A program made the translations under genes and the position numbers. A stretch of DNA of 64,000 nucleotides from Halococcus saccharolyticus DSM 5350. Its GTDB lineage: Archaea; Halobacteriota; Halobacteria; Halobacteriales; Halococcaceae. The DNA is taken from NCBI RefSeq assembly GCF_000336915.1, contig NZ_AOMD01000016.1:71084-135083 (forward strand), in the 5' to 3' direction. Numbering within the stretch: the first letter of the stretch is position 1; each line of letters begins with the position of its first letter. Under the pieces are notes generated by a model. That model was not told the origin of the DNA. It saw only the letters and a program-made list of their open reading frames with translations, and did not search any database. Shown here piece after piece: positions 1 to 64,000 of this stretch.

Positions 1-1784
1 TCGCTCTCGATGGAGAGGGTGTTGGGAAGGAACTCGGCGGGATCGACGTTCTCGCCGTTGTAGTAGAGATTCGCACCACCATCGAGCACCAGCCTGGTGA
101 TCTCACCGCCGATGGCGAAGCTGTCCCGGCCGCTGCCACCGACCTGACCGGTCGCGGTGGTCCCGTCGATGGTGTCGTTCGGATCGATCGTCGCCCCGTC
201 CATCGTGGTGGTTTTCGCCAGGCCGTCGCTCGCCGCGAGTTCGTAGTCCGCCCCCGGTGCACCCTCGATCGTCAGAACGTCCGCGCCCGGACCCGGCTCC
301 GACGATTCTGGTTGTGGTTCGGGCTCCGGCTGCGGCTTGGATGGTGACGCACCGTTCGGGACCGGACAGGTGCCGCTGTCGCCGATCCCGCTGACGGCGA
401 CCGACGCGTTCTGGCGGACGACGCTCTCGCCCGCCACGTCGATCGTTCCGTTCCGGAGCACGCAGTCGTCGGAATCGACGATCGTGACTCCGTCTCGACC
501 GGCTCCTGTAACGTGGATACAGCACCCCTCGATCATCGATCCGGAGCGCTGGCGCAGCTCGATTGCCGACGTCCCGCTCGCACTCCCGGTGACGCTGACG
601 TTCCGCAGCGTGCCGTCGTACGGTGCACCGGTGTTGTAGGCCCCGCCAGTCGGATCCTTCGCGAGCACGCCACGAACCCCGTCGATGTCGACCCTGATAC
701 GGGTGTTGCGAACGTGGAATCGGCCGATATCGCCCGATGCGACCACTCCGCCGCCGGAGTGGGGGGCGTCGGCGATCGTAATGTCACAGTTTCGGACCTC
801 CGGTCCGGCGGTGTCGAGTGATCCGACTTCGAAGCGGACCCCGCGTCCGTTGAGCATCTGTCCCGGGTTGGGGCTGCTACTCGCTTCGGCGTCGACCTCG
901 ATGGTTGCTCCATCGACGTAGCTCCCCTCGCTGCCGATCCGGACCTGTGAAATATCGTTGTTCCGGAAGGTGCCACCCTCGACACGGACGACGCCGTAGG
1001 TTCGGCTGCAGTAGAGCCCGTTGTTCGGGAACCCCTCGATGTGGCAGTTCCTGAGCGTGATGGTCCCTCTGGTGCTCATCCCGATCCAGACGCCGACGCG
1101 TCCCTCGCCGCGGTTGTACGCCCCCATCATACCGGCGTCGTTCACCGTGACGTTCTCGACGACACCGGTGCCGTCCGCCGAGCGAACGATGGGCGAGAGC
1201 GCGTTCGTGACCGCCGGGTTCCCACCGCCCGCGCCGCGTGGTTCGCTGTCGAAGTGGACTCCCTGGCCGATGTACTCGACGTCGTGAACGTGGAGATCGT
1301 CGGCCGCACCAAGGTGGAGTCCCGGCGTCGCCCCGTGGGCCCGTTGATCGATGTCGATGTTCTCGAACAGTAGCCCGGTTCCGCGGTCAGCGACGAGCAC
1401 TTTCTCGTTGAACCCCTCGGGAACCGCGAAGCGAACGTCGCCTTCGCCGAGGAACCCGAGGTTCGTGGCATCGAGCACGACGTTCTTCTCGGTGAACCTG
1501 TAGGTTCCAGCCGGGAACTTCAGGAGCGTGTAGTCGTCGGCCGCTGCCCGCAACTGGTCGTCACACGGTTCCGTGCCGGTTGGATCGCAGCCGGCGTCCT
1601 CGACCATGTTTACGGTTCGTTTGAACCGGATTCCCCGGTGTTCCGCGGCGCTCGCCGATCCCGAAAACAGCGCGGCTGAACCGGCGGCGATCCCCGCGGC
1701 TTTCAGACACGATCGTCGATCGATGGCGAAGTCGCTTTCCGTCTCGCTACCCCTCCGGCCGCATTCGCTATCATTGCGTGGCAT
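1..1784 (-). CDS. Tat-exported right-handed beta-helix protein, 3' end outside window
   Basis: The frame is open from the ATG at 1784 to the window edge (594 full codons, no stop seen), so the C-terminus is missing. Residues 17-45 form a Tat signal (D-R-R-S-C-L-K followed by an Ala/Gly-rich stretch). The body, roughly residues 55-480, is made of short rungs with repeated G-x-G and V-x-N-x-x-[VI] patterns typical of right-handed parallel beta-helix (pectate-lyase-like) proteins. A Pro/Glu-rich linker then leads into a second, Gly/Asp-rich domain. The family is usually extracellular and binds or cleaves polysaccharide. I see no catalytic signature that would name a substrate, so the enzymatic role is open. 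The gene is monocistronic, and a winged-helix gene lies upstream on the same strand. Confidence 0.8.
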   Translation of the reverse strand, partial: MPRNDSECGRRGSETESDFAIDRRSCLKAAGIAAGSAALFSGSASAAEHRGIRFKRTVNMVEDAGCDPTGTEPCDDQLRAAADDYTLLKFPAGTYRFTEKNVVLDATNLGFLGEGDVRFAVPEGFNEKVLVADRGTGLLFENIDIDQRAHGATPGLHLGAADDLHVHDVEYIGQGVHFDSEPRGAGGGNPAVTNALSPIVRSADGTGVVENVTVNDAGMMGAYNRGEGRVGVWIGMSTRGTITLRNCHIEGFPNNGLYCSRTYGVVRVEGGTFRNNDISQVRIGSEGSYVDGATIEVDAEASSSPNPGQMLNGRGVRFEVGSLDTAGPEVRNCDITIADAPHSGGGVVASGDIGRFHVRNTRIRVDIDGVRGVLAKDPTGGAYNTGAPYDGTLRNVSVTGSASGTSAIELRQRSGSMIEGCCIHVTGAGRDGVTIVDSDDCVLRNGTIDVAGESVVRQNASVAVSGIGDSGTCPVPNGASPSKPQPEPEPQPESSEPGPGADVLTIEGAPGADYELAASDGLAKTTTMDGATIDPNDTIDGTTATGQVGGSGRDSFAIGGEITRLVLDGGANLYYNGENVDPAEFLPNTLSIES

Positions 1785-1871
1785 CAGTGTTTCGCTGGTT
1801 GGTTGTTTCCCAAAGGCCCCTCCGAGACTCGCGGACTGCATCCGTCCCCCTCGAAGCGGTCCGAACGGTCG

Positions 1872-2168
1872 CTAAACCTTCCCCTCCGTTTCGAGGAAGA
1901 ACAGGGTTCGCTCGCCCTTCGCGGTGAGCCCGTACACGCGCTCGTCGTCGGTAACGAGGAGTTCGGTGAGCTCGCGATCACGGAGCTCCGCCGCTGCGTC
2001 CCTTGCGCTGGCGGCACTGACGGATCGCTCGGCAGCGATCTCGTCGGGGGCCGCGGGTCCCTCAACCAGCTGTTGGAGCACGGCGACGCGCGCCGCCGAT
2101 CCCGTCACGAACTCGCTGGCGTTTTCCTCTGTTGTGGCCTCGGCTTCGATGGTTGGCGTTTCTGGCAT
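1872..2168 (-). CDS. small winged-helix DNA-binding protein
   Basis: A 98-residue acidic protein. Residues about 22-95 read as one winged helix-turn-helix: helix 1 (ARVAVLQQLVEG), a recognition region (SAASARDAAAELRDREL), and a wing with D-D-E-R-V-Y-G-L-T-A-K-G followed by a last helix. This is the pattern of haloarchaeal ArsR/MarR-like single-domain regulators. The N-terminal 20 residues are Glu/Thr-rich and probably disordered. The ATG at 2168 lies about 27 bases after an AT-rich TATA-like stretch (2190-2200), consistent with a leaderless transcript. The target is unknown; the nearest candidate is the beta-helix gene downstream on the same strand, 87 bases away. Confidence 0.75.
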   Translation of the reverse strand: MPETPTIEAEATTEENASEFVTGSAARVAVLQQLVEGPAAPDEIAAERSVSAASARDAAAELRDRELTELLVTDDERVYGLTAKGERTLFFLETEGKV

Positions 2169-2406
2169 GTCGTATCTCCGTCCACTTTCGCGTAGATTAA
2201 CTGAACAACACTATATAAATAATTCGTCATAGAGATTAACGATTGAGAGCCATCGTCTTCAACACACGATGCAGCAGCGATCGGTTTTCGACATCGATTC
2301 GTCGGAGGATGTATTCCCCCTATTATAATCGTTGTGGCCGTTCGCCGGTCGTTACCGGCCGTAGCTCATCATCACGTATAAGCCACGGTTGCCCGTTGGC
2401 GTCCAC

Positions 2407-3330
2407 ATGAAACTTCGCGCCGCCGTCGGTGCTCTCGCTGGCGCGGGACTCGTCGCCGTGACCAATCGTGCACTGACCGGTCGTGCGGGCGTGCTCGATC
2501 ACGCGCTTCCCGGCACCCAGCACACGTACCGCTGGCGAGGGTTCGACATCGCCTACGCCGAAGCGGGCGATCCGGACGATCCCGACTGTCTCCTGCTCCA
2601 CGGGATCAACGCCGCCGGATCGAGCCGGGAGTTCGAGCGAGTCTTCGAGCAACTCGCCGCCGAGTACCACGTGATCGCGCCCGACTTTCCGGGGTTCGGA
2701 CGCTCGGACCGGCCGCCCCTCGTGTACTCCGCGTCACTCTACACCACGTTCGTGACCGAGTTCGCTTGCGAACTCACCGACGACGCGGTCTGTGTCGCGT
2801 CGTCGCTTTCAGGTGCGTACGCCGCACTCGCTGCCGACGACGCCGGCTTCGCCGAGCTCGTTCTCGTCTGTCCGACCGCCGAGACGATGCCCGAGCGTCG
2901 GGTGTGGTTCCGCTCGCTGCTCCGCTCGCCGTTTGTCGGCGAAGCGCTGTTCAACCTCCTCGCCAGCAAGCCCTCGCTCCGGTACTTCGAACGCGATCAC
3001 GCCATCGCCGACCCGTCGATTCTCACCGAGGAGTATATCGACTATCGCTGGCGGACGACCCACCAGCCGGGTGCGCGGTTCGCCCCCGCCTCGTTCGTGA
3101 GCGGGTTTCTCGATCCCGACATCGATCTCGGCGATCGACTCGCTGCGCTCGACATCCCGACCACGATCGTCTGGGGCCGCGATGCCGATCCCCCGGGACT
3201 CGAACGCGGTCGGGAGCTTGCGGATACCGCCGACGCGCGGTTGGTGGTGTTCGACGACGCCAAACTCCTTCCGCACGTCGAACGGTCGGCGGCGTTCGTC
3301 GATACACTCGCCGAAACGCTCCCGGCGTAG
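2407..3330 (+). CDS. alpha/beta hydrolase fold protein
   Basis: A 307-residue alpha/beta hydrolase. Seen in order: a short hydrophobic N-terminus (a possible membrane anchor, residues 5-20), the oxyanion-hole motif L-L-H-G-I-N near residue 65, a nucleophile elbow A-S-S-L-S-G with Ser as nucleophile near residue 133, the acid in W-G-R-D-A-D, and the catalytic His in L-P-H-V-E-R near the C-terminus. The full triad is therefore present. Close relatives include esterases, haloalkane dehalogenases and epoxide hydrolases; the sequence does not choose between them. I chose the ATG at 2407 over an upstream TTG because a TATA-like GTATAAG lies about 30 bases before it. Confidence 0.85.
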   Translation: MKLRAAVGALAGAGLVAVTNRALTGRAGVLDHALPGTQHTYRWRGFDIAYAEAGDPDDPDCLLLHGINAAGSSREFERVFEQLAAEYHVIAPDFPGFGRSDRPPLVYSASLYTTFVTEFACELTDDAVCVASSLSGAYAALAADDAGFAELVLVCPTAETMPERRVWFRSLLRSPFVGEALFNLLASKPSLRYFERDHAIADPSILTEEYIDYRWRTTHQPGARFAPASFVSGFLDPDIDLGDRLAALDIPTTIVWGRDADPPGLERGRELADTADARLVVFDDAKLLPHVERSAAFVDTLAETLPA

Positions 3331-3447
3331 CGCCATCGCCGGCCGAGACTGCTACGCTGGCCGCGGCCGTCCCGACGACCGCAACCGCTGTTGGCGAATT
3401 TGTTACACGACGATACAGCTTTCCGTTCCGACACCGTTGGCCCGGCC

Positions 3448-4758
3448 GTGCCATCCGATCCTCCTCGGCCGATCGACCGCCGCGCATTCGTGAAAAGCGC
3501 GGTGGCGATCGGCGGCGCGAGCGCGTTGTCGGCGTGTCTCGACATGGAGGCGAACGCCGACTCGTCGGGCGAACCCGAGTTTCCGCGCGGTCCCGATGAC
3601 CTCTCGACCCTCCCCGAGCGACAGCACGCGTGGAACGAGTTTCTGGTCACGGACGCCAACGGTGACACCGTCCTCCCGCGCCACCAGGTGCTGCTCTCGC
3701 TTTCGTACACCGGGTCGGTACCGCCGACTGACGCCGAGCGAGAGACCGTCGAGAACACGTTTCGCACCGTCGAACGAGCCTTCGAGCGCGGCACTGGCGG
3801 CGAAGCCGGCGCGACGTTCAACGACGGTCTCCTGTTCATGTTCGGGTACGCGCCCGCGTACTTCGCCCGGTTCGACGCGTCGCTGCCGGACGACATCGAT
3901 CTCCCGACGCCCACGGCCGTACTCGACGAGCTCGACGAGCCGACCGATCGTGCCGACAGCGCCGACGCACTCCTGACCTTGAACAGCGATTACGGCTCGA
4001 TCCCGCTCGCGGTCGAGGAAGCGCTGTTCGGTGAACAGGACACGCTCAACGGCGTCGAGATGGACGCGACGTTCGACGAGGTCTTCGAGGTGGTCGACCG
4101 CCGAACCGGCGTCGTTGGTCGAGGACTGCTGGCGGAGGAGATCGATCACGACGCGATCGACGACGACGCACCGCTCTCGATGGGGTACAAGTCGGGCTAT
4201 CAGGACACCAACCCCGCCGAGGATCGCGTGACCGTTCGAGAAGGACCGTTCGCCGGCGGGACGACCCAGCTCACCTCGCGGCTGGGCATCGATCTCGACG
4301 CGTGGTACGATCTCGACGCTGACGCCCGCGTGACCCAGATGTTCAGCACCGCACACACCACGCGGGAAGTGGGCGAGACCGGCGAGAACCTCGGTGGTCG
4401 GAGCGGGATCACCGAGGAGATGGCCGAAGACCTCGAAACCAAGGCCGACGACCACGGCCGGCTGGGCCACGCACAGAAGGCTGCGCGGGCGCGCGACAAC
4501 GATTTCGCTCCCAAGATCCTTCGGCGATCCGAGGGAGTCGGTACCTCGCCTGACCACGACGCGGGAATGAACTTCAACTCGATTCAGCGCGGGATGGAGA
4601 GCTTTATCGAGGCGCGAAAGGCGATGGACGATCTCGGTGGTGCGGACGCCCACCACAGTGGGATCGTCGACTTCCTTACTGTCGAGCGCCGGGCGACGTA
4701 CCTCGTCCCGCCGCGCCCGTTGCGGGCGCTACCGGGGCCGCGACCCGACCAGGAGTGA
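3448..4758 (+). CDS. Tat-exported lipoprotein, divergent DyP-type peroxidase-like
   Basis: The N-terminus carries a Tat motif (D-R-R-A-F-V-K) followed by a lipobox S-A-L-S-A-C, so the mature protein should be a lipid-anchored extracellular lipoprotein. The rest resembles dye-decolourising (DyP) haem peroxidases: a G-Y-K-S-G-Y-Q-D segment where DyP has G-x-x-D-G, and G-H-A-Q-K-A-A-R-A-R then I-L-R-R-S, which matches the region that holds the proximal haem His and the Arg block. The distal Asp of G-x-x-D-G reads Ser here, so peroxidase activity is uncertain. The start is not certain: GTG at 3448 places the Tat motif near the N-terminus, while a TTG at 3391 would add 19 residues. The product is 436 residues from 3448. 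Confidence 0.7.
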   Translation: MPSDPPRPIDRRAFVKSAVAIGGASALSACLDMEANADSSGEPEFPRGPDDLSTLPERQHAWNEFLVTDANGDTVLPRHQVLLSLSYTGSVPPTDAERETVENTFRTVERAFERGTGGEAGATFNDGLLFMFGYAPAYFARFDASLPDDIDLPTPTAVLDELDEPTDRADSADALLTLNSDYGSIPLAVEEALFGEQDTLNGVEMDATFDEVFEVVDRRTGVVGRGLLAEEIDHDAIDDDAPLSMGYKSGYQDTNPAEDRVTVREGPFAGGTTQLTSRLGIDLDAWYDLDADARVTQMFSTAHTTREVGETGENLGGRSGITEEMAEDLETKADDHGRLGHAQKAARARDNDFAPKILRRSEGVGTSPDHDAGMNFNSIQRGMESFIEARKAMDDLGGADAHHSGIVDFLTVERRATYLVPPRPLRALPGPRPDQE

Positions 4759-4784
4759 TCGTCGCTCGGTGGTATGGGTAATCT

Positions 4785-6518
4785 TCAGCCCGTGGCGTTC
4801 CGATAGCTCGCGCGGTCGGCGATTCCATCGGGCGTCACCACGATCCGCTGGCCCGCCGAGACGTTTCCGAGGACGCGCTCCGTGCCGTCGGGCCAGACCA
4901 CACGGAGTGCCGATACCGACTCGTTCTCGCCGAGCCCGAAGTGAACGAAGCGGGTGTCCTGGGACTGGTAGTCGGCCTTTGCGGTGTTCATCCGGAGCTG
5001 GGTGTCGTTGCCAGTAGTGGCGTACACCCGTGCGCCGAGCGAGGTGTAGTCCAGGCTCCCTGACTTCACGCGAACCTGGAGGCTGTTGCCCTGTGTGGCG
5101 TTATTGCGGTAGAGCCGGTGGCGGTCGTCGTAGGTCGCCAGCGCGAGGTCCGCAGTTCCGGAGCGATCGTAGTCGAGGTGGGAAACTCCGCGACCGTTGG
5201 TCGATTCGAACCCGATCCCGGTCGCGCTCTGGCGGTAGAAGTCGCCGTCGTGCTGGACCCACGTCATCGGGGTCGGGTACCGTGGTTCGGAGTCGTTGAA
5301 CGCAATGACGGTCTGGGTGGTGTGGAACACGTCCTGCTCGCCGTCGCTGTCGAAGTCCGTGATCGCCGCCGCCCAACCCCAGCCACCCCGGTACAGGCCG
5401 AGACGCTCACCGGCGTAGGTGAATCCTGCGTCGGTGGCGTTGGTACGGCCCGTGTCGCCAGCACTGCTGGTGCTGCCGGCGTTGTTCGTGCCGTTCGTCT
5501 CGTTTGCTCCGAGCAGTACGTTGTTGCCCCGCATTCGCTTGCCGAGGCGGTTCTCGACGAAGCTCTCGAACAGTTCTCGCTCCTGTTCGGACAGCGCGCT
5601 CGTGTTCTCGGGGAAGTAAATGTTGGTGACGAACAGATCGAGCCGACCGTCGCCATCGAGATCGGTCGTCTCGGAGGACATCCCGTTCCGGTCGGTCTCC
5701 TCGCCGAGCACCCGCTTTTCGAACGTGCCGTCGCCCTTGTTGTAGTAGATCGTGTCGTTGTAGTAGTCGTTGGCGACGTGGATGTCGGATCGGCCGTCGG
5801 CGTTGAGGTCGACGAAACTGGTCGCGAGGCTCCAGTGTGAACCCTCGATCCCGGCGTCGGTGGCGCGCTCGAACCCGCCGCTTGCGTTCGTGGCGTCCGC
5901 ACAGGTCCCGCGGTAGAGCAGGTTCTGGTTACCGTTGTCCTGCTCGATCAGCGTGGTCGGCGCGTTCCACGCGCGCGGAGTGGTGTTCTCCCAGTCGCCG
6001 TACTGGGCGATGAACAGGTCGGGACAGCCGTCGCCGGTGTAGTCGGCGGCGCTCGCACTCACCGGGATCGCGAGCTCGTCGTCGAGCCCCACGTCAATCT
6101 CGTGGAATTCGCCCTCGCGGTTTTCGAGGAAGACTGGTGTGGCGTTCCGCCGGAGTACGAGGAGATCCTGCCAGCCGTCGGTGTCGCGGTCGAAAAAGAG
6201 CGCGCTCTGAACGTGGCCCGGTATCGTGGGGAGCGCCTCCGAGCGCTCGAACGCACCACCCGTGTTGTGGAAGAGTGCGGGATCGTCGCCACCGATGGCG
6301 AGGAGGTCTGTGTGAAGATCGTTATCGTAATCCGCGGTGTAGACGCTGTCGTTGCCGTTGCCGAGGCCCGAATCCGTCGTCTCGTAGTCGAGACCGGCGT
6401 CGTCGGCCGCGGCGAATGAGAGCGCAGTGTCCGAGGGAGTCCCGCCCGTCGCCCCGCCGAGACAGCCCGCAAGCACCACGGCGGCAACGAGAACGATCGC
6501 TCGGAACCCCTCGCGCAT
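4785..6518 (-). CDS. CRTAC1-family FG-GAP repeat lipoprotein with ASPIC/UnbV domain
   Basis: A 577-residue exported protein. Residues 1-20 form a Sec-type lipoprotein signal ending in V-L-A-G-C. At least seven D-x-[DN]-x-[DG] calcium-loop motifs follow (for example D-R-D-T-D-G-W-Q-D, D-L-N-A-D-G-R-S-D, D-F-D-S-D-G-E-Q-D), marking an FG-GAP/VCBS beta-propeller. The C-terminal 80 residues (G-A-R-V, then H-F-G-L-G, then V-V-W-P-D-G) match the ASPIC/UnbV domain found at the end of CRTAC1-like proteins. Its role is probably adhesion or binding at the cell surface; no catalytic residues are recognised. The ATG at 6518 was chosen because it starts the signal peptide and has a TATA-like box about 27 bases upstream (around 6545); a longer frame to 6593 is unlikely. 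Confidence 0.88.
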   Translation of the reverse strand: MREGFRAIVLVAAVVLAGCLGGATGGTPSDTALSFAAADDAGLDYETTDSGLGNGNDSVYTADYDNDLHTDLLAIGGDDPALFHNTGGAFERSEALPTIPGHVQSALFFDRDTDGWQDLLVLRRNATPVFLENREGEFHEIDVGLDDELAIPVSASAADYTGDGCPDLFIAQYGDWENTTPRAWNAPTTLIEQDNGNQNLLYRGTCADATNASGGFERATDAGIEGSHWSLATSFVDLNADGRSDIHVANDYYNDTIYYNKGDGTFEKRVLGEETDRNGMSSETTDLDGDGRLDLFVTNIYFPENTSALSEQERELFESFVENRLGKRMRGNNVLLGANETNGTNNAGSTSSAGDTGRTNATDAGFTYAGERLGLYRGGWGWAAAITDFDSDGEQDVFHTTQTVIAFNDSEPRYPTPMTWVQHDGDFYRQSATGIGFESTNGRGVSHLDYDRSGTADLALATYDDRHRLYRNNATQGNSLQVRVKSGSLDYTSLGARVYATTGNDTQLRMNTAKADYQSQDTRFVHFGLGENESVSALRVVWPDGTERVLGNVSAGQRIVVTPDGIADRASYRNATG

Positions 6519-6639
6519 ACGCCACGGTCGAGAGTCGACGGGATAAGTATACCGCCGTTCTGGGTTCGGAACGAACGGTGCACCCCGACTCACGGGGCGG
6601 TTCCGCCGGGTTCAAGCGCTCCCCCCGTGTGGGGCGGGT

Positions 6640-7677
6640 ATGCGTCGCGGAAAGCTCTCGTCGGTGCTCGTCGGGTTCGCCGCCGCCGGCGTCGTGTTCG
6701 CCGCGCTGTTCTGGTTCGTCGGCGTCGAGGACGTGCTCGCGGCGATCACGCGCGCCAGCCTCCCACTCGTGGGCGTCGTCGCCGCGATGATCGTAGCATG
6801 GCTCCTCGCATGGGGACTCGCGCTCCGCTGCATCCTCGCGGCGCTCGGCGTCGATCTCTCGTCGTTCGATTCGGTGCTTGTCACCGCCGCTGCGGCCTTC
6901 ATCAACCACGTAGTGCCGTTCGGCCAGGCGAGCAGCGAACCGGTCACGGCGTGGCTGCTGACCGATATCTCCGACACGGAGTTCGAGACCGCACTCGCCT
7001 CCATCGCGAGCCTCGACGCGCTCAACTTCGTCCCCTCGCTCTCCTTTGCGGTCGTTGGCGTCGGGTATTACGCTACTGCGGTCGCGCTCAGCGACGGGCT
7101 CGCGGTACTGGTCGCCAGCGTGATCGTGGCGGCGGTCGGACTACCACTACTGGCAGCGCTCGCTTGGCGGCGTCGCGTGGCGCTCCAGCGCCGACTCGTA
7201 AGTGGTTTGACGCCGGTGATCCGTCGGATCTCGGGCGCGCTTCCTGGTGATCCGCTGGAACCCGACGAGATCGCAACCCGGATCGGGAACTTCGTCGAAG
7301 CGGTCGAGCGCGTCGCGGGCGATCGGCGGCGGGTGGCGGCCGCACTCGCCTTTTCGGCGACCGGCTGGGCGTGCCAGGCGCTCGGGCTCTGGGTCGCGCT
7401 GCTCGCTGTCGGCGCGTCGGTTCCGATCTACATCCCGTTTTTCGTCGTTCCGATCGGCACCACCGCGAGCATCGTGCCGACGCCGGGTGGGCTCGGCGGG
7501 ATCGAGACGGTCAACATCACCCTCCTCGTGCTCGTGACGAGCGTGAGCCCGACGACTGCGACCGCCGCGGTGACGATCCACAGCGTCGGCGGGTTCTTCC
7601 TGACCAATAGCTTAGGTGCCGCTGCGGCGGCGACGATCAAGATCCGCGGTGCGTCGATCGTGGGCCGGCCAGCTTAG
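6640..7677 (+). CDS. UPF0104/AglD-type flippase-like integral membrane protein
   Basis: A 345-residue polytopic membrane protein with about eight hydrophobic segments. The hallmark is the C-terminal I-V-P-T-P-G-G-L-G-G-I-E motif of the UPF0104 / lysylphosphatidylglycerol-synthase transmembrane family (bacterial YbhN, haloarchaeal AglD-like proteins). Members act on or near lipid-linked intermediates, and some have been proposed to translocate or modify dolichol- or lipid-linked glycans. It converges on a sulfatase-fold gene with a 4-base overlap of the 3' ends, and another alkaline-phosphatase-fold gene follows, so a surface-polymer role is plausible but inferred only from neighbours. The ATG at 6640 follows the divergent lipoprotein gene by 121 bases. 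Confidence 0.85.
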   Translation: MRRGKLSSVLVGFAAAGVVFAALFWFVGVEDVLAAITRASLPLVGVVAAMIVAWLLAWGLALRCILAALGVDLSSFDSVLVTAAAAFINHVVPFGQASSEPVTAWLLTDISDTEFETALASIASLDALNFVPSLSFAVVGVGYYATAVALSDGLAVLVASVIVAAVGLPLLAALAWRRRVALQRRLVSGLTPVIRRISGALPGDPLEPDEIATRIGNFVEAVERVAGDRRRVAAALAFSATGWACQALGLWVALLAVGASVPIYIPFFVVPIGTTASIVPTPGGLGGIETVNITLLVLVTSVSPTTATAAVTIHSVGGFFLTNSLGAAAAATIKIRGASIVGRPA

Positions 7678-8912
7678 AGATAACCGAGGTCCCGCAGTCG
7701 GGCGTCGATGTCGAGTCGTTCGGCGTCACCGAGTTCCTCGGTCGGGAGGTGGCGTTGCAGCCGCGACGCCAGCCGGTCGGCCTCGATCGGGGCGAGCTCT
7801 CGGGGATCGGCGTCGAGATCGTAGAGCTCTGCATCCCACTCGCGGTCGGGGTACTCTACGTACTTCGCACCGTCATGGCGGATCGCGCGCGCCCAGTTGC
7901 GCGTGCGATGGAGCGACGCACCGCACGCCCGCATGTACGCCGGACGGTCGGTAACTCCGTCCGCCGGCAGGAGCGCTTCGCCGTCCATTCCGACGTCGAT
8001 ATCGATGTCGAGTGCCGCGAGTAACGTCGGGAGAACGTCGATCTGCCGGGTCTGGGCGGTGATCGTCGCAGGGTCGATCCCCGGCCCGGAGAGGAGGAAG
8101 GGGACGTTGGTCGCGAAGTCGAAAACGTTCTCACCGTGGCCGTTTTCGAGGAAATGATCGGCGATGTCGGGGCCGACCCCATCGAGCGAACGATTCAATC
8201 GGCCGACCACGGCGCGAGTGTCGACGCCGCCGTAGTACCGGACGGCGTCGCGGACGCTCTTGCCGAGAAGTCGGAGCGGGTTGTGGCGGTGGGTGATGCT
8301 CTCACCGTGATCGCCGTGGATCGCGACGAGGGTGTTCTCGGGAAGTGCCTCGACCAGATCCTGGAGCTCCCGATCGAGCGCGCTGAGCGCACGGGTGTAT
8401 CCAGTGTCGCCGTAAGCCGGTTCGTCGTATTCAGCAGGTACGTCGATGTCTTCGTGGAGCTCCCACAAGTGGACGAACGCCGCGAACGGCTCCGGAAGCC
8501 CCGCGAGCCGGTCGTGCGCAGTCTCGCGCCAGTCGCCGAACAGCGACCGGTCCTCCTCGCGGTGGCGGTAGACATCGAACCCCCGATCGAGATCAGTCTC
8601 TGCGACCAGCGGGCCGGTGACGAGTGCTTCGGTGTGCCAGCCGTGTTCGGCGAGGATTCCGGGGAACGTCGAGATCTCGGGGTCGAGCCGACCGTGCTGG
8701 AGCGAGTGGACGCCGTTGCGCTCGGAGTACGAGCCCGTGAGGAGGCTCGCGACTGCGGGCGTCGTCGTGGTCGCGGTCGCGAAGAGCTGCTCGCAGGCGA
8801 GTCCCGATGCTCTGAAATCGTCGAGAAACGGCGTGTCGGACGCGCTCGACGCGAGGCAGTCCTCACGGAGACAGTCGACACAGAGCACGAGGAGGTTCGG
8901 TTTCGAGGGCAC
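7674..8912 (-). CDS. sulfatase / alkaline-phosphatase superfamily hydrolase
   Basis: A 412-residue cytosolic-looking member of the sulfatase branch of the alkaline phosphatase superfamily (no signal peptide). Metal-binding and core motifs are visible: C-V-D-C-L-R-E-D at the N-terminus, T-T-P-A-V-A-S-L-L-T-G where the nucleophile sits (residues about 48-60), and I-H-G-D-H-G-E near residue 200. Sulfatases need a Cys or Ser in [CS]-x-P-x-R for conversion to formylglycine. Here the position is Thr and the Arg is missing, so it should not be a classical sulfatase and fits better with phosphotransfer enzymes that use Thr. The final residues (R-L-R-D-L-G-Y-L) resemble the end of the neighbouring alkaline-phosphatase-fold protein (R-L-K-S-L-G-Y-A). 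Confidence 0.85.
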   Translation of the reverse strand: MPSKPNLLVLCVDCLREDCLASSASDTPFLDDFRASGLACEQLFATATTTTPAVASLLTGSYSERNGVHSLQHGRLDPEISTFPGILAEHGWHTEALVTGPLVAETDLDRGFDVYRHREEDRSLFGDWRETAHDRLAGLPEPFAAFVHLWELHEDIDVPAEYDEPAYGDTGYTRALSALDRELQDLVEALPENTLVAIHGDHGESITHRHNPLRLLGKSVRDAVRYYGGVDTRAVVGRLNRSLDGVGPDIADHFLENGHGENVFDFATNVPFLLSGPGIDPATITAQTRQIDVLPTLLAALDIDIDVGMDGEALLPADGVTDRPAYMRACGASLHRTRNWARAIRHDGAKYVEYPDREWDAELYDLDADPRELAPIEADRLASRLQRHLPTEELGDAERLDIDARLRDLGYL

Positions 8913-8980
8913 GGCTACTGTCCGGGATGGTGGCTCCGGCGGTCAAGGACTTTCCGGAGTCGGGTCGGTTGGCGGGCGAG

Positions 8981-9354
8981 CGGTAGCGGTTCGGTTGCGG
9001 GCCTCGGCGGATCGAGGGCGAGGCGAACGAGCGTAGCGAGTGAGCCGAGGGCTCGGGCGGTGCTGTGCGGTCAGCGGTTGTGTGGCGGTAGTGTAGCGGT
9101 CGCGGAGAGCGCCAGTGTTCTCACGCGAGCGAGGCGAAGCCGAGCGAGCGGGAGTTTTTCATGAACGTTCGTTAGAGCGGAGCTCTAACGCAGCCCATCA
9201 GAAGTCTTCGACTTCTGAGGACGTTTTTGCAAGCCGAGCGGGACGGCGGAGCCGTCCCGCTGGCCGTGCGAGCGGGCCTTCGGCCCGCGAGCAGACGGGG
9301 GTCGCGCGAACGAACGAAGTGAGTGAGCGCGATCCCCCCGCAGTAAAAAGGTTC
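8981..9354 (-). repeat. dispersed hairpin repeat, copy A
   Basis: Copy A fills the gap after the alkaline-phosphatase-fold gene ending at 9355. Read on the minus strand it starts with the oligo-T tract (9345-9349). Hairpin H1 is at 9302-9332 (14-pair stem with two tandem G.A pairs, GAA loop at 9316-9318). A block of palindromes follows (9237-9261, 9272-9288, 9198-9218, 9170-9190, all with 3-nt loops), then H2 at 9124-9150 and H3 at 9022-9046. The G.A version of each stem is on the plus strand. The piece 9160-9232 is nearly identical to 23432-23514 in copy C. Confidence 0.75.
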
Positions 9355-10269
9355 TCAGGCGTATCCGAGCGACTTGAGACGTGCGGCGGTCGTACCGCTG
9401 GTCGCAGTGGCATCGTACTGTGCGGGTTCGTGGACCCGACGATCGGTCGCGGTGGTCTTGCACCACGGCACTTCCCGGAGGCAGGGGAGCGCGACGCCCT
9501 CGGCGTGGCCGTAGAGCCCCGCTTCACCTACGGCATTGCCGTGGTCTGCGGTCACGACCACCCGATCGGCGTCGACATGATCGAGCAGGAGCTGTACCTC
9601 GTCGAGCACGTACTCGAGGTTCGCTCGATAGCTCTCCCAGACCTCGCTCTCGGTCCGCTGGCCGAAGCGGAGCTCCTCCCAGACCGACATCGATTCGTCG
9701 CCGAACTCGTCGAGGGTGACGCCCGTATCGCGGTCGCCGTCGGGGATCGAGGGGAAGTGTGGCTGCATGTAGTGGACCACCATCCGATCGAACGAGCGCT
9801 CGCGGCCGACGGCGATGGTGCGGTCGGTCAGCGGTCGTGCGGGGATCGTTCCCAACTCGTCGTCCCACGCGTACCGCCAGACCTCGTCGACGAGGCCGAA
9901 CGCTTCCTCGTCGAGATGGGATTCGGAGTAAGGGTTGCCCGTGATGTACGCCGTATCGCGGAGGTCGTCGGGGTCGGCGTCGCCGAAGACGCCTTCGATC
10001 CATTCGGTCGAGGTACTGCCCGCCGAAATCCGCGACTCGCCGCCGTAGAGGCCGTCGTAGCTCCCGTCAGCGACCACCTCGTCGAAGAGGTCGGCCCGGC
10101 ACGCGTCGAGGACGATCAACAGGTCCCAGTCCTCGGCGTAGACGGGGTCGGGATCGACGGAGGGCACCGTTCCGAAGTACGCTCGCGAGAGGAACTCCCG
10201 GATGACGTCGGGCCCACCGTGACGGAGATTACGGTAGGCGTCGGCGACGTGCCGCCCGAGTCTGCGCAT
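9355..10269 (-). CDS. alkaline-phosphatase-fold hydrolase/transferase
   Basis: A 304-residue protein of the alkaline phosphatase superfamily. Motifs: L-L-I-V-L-D-A-C-R-A-D (first metal Asp), S-A-G-S-T-S-T-E-W near residue 82 (nucleophile Ser/Thr region), V-V-T-A-D-H-G-N (Asp-His metal ligands) and Y-G-H-A-E-G (third His). There is no signal peptide or membrane span. Haloarchaeal members of this group are often linked to surface glycan or phospho-sugar chemistry, but no substrate is shown here. The ATG at 10269 has a TATA-like box in the AT-rich stretch around 10295-10305. Its stop codon is directly followed by dispersed repeat copy A. Confidence 0.82.
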   Translation of the reverse strand: MRRLGRHVADAYRNLRHGGPDVIREFLSRAYFGTVPSVDPDPVYAEDWDLLIVLDACRADLFDEVVADGSYDGLYGGESRISAGSTSTEWIEGVFGDADPDDLRDTAYITGNPYSESHLDEEAFGLVDEVWRYAWDDELGTIPARPLTDRTIAVGRERSFDRMVVHYMQPHFPSIPDGDRDTGVTLDEFGDESMSVWEELRFGQRTESEVWESYRANLEYVLDEVQLLLDHVDADRVVVTADHGNAVGEAGLYGHAEGVALPCLREVPWCKTTATDRRVHEPAQYDATATSGTTAARLKSLGYA

Positions 10270-10460
10270 GACATATACGGGGGATCAGCGTGGGTATAAA
10301 GATTAATACTTGCTTGTGTGAGATGTTGGCGGAGTCTGTCACCAAATACGGTCCGATCCCGCCCTCGAAACGCCGTGTACAGCCACCATGCGGCTCATCT
10401 CTGTTGACCACAGCTTCCGTCAGACCGATCACGACTCCGACGGCTCGTGCTGCGGACGTT
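10270..10460. other. non-coding spacer, no recognised feature
   Basis: About 190 bases between the alkaline-phosphatase-fold gene start and repeat copy B. The only element I can support is an AT-rich promoter-like stretch near 10295-10312 on the minus strand. A 37-codon frame at 10388-10501 with C-C-G-R-C has no support and ends inside the repeat. Confidence 0.4.
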
Positions 10461-10663
10461 GTGGTATTGCGGTGCGGACCTGGTGGATGAAGGGCGAGTG
10501 AGCGAAGCGAACGAGGGCTTCTGCGGTGCTGTGCGGTTGCGGAGTGTGTCAGTAATCGTACCGTGAACGAGGCCGGAGGCCGAGTGAGCGGGTGTTTTTG
10601 ATGAACCTTTTTGCGAGGAGTGGTGTGCGAGCGTAGCGAGCGCACCCGACGACGTAAAAAGGT
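10461..10663 (-). repeat. dispersed hairpin repeat, copy B
   Basis: Copy B abuts the stop codon of the PAN gene (10664). Read on the minus strand it begins with a T5 tract (10656-10660). H1 is at 10622-10646 (10-pair stem with one tandem G.A, 5-nt loop), H2 at 10562-10590 (13-pair stem, two tandem G.A motifs, GGA loop) and H3 at 10495-10515 (9-pair stem, two tandem G.A motifs, GAA loop). G.A pairing is on the plus strand. Between H2 and H3 it keeps the common C-rich segment (minus-strand reading GCACAGCACCGCAGAAGCC). Confidence 0.75.
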
Positions 10664-11878
10664 TCAGGCGAAGGTTTTGGTGACTTCGTCGGACTCCTCG
10701 TCCTCGGCCTCGATCTTCGTCCACGCTTCGTCGAAATCGGCCATCCGGACCTCGGTGCGGTCGTCCCGGATGGCGAACATCCCGGCCTCAGTGCAGACAG
10801 CCTTGATGTCCGCGCCGCTGGCGTCGGTCGCGTTCGCCGCGAGGTCACCGAAGTCGACATCGTCGGCGAGATTCATGTCCTGAGTGTGGATCGCGAAGAT
10901 CTTCTCGCGCCCCTCGGCGTCGGGTTTGGGAACTTCGATGAGCCGATCGAACCGACCGGGACGGAGGATGGCGCGATCGAGCATGTCGAAGCGGTTGGTG
11001 GCGGCGATGATCCGGATCTCGCCGCGCTCCTCGAACCCATCCATCTCGCTGAGGAGCTGCATCATCGTGCGCTGGACCTCGGCGTCGCCCGACGTTTTGG
11101 AGTCGGTGCGTTTGGAGGCGATCGCGTCGATCTCGTCGATGAAGATCACCGCGGGCTCGTGCTCGCGGGCAACCTCGAAGAGATCCCGGACGAGTTTCGC
11201 GCCCTCGCCGATGAACTTGTGGACGAGCTCCGAGCCCGCCATCTTGATGAAGGTCGCGTCGGTCTGGTTCGCGACCGCCTTCGCGAGCATCGTCTTCCCC
11301 GTCCCGGGCGGACCGTGGAGCAGCACACCCGATGGGGGCTGGATGCCGACGTCGTCGAACATCTCGGGACTTTCGAGGGGGAGCTCGACGGTCTCGCGCA
11401 CCTCGTTCATCTGTTCTGCGAGGCCGCCGATGTCGTCGTAGTTCACTCCGGGGCTCTCCTCGACTTCCATCACGCGTGCCCGGACATCGGTCTCGTCCGA
11501 GAGGTCGGTCACCACGGAGAGGGAGTTGTTGACCGCGACACGGGAGCCGGGTTCGAGCTTCTCGCGGAGTTCGTCGGTGACCTCGGTGAGCGCCTCCTGG
11601 TTGTTGCCGTGCTGTTTGATGATGACGCCGTCCTCGGCGACTTCTTGGACCGTGGCGACGAACAGCGGCGACTGCTTCAGCTTCTTGTTCTCGTGGTTGA
11701 GCCGTTCGAGCTTCTGCTGGTACTTGTTGTTCTCGGCGTTCGCATCCAACAGTTTGTCGCGCATCTCCTCGTTCTGGGCGTCGAGGATGTCGATGCGATC
11801 TTCGAGCGACTCGATCTTCTCCTGGTGTGAGGCGTCGGTATCGTACGGTTGCTCCACGTCGTCCACCGTATCGGTCAT
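10664..11878 (-). CDS. pan: proteasome-activating nucleotidase PAN
   Basis: A 404-residue AAA ATPase that forms the hexameric unfolding cap of the archaeal 20S proteasome. Seen in order: an N-terminal coiled coil (residues about 17-70), an OB domain (about 72-140), Walker A G-P-P-G-T-G-K-T near residue 190, Walker B V-I-F-I-D-E-I-D, the second region of homology with I-L-R-P-G-R-F-D-R, and the AAA lid. The C-terminus is T-F-A: Phe is at the position of Tyr in the hydrophobic-Tyr-X tail that docks into the 20S ring, a mild departure. The ATG at 11878 follows a TATA-like TCTTATGA by about 27 bases. Repeat copy B starts right after the stop. Confidence 0.96.
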
Positions 11879-12100
11879 TGCCAGAGATAGGGCGCTGGTT
11901 CATAAGAGACTTCGGGTCGCGTCACTGGCGGTGCAACGACGAAACCGGACTATTCCCGGTTTTTGTCGCTGTATGAGCAATTTCGCATCCTCAATTGGCG
12001 AGCGTCACTCGATCGGTCATTTTGATCGAGATGAACTGCTGTCGCGTCCCTACGCTTTTGTATAACACCCACCTGTAAGCCACAACCAGTCCTCTTTCCA

Positions 12101-13312
12101 ATGACGACACTGCTCCACGTAAGCGACACACATCTCGGAAACCGACAGTATCGAAGCGACGTGCGTCGAGCGGATTTCGCCGACGGGTTCGACGCGGCTA
12201 TCGACATCGCGACCGAAGAAGCAGTCGACGCAGTCATCCATACGGGCGATCTGTTCGACGACCCGTCCCCGAGTGTCCCGACGGTCAACCGCTGCCTCGA
12301 CGCCGTCCGTCGCCTCGCCGAGGCAGATATCCCCTTCTACGCTATCGTCGGAAACCACGAACGAAAGCGCGAGGAGCAGTGGATGGACATCGTCAAGCGG
12401 TTCGGCAACACCGCTCGTCTCACGAAGACGCCCACCGTGGTGACGGACGCCGACGGCGACGATCCCGTCTCGCTGTACGGCATCGACGCCGTCCGCTCTC
12501 CCGAGTGGGAGACCGCCGATTTCGCCCTCGACGACTGTCCCGACGATCACGTATCCCTGCTCTGTATGCACGAACTGCTCGAACCGCTCGTCCCGCCCCA
12601 CCGTGGTAATCCGTACGATCTCGAATCGGGCGTTCTCGATCGATTGAACTTCCTTCCCGATGGGCTCGCACTGGGCGATTTCCACTCGACGTGCCAGACC
12701 GAGACACGCGGCGTGACAGCGTTCTATCCTGGGGCAACCGAACGGTGCTCGGTCGCCGAGACCGGTACTCCGAGCGTCTATCTCATCGAAGTCGAAGAGG
12801 GGGACTTCACACTCACGACGCGAACCATCGAGAGTGCGGGCCGCGAGAACGTTCCCAGGGAGTTCGCCGTCGTGAACGTGGCGTTTGAGGCAGGACACGG
12901 GATCGAGTTCGTCGAGGAACGAGTGCTCGAGGAGGCCGGAACGAACGCCCTCGAAGAGCTGGTGGTCGTCGTTCGCCTCCGGGGAGCCGACGTTTCCGTC
13001 ACCGCCAGCGATGTCCACGATCTGCTCGCCGACTACGACGTCGCCGTTCCTCACGTCTCCGACAAGCGAGTCGCCGAGGCGGAGTTCGACTTCGAGTTCG
13101 ACGAGGGCGAGGCCGAGGCAGACATCGATCGCCTGCTCGACGACGCGGTAGGCGAGATCGACCTCTCGGCGATCACCGCTGGAGCCGACGATCTCGTCCG
13201 CTCCCCGGAGTGGGAGGACGTCGACGTGGACGACATCCGCGAGGAGATGAACGCCCGCATCCGAACGGCTCAGACCGAGACGTTTGGTGAGGCTACCATC
13301 GAGGAGCGATAA
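12101..13312 (+). CDS. mre11: Mre11 DNA double-strand-break repair nuclease
   Basis: A 403-residue metallophosphoesterase. Motif I is H-V-S-D-T-H (Asp9, His11), motif II H-T-G-D (Asp50), motif III G-N-H-E (residues 84-87), then M-H-E-L-L and a G-D-F-H-S motif for the last metal ligands. The C-terminal third is acidic and helical, where Rad50-binding helices occur in this family. It should act with Rad50 as a Mn-dependent 3'-5' exonuclease/endonuclease on DNA ends. rad50 starts 5 bases after its stop. The ATG at 12101 is about 35 bases downstream of a strong TATA-like TTGTATAAC (12058-12066), so the transcript probably has a very short leader. Confidence 0.95.
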   Translation: MTTLLHVSDTHLGNRQYRSDVRRADFADGFDAAIDIATEEAVDAVIHTGDLFDDPSPSVPTVNRCLDAVRRLAEADIPFYAIVGNHERKREEQWMDIVKRFGNTARLTKTPTVVTDADGDDPVSLYGIDAVRSPEWETADFALDDCPDDHVSLLCMHELLEPLVPPHRGNPYDLESGVLDRLNFLPDGLALGDFHSTCQTETRGVTAFYPGATERCSVAETGTPSVYLIEVEEGDFTLTTRTIESAGRENVPREFAVVNVAFEAGHGIEFVEERVLEEAGTNALEELVVVVRLRGADVSVTASDVHDLLADYDVAVPHVSDKRVAEAEFDFEFDEGEAEADIDRLLDDAVGEIDLSAITAGADDLVRSPEWEDVDVDDIREEMNARIRTAQTETFGEATIEER

Positions 13313-13316
13313 TCCC

Positions 13317-16079
13317 GTGACACTCGTCTTCAACCAGCTTCGACTGGAGAACATCCGGAGCTACGACGATCAGACGGTAACGTTCGAGCGGGGTGAAAAC
13401 CTCATCTTCGGCGCGAACGGTGCGGGCAAGTCGACCATCCTCCAGGGAGTGTTCGGCGGGCTGTTCCAGACGGCCATCAAGTACCAGGTCGGCACCGACT
13501 TCGACCTCCCGGATCTCGTCCGCAAGCAGGCCGACGAGGGGCGGCTCGTCCTCACGTTCGAGGCGGGCGGCGAGGAGTACACCGTCGACTGGCGGATCGA
13601 GAAGACCTACGACGACGGCGAGGTCGATGGTGCGAAGACCAAGAGCGGCTATCCGCAACTCTCCTCCCCAGCGCTCGACGAGGACATCTCGCAGGTCGGT
13701 ACGGTGCAGGAGGAGATTCGCCGTATTATCGGGATGGACGCCGAATCGTTCGTCAACTCCGTCTACGTCCAACAGGGTGATATCACCCGGCTCATCCACG
13801 CCGACACCGAGACGCGGCGTGAGATCCTCGATGGCTTGCTCGGACTGCACCACCTCGACGATCTCGTCGACCGGATGGACGCAGTGCGTCTCGAATACGG
13901 CAAGGCCGAACGCGACGCGAAGGCGAAACGCACCGAGACGCGGAACCGTCTCGACGAGTTTCCCGAACGGGACGAGATCCAGGCGGAGATCGCCGAAACC
14001 GCCGAGAGGATATCGGACAAGAAGGACGACGTCGCCGACAACGAGGACGAGCTCGAAAGTCTCCGCGAGCTGAAATCGGACAACGAGGAGACACTCGACC
14101 GCATCGACGACCTCGAAAGCGATCTCGAAGCGAAACGCGAGAAGCTCGCGGATGCCGAGGACGACCACGAACGCCACAAGGAATCCCTCGAAGCGGAGCA
14201 GGCCGCCAGGCGGGAAGCCGAGAGCACTTTCGACGAGAAGCGCGAGGCACTCGACGAACTCAGAGAGCACAACGCGACTCCCGACGACGCACTCCGTTCG
14301 AAAGAGGCCGCCGAGAGTGCGTACGAAAGCGCCCAGTCCACGGCCGAATCCGCTCGAGCGTCGGTACAGTCGATCGAAGAGGGAACGCTCTCGACGCTCG
14401 CCGTCGAGATCGAAACGCTCGACGAAGCGATCACCGAGACGAGAGACGACATCGACGAGGTCGAGGAAACGCTCGAACTCGCCGGAGAAAAGAAGGCTAC
14501 GGGTGAGTCGCACCGGACCGACGCTGAGGAGCGTGCCGAGCGACTCGAAACCGACCTCGACGAGACGAAAGCCGACATCGCCGACCGAGCCGACGAACTC
14601 GACATTCCACGGGACGCGTCGCTGCGGGCACTCGCACAGTCTCACATCCCCGAAAAACGACGAACCGTCTCCGAGGAACGCGAGACTGTCCGCGAAGAGC
14701 GCGGCCGGCTCGAAACTCTCCAGGGCCAAGTCGACGAACTGGCTGCCGAGAGCGAGTGTCCCGTCTGTGGGGCGAGCGAGGACGCCCACGACATCGACAC
14801 CGACGCCGTCGCCGAGGAACACGCCGCCGCCCTGGTAGAGAAAAACGAACGGCTCGACAAACTAGAAGTCGAACGCGAGCGTCTCGACGCCCTCGAACGG
14901 CAGGTGACCGAGGCCATCGATCTCCGCGACGACCTCGACGACGCCCGCGAAACGGCCTCGGACGCACAGGACGACATCGACGAGGCCGAAGCGACGATCG
15001 AGGAGTGTGAGTCGGAACTCGAATCGCTTCAGGAGGAACTTGCCGAACGGCAGGACGAGCGCGAGGAGAAGCGCGAGGAGAAGCAGGCAGCAGAAGCGGA
15101 ACTCGAGACCGCCCGCGAGCGCGTTGTAGAGGCTGAAACCACCGAGCGGCTCGTCGGCCGGGCCGTCGACCTGTACGAGAACATCGACGACATCGAAGGA
15201 CAGGTCTCACAGCACGAGCAGAACATCGAGAACGTCCGCGAACTCCGTCGCCAGGCGCACGACCGCGTCCGTGACCTCGAAGCGGACGTCGAGGTACTGG
15301 AGGATGAACTCGGTGACGCTAACCCGGACGACCTCCGCGCTGAAATCGCCGAGATCGAAGAGTTGGTGGAGGAGATCCACGACGAGAAAGCCGAAGCCGA
15401 AGCACACATCGAGAATCTCACCGGCCGTCTCGCCGAACTCAATCAGACGAAACGCCAGCTCCAGGACGAACGCGAACGCGTCGCGATGCTTGATGATCAG
15501 GTGACGTGGGCCGCAGAGCACCACGAGGAGGCGGCGGCAGTGATGGAGAAGTACCGGGAGGTCCGCGGGAAGCTCCGCGAACGCAACCTTGCGAAGCTCA
15601 ACCAGTACACGAACGAGATGTTCGGCGATCTTTATCAGTCTCAGTCCTACCGAGGCGTTCGGATCGACAAGAAGTACAACATTCATCTGATCGCCGCCGA
15701 TGGCGAACTCATCGAACCCGAGCTGTCGAGCGGCGGCGAATCGACCATCCTGAACCTCGCGCTTCGGGCGGGCGTCTACCGCATCATCGCCCAGCGCGAC
15801 GGCGTCGCCGGATCGGCGCTGCCGCCGTTCATCCTCGACGAGCCGACGACCTATCTCGACGACGATCACGTCGGCGAACTCCAGACGATGATCGAGACCA
15901 TCAGCGACTGGAACGTGCCCCAGGTGCTCGTCGTGAGCCACGACGAGACCCTCATCGAGAACAGCGATCACACGATCTTCGTCGAGAAGGACCCCGCGAC
16001 CGAGACCAGCCGCGTTCGAACGAGCAACGCATCGCCCTCACCCCAACCGAACGAAGAAGCCGAGGCTGCGGACGACTGA
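13317..16079 (+). CDS. rad50: Rad50 ATPase of the Mre11-Rad50 complex
   Basis: A 920-residue SMC-like ABC ATPase. Walker A G-A-N-G-A-G-K-S-T is at residues 32-40. Two long acidic coiled-coil arms flank a zinc hook C-P-V-C (Cys481 and Cys484). The signature L-S-S-G-G-E-S-T starts at residue 803, Walker B F-I-L-D-E-P-T-T with the D-loop is near residue 840, and the switch His is in V-V-S-H-D-E. All parts needed to bind ATP, dimerise through Zn and work with Mre11 are present. The start is taken as GTG at 13317, five bases after the mre11 stop, because the conserved beta strand (L-V-F-N-Q-L-R-L-E-N-I-R) begins there. Confidence 0.95.
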   Translation: MTLVFNQLRLENIRSYDDQTVTFERGENLIFGANGAGKSTILQGVFGGLFQTAIKYQVGTDFDLPDLVRKQADEGRLVLTFEAGGEEYTVDWRIEKTYDDGEVDGAKTKSGYPQLSSPALDEDISQVGTVQEEIRRIIGMDAESFVNSVYVQQGDITRLIHADTETRREILDGLLGLHHLDDLVDRMDAVRLEYGKAERDAKAKRTETRNRLDEFPERDEIQAEIAETAERISDKKDDVADNEDELESLRELKSDNEETLDRIDDLESDLEAKREKLADAEDDHERHKESLEAEQAARREAESTFDEKREALDELREHNATPDDALRSKEAAESAYESAQSTAESARASVQSIEEGTLSTLAVEIETLDEAITETRDDIDEVEETLELAGEKKATGESHRTDAEERAERLETDLDETKADIADRADELDIPRDASLRALAQSHIPEKRRTVSEERETVREERGRLETLQGQVDELAAESECPVCGASEDAHDIDTDAVAEEHAAALVEKNERLDKLEVERERLDALERQVTEAIDLRDDLDDARETASDAQDDIDEAEATIEECESELESLQEELAERQDEREEKREEKQAAEAELETARERVVEAETTERLVGRAVDLYENIDDIEGQVSQHEQNIENVRELRRQAHDRVRDLEADVEVLEDELGDANPDDLRAEIAEIEELVEEIHDEKAEAEAHIENLTGRLAELNQTKRQLQDERERVAMLDDQVTWAAEHHEEAAAVMEKYREVRGKLRERNLAKLNQYTNEMFGDLYQSQSYRGVRIDKKYNIHLIAADGELIEPELSSGGESTILNLALRAGVYRIIAQRDGVAGSALPPFILDEPTTYLDDDHVGELQTMIETISDWNVPQVLVVSHDETLIENSDHTIFVEKDPATETSRVRTSNASPSPQPNEEAEAADD

Positions 16080-16274
16080 AACTCCCACAGCAGGGCCAAC
16101 ACATCGGACGAGCCAACACGATTGACTGGTGCCCGTACGCACGGTTGACAGGCACCGATCCGGTACGGCACAGCCGTTTTCGGCTCGGGAAGGTTTATGC
16201 ACGAACCTATCGAAACGGCGTGCAGCCGAGATGATACGATACGACGCCCGTGATCCCCGTGCTGGTGATCTCGA

Positions 16275-17579
16275 ATGACGGAAATGGAGACGTACGCCGC
16301 GTTCGAGGAGATGTTCGACGAGCTCAACAGCGCCGTCGGCGAGTTCGCGGACCAGCAGACCACGACGGCGGCCGACGCCATCGCGGAGTTCACCCGCGAC
16401 GGCGGGAACGTCACGACCCTCACCGACGAGGCGTTCGCCGTCACCCACGAACCGACGAGCGAACTCGACGAGTGGGACGACCCGTGGCCCGTCACCTACG
16501 GCGTCGACGGCTCCACGACCCGCTCGCTCCGCTTCGACAACGGTCTCATCGCTGGAGCGAGCGCCGCGAAACTCGGCGTCTCCGGCGAGAGCGACAACAC
16601 CGATCTCGCGCGCCACACCACGACGACGCTCGTTGCGCACCTCAACGATGAAGATTTCTCGTTGAGCGGTGTTCGGGGCGCTGCTCTCGACATTCCGGAC
16701 GGCGTCGACGCTCATCTCTTTCGGTTCCCTCCATGTGAGCGCACGAGCCGGCTCGAAAAGTACGTCGTCGGCGTCTCGCGAACGTACGCAGAGGGTCGAC
16801 ACGCGCGCGAACTCGCCGGCGAACTCGACGGACCGCTGTTCGTCGACGGGCCGCTGTATCCGAATCCGGCGTTCGGCTGGATGCTGTTCGAACAGGCGGA
16901 AGCGGGACCACGACACATGACGGAGATCTGGCCCGAGATGGTCGCCGATATCCTCCAGAACTACGTTTCGACCATCGAAACGATGTACGAGAACGATCTC
17001 CCCGTCATCGGGATCGTCAAAACGGGTCGTTCGTCGGTCGCGCTGACCGCTCTCGAAGACAAGATCCGGAACACGGATGTCGATGGGATGGAACTCCCGC
17101 TTCCGTGGACGAGTGACATCCAACTGTTCAGCAACGCCCTCCACACCGAAGACGATCTTTACGGCGATCGTGGCCATCTCATCAGCTACACACCGTGGCT
17201 GTTCCAGACCGAACAGACCGCCCACGGCGAGTCGGTCGTCCCGTTTGGATCGTTCGATGGCGTATCGCTCCAGTACGGCGATCCCCAGGAGTACCAGCGG
17301 GCATTCTTCTACGCTCGATGTCCGCGATCGGGGACTGTGATGCGCATCGAGACACCGTACGTGTTCGCCCGGAACGATCGAGTCCGCGAACGGATTCAGC
17401 GGAAGGCGCTCGTCGAACTCGCCCAACAGCAAAACGAACCTCGGGCGATCACGTTCGCCGACGAGAACGCCCGTATCACGAGAAGCGACCGTAAGAACCT
17501 CCGTGACCTCATCCAGAGCGTTGCTTCCGTTGAGGATCGCAACGAACAACGCGGCCACGATCGGTTCGAGAGCGAGTGA
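16275..17579 (+). CDS. nurA: NurA 5'-3' nuclease
   Basis: A 434-residue NurA-family nuclease. The family's first metal-binding motif is visible as Y-G-V-D-G-S near residue 75 (catalytic Asp). The pattern L-F-V-D-G-P-L-Y, V-I-G-I-V-K-T and a C-terminal helix complete the RNase-H-like NurA fold. NurA works with the HerA translocase to produce 3' single-stranded tails from DNA ends processed by Mre11-Rad50. The herA gene follows after 169 bases and rad50 precedes it by 195 bases. A TATA-like GGTTTATGC at 16190-16198 suggests that nurA has its own promoter, with a leader of roughly 50 bases. Confidence 0.9.
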   Translation: MTEMETYAAFEEMFDELNSAVGEFADQQTTTAADAIAEFTRDGGNVTTLTDEAFAVTHEPTSELDEWDDPWPVTYGVDGSTTRSLRFDNGLIAGASAAKLGVSGESDNTDLARHTTTTLVAHLNDEDFSLSGVRGAALDIPDGVDAHLFRFPPCERTSRLEKYVVGVSRTYAEGRHARELAGELDGPLFVDGPLYPNPAFGWMLFEQAEAGPRHMTEIWPEMVADILQNYVSTIETMYENDLPVIGIVKTGRSSVALTALEDKIRNTDVDGMELPLPWTSDIQLFSNALHTEDDLYGDRGHLISYTPWLFQTEQTAHGESVVPFGSFDGVSLQYGDPQEYQRAFFYARCPRSGTVMRIETPYVFARNDRVRERIQRKALVELAQQQNEPRAITFADENARITRSDRKNLRDLIQSVASVEDRNEQRGHDRFESE

Positions 17580-17748
17580 CTCCAGGCGGTTCTCGCTCGC
17601 CCACCGTCAGGTGGAATTCCTCCCGGTTCGGTTGATCCATCGACAATGGTGCTAATCGTGCTTTAGCAAGCATACTACTAGACTGAAGACGAATCTTGGG
17701 TAAAGTTTTAACAAGAGTTGCGCCGAACCGGTGCAGTAGCAACCCCAC

Positions 17749-19590
17749 ATGAGTGAGACGAGCTTGGACGAGATCAAGGCGAGACGAGGTAGCGGCGACA
17801 AGACCGGTACGACTGCCGAGATACCGGCCCCGTTCGGTGCGGACGAGGGCCAGCGCGTCGGCCACGTCACCGCCCAGGACGAACCCATCGTGGTCGATCG
17901 TGAGGAGTCCTGTGTCCGCGTGTTCGTCGACTCGGATACCCGCGAGAGCGTTCGACTCGGCGACTACCTCCGGGTGCCGTACCCCGCCGCTCCCGGTGGG
18001 GATCACCCGACGACGATGCTGGTCGGCGTGATCGCCCGGCTCGAATACGAGACCGTCGCCGACATCACCGACAAGCGCGACGGTGGCTACCACAACCCGC
18101 CAGGCGAGCAGTCGTTCGCGTACGTCGCCCGGATCGACCCGATCAGTACGGTGGAGCTTGATCTCGACGACGGGGACGAGCCGCTTCGCCAGGCCACCGT
18201 CGACAAGCCGCCGAAACCAGGGGCCGACGCGTATCTCGTCGAAAACGAGGCGTTCCTCCGGACCGCGCTCCGGATCCCTCACGAGGGGGCGTTCGTCGGT
18301 CACATGGCCGTCAGCGGCGATCGCATCCCGAGCGAAGACGATCCTCTCCCGTACTACCTGTTCAACCCGAACGCGACCGACGGGAACGAGGACGCGGGCG
18401 AACCGACGGTGTTTCGCCACCTCCAGGTCGCCGGCTCGACCGGCCAGGGCAAGACCCACGCCTCGAAGAACGTCCTCCGACAGCTCGCCACTGAGAAACG
18501 CTACACGATCGAAGTACCGCCGGAAGAGCGCGAGGCGGCGACGGCCGACATTCAGGACGAACGCGTTCGGGGGCTGAACGCTACCGTGATCGATCCGGAG
18601 GGCGAGTACGTCGAGATGGGTGACGATCCCGACGACGCCGACTACACCCAGGCGCTCCATGACCGACTCGACAATCAAGATATCCGTCACGGCGGTATCA
18701 GCGACGATCCGAACGTCGACTTCGAGATATTCGTCCCGTACATCGAGGACACGAACATCGACCACAACGACGCCGAGGCGTTCGGGATTCCGTTCGAACT
18801 GGTACGTACCAACCGACAGTTGCTGTACTCGTCGGAACCGCCTGAACGGACGCGCTCGGCGATCAACGACGTCATCTCGGGCTACTTCCGACAGGAGAAC
18901 GGCACCCCGACGTACGATGAGTTTTCGACGTACGCCGAGACGATGCTCGACGACGACAACGACGCCATCACCGAGATGGATTCTGTGAAAATCGCCGCCA
19001 GGGAGCGTATCGTCGACAAGTACGAGTACAACCGCATCTTCGATCACGGTACTCAGTCACTGACTGATCTCACCCAGCGAATGTTCTCCCCATCGCAGGT
19101 GACGGTCATCCCGACAGACCACCTCCGTGGTCAGACCGATCGGATCGTCGTGTCGTGTCTACTCGCACACATCGTCGGCAACAAAGTGGGGAGCAACGTC
19201 GACTACCCGCACATCAAGGGGACGCCGCTACTTCTGGCGCTGGATGAGGCCCACGAGTATCTCACCGGTGAGGGGAACGATCCCCGAGAGAACTACCTCG
19301 TCCGCAACTTCCAGCAGGCCGCAAAGCGCGGCCGGAAGGACAAGTTCGGTCTCTACATCATCACGCAGACGCCCCAGGACATCAACGAAGACGTCCGAAA
19401 ACAGATGAACACCCGGATCTATCTCGGTCTCGAACGAGACGTGGTCGACAGCCACGACGTGTACGTCCCGGACGAGTTCGAGGACGCCGTAACGCAGTTC
19501 AATAAGGGGCAGATGGTGGTCAAGCAACCCAACGTCCGTCCGGTCGAGATCGCCGGACTGCCGGTCTGTCTGACACGGCACTCGAACTGA
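17749..19590 (+). CDS. herA: HerA bipolar DNA helicase/translocase
   Basis: A 613-residue HerA/FtsK-superfamily ATPase. The N-terminal HAS-barrel region (residues about 30-170) has G-D-Y-L-R-V-P-Y. Walker A G-S-T-G-Q-G-K-T-H is near residue 229 and Walker B L-L-L-A-L-D-E-A-H-E-Y-L near residue 493. The following block R-N-F-Q-Q-A-A-K-R-G-R-K and the I-T-Q-T-P sensor are typical. HerA forms a hexamer that pumps DNA into NurA. The position directly behind nurA and near mre11-rad50 is the classic archaeal end-resection cluster. A TATA-like AGTTTTAAC lies at 17705-17713, about 36 bases before the ATG. Confidence 0.95.
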   Translation: MSETSLDEIKARRGSGDKTGTTAEIPAPFGADEGQRVGHVTAQDEPIVVDREESCVRVFVDSDTRESVRLGDYLRVPYPAAPGGDHPTTMLVGVIARLEYETVADITDKRDGGYHNPPGEQSFAYVARIDPISTVELDLDDGDEPLRQATVDKPPKPGADAYLVENEAFLRTALRIPHEGAFVGHMAVSGDRIPSEDDPLPYYLFNPNATDGNEDAGEPTVFRHLQVAGSTGQGKTHASKNVLRQLATEKRYTIEVPPEEREAATADIQDERVRGLNATVIDPEGEYVEMGDDPDDADYTQALHDRLDNQDIRHGGISDDPNVDFEIFVPYIEDTNIDHNDAEAFGIPFELVRTNRQLLYSSEPPERTRSAINDVISGYFRQENGTPTYDEFSTYAETMLDDDNDAITEMDSVKIAARERIVDKYEYNRIFDHGTQSLTDLTQRMFSPSQVTVIPTDHLRGQTDRIVVSCLLAHIVGNKVGSNVDYPHIKGTPLLLALDEAHEYLTGEGNDPRENYLVRNFQQAAKRGRKDKFGLYIITQTPQDINEDVRKQMNTRIYLGLERDVVDSHDVYVPDEFEDAVTQFNKGQMVVKQPNVRPVEIAGLPVCLTRHSN

Positions 19591-19636
19591 CGGCCCGCAG
19601 AACAATCCGACTTCCGTCGAGACGTGGCGTGTGGTG

Positions 19637-19873
19637 CTATACTTTTTCGCTTCGGTTGAGCACCTGACGTGCTCGCTCGGTGGTCCGATACCCACGCTCG
19701 CCGGCCACCTCGGCTTCCGCGAGCAGTCCCGCAGCCCGGAGCTCTGCACACAGCCCGTGGAGATCGCTCTCGCAGAGATCGTACCGCGACAGCAGCGTTC
19801 GCACCGCGAACGGCCCGTTGGCGTCGATCTCACGCAACAGCGCGAGCGCGCGGTCGTCCCGGGCAGTTTCCAT
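19637..19873 (-). CDS. small winged-helix-like protein
   Basis: A 78-residue protein with the pattern of one winged helix: A-L-A-L-L-R-E-I, then F-A-V-R-T-L-L-S-R-Y, then D-L-H-G-L-C-A-E-L-R-A-A-G-L-L, and a short wing G-E-R-G-Y-R-T-T-E. No other domain is present. It probably binds DNA or acts as an adaptor; the target is unknown. The ATG at 19873 is preferred over a GTG at 19891. It lies 24 bases after the stop of a membrane-protein gene on the same strand and is probably co-transcribed with it. Confidence 0.7.
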   Translation of the reverse strand: METARDDRALALLREIDANGPFAVRTLLSRYDLCESDLHGLCAELRAAGLLAEAEVAGERGYRTTERARQVLNRSEKV

Positions 19874-19897
19874 ACTCACCCTACCGACCACGGCCGG

Positions 19898-20239
19898 TTA
19901 GCGGTTTTGATACCGTCGGTATCGTCGGTAGCCGTTCGCGAACGCTACGAGTCCGATCGCGACCCCGAGCCCTGCGAGCCGCCACCGGCCCCGGAAGTAC
20001 CCCATCAATAGCCCCAGCGTCGCCGCGATCACGCCGATCTTGATCGCGAAGACGCTTCCCCAGAACGCCCGGAGCAGCTTCGGCGACGCGTCGACATCCG
20101 ACGTATCGGGGATCGAAACCGACGGATCGTCGGGCCCGAGCTCCGCGTCGAGTGCCCCCACGTCGAGCCCGAGATCCGCACCCGGCAGCGAGTCGCCGGC
20201 GTCGTCCGGTGTCGAATCGCCTGGCGGGTCGTCTGGCAC
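19898..20239 (-). CDS. haloarchaeal membrane protein with acidic N-terminal half
   Basis: About 113 residues if started at the GTG at 20239. Residues 1-55 are rich in Asp, Pro and Ser and lack hydrophobic segments. The second half has two closely spaced hydrophobic spans (V-F-A-I-K-I-G-V-I-A-A-T-L-G-L-L and L-A-G-L-G-V-A-I-G-L-V-A-F-A) and a basic tail (R-R-Y-R-R-Y). I recognise it only as a small haloarchaeal hypothetical membrane protein. Starts further upstream (a TTG near 20266, or a frame open to 20332) would run into the small gene that ends at 20287, so the shorter form is chosen. Confidence 0.65.
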   Translation of the reverse strand: MPDDPPGDSTPDDAGDSLPGADLGLDVGALDAELGPDDPSVSIPDTSDVDASPKLLRAFWGSVFAIKIGVIAATLGLLMGYFRGRWRLAGLGVAIGLVAFANGYRRYRRYQNR

Positions 20240-20286
20240 GTCCGGAGGATCGGGTCCGCGGCGCAAAAGGATTCCGTACCGATTCC

Positions 20287-20466
20287 TCAGATCTGATCCG
20301 CGAGCCGGAGCGCGTGGCCGGCTTCGAGCCACGCGAGCGGGTTCGTGGCGTCGTAGAACACGACCCCATCGTCGATTTCGTAGCGTTCGGTGGTCGCGAT
20401 ACCGGTCGGCGGTGACGGCTCGGCGTCCGGGACGGGTGGATCGGGACGATCAGTCGTGTTTGACAT
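20287..20466 (-). CDS. 59-residue conserved haloarchaeal small protein
   Basis: A 59-residue protein reading M-S-N-T-T-D-R at the start, a Pro-rich linker, then E-R-Y-E-I-D-D-G-V-V-F-Y-D and N-P-L-A-W-L-E-A-G-H-A-L-R-L, and a stop at 20287. The second half has the look of the very short haloarchaeal family with a conserved E-I-D-D-G-x-V-x-Y-D box and a terminal amphipathic helix. No function is known to me. It is divergent from polB; the 138 bases between the two starts hold both promoters. It heads a run of three small minus-strand genes. Confidence 0.75.
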   Translation of the reverse strand: MSNTTDRPDPPVPDAEPSPPTGIATTERYEIDDGVVFYDATNPLAWLEAGHALRLADQI

Positions 20467-20604
20467 GCTATGTCGCGGTACTCAATACCACGTAATAGGG
20501 TTTGTGGATTCGGTCAATGCTGTCCCGGCGCTGGTGCGGTAAGCCGGGACGGGTTCGACGCGACGACCGCGGGGATTTTTACCGGCGGGGTCGAACCACA
20601 GTCC

Positions 20605-23376
20605 ATGACTGAGGAGGGGACCACGCAGGCGACGCTCGGCGACAGCGTCGCTCCGGGCGGGAACGATCGGTCGGCAGCGGCAACGGCAGCCCGCGCGGTC
20701 GCCGGCGACGGCGGAGCGAACGCCGAGATCACCGATCCCGCCGCACGGCGCTACCCCGACGCCGACAATACTGTGGAGATCGCGGTGACACAGGTCGATT
20801 ACACGATCGAGGGCAGCGGCGACGAGGAAACGCCGATCATTCACGTTTTCGGCCGCACGGACGAGGGCGAGGTCGAACACATCCGCGTCCACGAGTTCCG
20901 CCCGTACTTCTACGCGCCGACCGAATCGCTCGCCGCGGACGACGACCGACTCGACCACGATCGAATCACCGGCTGGGAGGAATCGGCCGCGGACGGCGAC
21001 TCCTACGAGAGCATTCGTGGTGAGTCCCTCACCAAGATCTTCGGCCAGACCCCGCGCGACGTCGGCCAGATCCGCGACCGGTTCGACCACTACGAGGCCG
21101 ACGTCCTGTTTCCGAATCGCTTTCTGATCGACACGGACGTGACGAGCGGGATTCGTGTCCCCGAGCGGCGGGCGACGGACGACGCGCTCGTGGTTCCCCA
21201 CGACGAGGTCGAACCGATCGAGATGCAAGCCGAGGCCCGGGTCTGCACCTTCGATATCGAGGTCGACGACCGATCGGGGTTCCCGGAGGACGGCGAGGAG
21301 ACGATCATCTGCCTGTCGAGCCACGACTCCACCTGTGACGAGTACGCCGTCTGGCTCTACGAGTCCCCCGACGGGGAATCCGGTCCCGAGGAACTCGCGA
21401 AGTACGAAGGGATCGACGGTGGCAGCGGCGACGACGGCGGGAGTGGCAGTGAGGACGACGAGATCGATGCCGACGTTCACCGCTTCGACACCGAGGAGGC
21501 CATGCTCGCGGCGTTTCTCGACTATATCGAGGACACCGATCCGGACGTCATGACCGGCTGGAACTTCACCGACTTCGACGCACCGTACTTCATCGATCGG
21601 CTCGAAGAACTCGGTGGTGCGGACTGTGAGGAACACGACCTCGATCCCGATCGGCTCTCGCGGGTGAACGAGGTCTGGCGCTCGGACTGGCAGGGCCCGA
21701 ACGTCAAGGGCCGCGTGATGTTCGACCTGCTCTACGCCTACCAGCGCACCCAGTTCACCGAACTCGATTCGTATCGGTTGGATGCCGTCGGCGAGGTCGA
21801 ACTCGACGCCGGCAAGGAGCGGTATCCAGGCGACATCGGCGACCTCTGGGAAGACGATCCCGAGCGACTTCTCGAATACAACCTCCGGGACGTGGAGCTC
21901 TGCGTCGAGATCGACCGCCAGCAGGGCGTGATTCCGTTCTGGCAGGAGGTCGCCACGTTCGTGGGTTGCAAGCTGGAGGACGCCACCACGCCCGGTGACG
22001 CGGTGGACATGTACGTCCTCCACGAGGCCCACGGCAAGTTCGCGCTCCCCTCGAAGGGCCAGCAGGAGACCGAGGATTTCGAGGGCGGCGCGGTGTTCGA
22101 TCCCATCACTGGCGTGAAGGAGATGGTCTCGGTGCTCGACCTCAAGTCCCTCTATCCGATGTCGATGGTGACGATCAACGCCTCGCCCGAGACCCAGGTC
22201 GACCCCGAAACCTACGACGGCGAGACCTATCAGACACCGACTGGAATCCACTTCCGGAAGGAACCCGACGGGATGATCCGCGAGATGGTCGACGAGCTCC
22301 TCACCGAGCGCGAGGAGAAGAAAGCTCGCCGCGACGACCACACACCCGGCACCGGCGAGTACCAGCGATTCGATCGCCAGCAGCAGGCCGTGAAGGTCAT
22401 CATGAACAGCCTCTACGGCGTGTTCGGCTGGGATCGCTTCCGGCTGTACGACCGGGCGATGAGTGCGGGCGTGACCTCCACCAACCGGGAGGTCATCGCT
22501 TTCACCGAGGGTGCCGCGAACGAGATGGGCTACGACGTTGCCTACGGCGACACCGACAGCGTGATGCTCGAACTCGGTGCCGACACCACGAAGGACGAGG
22601 CCATCGAGCAGGCCTTCGCAATCGAGGATCACATCAACGACGCGTACGACGAGTTCGCGCGAGACTCACTCAACGCCGACGACCATCGCTTCCAGATCGA
22701 GTTCGAGAAGCTCTACCGTCGATTTTTCCAGGCCGGCAAGAAAAAACGCTACGCCGGCCACATCATCTGGAAGGAAGGCAAAGACGTCGACGACGTCGAT
22801 ATCACGGGATTCGAGTACAAACGTTCGGACATCGCACCGATCACCAAACGCGTCCAGCGCGAGGTGATCGAGCGGATCGTCCACGGCGAGGACCTCGACG
22901 AAGTCGAAACCTACGTCCACGACGTGATTCAGGAGTTCAGCGCGGAGGGCTCCGTTCCGCTCGACGAGATCGGCATCCCGGGCGGGATCGGCAAGCGTCT
23001 CGACGACTACGACACCGACACCGCTCAGGTCCGCGGCGCGAAGTACGCGAATCTCCTGCTGGGAACGAACTTCCAGCGCGGCAGCAAACCCAAACGGCTC
23101 TATCTCGATCGCGTCCATCCGGACTTCTTCGAGCGCGTCGACGACTCTGCCTTCGACACCGCAGAACAAGCCCTCTACACCGAGTTCCGTCGCACGCCCG
23201 ACGTGATCTGCTTCGAGTACGAAGACCAGATCCCCGAGGAGTTCGAGGTCGACTGGGAGAAGATGCTCGAAAAGACCCTCAAAGGCCCGATCGCGCGCGT
23301 CATCGAGGCGGTCGGCGTCTCGTGGCAGGAGGTCAAATCCGGCCAGACCCAAACCGGACTCCAGAGCTTCACCTGA
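20605..23376 (+). CDS. polB: family B DNA polymerase
   Basis: A 923-residue replicative B-family polymerase with proofreading. Exo I is T-F-D-I-E-V near residue 214. Polymerase motif A is D-L-K-S-L-Y-P (from residue 512), motif B K-V-I-M-N-S-L-Y-G near 596, and motif C Y-G-D-T-D-S from 647. The C-terminus Q-T-G-L-Q-S-F is a PCNA-interacting (PIP) box. A Gly/Ser/Asp-rich loop of about 20 residues interrupts the exonuclease domain near residue 275. No intein is inserted in motifs A-C, although inteins are common at these sites in haloarchaea. The ATG at 20605 follows a TATA-like ATTTTTACC (20573-20581) at leaderless distance; a longer frame to 20470 is unlikely. Confidence 0.95.
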   Translation: MTEEGTTQATLGDSVAPGGNDRSAAATAARAVAGDGGANAEITDPAARRYPDADNTVEIAVTQVDYTIEGSGDEETPIIHVFGRTDEGEVEHIRVHEFRPYFYAPTESLAADDDRLDHDRITGWEESAADGDSYESIRGESLTKIFGQTPRDVGQIRDRFDHYEADVLFPNRFLIDTDVTSGIRVPERRATDDALVVPHDEVEPIEMQAEARVCTFDIEVDDRSGFPEDGEETIICLSSHDSTCDEYAVWLYESPDGESGPEELAKYEGIDGGSGDDGGSGSEDDEIDADVHRFDTEEAMLAAFLDYIEDTDPDVMTGWNFTDFDAPYFIDRLEELGGADCEEHDLDPDRLSRVNEVWRSDWQGPNVKGRVMFDLLYAYQRTQFTELDSYRLDAVGEVELDAGKERYPGDIGDLWEDDPERLLEYNLRDVELCVEIDRQQGVIPFWQEVATFVGCKLEDATTPGDAVDMYVLHEAHGKFALPSKGQQETEDFEGGAVFDPITGVKEMVSVLDLKSLYPMSMVTINASPETQVDPETYDGETYQTPTGIHFRKEPDGMIREMVDELLTEREEKKARRDDHTPGTGEYQRFDRQQQAVKVIMNSLYGVFGWDRFRLYDRAMSAGVTSTNREVIAFTEGAANEMGYDVAYGDTDSVMLELGADTTKDEAIEQAFAIEDHINDAYDEFARDSLNADDHRFQIEFEKLYRRFFQAGKKKRYAGHIIWKEGKDVDDVDITGFEYKRSDIAPITKRVQREVIERIVHGEDLDEVETYVHDVIQEFSAEGSVPLDEIGIPGGIGKRLDDYDTDTAQVRGAKYANLLLGTNFQRGSKPKRLYLDRVHPDFFERVDDSAFDTAEQALYTEFRRTPDVICFEYEDQIPEEFEVDWEKMLEKTLKGPIARVIEAVGVSWQEVKSGQTQTGLQSFT

Positions 23377-23825
23377 ACCTTTTTACTGTGGGGGTGCGCT
23401 CGCTCGTTTCACTCGCTCGCCCACCCTCGCTTGCAAAAACATCCTCAGAAGTCTTCGACTTCTGATGGGCTGCGTTAGAGCTCCGCTCTAACGAACGTTC
23501 ATGAAAAACACCCGTTCACTCGCGCCTCCGGCGCTCGTTCACGGTACAATACTGACACACTCCGCAACCACCCTGCAACCGCATAGCACCGCCGAAGCCC
23601 TCGGCGTCTCACGCGAGCGGAGCGAGCGTGAGGGTCGTCGTGGAGCGAAGCGGAACGACGGCGCGCGCTCACTCCGTTCGCTCGCGTGCTTCGCCCTTCA
23701 TCCGCCGGGAGAGCAAAGCTCTCCCGAGCCTCGACTCGCTTCGCTCGTCGAGACGCCAGGACCGCCCCGCACAGCACCGCCGTCCGCCTCACACTGCACC
23801 GCAGACCGCACCGCACCACCCCGCT
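23377..23825 (+). repeat. dispersed hairpin repeat, copy C
   Basis: Copy C begins at the base after the polB stop with ACC and a T5 tract (23380-23384). H1 is at 23393-23425 (14-pair stem, two tandem mismatches, 5-nt loop). The palindromes 23445-23465 and 23473-23493 are shared with copy A. H2 is at 23513-23543 (14-pair stem, two tandem mismatches). H3 at 23608-23632 has an 11-pair stem with GGA loop whose G.A face is on the plus strand, opposite to H1 and H2. A 9-bp-arm hairpin with AAA loop follows at 23706-23726. It is the longest copy and ends in a C-rich tail about 150 bases before sufC. Confidence 0.75.
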
Positions 23826-23974
23826 CCATCGACGGTCGCTCACCGCCGATTCTCCAATGCGAAACTCGCTCGCGAGTTCCGTTCGCGGCAAACAAATTTT
23901 CCCCCATCGAAAATCGTTACAGGTGAATGGAAACCATTATCAGGTCGACGGGCCAACAGACGGACGATAGGACT

Positions 23975-24886
23975 ATGGCACGCTTAGAGCTACGGGACCT
24001 CCACGCACAGGTCGCGGAGGGCGGCGAGAAGATCCTCGACGGGGTCAATCTCGAAGTTCGATCGGGTGAGATCCACGCACTGATGGGACCGAATGGGTCG
24101 GGCAAGTCGACGACCGCGAAGGTCATCGCCGGCCACCCGGCCTACGAGGTCACCGACGGCGAGGTGCTCGTTCATCTCGATGAAGACGAGTTCGAGGACA
24201 TCGAGATCCCCGAGGACATGCGGACGGTGAACCTCCTCGACCTCGAACCTAACGAGCGCGCGGCGCTCGGCGTCTTCCTCGGCTTCCAGTATCCCGCCGA
24301 GATCGAGGGCGTCACGATGGTGAACTTCCTCCGCACAGCCTTAAACGCCAAACTCGAAGAGCGCGAAGAGTTCTTCGAGGACGACGAAGGCGACGAGGAA
24401 GCAGCCGAGGACGAGGACGCCGGCTACGACACCTCACCGATGGAGGGCGATGTCGAGGAGGGCGAGGTCGGTGTCGCGGAGTTTCAGGAGATCATGGCCG
24501 AGAAGATGGAACAGCTCGACATGGACGCCCAGTTCGCCCAGCGCTATCTCAACGCGGGCTTCTCGGGCGGCGAGAAAAAGCAGAACGAGGTGCTTCAGGC
24601 TGCGATCCTCGAGCCGTCGATCGCGGTGCTCGACGAGATCGACTCCGGGCTCGACATCGACCGGCTCCAGGACGTCTCGAACGGGATCAACGCGCTCCGC
24701 GACGAGCAGGGCGCGGGCATCCTCCAGATCACCCACTACCAGCGGATCCTCGACTACGTCGAGCCAGATCACGTCCACGTGATGCTCGACGGCAAGATCG
24801 CGAAAAGCGGCGGCGCGGAGTTGGCCCACCAGCTCGAAGACGAGGGCTACGACTGGGTCCGTGAGGAAGCCTACGAGACAGCCTGA
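23975..24886 (+). CDS. sufC: SufC Fe-S cluster assembly ATPase
   Basis: A 303-residue ABC-type ATPase of the SUF system, partner of the SufB-SufD scaffold. Walker A G-P-N-G-S-G-K-S-T is at residues 38-46, the signature F-S-G-G-E-K-K near 196 and Walker B A-V-L-D-E-I-D-S-G-L-D near 220. Between the Q-loop region and the signature there is an extra block at about 127-168, almost all Asp/Glu, which makes it roughly 50 residues longer than usual SufC. The ATG at 23975 starts the conserved M-A-R-L-E-L strand; an in-frame codon at 23927 is less likely. sufB follows after 30 bases, so this is the first gene of the suf operon. Confidence 0.95.
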   Translation: MARLELRDLHAQVAEGGEKILDGVNLEVRSGEIHALMGPNGSGKSTTAKVIAGHPAYEVTDGEVLVHLDEDEFEDIEIPEDMRTVNLLDLEPNERAALGVFLGFQYPAEIEGVTMVNFLRTALNAKLEEREEFFEDDEGDEEAAEDEDAGYDTSPMEGDVEEGEVGVAEFQEIMAEKMEQLDMDAQFAQRYLNAGFSGGEKKQNEVLQAAILEPSIAVLDEIDSGLDIDRLQDVSNGINALRDEQGAGILQITHYQRILDYVEPDHVHVMLDGKIAKSGGAELAHQLEDEGYDWVREEAYETA

Positions 24887-24916
24887 TAAGGCTTCGACCA
24901 CTACACACTACACATC

Positions 24917-26350
24917 ATGAGTTCGGATCAAGATCAACTGCGCGAGACCGACACGGAAGCGCGCTTCGAGTTCAAAAAAGAGGAGAGTTCGGCATTCCGG
25001 GCGGAAAAGGGCGACCTCGACGAGGAGACCATCCGCCTGATCTCCGAGGACAAGGACGAGCCCGAGTGGATGCTGGAGCGCCGGCTTCGCGCGCTCCAGC
25101 AGTTCCACGCGATGCCGATGCCGACCGACTGGCCCGGCCAACCCGACCTCTCGGAGGTCGACATCGGCCAGATCGTCCCGTACATCCGGCCCGACATCGA
25201 CACCCGCGGTGGTGTCGACGACTGGACCGACCTCCCCGAGGAGATCCAGGACACCTTCGACAAGCTCGGGATCCCCGAGGCAGAGAAGAACGCCCTCTCC
25301 GGGGTGGGCGCGCAGTACGAGTCCGAGATCGTCTACCAGAACATGCAGGAGCGCTGGCAGGAGAAGGGCGTCATCTTCTGTGACATGGACAAGGCGGTCC
25401 GGGAGCACGAGGAGATCGTCAAGGAGCACTTCATGACGAACTGCGTGCCGGCGAGCGACAACAAGTTCGCGGCGCTCCACGGTGCGATCTGGTCGGGCGG
25501 CTCGTTCGTCTACGTCCCCGAGGACGTCACGGTCGAGATGCCGATCCAGGCGTACTTCCGGATGAACTCCGAAGGGATGGGCCAGTTCGAGCACACCCTC
25601 ATCATCGCCGAGGAGAACTCGGAAGTCCACTACATCGAGGGCTGTTCGGCTCCCCAGTACAGCGAGTTCAACCTCCACTCGGGCGGTGTCGAGGTGTTCG
25701 TCGGCGAGAACGCCCACGTCCAGTATTCGACGGTGCAGAACTGGTCGAAGAACACCTACAACCTGAACACCAAGCGCGCGATCTGCGAGCGCGAGGGCAC
25801 GATGGAGTGGGTCTCGGGCTCGATGGGCTCGAAGGCCACGATGCTCTACCCCTCGACCATCCTCAAGGGCCGCGGCGCGACCGACAACCACATCACGATC
25901 GCCTTTGCGGGCGAGGGTCAGAACATCGACACCGGCGCGAAGGTCTACCACAACGCGCCCGACACCAAGAGCACGATCGAGTCGAAGTCGATCAGCAAGG
26001 ATGGCGGCCGCACGAACTACCGTGGCCTCGTCCACATCTCCGACGGCGCGGAGAACTCCTCGACCAGCGTCGAGTGTGACGCGCTGATGTTCGACAACGA
26101 GAGTACGTCGGACACGATGCCGTACATGGAGATCGAGGAGTCGAAGGTCGACGTCGCCCACGAAGCGACAGTCGGCAAGATCGGCGACGAGGACGTCTTC
26201 TACCTCCAGAGCCGGGGCCTCGACGACGACGACGCGAAGCAGATGATCGTTGCCGGGTTCATCGAGCCGATCACCGAAGAACTACCCATCGAGTACGCGG
26301 TCGAGCTCAACCGGCTGATCGAACTCGAAATGGAAGGGAGCCTCGGGTAA
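24917..26350 (+). CDS. sufB: SufB Fe-S cluster scaffold
   Basis: A 477-residue SufB. Beta-helix core motifs typical of SufB are visible, such as A-A-L-H-G-A-I-W-S-G-G-S-F-V-Y-V-P near residue 185, Q-A-Y-F-R-M-N-S-E, V-H-Y-I-E-G-C-S-A-P and A-K-V-Y-H-N-A-P-D-T near 340, with the conserved Cys in E-G-C-S. It assembles nascent [4Fe-4S] clusters with SufC and SufD in the cytosol. It lies 30 bases after sufC and 21 bases before sufD; all three are on one transcript. The acidic N-terminus (E-T-D-T-E-A-R-F) is a normal halophile feature. Confidence 0.96.
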   Translation: MSSDQDQLRETDTEARFEFKKEESSAFRAEKGDLDEETIRLISEDKDEPEWMLERRLRALQQFHAMPMPTDWPGQPDLSEVDIGQIVPYIRPDIDTRGGVDDWTDLPEEIQDTFDKLGIPEAEKNALSGVGAQYESEIVYQNMQERWQEKGVIFCDMDKAVREHEEIVKEHFMTNCVPASDNKFAALHGAIWSGGSFVYVPEDVTVEMPIQAYFRMNSEGMGQFEHTLIIAEENSEVHYIEGCSAPQYSEFNLHSGGVEVFVGENAHVQYSTVQNWSKNTYNLNTKRAICEREGTMEWVSGSMGSKATMLYPSTILKGRGATDNHITIAFAGEGQNIDTGAKVYHNAPDTKSTIESKSISKDGGRTNYRGLVHISDGAENSSTSVECDALMFDNESTSDTMPYMEIEESKVDVAHEATVGKIGDEDVFYLQSRGLDDDDAKQMIVAGFIEPITEELPIEYAVELNRLIELEMEGSLG

Positions 26351-26371
26351 GCTCCCCACCGGATTATCGCA

Positions 26372-27583
26372 ATGAGTACACAGGTACACGCAAACCTCAC
26401 CGAGGAGCAGGTCAGGCAGATTTCCGAGGGTCTCGACGAGCCCGAGTGGCTGCTGGAGCAGCGTCTCGACGCGCTCGACGCGCTCGAAGAGCTGGAAATG
26501 CCCGACGTCATCCGGACGCCGGGACGCAACTGGACGAACCTCTACGATCTCGACTTCGAGGGGTTCGTCGATCCGCTGAACGCAGCCGAGGAGAAAGACC
26601 AGGTCGGCCCCGAGGAGGTCGAGGTCATGTCGATCGCGGAAGCGCTCGACGAGCGCGAGGAGCTCGTCCGCGAACACTTCGGCTCGGTCGTCGAGCCCGA
26701 GGAGAACTACCTCACGGCGCTCTCGACCGCGCTGTTCTCGACCGGCACAGTCGTCTACGTCCCCGAAGGCGTCGACGCAGAGGACGTCACCGTCCGGACG
26801 CGGATGAACTCCCAGTCGCTGTTCAACTACACGCTGGTCGTCACCGAGAAGTCGAGTTCGGTGACGATCCTCGAACGACAGACGACTGGCGAGGACGTCG
26901 ACGGTGAGCGGTACTACTCCGGCGTCGTCGAGATCGACGCGGGCGAGAACTCGAACGTCCAGTACGGATCGCTCCAGAACGTCGACGAGGAGACGTACAC
27001 CTACACCCTCAAGCGTGGTCACGCCGACAGCCACGCCACGATCAACTGGATCGAGGGCAACCTCGGCTCGCGACTCACCAAGTCCTCGGTGGAGACTCAT
27101 CTCCAGGGCGAGGGCTCGGAGTCCCAGATCGTCGGAGCCTTCTTCGGCCACAACGACCAGCACTTCGACGTCGCCGCGCGGGTCTGGCACGAGGCCGAGC
27201 ACACCACCGCCGACCTCGTGACCCGTGGCGTGCTCGACGACGACGCCCGATCGGTCTACGAGGGCGTTCAAGACGTCGGATCGAACGCGTGGGACACCTC
27301 CTCGTACCAGCGCGAGAACACGCTGATGCTGAGCGACGAGTCCGAGGCCGACGCCTCGCCGAAGCTCATCATCAACAACCACGACACCGAGGCGAGCCAC
27401 TCCGCGACGGTCGGACAGGTCGACCAACAGGATCTGTTCTACATGACCTCGCGCGGGGTGTCGCCACGCATAGCGCGGAACATGCTCGTCGAGGGCTTCT
27501 TCGTGCCCGTCTTGGACGAGATCGCGGTTGAGGAGTTCCGCGACGACCTCTCCGATCTCGTCGCGGCGCGGCTGCGGGAGTAA
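26372..27583 (+). CDS. sufD: SufD Fe-S cluster assembly protein
   Basis: A 403-residue SufD, homologous to SufB and forming the SufB-C-D complex. Features: an N-terminal helical part (residues 1-60), then the beta-helix with V-Y-V-P-E-G-V near residue 130, R-M-N-S-Q-S-L-F-N-Y, and a C-terminal block A-S-H-S-A-T-V-G-Q followed by L-F-Y-M-T-S-R-G. The family's C-terminal His is in E-A-S-H-S-A-T. It starts 21 bases after sufB. Just after the stop a TATA-like GTTTAAG (27588-27594) begins the next transcript, so the operon seems to end here. Confidence 0.95.
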   Translation: MSTQVHANLTEEQVRQISEGLDEPEWLLEQRLDALDALEELEMPDVIRTPGRNWTNLYDLDFEGFVDPLNAAEEKDQVGPEEVEVMSIAEALDEREELVREHFGSVVEPEENYLTALSTALFSTGTVVYVPEGVDAEDVTVRTRMNSQSLFNYTLVVTEKSSSVTILERQTTGEDVDGERYYSGVVEIDAGENSNVQYGSLQNVDEETYTYTLKRGHADSHATINWIEGNLGSRLTKSSVETHLQGEGSESQIVGAFFGHNDQHFDVAARVWHEAEHTTADLVTRGVLDDDARSVYEGVQDVGSNAWDTSSYQRENTLMLSDESEADASPKLIINNHDTEASHSATVGQVDQQDLFYMTSRGVSPRIARNMLVEGFFVPVLDEIAVEEFRDDLSDLVAARLRE

Positions 27584-27585
27584 TC

Positions 27586-27596
27586 GTTTAAGTCCC
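27586..27596 (+). promoter_or_regulatory. TATA-like promoter of the ferritin-like transcript
   Basis: The AT-rich segment CGTTTAAGTC lies about 27 bases before the ATG at 27616, the spacing expected when transcription starts at the start codon in haloarchaea. It sits only a few bases after the sufD stop, so it separates the suf operon from the ferritin-like gene. Confidence 0.5.
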
Positions 27597-27615
27597 TCCG
27601 TCCGCGAACCACGGT

Positions 27616-27672
27616 ATGGACGTCCACGAGGCATCGATTTTCGAGCGCGTTCTTTCAGGGTGGTTGCCGTGA
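27616..27672 (+). CDS. 18-residue leaderless mini-ORF coupled to the ferritin-like gene
   Basis: ATG at 27616 opens an 18-codon frame (M-D-V-H-E-A-S-I-F-E-R-V-L-S-G-W-L-P) that stops with TGA at 27670-27672. The TGA overlaps the GTG start of the ferritin-like gene in the sequence GTGA. A promoter at leaderless distance precedes the ATG. This arrangement predicts that ribosomes initiate on the mini-ORF and re-initiate on the GTG. Whether the peptide has a function, or only carries ribosomes to the GTG, cannot be told from the sequence. It could also be chance; conservation in relatives would decide. Confidence 0.5.
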   Translation: MDVHEASIFERVLSGWLP

Positions 27673-28151
27673 GCGTGAGCCAGCCGGTGGCTTCCGACCA
27701 CCAGCTCGCCCGTCTCCTCCAGATCGGGGTCGTGCTGGAGGAGGTCGTCGAGGCACGCGCCCACCAGCACTCCCAGTCGTTCGAGGCGGATCTCGACCCC
27801 GAAATCGAGGACTTGCTAGAGCACGCCGCCGAGGAGTCAGCCGAGCATCGCGACCGTCTCTCGGGGCTGATCGACGAACTCGACGCCGAACAGATTCCCT
27901 TCGAGCAGATCGAGCCGCTCGTCGCCGACCACTACGAGCGCGATCGTGACACCGACGGCGTGCTCTACGACCAGCTCGCGAACGAGGAGACCGCCTACAA
28001 GTTCTATGACGATCTCATCGCCGCGATCGAGTCCAGTACTGTGGAGTTCGGGATCGAGCGCGAACGACTCGTCGGAACACTGTCGACGATTCGTGAAGAG
28101 GAAGCCGAAGGAGCGGAAGAGGTCACGAAACTCATGGAGGAACGCGAATGA
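27669..28151 (+). CDS. ferritin-like (rubrerythrin-type) four-helix protein
   Basis: A 160-residue acidic, all-helical protein. The helices carry regularly spaced Glu and His that could bind a di-iron centre: E-E-V-V-E-A-R-A-H-Q-H in helix 1, E-H-A-A-E-E-S-A-E-H-R in helix 2, and N-E-E-T-A-Y-K-F-Y in helix 3. This matches ferritin-like/rubrerythrin families without the rubredoxin Cys pairs. It probably stores or handles iron. The GTG at 27669 was chosen because the conserved region begins just after it and no ATG lies closer. It sits between the suf operon and a DtxR-type regulator, which supports an iron role. Confidence 0.75.
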   Translation: MSVSQPVASDHQLARLLQIGVVLEEVVEARAHQHSQSFEADLDPEIEDLLEHAAEESAEHRDRLSGLIDELDAEQIPFEQIEPLVADHYERDRDTDGVLYDQLANEETAYKFYDDLIAAIESSTVEFGIERERLVGTLSTIREEEAEGAEEVTKLMEERE

Positions 28152-28185
28152 ACGCTGTCGAAGCGAAGCATCGACAAGCTCACGT

Positions 28186-28204
28186 GAGCCACCGGGGGTG
28201 GCTC
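28186..28204 (+). promoter_or_regulatory. hairpin covering the ribosome-binding site of the DtxR-type gene
   Basis: GAGCCACC and GGTGGCTC form perfect 8-bp arms around a GGG loop. The 3' half contains the purine-rich Shine-Dalgarno-like GGGGGTGG that lies a few bases before the GTG at 28207, so folding would hide the site. A 12-bp palindrome GCTCACGTGAGC (28178-28189) overlaps the 5' arm, and a further hairpin with a GAA loop spans 28157-28175. Together they fill the 55-base spacer after the ferritin-like stop. Confidence 0.5.
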
Positions 28205-28206
28205 GC

Positions 28207-28638
28207 GTGAACACGGCCGAGCAGTACCTGAAAGCGATCTATCTCGTCCAGCAGGTCGAGAACGGCCCGGCGGCAACAGGTCGATTGGCCGACACTCTCG
28301 ACGTGAGCCCCGCAAGCGCCAACGAGATGATCGGGAAACTCGAATCGCGCGGGCTCGCCGACCACGAGAAGTACAAAGGCGTCACGCTGACCGACGAAGG
28401 GATCGAACGCGCGCGTGATTCGCTCCAGACGTACTGCATCATCGAGCGGTTCCTCGTGGAGGTGCTCGGCGTCGAGGAGTTCCGTGCCGAAGCCGGCCAG
28501 CTCGAAAGCGTGATCGACGAGACGGTCGCCGAGCGCCTCGACACTATCATCGATCGTGAGCCGCAGTGCCCAGACTGTTTCGCGCCGGAGGAGGACGTCT
28601 GTGCCCTGCTCGACGCCGAGCCAGAGGCGGCGGACTGA
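28207..28638 (+). CDS. DtxR/MntR-family metal-dependent regulator
   Basis: A 143-residue member of the DtxR/SirR family. An N-terminal winged helix (residues 1-65: A-E-Q-Y-L-K-A-I-Y-L, V-S-P-A-S-A-N-E-M-I-G-K-L, K-G-V-T-L-T-D-E-G) is followed by a dimerisation and metal-binding helical domain. The C-terminus carries a Cys cluster C-P-D-C-F near residue 125 and another Cys a few residues later. There is no SH3 domain. It should repress genes when Fe(II) or Mn(II) is bound; the suf operon and the ferritin-like gene next to it are natural candidates. The GTG start follows a GGGGGTGG ribosome-binding site that is part of a hairpin. Some family members respond to Mn, so the metal is open. Confidence 0.85.
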   Translation: MNTAEQYLKAIYLVQQVENGPAATGRLADTLDVSPASANEMIGKLESRGLADHEKYKGVTLTDEGIERARDSLQTYCIIERFLVEVLGVEEFRAEAGQLESVIDETVAERLDTIIDREPQCPDCFAPEEDVCALLDAEPEAAD

Positions 28639-28667
28639 CTCTCCTCGCGAGGCGACCGCAACCGCAA

Positions 28668-29060
28668 TCACCGTTTGTCGGACCACGCTTTTGGCGGCGG
28701 AACGATTCCTGTTGTGACGAGCGCCAGCCCGACGAGATAGCAGCCGAGTGCCGCCGCACCCGCAACCACGAGCCAGCCAGTGGAGACGACCACCGCCAAC
28801 GTGCCGAGACAGAGTGCGATGCCGACGGTTCCCGCCCTGACGGTTGGTCGAGCCCAGAGCCGACGGACGCGATCGGCATCCCGACCGGCGAGCGCCTCGA
28901 AGCCCACGGTTGATATAGCACCGACAAGGATCGCCGACGGCGAGACGTCGATCTCGCGGTTCCGAATGATCGCGATCGCAACCACGAGAACGGCTGCGGC
29001 GAGCGCTCCGTCAGCAAGCCTGGTCGGTGGATCCTGTGGTGTCGTCCGTTCGTCGGCCAC
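28668..29060 (-). CDS. small four-span membrane protein, unknown
   Basis: A 130-residue protein with four hydrophobic spans: L-A-A-A-V-L-V-V-A-I-A-I, A-I-L-V-G-A-I-S-T-V-G-F, V-G-I-A-L-C-L-G-T-L-A-V-V-V, and A-A-L-G-C-Y-L-V-G-L-A-L-V. Short charged loops (R-D-A-D-R-V-R-R) join them. I do not recognise the family. It converges on the DtxR-type gene (29 bases between stops), so it is not in that operon. The upstream side is the hairpin-rich tRNA-Gln region. Confidence 0.6.
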   Translation of the reverse strand: MADERTTPQDPPTRLADGALAAAVLVVAIAIIRNREIDVSPSAILVGAISTVGFEALAGRDADRVRRLWARPTVRAGTVGIALCLGTLAVVVSTGWLVVAGAAALGCYLVGLALVTTGIVPPPKAWSDKR

Positions 29061-29140
29061 GCCTGCTCGATTTCGAGAGATGCAGACAGAAAAGGTCGGG
29101 TCTCGAAGCGTTCAAGTGTGGTCCGGCGATACTCCGAAAC

Positions 29141-29327
29141 GAAGTCCCGTGGTGTCTCGCCGAACGTAGTCGTTCGAAACGGCTTCGCCGTTTCGTGATG
29201 ACGAAAGACGCTTCGCGTCTTTCGAACCATGAGGCGAGGCTCGGAACGCGAGCAAAGCGAGCGTTTCGGTGGTGAGCAAATCCGTAGGATTTGCGATCCT
29301 TGCGGGACGAGCGAACGAAGTGAGTGA
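29141..29327 (+). repeat. tRNA-Gln-end duplicate with hairpin cassette
   Basis: A 15-bp sequence GAAGTCCCGTGGTGT occurs at 29141-29155 and again at 29326-29340, where it covers the first 13 bases of the tRNA. The 170 bases between hold perfect inverted repeats with 3-nt spacers (29175-29195, TTC; 29202-29224, TTC; 29276-29294, GTA). Directly against the tRNA, 29304-29333 folds with two tandem G.A motifs and a GAA loop. The outer five pairs of that last stem use the tRNA 5' acceptor bases GTCCC. Confidence 0.6.
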
Positions 29328-29400
29328 AGTCCCGTGGTGTAGTGGCCAATCATATGGGCCTTTGGAGCCCATGACAGCGGTTCGAATCCGCTCGGGACTA
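29328..29400 (+). tRNA. tRNA-Gln (anticodon TTG)
   Basis: A complete cloverleaf of 73 bases. The acceptor is AGTCCCG paired with CGGGACT plus discriminator A, the D-arm contains GGTGTAGTGGCC, the anticodon stem TGGGC/GCCCA encloses the loop CTTTGGA with anticodon TTG, and the T-arm is GCGG-TTCGAAT-CCGC. CCA is not encoded and I see no intron. The first 13 bases are duplicated 185 bases upstream. Confidence 0.95.
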
Positions 29401-29448
29401 TTTGCTTCGTGGATGGCGCTCCGCTGTTCTACGATGGACGAATCTCTG

Positions 29449-30231
29449 TTAGGTCCACTCGATCTCGAACCCCCGGGCGTCGCAGCCACGACAGACCGCG
29501 CGGACCACGTCGAACGACCGACAGCACGAGTCGACGACCTCCTCATCCAGCTCTACCGAGTCGTCACACGCCGGGCACGTTTCGAGGAACAGCCGGAGAC
29601 TGCCGAGGAGTTGGAGCCGCTCGACGGGTGTCAGTCGCTGCCACGATGACACGAACGACGGAACGACGTCGGTCGCGGCCACGTCGGCCACGATCGCCGC
29701 GTCGGAACTCCACTGTCCGACGGTCGCGTTATCGTGAAGTGCGACGACGTTACCGTCGATCGACTCGAACGTCAGCTCGTCGTCGGGATCGTCGATCGCC
29801 TCTTCGAGGCGTGTCGATCCCGGGTCGCGTTCTCGGACGAACTCGATCCGGTCGCGCCACGTCGTGCGAAACTCGGGCTGGAGACAGAGATCGTCCGCGT
29901 GTTCGCACGGGCCGATCACCCCTGCATCCACCAGGAGCTCTTCGGGCGAAAAGGATGCAGGGGTTGACGGCTGTGTCGGTGCCTTCCCGAACCGACGCAG
30001 CACCCGATCCGGGAGGTAACGCTTGGTCAGCGCCGGCGTGCCGGGAACGAGATATCCTCTGAGGTAGATGACGACGAGACAGCCCACGAGTACCGCCACC
30101 CCAGCGCCCGCAGTCCACAGTCCGATCGCAGCGCTCACCGCGATCGCGATTCCGACGTTGACCACTGTACACGGGAGACAGCGGTTCTCGCCGACGTGTT
30201 CCGGCTGCCGAAATCGGGAATGGAGCCCCAT
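29449..30231 (-). CDS. haloarchaeal membrane protein with zinc-ribbon-like tail
   Basis: A 260-residue protein. Near the N-terminus E-N-R-C-L-P-C-T-V-V-N holds a C-x-x-C pair just before two hydrophobic spans (residues about 25-60). A cytoplasmic middle part follows, with two more Cys (near C-E-H-A-D-D-L-C). The C-terminal 50 residues contain C-P-A-C, then S-C-C and C-R-G-C, which looks like a zinc ribbon. The function is unknown to me. The start at 30231 fits the conserved M-G-L-H-S-R-F opening. It is convergent with the tRNA-Gln gene and has no obvious operon partner. Confidence 0.65.
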   Translation of the reverse strand: MGLHSRFRQPEHVGENRCLPCTVVNVGIAIAVSAAIGLWTAGAGVAVLVGCLVVIYLRGYLVPGTPALTKRYLPDRVLRRFGKAPTQPSTPASFSPEELLVDAGVIGPCEHADDLCLQPEFRTTWRDRIEFVRERDPGSTRLEEAIDDPDDELTFESIDGNVVALHDNATVGQWSSDAAIVADVAATDVVPSFVSSWQRLTPVERLQLLGSLRLFLETCPACDDSVELDEEVVDSCCRSFDVVRAVCRGCDARGFEIEWT

Positions 30232-30446
30232 TGGTTCCCGTTACCGGGGCAGTCCAGTTCAATCGTGTGGTCGCTGTCGTGTACGTCATGGATGATTTGG
30301 TGGTAATTGCTCTAGTTGCTCCTATCGTCGTCGGCCGGTTCGATAGTGTCACGCGAGCCGTCGGTTCGAATCCGCTGGCCCATCTCGATTTCCTCAGTCG
30401 CCTTCGGTACTGACACAACGGCTGAAGTGAACCGTGTACGCTTAGA

Positions 30447-31085
30447 TTACTCCCGGTGAGGTTGCTGGGGTTCGGGTTTGCTTCGAACTGCCGCGTTCGT
30501 GATGCCGGTGACGACGGTTTCGATCATCATGTTTCGGACGGCGGGATAGAGATCCTCGCCGATGTCCTCCTTGTGGAGCGCGAGAATGGCTGCTGAGTCG
30601 ATGGTCGCGGCGATGATCTCGGGGTCACCCTCACGAATCGCCTCCGTCTCCTGCCACTCCCTGATGTAAGGCATGATGTAGCCGAGCTCTCGCGTTCGTT
30701 GTTCGAGGAACTCGTCTTCGGAATACAGGTGGCCCAACTGCTCCAGCTCGTCGTCGGCGAGCACCCGCTCGATCAGTGGATTCGTTTCCAATTCCTCGAA
30801 GAGAACGTGGAGGTACTCCCTGATCGCCTGCTCGGGATCGGACTGTTCTTCGAGCGGGGTGGTAGCACGCTCGTAGAACCGTTCGGTCTCGCGTTCGAGG
30901 ACCGCGAGGTAGAGCTTTTCCTTCGAATCGAAGAACTGATAGAACGTGCTCGGCGCGATGTCCACAGGGGTAGTGAGGTCGGTCATCGTGGTCTTCTTGA
31001 GCCCGTAGCGCGCGAAGAGCTTCCGGCCCTCGTCGAGCAGTTCCTGTCTGATGTACGCCCGTCTTTCGTCGCTGAATCCTTTCAT
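30447..31085 (-). CDS. TetR-family transcriptional regulator
   Basis: A 212-residue TetR-family repressor. The N-terminal helix-turn-helix is clear: E-L-L-D-E-G-R-K-L-F-A-R-Y-G, then T-M-T-D-L-T, then I-A-P-S-T-F-Y-Q-F-F-D-S-K-E-K-L (residues about 10-60). The helical C-terminal part should bind a ligand. It is the last gene of a minus-strand operon behind an ABC-2 exporter (70 bases after the second permease), a frequent layout for exporters controlled by their own substrate. The inverted repeat at 33824-33839 in front of the operon is its most likely operator. Confidence 0.85.
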   Translation of the reverse strand: MKGFSDERRAYIRQELLDEGRKLFARYGLKKTTMTDLTTPVDIAPSTFYQFFDSKEKLYLAVLERETERFYERATTPLEEQSDPEQAIREYLHVLFEELETNPLIERVLADDELEQLGHLYSEDEFLEQRTRELGYIMPYIREWQETEAIREGDPEIIAATIDSAAILALHKEDIGEDLYPAVRNMMIETVVTGITNAAVRSKPEPQQPHRE

Positions 31086-31155
31086 GGTGTGGTCGTCTAC
31101 TGATGAAACCGCGGATACGATTCGATCTCTGGGATCGTTCGGTGCGTCCGATTCA

Positions 31156-31995
31156 CTACAGATCCATCCGGGTGAATCGAAACTGGCTCACGATTACCAA
31201 CACGATGGCGACCGCGAGCAGGAGTGCTGCGCCATCGAGGTTGTAGGCTCCATCGACGAGGATACCCGACGGATCGAAGTAACGCATCGGCGAGACGTTC
31301 CCGAGCCACTCGACGTCGGTCTCGACGACGAACGATTCGAGGAGCCACGCCGCGATGACGACCCCGAGCGCGGCACGGCCGGCGGTTCGTCCCCGGCCGA
31401 CGACGACGCCCAGCAAGAGGCCGACCGCAGCCCAGCAGAGCAGGTACGGGATCGACAACGCGTGCAGCGCCGCGAGGTCGGCAAGCGCGATCGGTTCGTC
31501 GATGAGCACCGAGCCGCCGTACATCACGAGCGGGATAACGACGTTCAAAACGACGATAGGCACGAGCAGCGAGAAGTACTTCCCGAGCAGCACCTTCGTC
31601 CGCGAGATAGGGGCCGCCATCAGGGTGTCCATCCGGTCGTTTTTGATGTCGCCCGCGACGCTCCCGGCGGCGCTGTACGCGAGGTACGCGCCCAGCCCGA
31701 CGACCCACGTGAAGGTGTAGAACTCGCCGCCGACGACCCCTTCGATCGAGTTGAAGTTCTCGAACCCCATCAGTGCGTTCATCGCGGGTGGCATCGCCTC
31801 GATGATGTCGTCGTATGCGCCCGTCGAGACGAGGTCGGGGGCGAGCGCGACGAACATCCCGCCGAACAGCGCGAAGATAACGGCGAGGACGCCCGTGATC
31901 CGGAGTCGTCGAACGCCCTCGAAGCGGATCACGTCGAGCATCGAGCCGGTGTGTCCCCCACGGTCGGCGGCTTCGGTTCCCGTCTGGGTGCTCAT
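31156..31995 (-). CDS. ABC-2 type exporter permease (second of two)
   Basis: A 279-residue permease with six hydrophobic spans. The family core A-Y-S-A-A-G-S-V-A-G-D-I is followed by D-T-L-M-A-A-P-I-S-R-T near residues 120-140. The last part (L-L-A-V-A-I-V-L-V-I-V-S-Q-F-R-F) ends in a basic tail. It overlaps the preceding permease by ATGA (4 bases). The start at 31995 is chosen because of that coupling. It is a clear paralog of its neighbour, so the two probably form a heterodimeric pore driven by one ATPase. Confidence 0.85.
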   Translation of the reverse strand: MSTQTGTEAADRGGHTGSMLDVIRFEGVRRLRITGVLAVIFALFGGMFVALAPDLVSTGAYDDIIEAMPPAMNALMGFENFNSIEGVVGGEFYTFTWVVGLGAYLAYSAAGSVAGDIKNDRMDTLMAAPISRTKVLLGKYFSLLVPIVVLNVVIPLVMYGGSVLIDEPIALADLAALHALSIPYLLCWAAVGLLLGVVVGRGRTAGRAALGVVIAAWLLESFVVETDVEWLGNVSPMRYFDPSGILVDGAYNLDGAALLLAVAIVLVIVSQFRFTRMDL

Positions 31996-32780
31996 TGGAC
32001 GTCCCTCCGTGCGAACCACGCGCCACTCGCGAGCAGGAACACGGCGGCAACGGCGAGTAAGATGGCCGCGCCCTCGTAGTTGTACTCGCTCGCCGTGAGA
32101 ATGGTGACCGGGTCGTAGTAGCGCGTCGGCGAAAGCACTCCGAGCCAGTCGAGGTCCGTCCCGTCGGCCACCGTCTCGACGAGGAAGGTTGCGACGACCG
32201 CGCCGGCCGCGACACCCTCGGCGACGACGCGTCGCGGAGCGAGAACCGACGCCAGCATTCCGAATGCACCCCAGAGCAACAGGTACGGGACCGAGAGTGC
32301 GTGGACCGCGATCAGGTCGGCGGCCGCGATGGGTTCGTCGACGAGTTGGGTGCCGGCATAAACGACCACGAGCACGACGACGTTGATGACGATGATGGGC
32401 GTGAGCAGCGAGAGAAATTTTTCGAGGAGGACGCTCGTCCGCGAGACGGGGGCTGCCAACAGCGTGTCCATCGTCCCGTCGTCGATGTCGCCCGCGATGG
32501 AACTCGCGGCGCTGTAGGCTACGTAGATGGCCAACACGAGCAGCCAGCCGAACCAGTACAGTTCGAGCGCGATGAATCCCTCGATGGTCCCGATGACGTC
32601 GAGCTGCATCGCCTCGACGAGTGCCGGCGGGAACGTCTCGGTGAGCGCCGCGACGTCGAACTCGTCGAGCAGACCGGGCGCGATGAGGATCATCATGGCC
32701 GCAAACGCCGACAGCCCGATCGCGACGACCACAGAGCCGGTGAGCCGGCGTTCGGACTCGAAGCGCGCCGTCTCAAACAT
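31992..32780 (-). CDS. ABC-2 type exporter permease (first of two)
   Basis: A 262-residue permease with six spans, matching the second permease along its length: A-Y-S-A-A-S-S-I-A-G-D-I, D-T-L-L-A-A-P-V-S-R-T-S-V-L-L, D-E-P-I-A-A-A-D-L, and Y-L-L-L-W-G-A-F-G-M-L. The ATG at 32780 lies 8 bases inside the ATPase gene, so translation is coupled; a longer frame to 32939 is an overlap artefact. The exporter's substrate is not shown. Related haloarchaeal systems are labelled drug or bacitracin exporters, but nothing in the sequence shows that here. Confidence 0.85.
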   Translation of the reverse strand: MFETARFESERRLTGSVVVAIGLSAFAAMMILIAPGLLDEFDVAALTETFPPALVEAMQLDVIGTIEGFIALELYWFGWLLVLAIYVAYSAASSIAGDIDDGTMDTLLAAPVSRTSVLLEKFLSLLTPIIVINVVVLVVVYAGTQLVDEPIAAADLIAVHALSVPYLLLWGAFGMLASVLAPRRVVAEGVAAGAVVATFLVETVADGTDLDWLGVLSPTRYYDPVTILTASEYNYEGAAILLAVAAVFLLASGAWFARRDVQ

Positions 32781-33795
32781 CGGCGGCCTCCGTGTTCCGG
32801 TCGTCGGTCCCGCCGCCGTCGCGATCGTCACCTCGCTCGTTCTCGACGCGCTCGACGGTTTCTTCGGGGTTGTGGTCGCCGTAGAAGCGCATGAAGACGT
32901 CCTCCAGCGGTGCCTCCTCGATGGTGAGGTCGAGCACATCGTAGTTCAGCAGGCGGCGGAGCAGCGGCTCGTAGGTGCCGGTGTAAGTGAACGAGACGGT
33001 CTTACTGTCCTCTCCTCCATCGGTCTCGGCGGTCGCGGGGCCGACGGACTCGCCACTCACGGTGACATCGTGTGCGCCCTCGATGGCGAACTCGTTGGCA
33101 GTCACCGAGTCGCCGAGGTTGGCCCGAACGACCTTGCCGGTGCGGTCGAGCAGCGACTCGATGTCTTCGAGTTCGACGAGGTGGCCGTTGCGGATGATGC
33201 CGATGCGGTCACACACTTTTCGGACCTCGCCGAGGATGTGCGAGGAGAAGAAGAAGGTCTTCCCTCGTTCCTGTTCGGCGCGGATGAACTCGAGGAACTG
33301 GTCCTGTTTGAGGGGATCCAGCCCCGACGTGGGTTCGTCCATGATCATGAGGTCCGGATCGTTCATGAACGCGAGCACGATGGCGAGCATCTGCTTGTTC
33401 CCCCGGGAGTAATCACCGACCCTGCGGTCGAGCGGCGGGTCGAACAGTTCGAGCAGTTCGTCGCTACGCACGTCGCCGCGAAGGGAGCCGTGGTACTCCA
33501 GAAGACGACGACCGGTGACGTTCTCATTGAACCCCGGCTCGCTCGGGAGGAATCCGATACGTGATCGCGCCTCGCGGAGCGCGCTTGCATCCGCAATATC
33601 GGCACCGAGGACCGTAGCGGACCCCTCGGTCGGGGACTGAAAGCCCATCAACGTCCGAATCGTGGTGGTCTTGCCCGCCCCGTTCGGGCCGAGAAAGCCG
33701 AACACTTCACCCTCCCGAACGTCGAAGGAGAGATCCTCGATGCCGCGGACATCCCCGTAGTACTTCGTCAGTCCGTTCGTTTGGATTGCAGCCAT
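32773..33795 (-). CDS. ABC transporter ATP-binding protein
   Basis: A 340-residue ATPase. Walker A is G-P-N-G-A-G-K-T-T near residue 38, the signature region Y-S-R-G-N-K-Q near 132 (a common variant of L-S-G-G-Q in this exporter class), and Walker B L-M-I-M-D-E-P-T-S-G-L-D near 153, followed by the switch His in F-S-S-H-I-L. After residue 215 there is an extra domain of about 90 residues that ends in an Asp/Arg-rich tail. It is the first gene of the exporter operon, with the promoter and likely TetR operator just upstream. Confidence 0.9.
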   Translation of the reverse strand: MAAIQTNGLTKYYGDVRGIEDLSFDVREGEVFGFLGPNGAGKTTTIRTLMGFQSPTEGSATVLGADIADASALREARSRIGFLPSEPGFNENVTGRRLLEYHGSLRGDVRSDELLELFDPPLDRRVGDYSRGNKQMLAIVLAFMNDPDLMIMDEPTSGLDPLKQDQFLEFIRAEQERGKTFFFSSHILGEVRKVCDRIGIIRNGHLVELEDIESLLDRTGKVVRANLGDSVTANEFAIEGAHDVTVSGESVGPATAETDGGEDSKTVSFTYTGTYEPLLRRLLNYDVLDLTIEEAPLEDVFMRFYGDHNPEETVERVENERGDDRDGGGTDDRNTEAADV

Positions 33796-33823
33796 ATTAT
33801 TCTCTCATACATCTACACTCTAT

Positions 33824-33839
33824 GAGTATATGAATACTC
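33824..33839 (-). promoter_or_regulatory. perfect inverted repeat at the exporter promoter, candidate TetR operator
   Basis: GAGTAT-ATGA-ATACTC forms two perfect 6-bp arms around a 4-bp spacer. It sits 29-44 bases before the ATG of the ABC ATPase gene (33795) and overlaps the AT-rich box expected to be the TATA element of a leaderless or short-leader transcript. The operon encodes its own TetR-family protein, so a regulator bound here would block promoter access. Confidence 0.6.
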
Positions 33840-34276
33840 TGACCACAACGTTTTTGAATTTTTGAATTTTAGCTCTGACCGAACTGCGGCAGACGGAAGC
33901 TGCAGTTTGTGCGGAGTCTCCTCTCAGTCGTGATGCAAACCGATAACTGGAAGGTTGTAACAATAAATTCAACGCTGATGGGTTGGCACAGAATTGGCTC
34001 CGAGGAACGTTAGCCAAGTCATCTCGCTAGATGAATCAACCACCTATCATAAATGTCACATACATGTAGGTTCTGGTAGACACGTCGACGTATCCTCTTA
34101 CCGTGTATTTCAGCACGCTCGTTACTCCCTCCGTAGTGATGGTGTCGCTCGGAGCGGATCTCTTCGAGCGAGTCGAGGCAGGACGAATCCCGGATGGTAG
34201 CGCTATCCATATCCACTCTCTGATGGATGACAACTACCGCTGAGAAGACTCTCGACGGGAACTCAGAGCGACGTAC
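33840..34276. other. AT-rich non-coding stretch
   Basis: About 430 bases of visibly lower G+C than the rest of the window, with A/T runs (for example the tandem TTTTTGAA units near 33850-33870). Short frames exist on both strands, but none has halophile-like acidic composition or recognisable motifs. It separates the exporter promoter from the thioesterase gene stop. It may be the decayed remains of a transferred segment. Confidence 0.4.
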
Positions 34277-34708
34277 TTACTCATAGCCGATGTCGGACGT
34301 GAGTTCGGTCTTGCTACGCGTGAACGTTCCGGAGCCACGAGCGAGTTCATGTCCGTTGTCGTCGTAGGCGACCGATTCGGCGATGAGTTGGTTTGGATTA
34401 TCGTTGACGACCTCGCCCTCAGCATGAATGGTTCCCTCTGAAACTGGGCGTTCGAAGTGGAGATTGAAGTTCGTCGTAAGGACGAAAACATCCTCGATAA
34501 GCGAGTTGGCCGCAAAGAAGGCGGCATCGTCAAGGGCCTTAAAGTAAATCGAGCCGTGAACGGCACCGAGTGGATGGTGGTACGATTCGGAGATCGGTAG
34601 CTTGAGGTCGGCCTCACCGTCACGAACCGCGAGGGTTCCGTCGCAGATACGGTTGATTTGTGCGTCTTCGTACATCCGTTCGAGCTTTCGGAAGTGTGCT
34701 TCGCTCAC
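34277..34708 (-). CDS. hotdog-fold thioesterase (PaaI-like)
   Basis: A 143-residue single hotdog domain. The conserved block H-H-P-L-G-A-V-H-G-S-I-Y-F near residue 45, then L-D-D-A-A-F-F-A-A-N-S, with the central helix and a V-L-T-T-N-F-N-L-H-F strand, fits the PaaI/YbgC acyl-CoA thioesterase group. Asp in L-D-D could be the catalytic acid. Its codon use and base composition are less GC-rich than its neighbours and the adjacent spacer is AT-rich, so transfer from another source is possible. It probably acts alone; no operon partner is visible. Confidence 0.75.
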   Translation of the reverse strand: MSEAHFRKLERMYEDAQINRICDGTLAVRDGEADLKLPISESYHHPLGAVHGSIYFKALDDAAFFAANSLIEDVFVLTTNFNLHFERPVSEGTIHAEGEVVNDNPNQLIAESVAYDDNGHELARGSGTFTRSKTELTSDIGYE

Positions 34709-34833
34709 GTCTGTGGGAACTCGCGGAAGAACGATACCGATTTCGAACCTCGAAAACGAACTCCATCGATTAGACCGTTCGTGATGAGCGTGGTTGTGCC
34801 AAAAGAACGAACAGCGAGCGGCAACCGAGTCAA

Positions 34834-35400
34834 CTACTCTGTATGTTCTCTATAGTCGCCACCATACTTCATGAACACGTAGGCGAGACCGAGCGTCGAG
34901 AGCATGAAACTCATCGTGGCGACGCCGAGGGTTTTCGCGCTGTTGGGAACAACGGGTCCTGAGGATTCCCCACCACTACTCGCGCCACCCTCCTGTACGA
35001 TGATGGTGCCGACCATCCCGACGGCCTCGTGGGGTGCACAGTGGTAGGGGAACTCGCCGGTCTCTTCGAAGGTATGTTCGAAAGTGATACCGCTGCCCTC
35101 CTCCGGACTCCCGCTGTCGAACGCGCCGTCGTCGGCGACGACGTTGTGTGCGCCGCCCTCGCCGGTCCACTCCCAGACGACGGTGCCGCCGGGCGCGATG
35201 GTGGCTTCCTCGGGTCCGAAAGAGGTCCCCGATCCCGTACCGACTTCTACTGTCGTCGTCCCGCCGCCACCGCCCCCACTCGAACTGTTGCCTTCCTGTG
35301 CCGCCGCCGTCCCGCTCGTGCCTGCGACGGCCGCCGCCCCTGCTGCCGTCCGGAGGAACCCCCGGCGGCTCACTGGTCCGTCGGCGTCGGTTTCGCTCAT
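34834..35400 (-). CDS. halocyanin-type cupredoxin, Tat-exported with C-terminal anchor
   Basis: A 188-residue blue-copper protein. The Tat motif S-R-R-G-F-L-R starts at residue 11, followed by a signal ending in A-A-A-Q. A Gly/Ser-rich linker leads to the cupredoxin domain (about 50-140) with copper ligands in G-A-H-N-V-V (His) and Y-H-C-A-P-H-E-A-V-G-M (Cys, His, Met). A single C-terminal span (M-S-F-M-L-S-T-L-G-L-A-Y-V-F) then anchors it in the membrane. It should carry electrons on the outer face. The ATG at 35400 begins the Tat signal. Repeat copy D lies just upstream of the start. Confidence 0.88.
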   Translation of the reverse strand: MSETDADGPVSRRGFLRTAAGAAAVAGTSGTAAAQEGNSSSGGGGGGTTTVEVGTGSGTSFGPEEATIAPGGTVVWEWTGEGGAHNVVADDGAFDSGSPEEGSGITFEHTFEETGEFPYHCAPHEAVGMVGTIIVQEGGASSGGESSGPVVPNSAKTLGVATMSFMLSTLGLAYVFMKYGGDYREHTE

Positions 35401-35440
35401 GTGATCCCCTACCGGCTGGCGCGTACTGAACATTACGATG

Positions 35441-35725
35441 CACCTTTTTACTTCGTCGGGTGCGCTCGCTCCGCTCACGCATCACTCCCCGCAAAAATCT
35501 GCACCAAAAACACTCGCACACTCGCCTACGGCTCGTTCGCGGTACAACCCACTTGTCCACCGTACCACGACCGTAAACTGCACAATACCCCCGAACCCTC
35601 GGTCACTCACTTCGTTCTCGTGAGCGAAGCGAACGAGAGCTCGGAGCGCGCAGCGCGTGCTCCGGCGTTCGTGGCCTCGCCCTTCATCCGCCAGGCCCGC
35701 ACCACAGCCGCCGCTCCAGAGCGCA
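35441..35725 (+). repeat. dispersed hairpin repeat, copy D
   Basis: Copy D has the same order of modules as the others: T5 tract (35445-35449), H1 at 35462-35480 (8-pair stem, one tandem mismatch, loop GGA on the minus strand), a GCAAAAA box, H2 around 35516-35540 (loop GTA on the minus strand, one extra A.C mismatch), the C-rich segment, and the CCTTCATCCGCCAGGCCCGC tail. Unlike the other five it does not follow a stop codon: its T-tract end faces the start of the halocyanin gene. No clean H3 is seen. Confidence 0.7.
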
Positions 35726-35757
35726 ACCATCCCGAAAAAGCGGTCGACTGTTGTCGT

Positions 35758-37650
35758 TTACGACGGCGCGACGGTGACCTGCTGGCCGCGGTCGATCGCA
35801 CCCTCCAGCTCCTCCGCGATCGCGCTGCCCCGCGAGACCTGCACCTCGCCGCCCCGCGAGACGGTCGCAGTGAACAGATACTCGCCGTCGGCCTGGACCT
35901 CGACCGTCTCACCGGCGTAGCCGTCCATCGGGATCACGACGTGTCGGGACGTGATCTCGGGTGTGACGATCTCGCCCGCACCGCTCGATCCGCCACCGCT
36001 CCCGCCCCGACTGCCGCCACCGCCGCCACCGCTATTCGCGTTTCCCGACCGGCCGCCGCGACCGCCTGGCCGCTCGTCGAACGTCCGCACGTCGATGCTG
36101 ATCCCGAGTCGGTTCTCGATGTCGGTGATCCGACCGCCACCCTTGCCGATCACCGTCGAGATGTCGGCCTCCTCGACGTAGACGACTGCGGTGTTCGCGC
36201 TCTTGAGCTCGACCTCGCAGTTGCCGCGCGCGACCGACCGGATCTCGCGTTCGATCTCCTGTTTCGCGATCCGGTCGACGCCGCTGTCGTCGTCCTCGCC
36301 ACCGACGGGGACGGTGACGACCTGACGATTGAAACTGTAGATCTCGTACTCCGGACGCTGGGTCTCGAAGTCCCGAACCTGGATCACGGGCCGCGCGAGA
36401 TCCTCCTCGGTGAGGCCCTCGGGGACTTTGACCTCGGTCCGAACGTCGTAGACGGTGTCGATCTCGCCCGCTTCGACGTACACCACGGTATCCACTACTT
36501 GTGGGATCATCCCGAGTTCGACCCGCCCGACGAGTCGGCCGAGCGCGTCGATCGCGCGAGTGGCGTGGACCACGCCGATCATTCCGACGCCAGCGAGGCG
36601 CATGTCCGCAAAGACCGAGAAGTCCTCGGTCTTCCTGACTTCGTCGTAGATGGTGTAATCCGGCCGGACCATCAGCAGCGAGTCCGCGGTATTCTCCATC
36701 TGCCCGTCGAGCTCGGTGTACTGAGTGATCTCGGGGCCGACCTGGAGATCGCGGGGCTTCTCCATCGTCTTGACCGAGAACGCCGAATCGGCGAGGAAAC
36801 CCGCGACCGCACCCGCGAGCGTCGACTTCCCCGCGCCTGGCGCGCCCGCGATCAGGACGCCACGCTGGTGGTCGAGCAGTCGCTCACGGAGGTCGTCGGC
36901 GTACTCGTAATCGTCGAGTTCGGTCTCGACGATCGGCCGAACCGCGGTGATCTCCAACCCGTCGGCGAAGGGCGGCCGGGCGAGCGCGATCCGGTACTCC
37001 CCGAACTGGACGATCGTCATGCCGTTCCGATCGAGTTCGGTGAACCCGTCGCTCGACGCCCGCGTGGCGGTCTCAATCTCTGCGACCCACTCACGGAGAT
37101 CGTCCTCGGTGAGCGGGTCGTCGCCGATGGTTTCGAAGCGCATCTCGCCGACTGCCCCGCGTTTCGCCATCGGTGCGACGCCGGTCTTGAGGTGGACGCT
37201 CATCGTCTCCTCGTCGAAAAAGTCCTCGATCGCGAGCTGTTCGGGTGCTTCCCCGCGGACTTCGGGATCGACGTACTCGACGTCGAGTTCTTTCGCGCGG
37301 GCGACCTCGCTTTGGACTTTGTCGCTCGTGAGCAGCGTGGCCCCCTTCTCCGCAGCGAGATCGCGGATCAGCGCGTCGACGGCCCCCTCGTCGGAAGCGT
37401 GGCGTTCGCCGTCGCCCGGCCGTCGGCCGACGTACTCGACTTCCACACTCCCCTCGTCGGCGAGTTCGGCGAGCCGTTGGAGCTCGGCGAGTCCGTCCCA
37501 GCCCGACTCGCGGCCGTCGTTGGCCTGGAATTCGAGTTCCGCGACGACCGCCTCGGGGACCGCAACGGTCTCCTCCTCGAACGCACCGCTCTCCACTCGT
37601 TCGGACACGCGCCCGTCGATAACCGCGCTCGTGTCCGGTACGACAGTCAT
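35758..37650 (-). CDS. PIN domain - secretion-type ATPase - KH domain protein
   Basis: A 630-residue archaeal multidomain protein. The N-terminal PIN nuclease domain (residues 1-130) has V-P-D-T-S-A-V-I-D-G and L-L-T-S-D. A VirB11/PilT-like ATPase follows (about 180-460), with Walker A G-A-P-G-A-G-K-S-T and the V-V-H-A-T-R motif. A KH domain with V-I-G-K-G-G-G-R-I comes near 505-560. A Gly/Ser/Arg-rich linker then joins a small C-terminal beta domain (T-S-R-H-V-V-I-P, TRAM-like spacing). It is usually annotated as a PINc/VapC-type ATPase; a role in RNA handling is inferred from the domains. The gene is convergent with repeat copy D. Confidence 0.88.
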   Translation of the reverse strand: MTVVPDTSAVIDGRVSERVESGAFEEETVAVPEAVVAELEFQANDGRESGWDGLAELQRLAELADEGSVEVEYVGRRPGDGERHASDEGAVDALIRDLAAEKGATLLTSDKVQSEVARAKELDVEYVDPEVRGEAPEQLAIEDFFDEETMSVHLKTGVAPMAKRGAVGEMRFETIGDDPLTEDDLREWVAEIETATRASSDGFTELDRNGMTIVQFGEYRIALARPPFADGLEITAVRPIVETELDDYEYADDLRERLLDHQRGVLIAGAPGAGKSTLAGAVAGFLADSAFSVKTMEKPRDLQVGPEITQYTELDGQMENTADSLLMVRPDYTIYDEVRKTEDFSVFADMRLAGVGMIGVVHATRAIDALGRLVGRVELGMIPQVVDTVVYVEAGEIDTVYDVRTEVKVPEGLTEEDLARPVIQVRDFETQRPEYEIYSFNRQVVTVPVGGEDDDSGVDRIAKQEIEREIRSVARGNCEVELKSANTAVVYVEEADISTVIGKGGGRITDIENRLGISIDVRTFDERPGGRGGRSGNANSGGGGGGSRGGSGGGSSGAGEIVTPEITSRHVVIPMDGYAGETVEVQADGEYLFTATVSRGGEVQVSRGSAIAEELEGAIDRGQQVTVAPS

Positions 37651-37733
37651 GCGTGTCGTTCGGCCGGCAGGATCAAAAGGGTGTTCAAGCGCGGGCGGAA
37701 GGGCTTATGCCGTTTCTCGTGGATCGTGCTTCC

Positions 37734-38819
37734 ATGGCTGCCGTCACGGATCTCACCCGCGACCTCGCTGCGATCCCGAGCCACGACGACGAGACCGATG
37801 CAGGTGACTTCATCGAGGCCTGGCTCCGAGAAGAGACCGACGCCGACGTGACCCGCGACGGGGTCGGAAACGTCATCGCACGTCGGAACACGAACCCCGA
37901 CGCGAACGAGTCGGTCGCGCTCGTCGGCCACCACGACGTCGTGCCGCCCGACGAATCGCAGATTGCCAACGGCGAGTACGTCGTCGAGGAACGCGATGGC
38001 CGGCTCTACGGCCGGGGTGCGGCGGACATGAAGGGCGCGGTCGCGGCCGCGATGTGTGCCTTCCGCGACACCGACCCTACAGTGGAACTCGTCTTCGCGA
38101 GTTTCGTCGGCGAGGAGATCGGTGGCGAGGGCGCGCGCCACGCCATCGACGAGGGGTTCTCGCCCGACTACGCGATCGTCGGCGAGGGGACGACGGGCTA
38201 CTCCGCGCCCGGAACGACTGACGTCGCGGTGGCACACAAGGGTCGGCGGGCGAGCACCATCACTGCCCACGGGACTGCGGCCCACGCGAGCGAACCCGAG
38301 GCCGGCGAGAACGCCGTCTACACCGCGTGCAAGGCGGTCGAGATGGTTTGCGAGATCGACGCACCATCCACCGACGTGTTCGGCGAGCGGGTACGGGGCA
38401 GCGTCGTCGTGACCGAGATCGAGGGTGGATCGGCGTGGAACGTCATCCCGGAATCGTGTTCGATCACCGTCGACGAACGGACGATTCCGGGCGAGCGCGC
38501 TCCGTTGGCGGCGGTCGAGGATTCGGGACGCGTCGAGTGGACGGTCGATCAAGACCTCCCGCCGATGGCGTGTGACGACGAGGCGTTCGCCGAGGCGGTG
38601 CGAGCGGCCGCCGCCGACGCCCAGGAGGGCGAGCCCGAACTCGTCACGAAACCCCACGCGACCGACGCTGGCTGGCTTGCCGAGGCGGGCGTGACCTGCG
38701 TGATCTGTGGGCCCGCCGAGCAGGGCGAGGCCCACACCAAAGACGAGAGCGTCTCGCTCGCCGTCCTCGATCGGTGTTACGAGACCTATCGCGGTGCGGT
38801 CGAGTCGATCGGCCGGTAG
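37734..38819 (+). CDS. M20-family metallopeptidase (DapE/ArgE-like deacylase)
   Basis: A 361-residue M20 amidohydrolase. Metal-binding motifs in order: V-G-H-H-D-V-V (His and following Asp), G-R-G-A-A-D-M-K-G (bridging Asp), E-E-I-G-G-E-G (catalytic and metal Glu), E-G-T-T (metal ligand), H-G-T-A-A-H-A-S (dimerisation domain), and a C-terminal K-P-H-A-T-D-A (last His). These are as in succinyl-diaminopimelate desuccinylase and acetylornithine deacetylase, but the substrate cannot be fixed from sequence. The ATG at 37734 has a TATA-like CTTATG about 30 bases upstream; an in-frame ATG at 37707 overlaps that box. Confidence 0.85.
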   Translation: MAAVTDLTRDLAAIPSHDDETDAGDFIEAWLREETDADVTRDGVGNVIARRNTNPDANESVALVGHHDVVPPDESQIANGEYVVEERDGRLYGRGAADMKGAVAAAMCAFRDTDPTVELVFASFVGEEIGGEGARHAIDEGFSPDYAIVGEGTTGYSAPGTTDVAVAHKGRRASTITAHGTAAHASEPEAGENAVYTACKAVEMVCEIDAPSTDVFGERVRGSVVVTEIEGGSAWNVIPESCSITVDERTIPGERAPLAAVEDSGRVEWTVDQDLPPMACDDEAFAEAVRAAAADAQEGEPELVTKPHATDAGWLAEAGVTCVICGPAEQGEAHTKDESVSLAVLDRCYETYRGAVESIGR

Positions 38820-38855
38820 GCAAGAATTGATAGGGCGGCGCGCCGGGTGTCGGGT

Positions 38856-40358
38856 ATGGCATCCGACGCCACGGTCGACGCCTACGACGAGCTCCTCGAA
38901 CGCTACGAGCGGATTTCCAACATCCAGAGCGCAGCGGGCGTGCTGAGCTGGGATCAGGAAGTCATGATGCCCGACGGCGGCACGCCGGCGCGCTCGGCCC
39001 AGCGCTCGGCGCTGTCGGCGACGAGCCACGAACTCCTCGTCGAGGAGGACATGGAAGGGGCGCTCGAAGCGGCCGAGAGCGCGGACCTCTCGGGCGAGCA
39101 GGCTGCCGTCGTCCGGGAGATCCGCCGCCAGTACGACCGTGCGGCGCGCGTTCCAACGGACCTCGTCGCGGAGATCTCACAGACCACGAGCGAGGCGCTC
39201 CCGGTCTGGAAGGAGGCGAAAGCCGAGGACGACTTCGAGACGTTCGCGCCGATCTTGGAGGACTTGCTCGACCTCAAGCGCGAGTACGCCGACCACATCG
39301 ATTCGAGCCGACCGCCCTACGAAGTGCTGTTCGAGGACTACGAACCCTACCTCGGGCTCGACACAGCCGAACGAATCCTCGACCGACTCCGTGAGGAGCT
39401 CGTCCCGCTGATCGACGAGGTGGGCGAGAGTGATGTCGAAATCGCCAGGCCGTTCGACGGAACGTTCGACGCCGACGCCCAGGAGGCGCTCGCGCGCGAC
39501 GCGCTCGACACGCTCGGCTACGACTGGGAGCGAGGCCGGCTCGACACCGCGCCGCACCCGTTCTCGACAGGAACTCAGTTCGACGCCCGCGTGACGACGC
39601 GCTTCGACGAAGAGGACCCGCTGGGAGCGCTAACGAGCACGATCCACGAGTTCGGCCACGCGACCTACACTCTCGGGCTGCCCGACGACGAGTACGGAAG
39701 TCCGCTGGGCGAAAGCCGCAATCTCTCGGTCCACGAATCCCAGTCGCGGCTCTGGGAGAATCATGTCGGGCGGTCGCAGCCGTTCTGGTCGCTGTTCCTG
39801 CCGAAAGTCAAAGAGCGATTCTCGGGACTCGACGACGTCACCGCGCGGGACGCCTACGAGGCCGCAAACCGGGTGTACGACGACAACCTCATTCGCGTGG
39901 AAGCGGACGAACTCACCTACCACATGCACATCGTGCTCCGGTTCGAGATCGAGCGCGCGCTCATCGAGGGCGATCTCGACGTCCGCGAGGTGCCCCAGGT
40001 CTGGAACGACAAGATGGACGAGTATCTCGGAATCCGTCCCGAGACCGACGCCGATGGCTGTCTCCAGGATATCCACTGGTCACACGGTTCGTTCGGCTAC
40101 TTCCCCACCTACTCGCTCGGCAGCGTGCTCGCCGCGCAACTGTACGAAAGCGCCGACGCCGCCATCGACGATCTCGACGACGACATCGAGAGCGGCGAGT
40201 TCGACGCGCTCCACGACTGGCTCACCACGAACGTCCACAGCCACGGTCAGCGCTACACCACGCCCGACCTGATCGAGGAAGCCACCGGCGAGGCGTTCAC
40301 CGCCGACTATTTCCTCGATCATGCTACGGCAAAGTACGGCGCGCTGTACGATCTGTAG
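38856..40358 (+). CDS. M32 carboxypeptidase (Taq-type metallocarboxypeptidase)
   Basis: A 500-residue M32 metallocarboxypeptidase. The Zn site is H-E-F-G-H in I-H-E-F-G-H-A-T-Y near residue 265, with a downstream Glu in L-S-V-H-E-S-Q-S-R-L-W-E. The conserved D-Y-E-P-Y-L region and C-terminal I-H-W-S-H-G-S-F-G-Y-F-P are also present. It removes C-terminal residues from peptides in the cytosol. The ATG at 38856 lies 36 bases after the M20 gene stop, with a weak TATA-like TTGATAG at leaderless distance, so it may be both co-transcribed and separately started. Both neighbours act in peptide breakdown. Confidence 0.92.
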   Translation: MASDATVDAYDELLERYERISNIQSAAGVLSWDQEVMMPDGGTPARSAQRSALSATSHELLVEEDMEGALEAAESADLSGEQAAVVREIRRQYDRAARVPTDLVAEISQTTSEALPVWKEAKAEDDFETFAPILEDLLDLKREYADHIDSSRPPYEVLFEDYEPYLGLDTAERILDRLREELVPLIDEVGESDVEIARPFDGTFDADAQEALARDALDTLGYDWERGRLDTAPHPFSTGTQFDARVTTRFDEEDPLGALTSTIHEFGHATYTLGLPDDEYGSPLGESRNLSVHESQSRLWENHVGRSQPFWSLFLPKVKERFSGLDDVTARDAYEAANRVYDDNLIRVEADELTYHMHIVLRFEIERALIEGDLDVREVPQVWNDKMDEYLGIRPETDADGCLQDIHWSHGSFGYFPTYSLGSVLAAQLYESADAAIDDLDDDIESGEFDALHDWLTTNVHSHGQRYTTPDLIEEATGEAFTADYFLDHATAKYGALYDL

Positions 40359-40516
40359 GACATCGAGATAGCGGCGATTTCTCCCTCGATTTCGACCGGA
40401 TCACTCTTCCGTTCCGGGCCTCCTTACTGTCCGTCGTCGTTCTGCCACGTCGTTCGCGGTAAGCGTTAGCACCGACCACCAGAGCTATAAGATTGGTGCG
40501 TCATACCGTAGCATGT

Positions 40517-40702
40517 ATGGCGACCGCACCCAACGACGCCGACGCTGACGTCGACGAGTTCCTCGCGCAGCGCGGCCACGAAACCGGATCGCCGGGATGG
40601 GGAGAGAGCTACAACAAAAAGCAGTGCCCGGACTGCGGTGGGCTTCACGAGTCCGACGCGAGCACCTGTACGGTGTGTGGCTGGACGCCGCGATCGGCCT
40701 GA
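40517..40702 (+). CDS. 61-residue zinc-finger protein (HVO_0416-type)
   Basis: A 61-residue small protein. The C-terminal half is a two-knuckle zinc finger: C-P-D-C-G-G-L-H-E then C-T-V-C-G-W. The middle part F-L-A-Q-R-G-H-E and Y-N-K-K-Q lines up with the haloarchaeal small zinc-finger family I know as HVO_0416. Such microproteins are common in haloarchaea and mostly uncharacterised. The ATG at 40517 is about 30 bases after a strong box GCTATAAGA (40483-40491). Confidence 0.85.
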   Translation: MATAPNDADADVDEFLAQRGHETGSPGWGESYNKKQCPDCGGLHESDASTCTVCGWTPRSA

Positions 40703-40768
40703 TTCTGGGATTCGACCGCTCGACGCCGCGACGAAGCCGGTAAGTGATCCCGTCTCTCACGACGTGAT

Positions 40769-41011
40769 ATGGGCATCATCAGCACGTTCGGAACGGTCGT
40801 GACGCTCGTGCTCGCGCTGCCGGTGGCGATGCTCGGCACGCTCTTTCTGGCCCAGGGGCAGACCCTATCGGGCATCGCGATGATCGTCGTCGCGGTGTTG
40901 ATGTTCGTGGTCAAAACGTACGTCACCACGCCGGACGATCTCCCTATGATGGCGGCCGAGCGCACCGTCGGTACGATCGCGAAAGACCCCGACGAGGACG
41001 AGCAGAACTAA
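40769..41011 (+). CDS. 80-residue two-span membrane protein
   Basis: An 80-residue protein with two hydrophobic helices (V-T-L-V-L-A-L-P-V-A-M-L-G and S-G-I-A-M-I-V-V-A-V-L-M-F-V) and an acidic C-terminal tail with K-D-P-D-E-D-E. It looks like a widespread haloarchaeal membrane protein of unknown function. It starts 66 bases after the zinc-finger gene and converges with the helicase gene, their stop codons overlapping by 4 bases. Confidence 0.65.
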   Translation: MGIISTFGTVVTLVLALPVAMLGTLFLAQGQTLSGIAMIVVAVLMFVVKTYVTTPDDLPMMAAERTVGTIAKDPDEDEQN

Positions 41012-42837
41012 TCCGCGGCGGGGGCCTCGGCCTCACTAAGCACGTCTTCGACCGTGACGCCCGAGGGTTGGTTGTCGAGCAGCACGTCGACCGGGAGCGT
41101 GGGCGCGCCGCCGATGAGGTCTTCGAGCAGGACGAGGCGCTCGCGTGCGCGACTCATCCCGACGTAAAACACCCGACGCTCGTTGTCGGTCAACATTGGT
41201 ACTGGATCGGTGTTCTTGGTGAACGGCTCGTCGCCGGGGATCGCGGTGTCGTCGTCGACCGAGGCCGCCATCTGCTCGACGACCTTCTCCGTGAGGTCAG
41301 TCGCGACGAACACGTGATCGGCCTCGCGACCCTTCGCGGAGTGGATGGTCCCCACCCGGACGCGATCACGGTCGACGTCCTGATACTCGCCGCCGAAGTA
41401 CGCCGCGACCGACTGTTTCTGGAACTGTGAGACCTTCCGGAGCATGTCGTCGGCCGACGCCGGCCCGGGCATGAACGGGACGTGCTCCTCGACCAGTTCG
41501 GCGTCGATGGTGAGTTCGGCGATATCCTCGACGCCCGCCGCTTCCTGCTCGTCGTCGAGCGCCTCGTAGAGGGCGTCCCGATGGTTGGTCCCGAAGGCGG
41601 TGTCGGCGAGCATGTCGGCCAGCCGGCGGGCTTCGAGTCCCGTGATGGGCTCGCCCTCGTCGACCCGCTCGATCGCGCCGACGTAGTCGTCGAGTCGGTC
41701 GGTCCACATCCGCTGGTCGGTGAGCGCCTGGAAGGGAATCCCGTCGTCGATGAACTCGTCCATGAACCGGAACAGCTGATAGCGAGCCCGGAACAGCACC
41801 ATCACGGTCTCGTCGGTGTTCTCGACCGTCGACCGGACGTTCCGGACGAGATCGAGCATCGATGGGCCGTGGACTGCCTCGACCGTTCCGCCCTCGGTCC
41901 GCGGTCGGAGGTTCTTCTCCTGGCGCTGCTCGATGTGACGGACCTCGCGGTTCACGACGTTCAGCACCCGCGACGGCAGCCGGTAGGAGTTGTCGAGGAT
42001 CACGTCCTCGCCCACCTCGTCGAGGAGGAGCTGTGGGTCCGCGCCTTGCCACGCGTACACCACCTGATCGTCGTCGCCCGCGATCAGCGCGTGCTCGACG
42101 TGGGGTTTCCACGCCTCGTACACTTGGTGCTGGAGCGTCGTGATGTCTTGGAACTCGTCGATCACGAGGTACTCGACCGACGGGAGGAGCGATCGCTGGT
42201 GGACGCGTTCGAGCATGTCCGCAAACCCAGTCAATCCCTGCTCACCTTTGTACGTTCGCCACGCTCGGATCGCCTCCGGGATGTCGATCCGATCGTCGTC
42301 GGAGGGCCACGTCGGGGTGTACTTGTTGCCCTGCTGGGCGTTCGGATCGATGTCCGGTGGCAGCCGAACCTCCTCTTCGTCCCACTGGAAGGGCACGTCG
42401 TACCAGTCGGCGACGTCCCGCGTCGTGCGCTGGAGCCACTGGCTCGTCGCGATGGTCTTGTTGCCAATGGTGGTCGAGCGCGCGCTCCGCCGACGCGATC
42501 CCTCGTACTCGTCTTCGAACTCGATCCCGTACTCCTCACAGAACTCCTTTTTGTCGGATTCACCGACGACATCGCCGCGCGAGAGGTCGAGGAGTTCGTA
42601 CGCCTTCGCGTGCATCGTACAGACGTTGCCCTTGAGCGATCGCGGGCTGACGTCGAGGCGTTCGGCGAGGCGTTCGCGGATCTCGGCGGCTGCCGCTCGG
42701 GTGTACGAAACCACGAGCACGTCGTCGACCGTGACGCCCGGCTCGTCGAGGATGTCCTCGACGCGGTCGAGCAGCGCCGTGGTCTTCCCGCTCCCCGGAC
42801 CGCCGAACAGCCGGGTCACGTGCGTGTCGGTAGACAT
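41008..42837 (-). CDS. UvrD/Rep-family DNA helicase
   Basis: A 609-residue superfamily 1 helicase. Motif I is G-G-P-G-S-G-K-T-T (residues 12-20), motif II Y-L-V-I-D-E-F-Q-D, motif III G-D-D-D-Q-V-V-Y-A-W-Q-G, motif V T-I-H-S-A-K-G-R-E, and motif VI V-G-M-S-R-A-R-E-R. This is the 3'-5' UvrD/PcrA type, used in repair and removal of proteins from DNA. It is shorter than bacterial UvrD (about 720 residues). The ATG at 42837 is 27 bases after a TATA box TTTATAACC, so a leaderless start is well supported; the frame that runs to 42960 is rejected. Confidence 0.93.
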   Translation of the reverse strand: MSTDTHVTRLFGGPGSGKTTALLDRVEDILDEPGVTVDDVLVVSYTRAAAAEIRERLAERLDVSPRSLKGNVCTMHAKAYELLDLSRGDVVGESDKKEFCEEYGIEFEDEYEGSRRRSARSTTIGNKTIATSQWLQRTTRDVADWYDVPFQWDEEEVRLPPDIDPNAQQGNKYTPTWPSDDDRIDIPEAIRAWRTYKGEQGLTGFADMLERVHQRSLLPSVEYLVIDEFQDITTLQHQVYEAWKPHVEHALIAGDDDQVVYAWQGADPQLLLDEVGEDVILDNSYRLPSRVLNVVNREVRHIEQRQEKNLRPRTEGGTVEAVHGPSMLDLVRNVRSTVENTDETVMVLFRARYQLFRFMDEFIDDGIPFQALTDQRMWTDRLDDYVGAIERVDEGEPITGLEARRLADMLADTAFGTNHRDALYEALDDEQEAAGVEDIAELTIDAELVEEHVPFMPGPASADDMLRKVSQFQKQSVAAYFGGEYQDVDRDRVRVGTIHSAKGREADHVFVATDLTEKVVEQMAASVDDDTAIPGDEPFTKNTDPVPMLTDNERRVFYVGMSRARERLVLLEDLIGGAPTLPVDVLLDNQPSGVTVEDVLSEAEAPAAD

Positions 42838-42972
42838 GGCCCAGAACAGGCACCCATCGGTTATAAACGACGTGGCTCCCGTGCGAACCCGTTTCGCGAC
42901 CCGGACACCGTCGAACGAGGACCACGGCCGTCGAGCGGTAGCCTCATCCCGCGACCACACCTATCGCCGACC

Positions 42973-43560
42973 ATGTTCACCGGTATCGTCGAAACCACCG
43001 GCCAGGTCCGCGACGTCATCGACGAGGACGGCGGCAGACGCGTTCGGGTCGGAGCCGACCTCGACGGTCTCGCACACGGCCAGAGCATCGCGATCGACGG
43101 AACCTGTCTCACCGTCGAGAACCACGACGACGGGTGGTTCGAACTGTTCTGCTCGACCGAGACGCTCGAACGCACGACGCTCTCGACGATCGCAGCCGAC
43201 GATGCGGTCAACATCGAGCGCGCGCTGCCCGCCGACGGCCGGTTCGACGGCCACTTCGTCCAGGGTCACGTCGACGCGACCGCCGAACTCCGATCCGTAG
43301 AGCGGATCGGCGACGACTGGGAGTTCGCGTTCTCACTGCCCGAATCGGTCGCTCGCTACGTCGTCGAGAAGGGATCGATCACCGTCGACGGAATCAGCCT
43401 CACGGTCGCCGACCTCCGTGCCGACTCGTTCACCGTGGCCGTGATCCCGGCGACCTACGACCTGACGGCGCTGAGCGAGAAGCAGCCAGGCGATCCGATC
43501 AACCTCGAGGTCGACGTGATCGCCAAGTACGTCGAGCGCCTCACCGAGGGGTATCGGTGA
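42973..43560 (+). CDS. ribE: riboflavin synthase (alpha-subunit type)
   Basis: A 195-residue bacterial-type riboflavin synthase made of two homologous barrels. Both show the family repeat: M-F-T-G-I-V-E at the start, I-D-G-T-C-L-T-V near residue 42 and V-D-G-I-S-L-T-V near 140, with Q-G-H-V-D in the first repeat's end. It joins two molecules of 6,7-dimethyl-8-ribityllumazine. Many archaea use an unrelated archaeal riboflavin synthase (RibC); haloarchaea carry the bacterial type, and this is an example. It is divergent from the helicase with 135 bases between starts. Confidence 0.93.
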   Translation: MFTGIVETTGQVRDVIDEDGGRRVRVGADLDGLAHGQSIAIDGTCLTVENHDDGWFELFCSTETLERTTLSTIAADDAVNIERALPADGRFDGHFVQGHVDATAELRSVERIGDDWEFAFSLPESVARYVVEKGSITVDGISLTVADLRADSFTVAVIPATYDLTALSEKQPGDPINLEVDVIAKYVERLTEGYR

Positions 43561-43637
43561 GGTCGTCACGAGTGGCCGGAACGAGCGGCGAACCGAAGAG
43601 CGAAGTTTCTTTGATGGACGCCGGCTACTCCCGGGCA

Positions 43638-44723
43638 ATGTACGATTTCGTCGTCGTGGGTGCCGGGCCGGCCGGGTCGCGCTTCTCCCGCCAGGCCGCC
43701 GCGGCGGGCCACGACGTTCTCGTCCTCGAACGTGGCGAAGTCGGGACGCCGCTCGCGTGTTCGGGCCACGTCAGTACCGACGTCTGGGGATTCACGCCCG
43801 ACGGCGCGCGCACGGACCTCCTCCAGAACGAGATCTCGGGCGCACGGTTTCACGCCGGCGGCCCCGGCGAGCGCGCACATCTGTTCTACAAGGACGAAAC
43901 CATCTCGAACGTCATCGACCGGGTTGGCCTCGACCGAACCCTCGCACGCGCGGCCCGCGAGGCGGGTGCGGACCTCCGGGAACACCACAGCGTGGTTGAC
44001 GTTGAGGAGCACGCCGATCGCGTCTCGGTGACCGCCAGAACGCCCGACGGCAAGCGAACCTTCGACGCACGGATGGTGGCGGGCTGTGACGGACCGGTGT
44101 CGCGGGTTCGACGCGAACTCGACCTGCCCGAGCCGGGCGAGAAGCTCCAGGGTGTACTCGCGTTCTCGGAGGAAAACGATCCCGGCGCACACGTCGACGT
44201 CCACCTCTCGGTGCCGGAGTTCTTCGCGTGGCGCATTCCCCGCGCCGAGGCAGGCGTCGAGTACGGCCTCGCGGCCGCACCCGGTGAGAACGCCACCGGA
44301 CTGTTCGAGGCGTTCACCGACGGCTACGGGGTCGAAACCGGCGAGACGTGTGCCGGGATGATCCCCATTGGACCGCCCGATCGCGTCACCGGCTATCGGT
44401 CGTTTCTGATCGGCGACGCCGCCGCCCAGACCAAGCCGTTCACCGGCGGCGGGATCGTGTATGGAATGACCGCGGCCGACCACGCCGCCCGCGAGATCGA
44501 TCCCCAGAATCCAGGATCGCTCGCCGACTACGAAACGGCGTGGCGCGACGACCTCGCGCGTGAAATCCGGCTCGGACACTGGGTCCGCCGGGCGTACTCG
44601 CTCCCGAAACCCCTCCAGAACGCCGGCCTCTCAGCCCTCTCCGGGAAGATCGGCGTCCACATGGACAAACCGACCACGCTGTTCTCGCCTGAGAGCCTGA
44701 AGACGCTGCTCTCGCGGTCGTAA
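43638..44723 (+). CDS. geranylgeranyl-reductase family FAD protein
   Basis: A 361-residue flavoprotein. The N-terminal dinucleotide-binding motif V-V-V-G-A-G-P-A-G-S is at residues 5-14, followed by the E-R-G FAD-ribose acid. The family's G-C-D-G-P motif is near 155 and the second FAD motif L-I-G-D-A-A-A-Q-T-K-P-F-T-G-G-G-I near 255. It fits digeranylgeranylglycerophospholipid reductase and related enzymes that saturate isoprenoid chains of archaeal lipids. An in-frame ATG 24 bases upstream (43614) would add eight residues; I prefer 43638 because the Rossmann strand begins right after it. It starts 77 bases after riboflavin synthase. Confidence 0.85.
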   Translation: MYDFVVVGAGPAGSRFSRQAAAAGHDVLVLERGEVGTPLACSGHVSTDVWGFTPDGARTDLLQNEISGARFHAGGPGERAHLFYKDETISNVIDRVGLDRTLARAAREAGADLREHHSVVDVEEHADRVSVTARTPDGKRTFDARMVAGCDGPVSRVRRELDLPEPGEKLQGVLAFSEENDPGAHVDVHLSVPEFFAWRIPRAEAGVEYGLAAAPGENATGLFEAFTDGYGVETGETCAGMIPIGPPDRVTGYRSFLIGDAAAQTKPFTGGGIVYGMTAADHAAREIDPQNPGSLADYETAWRDDLAREIRLGHWVRRAYSLPKPLQNAGLSALSGKIGVHMDKPTTLFSPESLKTLLSRS

Positions 44724-44781
44724 CGACTGTCGTTGCCGGGTAGCCAGTAGCCATTTATGCAGGTGGATCGACCGACTCCGC

Positions 44782-45342
44782 ATGCCCGGCGAAGTCTTTC
44801 TCCGTAGCGAGCGTGTCACTCTCCGCACCGTCGAACCCGAGGACGCAGAACTGCTCCAGCGAGCCCGCAACGATCCCGACCTCCGGGAGGGATTGCTGTT
44901 TCGCTCCCCGTCGACCCGGGGCGAGGTTGAGGCGTTCATCGAGGAATCCGTCGAGGGCGACGACGAAAGTCAAAACCTGCTGATCTGTGTGAGCGACGAA
45001 CCGATCGGGGCGGTAGACCTCTTCGACATCCACCGGGAGAGCGCTACGCTCGCCTACTGGCTGCTGCCGGACCACCACGGCGACGGCTACGCGACCGAGG
45101 CCGTCGCGCTCGTGATCGATCACGCCTTCGACACGCTCGGTCTCAACCACCTCGTCGCGTGGACCATCGGCTACAACGGGGCCTCACAGGCGCTTCTCGG
45201 CCGGCTCGGTTTCTCCCACGAAGGAACCTACCGCGAGCACGTCTTCCGAAAGGGCGAGCACCACGACACGGAGCATTACGGTATTCTCGCCGATGAGTGG
45301 ACGGGAAGCGAGTCGATCCTCGACGGAGGCTCGCCGGACTGA
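44782..45342 (+). CDS. GNAT-family N-acetyltransferase (RimJ/RimL-like)
   Basis: A 186-residue GNAT enzyme. The acetyl-CoA binding motif appears as L-P-D-H-H-G-D-G-Y-A-T-E-A near residues 95-107. The preceding strand is A-T-L-A-Y-W-L-L and the later pattern N-x-x-S-Q-A-L-L-G-R-L-G-F is typical of RimJ/RimL-type acetyltransferases that modify ribosomal or other protein N-termini. The short spacing to the flavoprotein gene (58 bases) allows co-transcription. The substrate is unknown. Confidence 0.85.
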   Translation: MPGEVFLRSERVTLRTVEPEDAELLQRARNDPDLREGLLFRSPSTRGEVEAFIEESVEGDDESQNLLICVSDEPIGAVDLFDIHRESATLAYWLLPDHHGDGYATEAVALVIDHAFDTLGLNHLVAWTIGYNGASQALLGRLGFSHEGTYREHVFRKGEHHDTEHYGILADEWTGSESILDGGSPD

Positions 45343-45397
45343 CGGCGATCCCCGATGCGAACGGTCGCCGGCGCGCGGCGATGTGTGTCTGTTGGCC

Positions 45398-47011
45398 TCA
45401 CTCGCCAGCGACGTGCTCGTGCAGCTCCGCCGGAGCCGACACCATCGTCGATTCACCGTCGATAGTGATTCGTGCGGTGTCCGACTCGCCATCCACGTCG
45501 GGGATCACGACCGCTTCGTGGTCCGGGATGTCGAGGGCGGCACGATGGAGTGGCGAGTCGAGGGGTGCGGCGACCGCAATCTCTGTCCCGGAGAGCACGC
45601 GCGCGGCGGTGGTGGCGTACCCCGCGACCTCGATTCCGAGCCGATCGTGTGCGCCCGCGAACGCCGCGAGCGTCTCGCGCGCGATCTCGTGATAGCGGTC
45701 CTCACCGGTCAGCACGCCCAGCTCGTACAGCGCGTCCGCGATCGTCACGTTCGTGCCGAGCGGTCGTAGCGGGCGCGAGAGCAGCCCCGATCCGTCTTCC
45801 GGTCCGTCGAGAAACGAATCTCCCTCGCGGCGTTCCGCGATCGTGTACTCCGCGATCCGTTCGGCGGGCGCAAGCCAGTCGTCGCCGAGCACTTGGACGG
45901 CACTCGTGAGCGCACCGAGGACGCGGGCTTGATCGGCGAGCACTCCGTGGGGGCCGGCCGTGTTGCCGTCGCGGTAGTGGAGCACCCGTCCGTCCTCGAC
46001 GAGGCTATCGAGGAGCTGTGAGAGTCCGCGCTCGGCCCCGCGACGCGCCCCCTCGTGGCCGATGACGGCGTGGGTTTCGAGCAGCGCGTCGATCGCGAGC
46101 CCGTTCGCTCCGGCGAGCACGGTGTCGTCGATCGGGGGCGAGTCAGCGGCTTCGCGATCGCTCGGTGGAAGACCGTAGTACGCCTCGTCGCCCGCCTGGC
46201 TCGCCGCGAAGCCGTCGCCGCTCGCGAGGGTCGTCGTGAGGAACTCCGCCGTGCGCACCGCGGGGTCGGCGTACTCGTCGTCGTAGCGTGCCGCCGCGGC
46301 GAACGTCCGGCAGAGCCCGGCGTTGGTATCGAGGGTCTTCTCGGTCTGGCGGTCGCCCCAGTCGCGCTCGACGGCGTACCGGAAGAAGCCGCCGGCGTAG
46401 GTGTCGTGGAGATGTGTACGAATAGCTTCGAGCGTCCGGAACGCCCGATCGGGATCGCGGGTGAGCGCGAACTCGATGGCGGGTGCGAGCGGGAACTTCG
46501 GTCCCGTCCCCCACCCGCCGAACTCCTCGTCGAACGCCGCCGCGATCTCGCGCTCCATGTGGGCCTCGATCGCCGGGGAGAGCGCGCCCGCCGGCGGGTC
46601 GGCGTCGCGGAGTTCGCGCGGGACCCGTCCGGCCTCCTCTCCGTTCTCGTTCCACGCCGTCCGCACGCGTTCGAGCACCTGACGGAGCCCGTCGGCCCCG
46701 AGATAGGTCGCGCCCGTGATGAGTTCTCCAGAGGGGGTGAGGAATACTGTCGAGGGGAACCCACCCATGTTGTAGCGCTCCCGTACTCGGGGCCGGCGAT
46801 CGACGTCGACGCGAACCGGCACGAACCCGTCGTTCAGGTTTGCCGCCACAGTTGGTGAGGCGTACGCAGTCCGGTCCATCTCACGGCACTCGCGACACCA
46901 GTGGGCGCGCAGGTTACAGAGAATCGGCGCGTCGCGCTCGCGGGCCTCGTCGAACGCCGCTGCGCCCCACTCGCGCCACTCGACCAGCGTATCGACTGCG
47001 CCAGCGTCCAT
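45398..47011 (-). CDS. DUF255 / YyaL-like thioredoxin-domain protein
   Basis: A 537-residue protein. A thioredoxin-like N-terminal domain (residues 1-130) contains H-W-C-R-E-C-R-E-M-D-R and later G-F-P-S-T-V-F-L; here the family's active Cys pair is C-x-x-C. The rest is an alpha/alpha-barrel-like domain with repeated helices, matching the YyaL / spermatogenesis-associated-20 family (DUF255). The C-terminal residues are acidic. Its reaction is not established. It runs opposite to FxsA with 90 bases between starts; the ATG at 47011 begins M-D-A-G-A-V-D. Confidence 0.85.
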   Translation of the reverse strand: MDAGAVDTLVEWREWGAAAFDEARERDAPILCNLRAHWCRECREMDRTAYASPTVAANLNDGFVPVRVDVDRRPRVRERYNMGGFPSTVFLTPSGELITGATYLGADGLRQVLERVRTAWNENGEEAGRVPRELRDADPPAGALSPAIEAHMEREIAAAFDEEFGGWGTGPKFPLAPAIEFALTRDPDRAFRTLEAIRTHLHDTYAGGFFRYAVERDWGDRQTEKTLDTNAGLCRTFAAAARYDDEYADPAVRTAEFLTTTLASGDGFAASQAGDEAYYGLPPSDREAADSPPIDDTVLAGANGLAIDALLETHAVIGHEGARRGAERGLSQLLDSLVEDGRVLHYRDGNTAGPHGVLADQARVLGALTSAVQVLGDDWLAPAERIAEYTIAERREGDSFLDGPEDGSGLLSRPLRPLGTNVTIADALYELGVLTGEDRYHEIARETLAAFAGAHDRLGIEVAGYATTAARVLSGTEIAVAAPLDSPLHRAALDIPDHEAVVIPDVDGESDTARITIDGESTMVSAPAELHEHVAGE

Positions 47012-47101
47012 ATTTCCCCTTCGGCGGACCGGCCAAAGCGCTTCGGACTCCGAACCCGTCGGAGGATAAAGGGTTTTGCGTGCGCGACGGGTAGTCGAAG
47101 T

Positions 47102-47596
47102 ATGGTGCTCCGGATCATCGGGCTGCTCCTCCTCATCCCGCTGTTCGACGCCGTGTTGCTCGTCGCGGTGGCGAACTTCATCGGCGCGATCCAGACCGTG
47201 GCGCTGGTGGTGCTCACGGCGCTGATCGGAATGCTCCTCGTGCGCGCCGAGAGCCGTCACACCGTCAGGAAGATCAGGGAGCGCGTCGAGCGCGGCGAGC
47301 TTCCCGGCGACGAGCTCCTCGACGGCGGCCTCTTGATCGCTGCCGGCGCGTTCTTGCTCACGCCGGGTCTCGTCACCGACGCCGTGGGACTCCTCCTCGT
47401 CGTCCCCGTGACGCGCTGGCCGATCCGCTCGGCGATCAAGCGCTGGTTCGTCGTGCCGTACATCGATCGAAAAACTGGCGGAATCGCCTCCGGCGGCGTC
47501 TACGTCGGTGGATTCCCCGGTGGAGCCGACACCGACGATTCGGACATCTACGATGTCGATAGTGGACGCGATGACCCTGAGCCAGGTCACGAGTAG
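47102..47596 (+). CDS. fxsA: FxsA-family membrane protein
   Basis: A 164-residue FxsA family protein. It begins with a hydrophobic span (L-R-I-I-G-L-L-L-L-I-P-L), then V-A-N-F-I-G-A-I-Q-T and a third span around G-A-F-L-L-T-P-G-L-V-T-D-A-V-G. The P-G-L-V-T-D motif is the family hallmark. The acidic C-terminal tail (T-D-D-S-D-I-Y-D) is cytoplasmic. FxsA in E. coli affects phage T7 exclusion; in archaea its role is unknown. An AT-rich GATAAAGGGTTTT stretch about 30 bases upstream probably holds its TATA element. Confidence 0.85.
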   Translation: MVLRIIGLLLLIPLFDAVLLVAVANFIGAIQTVALVVLTALIGMLLVRAESRHTVRKIRERVERGELPGDELLDGGLLIAAGAFLLTPGLVTDAVGLLLVVPVTRWPIRSAIKRWFVVPYIDRKTGGIASGGVYVGGFPGGADTDDSDIYDVDSGRDDPEPGHE

Positions 47597-47665
47597 TTTC
47601 ACTGAAAAATCGACGCGTCGCGAAGAGAAACCCTTACATGCGGTACGGCGCAACTCCGGATGTCC

Positions 47666-47739
47666 GGGCCAATAGCTCAGTTAGGTTGAGCGCTCGGCTG
47701 ATAACCGGGAGGTCCGCGGTTCAAATCCGCGTTGGCCCA
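47666..47739 (+). tRNA. tRNA-Ile (anticodon GAT)
   Basis: A 74-base cloverleaf: acceptor GGGCCAA with TTGGCCC plus discriminator A, D-arm GCTCAGTTAGGTTGAGC, anticodon stem CTCGG/CCGGG enclosing the loop CTGATAA (anticodon GAT), and T-arm GCGG-TTCAAAT-CCGC. CCA is not encoded and I see no intron. Its last 23 bases are duplicated 140 bases downstream. Confidence 0.95.
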
Positions 47740-47882
47740 TTTTCCTACGTAAATCGACGAACGAAGAGGGTCCGATGAGCGTCGAAAATACAACCGAGCG
47801 GATTTGAGCCCTGCCAGTCGCAGCCGACGAACGAAGTGAGTCGGATCGTCTGGCTCCGGTTCAAATCCGCGTTGGCCCATTT
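47740..47882 (+). repeat. tRNA-Ile-end duplicate with G.A hairpin
   Basis: The 3' end of tRNA-Ile plus three flanking bases (47717-47742) recurs as a perfect 26-bp copy at 47857-47882. Between them 47824-47844 folds as a 9-pair stem (arms CCGACGAAC and GTGAGTCGG) with a tandem G.A pair and a GAA loop. A shorter inverted T-arm-like piece (GCGGATTTGAGCCC) lies near 47799-47812. No gene is contained. Confidence 0.65.
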
Positions 47883-48254
47883 CTGACGGCGAAGCGCACG
47901 AGCTACTGACTCATGAAACGGCAGCCGGTGCGATTGGCGAACGGACCCCTTCGCGAGCCGTAGCTCGTCGGCCAGTTCATCCGAAAAAGACAGCAGGGGT
48001 AGGTTACAGGTGATGCCACGCAACAGAACCCTGCTGTCCCGTGGAGCTCGCCTCGCTCCGTTTGTCACTCTGTCCCACGCGATAATAAGCTTTGTGTGGG
48101 CACACTACTGCGATATATATTGATTGCGGGTATCGGTCGGGCGAAAGCTGGTGCCGAATTGGATGAGTCTCGGCTGAGGTGTCGATACCGACATGCGCCG
48201 AACCGAGCCATTGAGGCCAGTCGAGACCGTAGCCGAGCGTATGATCGGTCATCG
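47883..48254. other. non-coding spacer with an orphan TATA-like box
   Basis: About 370 bases without a supported gene. A strong TATA-like GATATATATTGA lies at 48111-48122, but no good start codon follows at the leaderless distance. Frames on the minus strand (for example 48004-48264) have no recognisable domains and an unlikely composition. Confidence 0.4.
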
Positions 48255-48482
48255 ATGCCGCCAAGCGGGGACGGTCCGTCCATGACGGTCGACGAACGCG
48301 TGCTGCTGGGGGTCGTCCTCGCCGCCGGCGTGGTCGTCCCTGGGGTGGCTGACTACGCGCTTTCGACCGCCGGGTTTGACACGGCCGGAATGATCGTTTG
48401 GGCCGTCGGCTACCTCACGATGGCACTCCTGGTCTGGTATCGCTGGATTCGGCCGCTCGATCTCTCGGGGCCGGCCGGATAA
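48255..48482 (+). CDS. 75-residue two-span membrane protein
   Basis: A 75-residue protein with two hydrophobic spans (L-L-G-V-V-L-A-A-G-V-V-V-P-G-V and A-G-M-I-V-W-A-V-G-Y-L-T-M-A-L-L-V-W) and a short C-terminal W-Y-R-W-I-R-P-L-D. It is a haloarchaeal-type small membrane protein of unknown role. The start may be 48255 (M-P-P-S-G-D) or 48282 (M-T-V-D-E-R). Confidence 0.6.
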   Translation: MPPSGDGPSMTVDERVLLGVVLAAGVVVPGVADYALSTAGFDTAGMIVWAVGYLTMALLVWYRWIRPLDLSGPAG

Positions 48483-48573
48483 CTGCCCTCGGTATCGTCG
48501 TCTGGCGACCGCTCGCAGTACTCGGCCCGACTCGTAAGCTTGAAGCCGGCGACCCGCCGACGTTTCGCTGAGG

Positions 48574-48831
48574 ATGTTCGCGCTCCCGCTGCAGGTGATC
48601 GACAAGTTCCTGCTCCAGTACAATCTGGGCCAGGTGTTGCTGCTCGTCTTCGTGCTTGCGACCCTCGCCGCGCTCACCCAGCGGTCGCTGAAGATCATCG
48701 CGCTCCAGACCATGACCTTCGGTCTCCTCTTCATGCTGGTTCCGAGCATCGACGGCCCGCCCCTCTATCTCTACCTCGGCATCGGACTCCTGATGGTCGC
48801 CCCGATGGCGTACGTCAGCGCCGGCCGCTGA
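48574..48831 (+). CDS. 85-residue three-span membrane protein
   Basis: An 85-residue protein: an amphipathic start (M-F-A-L-P-L-Q-V-I-D-K-F-L-L-Q-Y-N-L-G), then three hydrophobic stretches (V-L-L-L-V-F-V-L-A-T-L-A-A-L, T-F-G-L-L-F-M-L-V, and L-Y-L-G-I-G-L-L-M-V-A-P-M). The family is not recognised, although the compact form is typical of conserved haloarchaeal membrane proteins. Repeat copy E begins just after its stop. Confidence 0.65.
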   Translation: MFALPLQVIDKFLLQYNLGQVLLLVFVLATLAALTQRSLKIIALQTMTFGLLFMLVPSIDGPPLYLYLGIGLLMVAPMAYVSAGR

Positions 48832-48833
48832 CC

Positions 48834-49143
48834 CACCACTTTTTACTGCGTCGGGTCTCCTCGCTCGTCGGCTTCGCCGACTCGCTGCGGGGACCACTCC
48901 TTGTAAAAACCTGGACTAAAAACACCCGCTCGTTCGCCTTCGGCTCACTCACGGCGAACCGCGCTCGCTCCGCTCGCGCGGACGGTCTCCACTACCCCGC
49001 ACCACGACCGCAAACCGCACAACACCGCCGAAGCCCTCAACTGCTCGCTTCGCTCGCAGTTTCACCCTTCATCTGCCAGGCCCGCCCCGCAACCGCGCCG
49101 CCCCGTAGCCGCACCGCTCCCGCAGCCGCCCTGCAACCGCACG
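48834..49143 (+). repeat. dispersed hairpin repeat, copy E
   Basis: It starts within a few bases of a stop codon (48829-48831), with a T5 tract at 48840-48844. H1 is at 48863-48885 (10-pair stem, six pairs above the tandem mismatch), followed by TAAAAACCTGGACTAAAAAC shared with copy F. H2 is at 48930-48950 and H3 at 49039-49061 (10-pair stem with one tandem mismatch). For all three the G.A face and a GAA loop are on the minus strand. It ends in a C-rich tail about 50 bases before the next gene. Confidence 0.75.
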
Positions 49144-49192
49144 CGCTCTCGCCACCACGATTTATCCCGCTCGGCGTGGTACGTATCGCCGT

Positions 49193-49756
49193 ATGTCAGA
49201 GACAGATGTCGCGGTCGTCGGCGGCGGACCGGCAGGGCTCAGCGCGGCGCTGTTCGCCGCGAAGAACGGTCTCGACACGATCACCTTCGACACCGACGAA
49301 ACCTGGATGCACAAAGCGCACCTGTTCAACTACCTCGGGATCGAGAGCGAAGACGGCTCGGCGTTCATGGACGACGCTCGCGAGCAAGTCGCGGAGTTCG
49401 GCGTCGATCGCCGGCAGGGAACGCAGGTCACCGGCGTCGCCGAGAACGGCGACGGCTTCACCGTCTCGACCGACGATGGTGATCACGAGGCGAGCTACGT
49501 CGTCCTCGCGACGGGCGCGAAGCGCGATCTCGCCGAGGACCTCGGCTGTGAGTTCACCGACGAGGACGTGGTCGACGTGGACGTGACGATGGAAACCACG
49601 GTCGAGAACGCCTACGCCACGGGCGCGATGGTCCGGGCCGAGGAGTGGCAGGCGGTCATCTCGGCTGGCGACGGTGCGGCAGCCGCCCTGAACGTCCTCA
49701 CGAAGGAGAAAGGCGAACACTTCCACGACTTCGACACGCCTGCCGACGCCGAGTGA
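49193..49756 (+). CDS. short NAD(P)/FAD-dependent oxidoreductase (thioredoxin-reductase-like)
   Basis: A 187-residue protein related to thioredoxin reductase but only about 60% of its length. The FAD-binding motif V-V-G-G-G-P-A-G-L-S-A-A is at residues 8-19, the middle part ends in V-V-L-A-T-G-A-K, and the C-terminal FAD motif is degenerate around A-Y-A-T-G-A-M. The NADPH domain and the C-x-x-C redox pair of true thioredoxin reductase are missing. Such shortened flavoproteins recur in haloarchaea; the partner is unknown. A TATA-like TTTATCCC is found about 28 bases before the ATG. Confidence 0.8.
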   Translation: MSETDVAVVGGGPAGLSAALFAAKNGLDTITFDTDETWMHKAHLFNYLGIESEDGSAFMDDAREQVAEFGVDRRQGTQVTGVAENGDGFTVSTDDGDHEASYVVLATGAKRDLAEDLGCEFTDEDVVDVDVTMETTVENAYATGAMVRAEEWQAVISAGDGAAAALNVLTKEKGEHFHDFDTPADAE

Positions 49757-49814
49757 CCGACGACCGTCGCGACGATCCAGAACCCGTAAGCGGTCGGCCG
49801 CCGTCGAACCGGGC

Positions 49815-50723
49815 GTGAGTACCGGTGTTTTTCGACGTGTCGAGCGCACGACGCCACCCCTTGCGGCGCTCGCGGTTGCGGTCGTCGCGGTCAGCACCAG
49901 CGCGTTCTTAGTTCGCTACAGTGCGGCCCCGAGCCTCGTGAAGGCGTTCTACCGGGTTCTCTTCACCACGCTGCTCCTCGTTCCGTTCGCGCTCGTTCGC
50001 CACCGCGACGCGTTCGGTCGGCTCTCCGCCCGGGACTGGTTCGTCGCGACTGCGGGCGGCGTCGCGCTCGCGATCCACTTCGCATCGTGGTTCGAGAGCC
50101 TGGAGTGGACCAGCGTCGCCGCCTCGGTCACGATCGTCCAGTCTCAAGTCCTGTTCGTCGCCGCCGGTGCGGCGTTCTTCCTCGCCGAACACGTCACCCG
50201 CCGCACCCTCGCGGGGATGATCGTCGCACTCTGTGGGATCGCGGTGATGTCGGTTGGTGACGCTCTCACCGGGGCGAATGTCGCGGGTGCGGCCCCGCTG
50301 TACGGCAACGCCCTCGCGCTCGTCGGTGCGGTCTGTGCGGCGGGCTACGTGCTCGCCGGGCGCTCGCTCCGTCAGCGCATCCCGCTGGTTCCGTACGTCA
50401 TCGTGGTTTACTCTGTCTGTGCGGTCGTACTGCTCGCGCTCACCGTCGCCGACGGCGCGGCCTTGGTCAACTACCCGCCCCGCGAGTGGCTGCTCTTTCT
50501 CGGGATGGCGGTCGGCCCCGGACTGTTCGGCCACACAGTCCTGAACTGGGCGCTTGCCCACGTCGAATCCAGTGTCGTCAGCGTCTCGCTGCTCGGCGAA
50601 CCCATCGGTAGCGCGCTACTCGCGCTCGTTCTCCTCGGTGAGATTCCGACCGCGATCACCGTCGTCGGCGGTGCGGTCGTGCTCGTGGGGATCGCGGTCA
50701 CCTCGCGGGCGCGGACGACCTGA
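49815..50723 (+). CDS. EamA/DMT-superfamily transporter
   Basis: A 302-residue membrane protein with ten hydrophobic spans arranged as two EamA repeats (residues about 8-140 and 150-300). The second ends in L-L-G-E-P-I-G-S-A-L-L-A-L-V-L-L-G-E, the DMT hallmark. It exports or imports small metabolites; the substrate cannot be named. The GTG start at 49815 begins V-S-T-G-V-F-R-R, and a weak TATA-like CGTAAGC lies about 28 bases upstream. A minus-strand amidohydrolase converges from the other side. Confidence 0.85.
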   Translation: MSTGVFRRVERTTPPLAALAVAVVAVSTSAFLVRYSAAPSLVKAFYRVLFTTLLLVPFALVRHRDAFGRLSARDWFVATAGGVALAIHFASWFESLEWTSVAASVTIVQSQVLFVAAGAAFFLAEHVTRRTLAGMIVALCGIAVMSVGDALTGANVAGAAPLYGNALALVGAVCAAGYVLAGRSLRQRIPLVPYVIVVYSVCAVVLLALTVADGAALVNYPPREWLLFLGMAVGPGLFGHTVLNWALAHVESSVVSVSLLGEPIGSALLALVLLGEIPTAITVVGGAVVLVGIAVTSRARTT

Positions 50724-50739
50724 CCTGATGGGGAGATCG

Positions 50740-50823
50740 ATGGGTGGTTGGCGCGCGATGAATGCGCGCCGACGGCGCGCAGAACGCGCGAGGGATGACT
50801 GAATGATGCGAGCGTCGCGAGCA
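50740..50823. repeat. GC-rich inverted repeats downstream of the EamA gene
   Basis: Between the two convergent stops lie two overlapping GC-only inverted repeats with 7-bp arms (around 50752-50772 and 50764-50780) and a short stem at 50807-50823 (7 pairs, one tandem G.A pair, loop GTC). The last has the same architecture as the dispersed repeats but no T tract or shared flanks. It may act as a bidirectional terminator. Confidence 0.5.
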
Positions 50824-50927
50824 AACGAAGGAATCGACTGGGGAGGGCGTGGCCCGCTCTCTCTCATTTGTCCCGTGGTTCGCGGCTTTCGACGCCGTAC
50901 TCCCGACCGAAATCCCTCATCGTGTGG

Positions 50928-51722
50928 CTACTGCCGGCTGCCTGGCTGCGGGTCGACGTGTGGTTTCGCCATGAGCGCGTCGCGCGGCTGGTCGTCAAGC
51001 CAGTCGAGCAGCTGAACGAGCTGGTCGGCCGCGGCCTCGAACAACTGCTTGCCCTTTGCCGCCGTCGCGTCGGTCTGATCGCCGAGCACGCCATTCTGGG
51101 TGTTGTCGATCGAGTCGTAGAACGTCCGTGCGCCGAACTTCCGCGGGTCGGCCTCGGCGAGGTCGGCGATCCCGCCATCCCGGGCGTCGTCGAGCTTCCC
51201 GTCCCGAACGAGGTCAGGAGCGATATGCTGGATCATCGCGGTCTCCTTCGGCCCTCCATGCGGGCCGTTCTGGGCGAACAGGTCGTCGACGAGTTCGGGG
51301 ATCGAGTCGTTCCACATCCACTCGATCGCGTAGGCGGTGCCGTCGTCGCGGAGTCGCCGGCCGACCTCGCGGAGGTGGACGGTGTTGCCGCCGTGGGCGT
51401 TGACGAACACGATCCGGTCGACGCCGTGGTACGAGAGGTTGCGTGCGAGGCTCTCGACGTACTCCCGGAAGGCGGGTGCGTCGACCCACATCGTGCCGTG
51501 GAACTGTCGGTGATGGGGGCTCACGCCGACGTTCACCGTGGGCGTACAGAGCACGTCAGCCCGATCGGTCGCCTCGCGCGCGAGGTGCTCGGCGATCAGG
51601 TGGTCGGTAGCGAGCGGAAGATGCGGACCGTGCTGTTCGGTCGAGCCGAGCGGGACGACCGCAAGCGACTCGCTTGCGACGTGCTCACCGAGTTCCGGCC
51701 ACGTCCGATCCGCGAGGTACAT
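50928..51722 (-). CDS. creatininase-family amidohydrolase
   Basis: A 264-residue protein of the creatininase family. Metal-binding motifs: P-L-G-S-T-E-Q-H-G-P-H-L-P (Glu and His) near residue 25, a metal-ligand Asp in L-A-T-D-H, S-P-H-H near 70, and N-A-H-G-G-N near 108, with a conserved Glu further on in P-K-E-T-A. In archaea this family includes ArfB, the formamide hydrolase of riboflavin and F420 synthesis, and also creatinine amidohydrolases. Since riboflavin synthase lies 8 kb away, ArfB is an attractive guess, but no sequence detail proves it. A TATA-like CGTTATGC is about 28 bases before the ATG. Confidence 0.85.
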   Translation of the reverse strand: MYLADRTWPELGEHVASESLAVVPLGSTEQHGPHLPLATDHLIAEHLAREATDRADVLCTPTVNVGVSPHHRQFHGTMWVDAPAFREYVESLARNLSYHGVDRIVFVNAHGGNTVHLREVGRRLRDDGTAYAIEWMWNDSIPELVDDLFAQNGPHGGPKETAMIQHIAPDLVRDGKLDDARDGGIADLAEADPRKFGARTFYDSIDNTQNGVLGDQTDATAAKGKQLFEAAADQLVQLLDWLDDQPRDALMAKPHVDPQPGSRQ

Positions 51723-51824
51723 ACCGGCGTGTCGAGCGGACCCCGCATAACGGTGTCCACTTCGGCTCTCGTGGCCGTGGCTCCGGATGGGAACGTTTCA
51801 ATCCCCGTGTGCCGTACCCCAGCT

Positions 51825-52931
51825 ATGGACCCGCTCGATCTTCGAGAGACGATCCCGGCGCTCGACGAGATCACGTATCTCAACACGGGTGCCGCGAGCC
51901 CCGCTCCGCGCCCCGTCGTCGAGGCCGTCACCGACTGCGTCGAACGCCAGCAGTACGTCGCACCCGCCGCCGAGGGGATGTATCCGGCGCTCTTTGCGGC
52001 ATTCGACGATGCACGGGAATCCGTCGCCGACTTCCTCGGAGCCGACCCGGACGAGATCGCGCTGACCCAGAGCACCGCCGACGGGATCAACCGCGTCGCG
52101 ACCGCGCTGCCGTGGCAGGCGGGCGACGTGGTGGTTCGGACCGACTGCGAGCACCCGGCCGGCATCCTGCCGTGGAAACGCCTCGCCGACCGCCACGGCG
52201 TCGAGACGCGGGTGGTCGAGACCACACGCGGCCGACTCGATCGCAACGACCTCGCAACCGCACTCGACGGCGCGGACCTGCTCTGTCTCAGTTCGATCAC
52301 GTGGAACTACGGGACGCGACTCCCGATCGCGGAGGCGGTCACGATGGCCCACGATGCGGGGGCGCGTGTGCTGGTCGACGCGGTCCAGTCGCCCGGTCAG
52401 GTCGCGGTCGACATCGATGAATGGGGGGCTGATTTCGTCGTCGGGGCCGGCCACAAGTGGCTGCTCGGACCGTGGGGTGCGGGCTTCCTGTACGTCGCCG
52501 CCGACGCCACCGCGGCGCTCGAACCACAGCGGGTCGGCTACCGGAGCGTTGCGGACCCGAACGATCCGGCCGCCGGCTTTGCCGCTGGCGCTCGCCGACT
52601 CGAAGTCGGCACCGCCTCGCCCGCCCCACACGCTGGCCTCGCGGCAGCCATCGAGTGTCTCGATTCGGTCGGCTTCGGCACGATCGAGAATCGGATCGAG
52701 AACCTCACCGACCGACTCAAGGACGGTCTCGACGACGATTCACTCCTGAGTCCACGGAGCTACGAATCGGGGCTCGTGACTGTCGATGTCGATGATCCCG
52801 AAACCACTGTCGAGCGACTCGCCGAGCACGATATCCGGGTTCGGTCGCTCCCGTCGCCCGACGCGATCCGGATCTCGGTTCATGTGTTCAACACGACCGA
52901 CGACATCGACCGGGTGCTCTCACACCTCTGA
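51825..52931 (+). CDS. class V aminotransferase (cysteine-desulfurase-like)
   Basis: A 368-residue PLP enzyme of aminotransferase class V. Seen: L-N-T-G-A-A-S-P near residue 20, Q-S-T-A-D-G-I-N near 83 (cofactor binding), V-D-A-V-Q-S-P-G-Q near 183 (the PLP-interacting Asp), and the Schiff-base Lys in G-A-G-H-K-W-L-L near 210. The family includes cysteine desulfurases, isopenicillin-N epimerases and other C-S or C-N lyases. The Cys-bearing loop of group I/II desulfurases is not evident, so sulfur mobilisation is not shown. The ATG at 51825 is divergent from the creatininase-family gene with 102 bases between. Confidence 0.85.
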   Translation: MDPLDLRETIPALDEITYLNTGAASPAPRPVVEAVTDCVERQQYVAPAAEGMYPALFAAFDDARESVADFLGADPDEIALTQSTADGINRVATALPWQAGDVVVRTDCEHPAGILPWKRLADRHGVETRVVETTRGRLDRNDLATALDGADLLCLSSITWNYGTRLPIAEAVTMAHDAGARVLVDAVQSPGQVAVDIDEWGADFVVGAGHKWLLGPWGAGFLYVAADATAALEPQRVGYRSVADPNDPAAGFAAGARRLEVGTASPAPHAGLAAAIECLDSVGFGTIENRIENLTDRLKDGLDDDSLLSPRSYESGLVTVDVDDPETTVERLAEHDIRVRSLPSPDAIRISVHVFNTTDDIDRVLSHL

Positions 52932-53018
52932 CTGGCCTCGATCGGGGGTGTCATAACAGCCGGGCTGTCGTACGAGTATTACGGTAGTGCTAAACGTCTC
53001 CGCTGGTACGAGTCGCCC

Positions 53019-53138
53019 ATGGATCTCCCGTCGCCGACGTCGGTCGATGGAATGTATCAGTACATGATCGGTTTGCTGCTGGTGCTCGTCGTGGTTTTCG
53101 GGCTGTTCTTCGGAGCAGCGTATCTGGGACTTCTGTAA
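53019..53138 (+). CDS. 39-residue single-span membrane microprotein
   Basis: The sequence encodes 39 residues, M-D-L-P-S-P-T-S-V-D-G-M-Y-Q-Y then one long hydrophobic helix (M-I-G-L-L-L-V-L-V-V-V-F-G-L-F-F-G-A-A-Y) and a TAA stop at 53136. A TATA-like TGCTAAACG lies about 28 bases before the ATG. Very short single-span proteins of this type are frequent in haloarchaea, but many similar frames are chance, so confidence is moderate. Confidence 0.55.
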   Translation: MDLPSPTSVDGMYQYMIGLLLVLVVVFGLFFGAAYLGLL

Positions 53139-53283
53139 TCCAGAGCGGTTCTGACGTCGGATTTGTCGGTACTGGGTTGTAACCACTCAGTCCAATCCAC
53201 GTTTCGACGTGTGACAATACGGGAATCGTGAAACCACCGTTCTCTAATCCACGAAACCGGACGGTCCCGCGCTGTTCACGAGA

Positions 53284-53397
53284 ACGCCGGGACGGGGATC
53301 TGAACTCGTCGAGACGTGCTCGCTACGCTGCGCGCGACTCGTCTACTCAAATCCCCCGTTTCCGGGCTTCAGCCGCTCACTTCGTTCGCGTCAGAAA
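53284..53397 (-). repeat. tRNA-Ser-end duplicate with G.A hairpin
   Basis: The 3' end of tRNA-Ser and its flank (from 53396 upward, reading AACGCCGGGACGGGGAT on the plus strand) recur at 53284-53305 with one mismatch. On the minus strand 53374-53390 folds as a 7-pair stem (CGCGAAC / GTGAGCG) with a tandem G.A pair and a GAA loop, six bases from the true tRNA end. Confidence 0.6.
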
Positions 53398-53478
53398 CGC
53401 CGGGACGGGGATTTGAACCCCGGATCCCAAAGGGAACACGCTTTCCAGGCGTGCGCCTTACCACTCGGCCATCCCGGC
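53398..53478 (-). tRNA. tRNA-Ser (anticodon GGA)
   Basis: A class II tRNA of 81 bases with a long variable arm (GTTCCCTTTGGGATC). The acceptor GCCGGGA pairs with TCCCGGC plus discriminator G, the anticodon stem CACGC/GCGTG encloses the loop CTGGAAA (anticodon GGA), and the T-arm is CGGGG-TTCAAAT-CCCCG. CCA is not encoded. A duplicate of its 3' end lies 113 bases further downstream. Confidence 0.94.
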
Positions 53479-53504
53479 TCGAATGATTCTACCGGAGTCG
53501 GCGG

Positions 53505-53714
53505 TTAAGACCTTTCGCTCCGCGCCAGCCATCCTTCCAGCGCGTAGCTCGATACACCCCCACAGACGCCGACGACCACGGCGACCACCAGCTTCGCGAG
53601 AATGCCGATCGCCGGCTCCGACGCGACGAGGAGTGTGTAGCCCTGCACGAGCACGAGAAAGACGAGCGCGGCGATCGCGCCCCACAGCAGGCTCGCCTTG
53701 ATCCGCGGGTGCAC
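53505..53714 (-). CDS. 69-residue two-span membrane protein
   Basis: A 69-residue protein with two hydrophobic helices (L-L-W-G-A-I-A-A-L-V-F-L-V-L-V-Q and A-K-L-V-V-A-V-V-V-G-V-C-G-G-V) and a charged C-terminus (L-A-R-S-E-R-S). It is a haloarchaeal-type small membrane protein, function unknown. It lies 26 bases upstream of the tRNA-Ser gene on the same strand, so both could be on one primary transcript. Confidence 0.65.
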   Translation of the reverse strand: MHPRIKASLLWGAIAALVFLVLVQGYTLLVASEPAIGILAKLVVAVVVGVCGGVSSYALEGWLARSERS

Positions 53715-53836
53715 TACGCTGCCCTCACGACAGCTACCGCGGCTTTACTCGGCTGGGCGATCCGTTTCATACCCGAGCTCCGGTGTGAACGCCTAAATTT
53801 CCCCGCATCAAGCCAGAGATCACCACTTCAACGACC

Positions 53837-55048
53837 TCACACGAGCACGTCGACATCGTAGCCGCTGGCTTCGAGTTCGTCGAGGAGGGCCGCGACGTGG
53901 TCTTCGCCCCGAGTTTCGAGGTCGATCTCGACCTCGGTCGCGGTCATTCCGGTGTCCCGTGATGTCCGGTCGTGCTGGATAGCGTAGATGTTCGCACGCT
54001 CTGCCGAGATGATCCCGATAAGCTGTTCGAGCGATCCGGGCTGGTCGGCCAGCGTGGTCCGGAGTCGGAGGTAGCGTCCGGTTTCGACGAGGCCGCGCAT
54101 CACCACCGTCCGGAGCATGTTGAGATCGATGTTGCCACCACACAGTGCCGGCACGATCACTTCGTCGTCACCGTATTCGAACGCCTCGGCGAGGATCGCC
54201 GCCATCGGGACCGCGCCAGCGCCCTCCACCAGCGTCTTCGATCGTTCGAGCAACGTCGTGATCGCAACCGCGATCTCGGGGTCCGAAACCGTCACCACTT
54301 CGTCGACGCGTTTCTCGATCACCTCGAAGGTTCGATCGCCGACCTTGCGGGTTGCAATCCCGTCGGCGATGGTGTCGACGCCGTCGAGCTTCTGGATGTT
54401 CCCCTGCTGGAGCGATTGTGCCGCGCTCGGTGCGCCCTCGGCTTCGACGCCGATCACCCGGGTATCGGGCGATTTCGCTTTGACAGCGGTGGCGATCCCT
54501 GCAATGAGTCCGCCGCCGCCGATCGGAACCACGACGGTGTCGACATCGGGGCAGTCCTCGACGATCTCGAGGCCGATGGTTCCCTGTCCAGCCATCACGG
54601 TCGGATCGTCGAACGCGTGGACGTAGGTCCGACCGTCGTCAGCTTCGATCTCGTGGGCGCGGGCTTGGGCCGCGTCGTAGTCCTCGCCGTGGAGGACGAC
54701 TTCCGCTCCGTAGCTCCGGGTGGCTTTGACCTTCGCGATCGGGGCGTGTTCGGGCATTACGACGACGCTGTCCACGTCCGCACGGGTGGCCGCGAGCGCG
54801 ACGCCCTGGGCGTGATTGCCAGCACTCGCGGTGACGACGCCCGCCGCCTGCTCGTCGGCGGAGAGCGTTGCGATCCGATTGGTCGCACCCCGGAGCTTGA
54901 ACGAGCCGGTGCGCTGGAACACCTCGAGCTTGGGGTGGACCGCTGCGCCGGTCATCGAGGAAAACGAGTGGGAGTATTCGAGCGGTGTGTGGCGAGCGAC
55001 GCTTTCGACGCGCTCGCGGGCGTCGAGCACGTCGGCGAGTTCGATCAT
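53837..55048 (-). CDS. ilvA: threonine ammonia-lyase
   Basis: A 403-residue fold-type II PLP enzyme. The PLP Lys is K51 in R-T-G-S-F-K-L-R-G-A, the phosphate-binding loop is P-I-G-G-G-G-L near residue 170, and the S-A-G-N-H-A-Q-G segment is near 77. The C-terminal 75 residues are an ACT domain (L-R-T-T-L-A-D-Q-P-G-S-L then I-Y-A-I-Q-H-D-R), expected to sense branched-chain amino acids. It makes 2-oxobutyrate for isoleucine or degrades threonine; the single ACT domain is closer to the catabolic or short biosynthetic type. The ATG at 55048 is 27 bases after a TATA box GTTATACC. Confidence 0.93.
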   Translation of the reverse strand: MIELADVLDARERVESVARHTPLEYSHSFSSMTGAAVHPKLEVFQRTGSFKLRGATNRIATLSADEQAAGVVTASAGNHAQGVALAATRADVDSVVVMPEHAPIAKVKATRSYGAEVVLHGEDYDAAQARAHEIEADDGRTYVHAFDDPTVMAGQGTIGLEIVEDCPDVDTVVVPIGGGGLIAGIATAVKAKSPDTRVIGVEAEGAPSAAQSLQQGNIQKLDGVDTIADGIATRKVGDRTFEVIEKRVDEVVTVSDPEIAVAITTLLERSKTLVEGAGAVPMAAILAEAFEYGDDEVIVPALCGGNIDLNMLRTVVMRGLVETGRYLRLRTTLADQPGSLEQLIGIISAERANIYAIQHDRTSRDTGMTATEVEIDLETRGEDHVAALLDELEASGYDVDVLV

Positions 55049-55204
55049 GTGCCGTCTGCGTCGCTCCGCGGTATAACGGTTGCCGAAAACGGCGGTGGAG
55101 AGAACCGCCAAGCGTGTGACCCACCGGTGATCGAGCCCGGCTCGTCTTGAACCTCTGCCATGCAGGGTGAAAGTGAAAAGTACTTGGAGACCGCCACGAA
55201 CTAG

Positions 55205-55639
55205 TCATTCCCGGCGGACACATACCTCATTCTCGCGGACGTACCGCTCGACGCGATCGCGAAACGAACCCGGGCCTGGCCACGAAACGCCCGCCACGCC
55301 GAGTGCGTCCGGATCGCCGACGTACACCGCGATCTTCTCGCTGTCGATTACTGTGTCACCCCGAGCAGCAGTGTCGTCGCGGTCGATCGTAGCGTCGGTG
55401 AATGGCACCGAAACCCGGGCGTACAGCCCACGTCCGACTCCTTCGTACTCGTCGAGTACGTCGATCTCGGGCGTTCGGAGGATTCGTCCTCGCGTTCTGC
55501 CCTCGGGTGCGAGCGTCGGGTAGGTCCCGTCGACACGGTGGAGTCCGTCGAGAACGGCGTCGCCGCGGTAGTCGAACGTATCGAGGAGCGCCGCCGTACG
55601 GTCGGGATCGGTCAGTGTTCCGTAGACGAAGACCTCCAT
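55205..55639 (-). CDS. gamma-glutamylcyclotransferase-fold (AIG2-like) protein
   Basis: A 144-residue protein. It starts V-F-V-Y-G-T-L-T-D with the family's Y-G-T-L motif at residues 5-9 and has the conserved Glu in L-D-E-Y-E-G-V near 75, the residues used by gamma-glutamylcyclotransferase and related enzymes. A substrate is not evident: haloarchaea use gamma-glutamylcysteine, which makes a role in its turnover conceivable but unproven. It reads away from repeat copy F and toward the ilvA promoter. Confidence 0.8.
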   Translation of the reverse strand: MEVFVYGTLTDPDRTAALLDTFDYRGDAVLDGLHRVDGTYPTLAPEGRTRGRILRTPEIDVLDEYEGVGRGLYARVSVPFTDATIDRDDTAARGDTVIDSEKIAVYVGDPDALGVAGVSWPGPGSFRDRVERYVRENEVCVRRE

Positions 55640-55726
55640 GCCGGATCGACGCCACGTGGACGTATTCCGTTTCCGGCAAGGCGATTGGCCAACACGGACT
55701 GTGAGGATGTTTGACGAGCGGTGCGG

Positions 55727-55975
55727 ATGAGGCGTCGCCGCGCGGCCAGCGGCGGTGCGGTTGCGGGGCGGACGCGGCCCTGGTGGATCGAGGGCGAGGA
55801 CGCGATCAGCGGGAGCGTCCGAGGGCTCGGGCGGTGCTGTGCGGTTGCGGAGAGAGCTAGCGATCGCACCGCGAGCGAACGAAGTGAGCGAGCGGGTGTT
55901 TTTAGTCCAGGTTTTTGGACGGGGTTCGAGGCGAGCGAAGCGAGCCGAGGACCCCGTCGAAAAAAGTGGGTGTTT
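55727..55975 (-). repeat. dispersed hairpin repeat, copy F
   Basis: Copy F starts at the base after the citrate synthase stop, with a T6 tract (55960-55965). H1 at 55918-55958 is the longest stem of the family: 19 pairs with two tandem G.A motifs and a GAA loop at 55937-55939. H2 is at 55869-55895 (12 pairs, two tandem G.A motifs, GAA loop). G.A faces are on the plus strand. Between H1 and H2 it shares the CCTGGACTAAAAACACCCGC segment (minus strand) with copy E. The H3 position has an ordinary GGACGC/GCGTCC inverted repeat instead. Confidence 0.75.
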
Positions 55976-57127
55976 CTAGCGCTCGTCGACTGGCACGAAC
56001 GACTCGTCTTCCGGGCCGGTGTAGCGGGCACGCGGACGGATCAGTCGATTGTTCTCTTGATATTCGAGGATGTGGCCGAGCCAGCCGCTGACACGGCTCA
56101 TCGCGAAGATCGGGGTGTACATATCCATCGGGATCCCGAGCTGGTGGTAGACCGATCCCGAGTAGAAGTCGACGTTGGGTGCGATCCCCTTCTCGATGAG
56201 ACCCTCCTCGCGGAGGTGGTTCTCGATCGCGGTGGTGGCGTCGTACCACTTGGTATCGTCGGCGGACTCGCCGAGTTCTTCCAATCGGCTCTGGAGGATG
56301 TCCGCCCGTGGATCCTTGACGTTGTACACGCGGTGGCCCCAGCCGGGCACCCGCCAGTCCTCGCGGTTTTCGCGTGCGTCGGCAACGAAATCGACCGGGT
56401 CAGCGCCCGCCTCGTCGATCTCGTAGAGCATCTCCATGACGTCCTGATTCGCGCCGCCGTGGAGTGGCCCCGACAGCGCGCCCACGCCCCCCGTCAGGGC
56501 GCTGTAGGCGTCGGCGAACGTGCTCGCGATCACCATCGTGGTGAACGTCGAGGCGTTCAGCCCGTGGTCGGCGTGGAGCACGAGCGCCTGGTCGAACGTC
56601 TCGGCTGCGACCTCGTCGGGCTCCTCGCCGGTGAGCATGTAGAGGAAGTTCGCGGCGTAGCCCAGATCGGGGTGCGGTTCGACCGGCTTCTCGCCGTTGC
56701 GCAGGCGGTCGAACGCCGCGAGCACCGTCGGGACCTTCGCGGCGACGCGTCGTCCCTTCCGGAGGGTGGCCTCGCGGTCGCGTGGGTTCGCCGCCGAGTC
56801 GGGATCGCCGGCAGAGAACATCGAGACCGCGGTGCGGAGCGCGGCCATCGGCCGTTCGTCGCCCGCGAGTTCATCGAGCGTTGCGAGGATACGGTCGTCG
56901 ACCGCCCGCTCGTTCGCGAGAGCGTCCTCGAACGCATCGAGCTCGTCGCGGTCGGGGAGGTGGCCGTGCCAGAGGAGATAACACACCTCTTCGTAACTCG
57001 CCTCGCGGGCGAGGTCCTCGATAGCGTAGCCCCGGTATACCAGTCGCCCCGCGTCGCCGTCGATGTTGCTGAGCGAGGATTCGGCCACCAGCACACCTTC
57101 GAGACCACGTTTGAGCTCGTCGGACAT
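55976..57127 (-). CDS. citZ: citrate synthase
   Basis: A 383-residue citrate synthase of the short (type I/archaeal) form. Active-site motifs: H in S-G-P-L-H-G-G-A-N near residue 225, H in W-G-H-R-V-Y-N-V-K-D-P-R-A near 260, and D in A-N-V-D-F-Y-S-G near 313; Arg in P-R-A and in V-S-G follow as expected. It condenses oxaloacetate and acetyl-CoA in the citric acid cycle. The N-terminus (M-S-D-E-L-K-R-G-L-E-G-V-L-V-A-E-S) is typical. The gene is monocistronic, and repeat copy F lies at its 3' end. Confidence 0.95.
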   Translation of the reverse strand: MSDELKRGLEGVLVAESSLSNIDGDAGRLVYRGYAIEDLAREASYEEVCYLLWHGHLPDRDELDAFEDALANERAVDDRILATLDELAGDERPMAALRTAVSMFSAGDPDSAANPRDREATLRKGRRVAAKVPTVLAAFDRLRNGEKPVEPHPDLGYAANFLYMLTGEEPDEVAAETFDQALVLHADHGLNASTFTTMVIASTFADAYSALTGGVGALSGPLHGGANQDVMEMLYEIDEAGADPVDFVADARENREDWRVPGWGHRVYNVKDPRADILQSRLEELGESADDTKWYDATTAIENHLREEGLIEKGIAPNVDFYSGSVYHQLGIPMDMYTPIFAMSRVSGWLGHILEYQENNRLIRPRARYTGPEDESFVPVDER

Positions 57128-57192
57128 CGCCTCAGCTTACCCAACCTGCCAGTAAAAGCATTATCGTTGCGTCCCCGTAGCGCGATCCGCAC

Positions 57193-57594
57193 TCACTGGT
57201 ACGTTTCGAGCGTGACGCCGGGAATCGTCCCGAAATGTGAATCGCCAGCGAGAACGGGTTCGTCGCGTTCGATGGCGGTTGCGGCGATTGCGGCATCGGC
57301 TTTCCCGATACCGGGACCGTCGTCGTCATCCGCGAGGCGCTCGCCGAGGAGTCGCCCGGCACGCCGAGCAATGCGCGGGCTCATCTCCACCAGTGGGTAC
57401 GAATCCAACACCGTCTCGACGGTTCGACGTTCTCCGGGGGAGTTCGCTACCTTTCCGACGCCGATGCAGAGTTCCAGCACGGTCATCGCGGGCATGACGA
57501 GTGGGACACCCTCGGCTTCGAGTTCGCGCTCCATCGAGACGGCCGCCTCCACGTCGTCGATGACATCCAGGACGAAGCTCGTATCGACGATCAT
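57193..57594 (-). CDS. vapC: VapC-type PIN-domain toxin
   Basis: A 133-residue PIN-domain protein. The acidic residues that bind Mg are seen in I-V-D-T-S-F-V-L-D (D3), V-L-E-L-C-I-G (Glu near residue 41) and G-K-A-D-A-A-I-A-A-T (Asp near 100), with a last Asp in L-A-G-D-S-H-F. This is the VapC ribonuclease toxin fold. Its start overlaps the stop of the antitoxin gene in the order ATGA, the standard toxin-antitoxin arrangement. Confidence 0.85.
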   Translation of the reverse strand: MIVDTSFVLDVIDDVEAAVSMERELEAEGVPLVMPAMTVLELCIGVGKVANSPGERRTVETVLDSYPLVEMSPRIARRAGRLLGERLADDDDGPGIGKADAAIAATAIERDEPVLAGDSHFGTIPGVTLETYQ

Positions 57595-57821
57595 TCGAAT
57601 CGGTCGGCGACCTCGCGGACCGCCTTGCGGTCTCGGTCGTCGGCAGCGTCGATGGCCTCGCGCATCGCGGCCACCTCGCTCCCCTCGAACACGTCACGGA
57701 GGTCACGCAACGACCGGCCACCGATGAGTCGCTCGACAGCTTCGCTGAACGACTCGTCGTCGCGTTTGTTCGACCGGATGCGCTCGTACACGTGGTCCTG
57801 GAGTCGGATCTGTTGTGACAT
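57591..57821 (-). CDS. vapB: VapB-type antitoxin
   Basis: A 76-residue antitoxin. The N-terminal part Q-I-R-L-Q-D-H-V-Y-E-R-I-R-S-N-K-R-D-D-E resembles the haloarchaeal antitoxin family with a ribbon-helix-helix-like start, and S-F-S-E-A-V-E-R-L-I-G follows. The C-terminal half is an acidic helix (A-M-R-E-A-I-D-A-A-D-D-R-D-R) likely to wrap the toxin. The ATG at 57821 was chosen because the frame to 57914 lacks any conserved residues before it. It is the first gene of the pair. Confidence 0.8.
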   Translation of the reverse strand: MSQQIRLQDHVYERIRSNKRDDESFSEAVERLIGGRSLRDLRDVFEGSEVAAMREAIDAADDRDRKAVREVADRFE

Positions 57822-57925
57822 CCTTGTTGACAGCGTTGACGCTCGACGGTAATCAGCATTCGGACGGGCCTCGAGGTTTCCGTCGTAGCTGCCTTCACCG
57901 GTAAGGACGGTCAATCAGGCGAACC

Positions 57926-58008
57926 GAATGGACTCGTCGGGACCGAGCGAACGCTGCGCGTTCGCGAGGGTCGACGAGGGAACGACTGAGCGAACGTAGT
58001 GAGCGAAG
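57926..58008 (+). repeat. tRNA-Ala-end duplicate with two hairpins
   Basis: GAATGGACTCGTCGGGA occurs at 57926-57942 and again at 58009-58025, where it is the reverse complement of the tRNA-Ala 3' end. The 66 bases between hold two hairpins: 57947-57965 (8-bp perfect arms, loop GCA on the minus strand) and 57986-58008 (10-pair stem with two tandem G.A motifs, loop GTA on the plus strand), the second ending at the base before the duplicate. Confidence 0.65.
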
Positions 58009-58011
58009 GAA

Positions 58012-58083
58012 TGGACTCGTCGGGATTTGAACCCGAGGCCTTCCCCGTGCCAGGGGGATGATCTACCACTGATCTACGAGCCC
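58012..58083 (-). tRNA. tRNA-Ala (anticodon GGC)
   Basis: A 72-base cloverleaf: acceptor GGGCTCG with CGAGTCC (one G.U pair) plus discriminator A, D-arm AGATCAGTGGTAGATCA, anticodon stem TCCCC/GGGGA enclosing the loop CTGGCAC (anticodon GGC), and T-arm TCGGG-TTCAAAT-CCCGA. CCA is not encoded. The 17-base duplicate of its 3' end lies 83 bases away. Confidence 0.94.
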
Positions 58084-58269
58084 TCACCCCTCGCTATCGC
58101 CGTCCGTCGCATAAACCCATCGAACCCGGCGCGTCGAGTCGAAACGGTTTACTGCGCCCCACGGATGAGTGGGGATGGGAACAGCACGGCCGCAAATCTG
58201 ACTCGCCCGCACGGGCTCCGGGATTGCGGTAGTGTTCGGTAGCGTTTCGTGCGATTCCTATCCTCACAT

Positions 58270-58731
58270 ATGGCACGAATGCACACACGACGCCGCGGGT
58301 CGTCTAGTTCGGACACGCCCGTGGCGGACGATCCGCCGGAGTGGAGCGACGTCGACACCGACGCCATCGAGCAGCGCGTCGTCGAACTGGCAGAGGAGGG
58401 CTACGACCCGAGCCAGATCGGTCTCAAACTGCGCGACGAGGGCGTCCAGGGCACGCCGATCCCGAACGTCCAGCTCGCGACCGACAAGAAAGTGACCGAG
58501 ATATTGGACGAGCACGACGTCGGTGGCGACCTCCCGGAGGACCTCCGGAACCTGCTCGAACGCGCGGTCCGGCTCCGCGAGCACATGGCCGACAACCCGG
58601 GCGACGCCCAGAACAAGCGCGCGCTCCAGAACGCCGAGGCGAAGGTCCGCCGGCTCGCCGATTACTACCGCGGCGACGAGCTCGACGCCGACTTCGAGTA
58701 CACCTACGAGCACGCGCGGGAACTCCTGTAG
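58270..58731 (+). CDS. rps15: 30S ribosomal protein S15 (eukaryotic S13 type)
   Basis: A 153-residue archaeal S15. N-terminal M-A-R-M-H-T-R-R-R-G-S is the archaeal/eukaryotic extension; then P-P-E-W, V-E-L-A-E-E-G-Y-D-P-S-Q-I-G, and the C-terminal core L-R-E-H-M, then N-K-R-A-L-Q-N-A-E-A-K-V-R-R-L-A-D-Y-Y. It binds 16S rRNA. The ATG at 58270 is chosen over an in-frame codon at 58249 because the conserved M-A-R-M-H starts there. It is the first gene of a four-gene operon; the next gene starts at the base after the stop. Confidence 0.96.
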   Translation: MARMHTRRRGSSSSDTPVADDPPEWSDVDTDAIEQRVVELAEEGYDPSQIGLKLRDEGVQGTPIPNVQLATDKKVTEILDEHDVGGDLPEDLRNLLERAVRLREHMADNPGDAQNKRALQNAEAKVRRLADYYRGDELDADFEYTYEHARELL

Positions 58732-59898
58732 ATGGCCGTCGCCGGTCGTTCCGAGGACGGATCGACTGCCGACAGCGTCGCTGCCGCGCTCCGCGAGGCC
58801 GGGTTCGTCCGGTTTCGCGTCGCGCCCGACGGCGACTCGCTGGCGGCTACCGGGCTCCTCGCCCGGGCACTCGCCGAGCGGGACACCCCGTTCCAGGCGA
58901 GCGTCGTCCACGGCAGACGATCGGCAACGACCGACACTACAGGTACCGACGACACGACGACCGTGCGTATCGGCGGCACGGAGCCCGCCGACGTCACGCT
59001 CGATCCACCTGAGTCGGCGAGCGAGGCAGCGTTCGAAGCGTGTCGCGAACTCGGGAACGATCCCGACCCGATCCTCGCGCTCGCTGGCGCGTTCACCGTC
59101 CCCGACGCTGCGCTCGAAGGGAGCGCCGCGTTCGAGGCCGCGCACGACCAGACACTCGTCGAACAGCGACCCGGGGTCGCGATCCCGATCACGGATCTCG
59201 CCGACGGACTCGCGCACACGACGCTCGTCCACGCCGGGTTTTCGGGCGATCCCGATGCAGTACGCGAGACACTCGCCGGCCGCGAGGCCGCCGACACCGA
59301 CGAAGAACGACGCAAGGTCGCCTCGATCGTCGCGCTCGCGGTCGCCAGCGCGGAGAACGCGACACCGCGCGCCGCCGAGACGGTCGAGCACGCACTCCGA
59401 CCGTACGAGATCGTCGACCGATCCGACGACGGGTCAGCCACGGGTTCCGGGTTCACGACTGTCGGCGGGTACGCGGACGTGCTCCGTGCGTGTGCCCACG
59501 AGCGGCCAGGCACCGGGCTCGCGCTGGCGATCGGTCACGACGTCCGCGATGCGGCGCTGTCGGCGTGGCGCGCACATGCAGGACGGGCTCACGCCGCGGC
59601 TCGGAACGCGACGACCGCGCGACATCGCAATCTCGTGATCGCCCGTGTCGATGCGGATGCGCCACTCGCGACGACTGCGAGGCTCCTGTGTGACTTCCGT
59701 TCACCGGAGCCGGTCGTGTTGGTCGTCTGTGATACCGAGGCGGCCGCTGCCGCGGCCGACGATCGGAACCTCGGTACCCGAATGCGTGAGGCCGCGACGG
59801 TCGCCGACGGCGACGGAACGGGCAGCGAACGTCGGGGCCGCGCGACCTTCACCGACGACGAGGCGTTCGTCGCGGCGTTCCGGGAGGCGACGGCGTGA
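58732..59898 (+). CDS. RecJ-like DHH-superfamily protein, degenerate
   Basis: A 388-residue protein. An N-terminal P-D-G-D-S-L-A-A-T-G-L-L-A-R segment (residues about 30-43) resembles DHH motif I, but the D-H-H triad is not found, and the C-terminal G-H-D-V-R-D-A-A-L and F-R-S-P-E-P-V-V-L are only weakly like the DHHA1 region. In haloarchaea I recall the gene between rps15 and pcc1 being named RecJ-like exonuclease. Loss of key acids makes nuclease activity doubtful. It abuts rps15 without a gap and overlaps pcc1 by GTGA, so all four genes are translated from one message. Confidence 0.7.
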   Translation: MAVAGRSEDGSTADSVAAALREAGFVRFRVAPDGDSLAATGLLARALAERDTPFQASVVHGRRSATTDTTGTDDTTTVRIGGTEPADVTLDPPESASEAAFEACRELGNDPDPILALAGAFTVPDAALEGSAAFEAAHDQTLVEQRPGVAIPITDLADGLAHTTLVHAGFSGDPDAVRETLAGREAADTDEERRKVASIVALAVASAENATPRAAETVEHALRPYEIVDRSDDGSATGSGFTTVGGYADVLRACAHERPGTGLALAIGHDVRDAALSAWRAHAGRAHAAARNATTARHRNLVIARVDADAPLATTARLLCDFRSPEPVVLVVCDTEAAAAAADDRNLGTRMREAATVADGDGTGSERRGRATFTDDEAFVAAFREATA

Positions 59899-60236
59899 CC
59901 CGACGCGCCCGACTCCGGACCGAGTCGACTCGCGCCAGCGTCGTCGCCGCGGCGCTCGCCCCCGACAACACCCCCGAAATGGAGACGACGGTCGACGATG
60001 AGACGATCGAGACCACGATCGCGCGCGAGACGACCGGCGGGCTCCGCACCACGGTCGACGACTACGTCGTCAACCTCTCGGTGGCAGAGCGCATCGCGCA
60101 GACGGCCGAGCGACGCGTGACCGATCGGGAGGCCGACCACGACGCGGATCGAGGAGAGACGAATCGAGCGATCGACCAACCGCGATCCACGGACGACGTG
60201 GACGACACCCAGAACACGAACGACACCAACCCATGA
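59895..60236 (+). CDS. pcc1: KEOPS complex subunit Pcc1
   Basis: A 113-residue Pcc1. The conserved core is the first 75 residues, with A-A-L-A-P-D-N-T-P-E-M, then G-L-R-T-T-V-D-D-Y and V-N-L-S-V-A-E-R-I. Pcc1 dimerises in the KEOPS complex that makes N6-threonylcarbamoyladenosine on tRNAs. The last 40 residues are Asp/Asn/Thr-rich and probably disordered, longer than in most archaea. Start and stop both overlap neighbours (GTGA with the upstream gene, ATGA with rps3ae). Confidence 0.88.
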   Translation: MTRRARLRTESTRASVVAAALAPDNTPEMETTVDDETIETTIARETTGGLRTTVDDYVVNLSVAERIAQTAERRVTDREADHDADRGETNRAIDQPRSTDDVDDTQNTNDTNP

Positions 60237-60868
60237 GCGAACGATCAGTTTCACGACAGCAACAGGAGAAACGGTGGTACACCGTGTTCGCGCCCGAGGA
60301 GTTCGACCGGGCCGAGCTCGGCGAGACCCCCGCGAACGAACCGGACCAGGTGCTCGATCGCACCATCGAAACCACGCTCGGCGACCTGACCGACGACGCC
60401 GGCGCGAACAACGTCAAGCTCACCTTCCGCATCCGGGACGTGGGCAGCGACGCGGCCTACACCGAGTTCATCAAACACGAGCTCACCCGGGACTATCTCG
60501 ACAGTCTCGTGCGCCGTGGGGCCTCGAAGGTCGAAGCCTACCTCACGGTGCTGACGAGCGACGACTATCGTGTTCGGATCCAGCCGGTCGCGTTCACGAC
60601 GAAGAAGGCTGACGACAGCCAGGAACGCGCGATCCGCCGCCGGATGACCGAACTCGTCGAAGAAGCCGCCAGTGAGCGGACCTTCGAGGAACTCGTCGAC
60701 AGCGTGACCCAGGGTCGGCTTTCGAGTGCGATCTACGGTGAGGCGCGCACGATCTACCCGCTCCGCCGGGTCGAGGTCGGCAAGCTCGCGCTTGACGCTC
60801 ATCCCGAGGAAGTCGCCGAGGAGGAAGAGACCGCGGTCGACGTCGAAGAAGACGACGTCGAAGTCTGA
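60233..60868 (+). CDS. rps3ae: 30S ribosomal protein S3Ae (RPS1e)
   Basis: A 211-residue S3Ae. Seen: E-K-R-W-Y-T-V-F-A-P near residue 12, L-T-F-R-I-R-D-V near 60, H-E-L-T-R-D-Y-L-D-S-L-V-R-R near 83, and an acidic C-terminal tail (E-E-E-E-T-A-V-D-V-E-E-D-D). It is an archaeal/eukaryotic small-subunit protein. It overlaps pcc1 by ATGA and ends the operon; the stop lies 18 bases from the convergent cupredoxin stop. Confidence 0.95.
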   Translation: MSERSVSRQQQEKRWYTVFAPEEFDRAELGETPANEPDQVLDRTIETTLGDLTDDAGANNVKLTFRIRDVGSDAAYTEFIKHELTRDYLDSLVRRGASKVEAYLTVLTSDDYRVRIQPVAFTTKKADDSQERAIRRRMTELVEEAASERTFEELVDSVTQGRLSSAIYGEARTIYPLRRVEVGKLALDAHPEEVAEEEETAVDVEEDDVEV

Positions 60869-60886
60869 ATCGCGAACGTTTCGACG

Positions 60887-61303
60887 CTACTCGACGACGG
60901 TGAACTCGTCGACCATCCCGCCGCGCTCGTGTGGGATGCAGAAGTAGTTGTACGTCCCGGGGACCTCGAACGTCACCTCGAACGTTTCGCCACTGGCGAT
61001 CCCACCGCCGCCACGCTGGAGCCACGCATCACGGGCTGCCTCGGTGCTCTCGAACCCGCCGGAGGCGAAGAACGATGCCTCGTCCGGGATCGCCGACCCG
61101 TAGGCGGTCACGGTGTGGGTCCGCGAGCCGGTGTTGCGCCAGACGACCGGCTCGCCGACTCGTGGCTCGAAGTCGTCCTGTGGGAGAAACGCGCTCGAAC
61201 TCATCCCGATGTCGTACTCGGGTTGTTGGCGCGATTGGCCGATACAGCCCGCGAAAACGGTAGTGACGCCCGCAGCAGCTCCGAGAAACGTGCGTCGATC
61301 CAT
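60887..61303 (-). CDS. cupredoxin lipoprotein (halocyanin-like)
   Basis: A 138-residue blue-copper protein. The N-terminus M-D-R-R-T-F-L-G is a Tat motif and the signal ends in F-A-G-C, a lipobox, so it should be a Tat-exported, lipid-anchored protein. The cupredoxin ligands are in S-R-T-H-T-V-T (His) and Y-F-C-I-P-H-E-R-G-G-M (Cys, His, Met). It probably carries electrons on the outer membrane face. The ATG at 61303 follows a palindrome (61314-61329) and a TATA-like CTATACCC at leaderless distance. It differs from the halocyanin at 34834-35400, which is anchored by a C-terminal helix. Confidence 0.87.
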   Translation of the reverse strand: MDRRTFLGAAAGVTTVFAGCIGQSRQQPEYDIGMSSSAFLPQDDFEPRVGEPVVWRNTGSRTHTVTAYGSAIPDEASFFASGGFESTEAARDAWLQRGGGGIASGETFEVTFEVPGTYNYFCIPHERGGMVDEFTVVE

Positions 61304-61313
61304 AGGCAATACT

Positions 61314-61329
61314 TACCCACCGGTGGGTA
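61314..61329 (-). promoter_or_regulatory. 16-bp perfect palindrome between TATA box and start of the cupredoxin gene
   Basis: TACCCACCGGTGGGTA reads the same on both strands. It occupies the bases just upstream of the expected leaderless transcription start (the ATG at 61303 is 11 bases away) and touches the TATA-like CTATA at 61330-61334. A dimeric regulator bound here would block transcription. The regulator is unknown; copper or redox control is a guess. Confidence 0.6.
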
Positions 61330-61422
61330 TAGACCCCTCGATACCCGCTGTGCGAGCACTCCCGCAGTCGGCCGGCGCACCAAAGATAAACCCCTAAATC
61401 GCGGGTCGGCGAGTCCGGTGGT

Positions 61423-62130
61423 ATGCAGCCCCGCTTCGTCGCACGGCTCGGACTCGCCGACGCCGTCACGGCGACGAACGCCGGTCTCGGCTTCCTCGCA
61501 GCGGCCGCCGCGATGGTCGATCCCGGACTCGCCGCTCGGCTGATCCTGCTGGCGGCGATCGCTGACGGCCTCGACGGCGCGCTCGCCCAGCACGTCGGGA
61601 GCACGCCGGTCGGGGAGTTTCTCGATTCGCTCGCGGATGTCGCCTCGTTCGGCGTCGCGCCCGCGCTGTTCGTCTTCGCTATCGCGCGCACTGCGTGGGA
61701 CCTCTCGCTCGCCGAATCCTCTCTGCCGTTAGCACTCTCGCTTTTCGTGACCGGGCTGTTCGTCGTGACGGCGGTTGTCCGACTCGGACTCTACACTGCC
61801 TACGACATCGGGCGCGGGGCGACCGAGGGTGCACAGACCACGCTCGCGGCGACGGTGCTCGCGGTCGCCTATCTCGCCGGGGTGCGGTCGCCGGCGGTGC
61901 TCCTCGGCGCGACCCTCGTCTTCGTTGGACTGATGGTCGCGCCGTTTCGGTACCCCGACCTCCGGGTTCGGGATGCGCTGGCGATGGGTGTCGTCCAGGC
62001 GCTGTCGATCCTCGTTCCGGGAGCGTTCGGTCGGCTGTTTCCTCGGCTGTTGCTCGCCGCCGCGCTCGCGTACCTCGTGCTCGCACCGCGGCTGTATCGC
62101 CGTGGGACTCCCGAAGGGAAACGCACTTAG
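61423..62130 (+). CDS. CDP-alcohol phosphatidyltransferase (archaetidylserine-synthase-like)
   Basis: A 235-residue membrane enzyme with about six spans. The CDP-alcohol motif D-G-x-x-[AG]-R-x8-G-x3-D-x3-D appears as A-D-G-L-D-G-A-L-A-Q followed by G-E-F-L-D-S-L-A-D near residues 47-72. Arg of the motif is replaced by Gln (A-L-A-Q). It should transfer a phospho-alcohol group from CDP-archaeol or a similar donor to serine or glycerol. The nearest functional label is archaetidylserine synthase, but glycerol- or inositol-phosphate transfer is not excluded. The ATG is at 61423 and the next gene starts 23 bases after the stop. Confidence 0.82.
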   Translation: MQPRFVARLGLADAVTATNAGLGFLAAAAAMVDPGLAARLILLAAIADGLDGALAQHVGSTPVGEFLDSLADVASFGVAPALFVFAIARTAWDLSLAESSLPLALSLFVTGLFVVTAVVRLGLYTAYDIGRGATEGAQTTLAATVLAVAYLAGVRSPAVLLGATLVFVGLMVAPFRYPDLRVRDALAMGVVQALSILVPGAFGRLFPRLLLAAALAYLVLAPRLYRRGTPEGKRT

Positions 62131-62153
62131 TAGCTTGTGCCACAGTTTTCTCC

Positions 62154-64000
62154 ATGAGCAACGGGGACGACGAGCCTGACGCCGACAACGGCGAGGGGTC
62201 AGCGGGGGCTACAGACCAGGCCTCGGCCGAGGAGGCGGGGGCGGCCGAATCGGAGCTGGGGTCCGACGAGGACAACCCGACGGCGAAGGAGATCGCCGCT
62301 CAGGAGGACACCGGCTCCAACGACGAAGGGAACGGAGACGAACCGGCCGGCGAAGCCGACGAAGAGGCCCGCCTGGAGGCCGACCAGATGGAGGCTGAGC
62401 GGGCGGACGAGGAGTCGATGTCGGGCGACGACGCCGAGGTCGACGCTCCCGACGAGCCCGCCGAGGAGCGCGACGAGACGGAGGGCGCAAGCGTCGAGGA
62501 GGAAACAGTGGGCGAAGAGACCGACGACGAGGGCGACGAAGTGGAGGACGCTGCGAGCGACGAGGGAGAGCAGGAAACGGACGAAGAGGCGGCGGACGAC
62601 GCAGCCGACGACGCGGAAGTCGGTGACGACACGCCAGACGAAGACGAGACCGACGAAGCGGCTGCTACCGAAGAAGAGTCCGCGAACGAAGAGCCCGAGA
62701 CGGACGAGAGCGATACGGAGGAGGACGGCGAGGACGACGAAAGTGGGGAGACGGAAACGGACGACGAAAGCGACAGTGACGAAACCGGCGAAGACGGCGA
62801 AGGTGGGGAAGCCGATGGGGACGATGAAGACACCGAGACCGACGCCATCGAAACGAAACACACTCCCGAGTCCCTCGACGAACGACTCGACGAGATCGAG
62901 GCCGCAGTCGAGGAGGCCGACACCGAGTCCGATCTCGACGCCGTCGAGTCTGATCTCGACGACGTAGAGGCGGATATCGAGGCGGCCGATCTCCCCGAAT
63001 CCGACGAGGACGAGGAGGACGAAGACGAGGAAGACGACGAACGCACCCGCGAGGAACTCGAATCACGCGTCACGGAGCTCCGCGAGACGATCGAGTCCCA
63101 GCGTGGTCCGTACGCCGAAGACGTCGTTGAGACGGTCGAAGGCGCGAAAACCACGATCACTGAGACGCGCTGGACCGATGAGGGTGAGGACGAAGTGGCC
63201 GAAGCAGTCGAGCGCTTCCTCGACGACGCTGGCGACACGCTCAGCGAAACGTTCGCCGTGAAAAACGACGGAGCCGACTCCGATACGGGGAACGAGGCCG
63301 CAACTGACGGCGGCGACGCCCAGGAGGACGTTGACGACGAGGACGACGCCGACGAGCACGCCGAACTCGTCGCAGCGCTCGACGACGTGATCGAATCGAT
63401 CGAGACGCACGACCTCGATCCCGACGAGGACGAGGAGACCGTCGCCGACCTGCTCGACGCTGCCGAGGGACTCGCCGACGACCTCGACGACGCCGAGGAG
63501 TGGGACGATCTCACGGTGCGTGAGAAGCTCACCGTCGAGGGGTTTTACGACGTGCTCAGTTCCGAGAACCGCAAGGATTACCCTCCGGAGTGGAACGCGA
63601 TCAAGATCTACGAGAAGCGCGGCGAACCCGAGCCGATCCTCCGGGGACTGGAGATGTTCGGCTCGGAGTTCATGGAGGAGCACTGTATCGAGTCGCTGAA
63701 ACGACTCGGCGCACCTGCGGCGTTCGACGCGATGGAGCAGCGCGCCCAGAAGCGTGACAAGGCCCCGATCGCGGCGCTCGGGAAGATCGGCGACGACCGC
63801 GCGCTCGACACGCTCCACGAGTACATCGAGGGCGATAGTGACCCCGGTCTCCAGAAGGTCACGCTCAAAGCGCTCGGCGAGATCGGCTCGGAAGATTCGA
63901 CACAGCCGGTCGCCGATCGCCTCGTCGCCGACAACGAAACCGTCCGCTCGAACGCGGCGCGTGCACTCGGCCTGATCGGCGACGCACGCGCGATCGACCC
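62154..64000 (+). CDS. highly acidic N-terminal region plus HEAT-like repeats, 3' end outside window
   Basis: The frame is open from the ATG at 62154 to the window edge (615 full codons). Residues about 1-240 are an extreme Asp/Glu/Ser/Gly tract with almost no hydrophobic residues. Two acidic coiled-coil-like helices follow (around L-D-E-R-L-D-E-I-E-A-A-V and L-E-S-R-V-T-E-L-R-E-T-I). From about residue 485 the sequence shows HEAT/PBS-lyase-type repeats: A-P-I-A-A-L-G-K-I-G-D-D-R-A, V-T-L-K-A-L-G-E-I-G-S-E-D-S, and N-A-A-R-A-L-G-L-I-G-D-A-R-A. It is probably a scaffold or adaptor. It may be co-transcribed with the preceding transferase. Confidence 0.8.
   Translation, partial: MSNGDDEPDADNGEGSAGATDQASAEEAGAAESELGSDEDNPTAKEIAAQEDTGSNDEGNGDEPAGEADEEARLEADQMEAERADEESMSGDDAEVDAPDEPAEERDETEGASVEEETVGEETDDEGDEVEDAASDEGEQETDEEAADDAADDAEVGDDTPDEDETDEAAATEEESANEEPETDESDTEEDGEDDESGETETDDESDSDETGEDGEGGEADGDDEDTETDAIETKHTPESLDERLDEIEAAVEEADTESDLDAVESDLDDVEADIEAADLPESDEDEEDEDEEDDERTREELESRVTELRETIESQRGPYAEDVVETVEGAKTTITETRWTDEGEDEVAEAVERFLDDAGDTLSETFAVKNDGADSDTGNEAATDGGDAQEDVDDEDDADEHAELVAALDDVIESIETHDLDPDEDEETVADLLDAAEGLADDLDDAEEWDDLTVREKLTVEGFYDVLSSENRKDYPPEWNAIKIYEKRGEPEPILRGLEMFGSEFMEEHCIESLKRLGAPAAFDAMEQRAQKRDKAPIAALGKIGDDRALDTLHEYIEGDSDPGLQKVTLKALGEIGSEDSTQPVADRLVADNETVRSNAARALGLIGDARAID

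Follow-up and report, generated by a model that had tools for sequence, protein, structure and literature searches.

The tRNA-Ala(GGC) gene of Halococcus saccharolyticus DSM 5350 is followed by a short stretch of DNA that lies between two direct repeats and is almost entirely taken up by hairpins, raising the question of what this stretch is and how it came to lie at the end of a tRNA gene. The 83-bp unit, located in a 64,000-nucleotide stretch of DNA (the window), is a member (type A) of a haloarchaea-specific family of non-coding hairpin cassettes found at tRNA gene ends, apparently without any enzyme gene of their own. On balance, the best explanation is that the cassettes insert site-specifically but are non-autonomous, with IntSNJ2-type integrases as their probable movers.

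Architecture of the unit at tRNA-Ala(GGC)

The original prediction described a compact cassette made up of repeat, hairpin, hairpin and repeat. The 17-bp direct repeats (GAATGGACTCGTCGGGA) were exact and 100% identical with 66 bases between them, and both predicted stems were present. The 10-pair stem contains four G.A pairs and abuts the right repeat, and the cassette separates a vapBC operon (PF01850 and PF02697) from the tRNA as proposed. The features, in order of position, are as follows.

57193 to 57821, minus strand: vapBC, beyond the cassette, with the VapC PIN toxin at 57193-57594 and the VapB antitoxin at 57591-57821
57926 to 57942, minus strand: left repeat, a displaced second copy of the tRNA 3' end; its inner half is the 3' arm (tRNA sense) of a long hairpin
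57939 to 57973, minus strand: conserved core hairpin, type A (tRNA sense CGACCYTCGCRAA...TTYGCTCRGTCCC), with an apical, perfect 8-bp stem at 57947-57965 (GCGAACGC, 57947-57954, and GCGTTCGC, 57958-57965; loop TGC on the plus and GCA on the minus strand)
57972 to 57978, minus strand: inverted copy of the tRNA acceptor 3' strand (CTCGTCG, tRNA sense), partner of 57933-57939
57986 to 58008, plus strand: G.A-containing hairpin CTGAGCGAAC (57986-57995), loop GTA, GTGAGCGAAG (57999-58008), filling the spacer beside the tRNA end
58009 to 58025, minus strand: right repeat, the tRNA 3' end (T-stem 3' half and acceptor 3' strand) plus 3 bases past the gene
58012 to 58083, minus strand: tRNA-Ala(GGC), the target, with its 3' end (...TCCCGACGAGTCCA) forming the right repeat

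Since the right repeat belongs to tRNA-Ala(GGC) as its 3' end, only the left copy is extra, downstream of the tRNA. The gene itself is intact (69.7 bits, full model), and no third tRNA-end copy bounding vapBC (57193-57821) was found. The predicted architecture recurs across copies, with two corrections: the right repeat is the tRNA end itself, and the left one also belongs to the second hairpin. Read in the tRNA sense, the tRNA end TCCCGACGAGTCCA is followed by a CT-rich spacer (the complement of which folds with G.A pairs), CTCGTCG, the core CGACC-CTC-GCGAACGC-GCA-GCGTTCGC-TC-GGT-CCC, and then GACGAGTCCA again. A pairing overlooked in the original prediction joins CTCGTCG at 57933-57939 with CGACGAG at 57972-57978 and ACC at 57942-57944 with GGT at 57969-57971, giving one interrupted hairpin (57933-57978). 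CTCGTCG inverts the sequence of the acceptor 3' strand, and the second tRNA-end copy, the left repeat, is therefore an arm of this long hairpin. Fold scores for 57933-57978 were z = -2.95 for DNA on the minus strand, z = -2.21 on the plus strand and z = -2.47 for RNA, with the long interrupted fold preferred by both DNA strands and by RNA. A search of the window against Rfam matched only tRNAs and an S15 leader and assigned the cassette to no family; likewise, no match was obtained for 11 further loci that have copies of the core. The leader is S15-Halobacteria RNA (RF03143, 58175-58235), located upstream of rps15, and tRNA-Ala and rps15 are neighbors in many relatives.

At least two cassette types were recognized, A at tRNA-Ala and B at tRNA-Ile and tRNA-Ser; of the four tRNAs in the window, three have a cassette. 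In type B (about 113-180 bp), a hairpin is followed by an inverted T-arm, an inner hairpin, and then a copy of the T-arm and acceptor. Two are found in the window:

47740 to 47879, plus strand: type B cassette after tRNA-Ile (47666-47739), with the 3' end copy at 47866-47879
53285 to 53397, minus strand: type B cassette after tRNA-Ser(GGA) (53398-53478, minus strand), with the 3' end copy at 53285-53298

Recurrence at tRNA 3' ends

The check put forward with the original prediction, a query of other haloarchaeal genomes with the unit, was strongly positive and supports that prediction: full-length homologues turned up at tRNA 3' ends throughout the order. Some match to the unit was present in 37 of 60 relatives, with full-length matches in several families and nearly all of these at tRNA 3' ends. 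A 96-bp homologue at tRNA-Ala(CGC) in the same genome (84% identity, E 4e-24) represents a near-complete unit in which the tRNA end, the outer copy and the inverted arm all have G/C where the window unit has A/T. Recurrence of a near-complete copy at this second tRNA and in many relatives indicates that the unit did not arise by chance. A search of 293 haloarchaeal genomes for the core hairpin (GGGACYGAGCRAA-loop-TTYGCGARGGTCG, searched as GGGACYGAGCRAAN{3,16}TTYGCGARGGTCG) gave 103 copies, spread over 56 genomes and 21 of 87 genera, and the reversed pattern gave no match in the same set. When 84,980 species genomes were scanned, 78 stretches with the core were returned, all of them haloarchaeal. 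The exact core was absent from viral contigs, and phage records contained no DNA similar to the cassette, both of which count against the explanation favored here. The plasmid search produced one short match in a Salinibaculum plasmid; other plasmid matches, from bacteria, cover the tRNA part only and were rejected as ordinary tRNA similarity.

Most copies were located at tRNA 3' ends, 82 of the 96 distinct core copies examined lying within 1 kb downstream of a tRNA, always in the same orientation, and 3 more lying 4-14 kb from a tRNA, behind an island. Targets comprise 15 anticodon species among the Ala, Arg, Gly, Lys, Glu, Asp, Ser, Leu and Gln tRNAs. Over the first nine bases past the core, the sequence is identical to the 3' end of the copy's own tRNA in 62/85 cases and differs by one base in a further 14/85 (76/85 with at most one mismatch), and the own isotype was the best fit in 81/85 (shuffled labels: mean 33, maximum 46). 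The fit of the inner arms is good at Ala, Arg(CCT) and Gln tRNAs and weaker or lacking at several others, where another hairpin precedes the core. Direct copies of a tRNA's own 3' 12-mer within 400 bp were found downstream of 8 of the 32 tRNAs tested in the window's genome and upstream of none. Across haloarchaea, 41 of 106 tRNAs had such a downstream copy, a rate biased by the choice of some genera for their known cassettes, with 0 upstream and 0/37 among non-haloarchaeal relatives. Sizes recur, the copies clustering at about 63-79 and 98-137 nt. On the strength of the three controls (reversed pattern, upstream regions and non-haloarchaeal relatives), a chance origin was rejected.

Probable insertion, candidate integrase and possible origin of the arms

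Insertion of the cassettes at tRNA ends is very likely. Under the proposed mechanism, palindrome-built non-coding cassettes of roughly 80-180 bp would insert site-specifically at tRNA 3' ends in haloarchaea. A cassette terminus that copies the 3' end of the target would leave the tRNA intact, the former tRNA 3' end would become the downstream outer repeat, and repeated insertions would build arrays. At the tRNA-Ile site, the 140-bp type B cassette is present in the window's genome (G000) and in G003, and the site is empty in G007. The G003 flank following the distal copy aligns with the G007 flank following tRNA-Ile from base 4 (score 253 vs 29 for shuffled sequence). In G007 (contig C84, L324 / L332), two identical tRNA-Ile genes lie 102 bp apart with N bases between them, possibly an assembly artefact. 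Arrays of 0-4 cassettes with varying A/B order occur at tRNA-Arg(CCT) in genus g20 and at tRNA-Ala in genus g28, many of these loci having downstream DNA in common; a clean pair of empty and filled sites for type A was sought in these two genera and not found. At tRNA-Ala, the cassette-free congeners G001, G004, G005 and G009 have GACGAGTCCA, and the cassette-bearing G002, G003 and G007 have GGCGAGTCCA in the tRNA end with GACGAGTCCA in the displaced copy, as would be expected if insertion brought a new 3' end. The change presumably ran from GAC to GGC, and tRNA mutation could explain it as an alternative to cassette delivery. In the window's own genome, GAC is found in both the tRNA end and the displaced copy.

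Given the lack of a gene in the cassettes, a recombinase would have to act in trans. Three islands of 4.2, 6.0 and 13.6 kb (L135, L136 and L137 in genomes G020, G046 and G041) lie between tRNA-Ala and a distal tRNA-end copy plus cassette, and each has a tyrosine integrase gene (PF02899 and PF00589) beside the distal copy, that of L136 at 8735-9769; the few other island genes scanned gave no clear Pfam match. Such an integrase is a neighbor at about 8 core loci, the cassettes as a rule neither encoding nor adjoining one. For the one island integrase searched, the best match among phage records was the SNJ2 integrase (43.7% identical). Next to its integrase gene, the SNJ2 genome has TCCCGTCAGGGCCC, which corresponds to the tRNA segment found in the type A repeats, and the att sites of IntSNJ2-type elements comprise 13-14 bp at the tRNA end (PMC8371274). 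Islands at the same tRNA ends, the SNJ2-like integrase and the use of the same tRNA segment as att make an IntSNJ2-type enzyme the first candidate mover, by analogy. A haloarchaeal SNJ2-type tyrosine integrase would then act in trans on the repeats as att cores, with the hairpins serving as recognition or folded-DNA substrates. Whether this integrase step applies is about evenly balanced.

For 53 copies aligned without gaps, covariation scored 0.290, compared with 0.109 for shuffled and at most 0.090 for slid alignments; the evidence comes from the free positions only, since the search pattern fixed part of the core. Varying stem positions are almost purely Watson-Crick: columns 23/37 are GC in 38 copies and AT in 15, with no G-U, and columns 26/34 are Watson-Crick in 52 copies, in four types, with 1 G-U. 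Where the tRNA acceptor has a G.U pair, 32/42 arm positions agree with the DNA complement of the 3' strand and 5/42 with the tRNA 5' strand. The arms thus lack the G.U partner, and an RNA-level tRNA mimic is disfavored. Core similarity was 0.738 within a genus across different isotypes vs 0.628 for the same isotype across genera (0/300 permutations); cores group by host genus, and isotype-specific cassette lineages were rejected.

Cores that follow the genus, arms that fit the local tRNA and the 32/42 agreement with the DNA complement together suggest that the arms were copied from the 3' strand of the target, seemingly during or after insertion through fold-back synthesis, template switching or conversion. 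Genus-following cores with locally fitted arms would not be expected from simple transfer by an integrase. It is conceivable, if unlikely, that only the core hairpin is mobile, inserting at TCCC of the T-stem, with self-primed fold-back synthesis then making an inverted copy of the target 3' strand. Such target-templated arm-making would explain the genus-following cores, the local-tRNA arms, the DNA 3'-strand copies and the Watson-Crick changes. Concerted evolution after insertion, by conversion or template switching, is a possible alternative source of fitted arms.

Alternative explanations and known elements

The cassettes may instead be relics, i.e. scars of decayed tRNA-targeting integrative elements or of att-att deletion, their hairpins being leftover att-flanking DNA. 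Genuine integrase islands do occur at the same tRNAs, and partial tRNAs beside full ones are part of the account of Haloferax gibbonsii (PMC7921747). Random decay, however, would not account for a single 35-bp core, with covarying stems, shared by 15 tRNA species, and the recurrent sizes (about 63-79 and 98-137 nt) and mixed A/B arrays also argue against this explanation, which is considered improbable.

About a dozen core copies lie away from tRNAs; at least some of these are located where an IS605-type element has its 3' end. Most of nine non-tRNA copies (Halobacterium group, G080; L195-L198, L205, L204, L219, L220 and L139) are in the context CCCCTTTCA(G/T)TCCC-hairpin-core-GTCCC, and the copy at L197 lies behind a TnpB (IS605 OrfB) gene (PF01385 and PF07282). 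These copies keep open a mobilizer like that of PATE or IS605 elements. The cassettes would then be relatives of PATE, SMR or IS200/IS605 ends, and a Y1 transposase or the SMR machinery would move them in single-stranded form into TCCC of hairpin-forming DNA (T-arms and transposon ends). In agreement with this, SMR-A is described as an element of about 110 bp that is palindromic, mobilized by unknown means and targeted to PATE palindromes (PMC3119063), and hybrids resemble a hairpin-core module set at TCCC of the T-arm copy of a B cassette. The cassettes also have the near-terminal palindromes and lack the coding capacity of such elements. As described for SMR and IS605-type elements, however, no target is duplicated (PMC3119063), whereas a second tRNA-end copy of 14-24 bp bounds the tRNA cassettes, and in an unsystematic look at ORFs a transposase gene was not seen as a regular neighbor of the tRNA copies. 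An origin of this kind is considered improbable for the family.

Stable folds, stem covariation and the fixed orientation relative to the tRNA would suit a conserved, structured tRNA 3' trailer (a terminator or processing element) under selection, with tRNA-end copies made by local tandem duplication and conversion, but this is very improbable given presence or absence among congeners at one tRNA, absence from most tRNAs, the near lack of G-U at varying stem positions (26/34: 1/53; 23/37: 0/53), arms that follow the DNA 3'-strand complement (32/42) over the tRNA 5' strand (5/42) at acceptor G.U positions, and the lack of an Rfam match.

Integron gene cassettes offer a possible functional analogy: they too are small units that stack at one place and terminate in a folded site for recombination (the attC hairpin). 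The tRNA-end cassettes differ in having no ORF, with 66 bp between the repeats, and in having a tRNA gene as target. Haloarchaea are already known to have integrated elements at the 3' ends of tRNAs, remnants of tRNAs and transposase-free palindromic repeats (PMC3119063, PMC7921747, PMC8371274). IntSNJ2-type elements (SNJ2, HHPV4, HRPV9 and genomic islands) use the same target segment as the cassettes (tRNA 3' end, TCCC plus acceptor, 13-14 bp; PMC8371274), and direct tRNA-end repeats and islands at the same tRNAs are common to both. In the window unit, the 17-bp repeats, with TCCCGACGAGTCCA in common with the tRNA, reach the length of at least 13-14 bp typical of such elements, but the 66 bp between them are too short for an integrase gene, and the unit is not classed as a member. 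The cassettes further differ from IntSNJ2-type elements in being 80-180 bp long, gene-free, built of two hairpins and stacked in arrays, and in having tRNA-end copies in both orientations, inverted and direct. As characterized in Haloquadratum, PATE and SMR elements are, like the cassettes, palindromic, non-coding and transposase-free, with several families of about 50-110 bp (PMC3119063). They are described as chromosome-wide and without target duplication, whereas most of the cassettes are confined to tRNA 3' ends and include a copy of the tRNA end. In Haloferax gibbonsii (PMC7921747) and Haloquadratum (PMC3119063), partial tRNA remnants are described as linked to integrated elements, and these descriptions include no recurrent hairpin cassette.

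No recurrent tRNA-end hairpin cassette with tRNA-matched arms was found described in the open-access literature searched, including that on non-autonomous tRNA elements and archaeal integrons. The findings show that many haloarchaeal tRNA tails are occupied by an ordered, recurrent family of tiny cassettes rather than by random remnants. As marks of natural integration sites, the cassettes could serve as minimal substrates for haloarchaeal integrases, and they may mislead the annotation of partial tRNAs and integration sites. They also pose the puzzle of how an enzyme-less hairpin gains arms complementary to whichever tRNA precedes it.

Other repeats were observed in the window. A GAGCGAACGnAGTGAGCGA-like G.A hairpin motif has 6 matches vs 0.24 expected (9308, 23665, 29309, 55873 and 57988), one such hairpin directly abutting the 5' end of tRNA-Gln. 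A dispersed family of GAGCGGGTGTTTTTAGTCCAGGTTTTTGG-like repeats with GA hairpins is found at 10581-10666, 35439-35524, 48893-48941 and 55886-55945, with copies up to 88% identical, and an inverted repeat pair of 94 nt (9141-9234 and 23429-23522) is 93% complementary over a distance of 14 kb.
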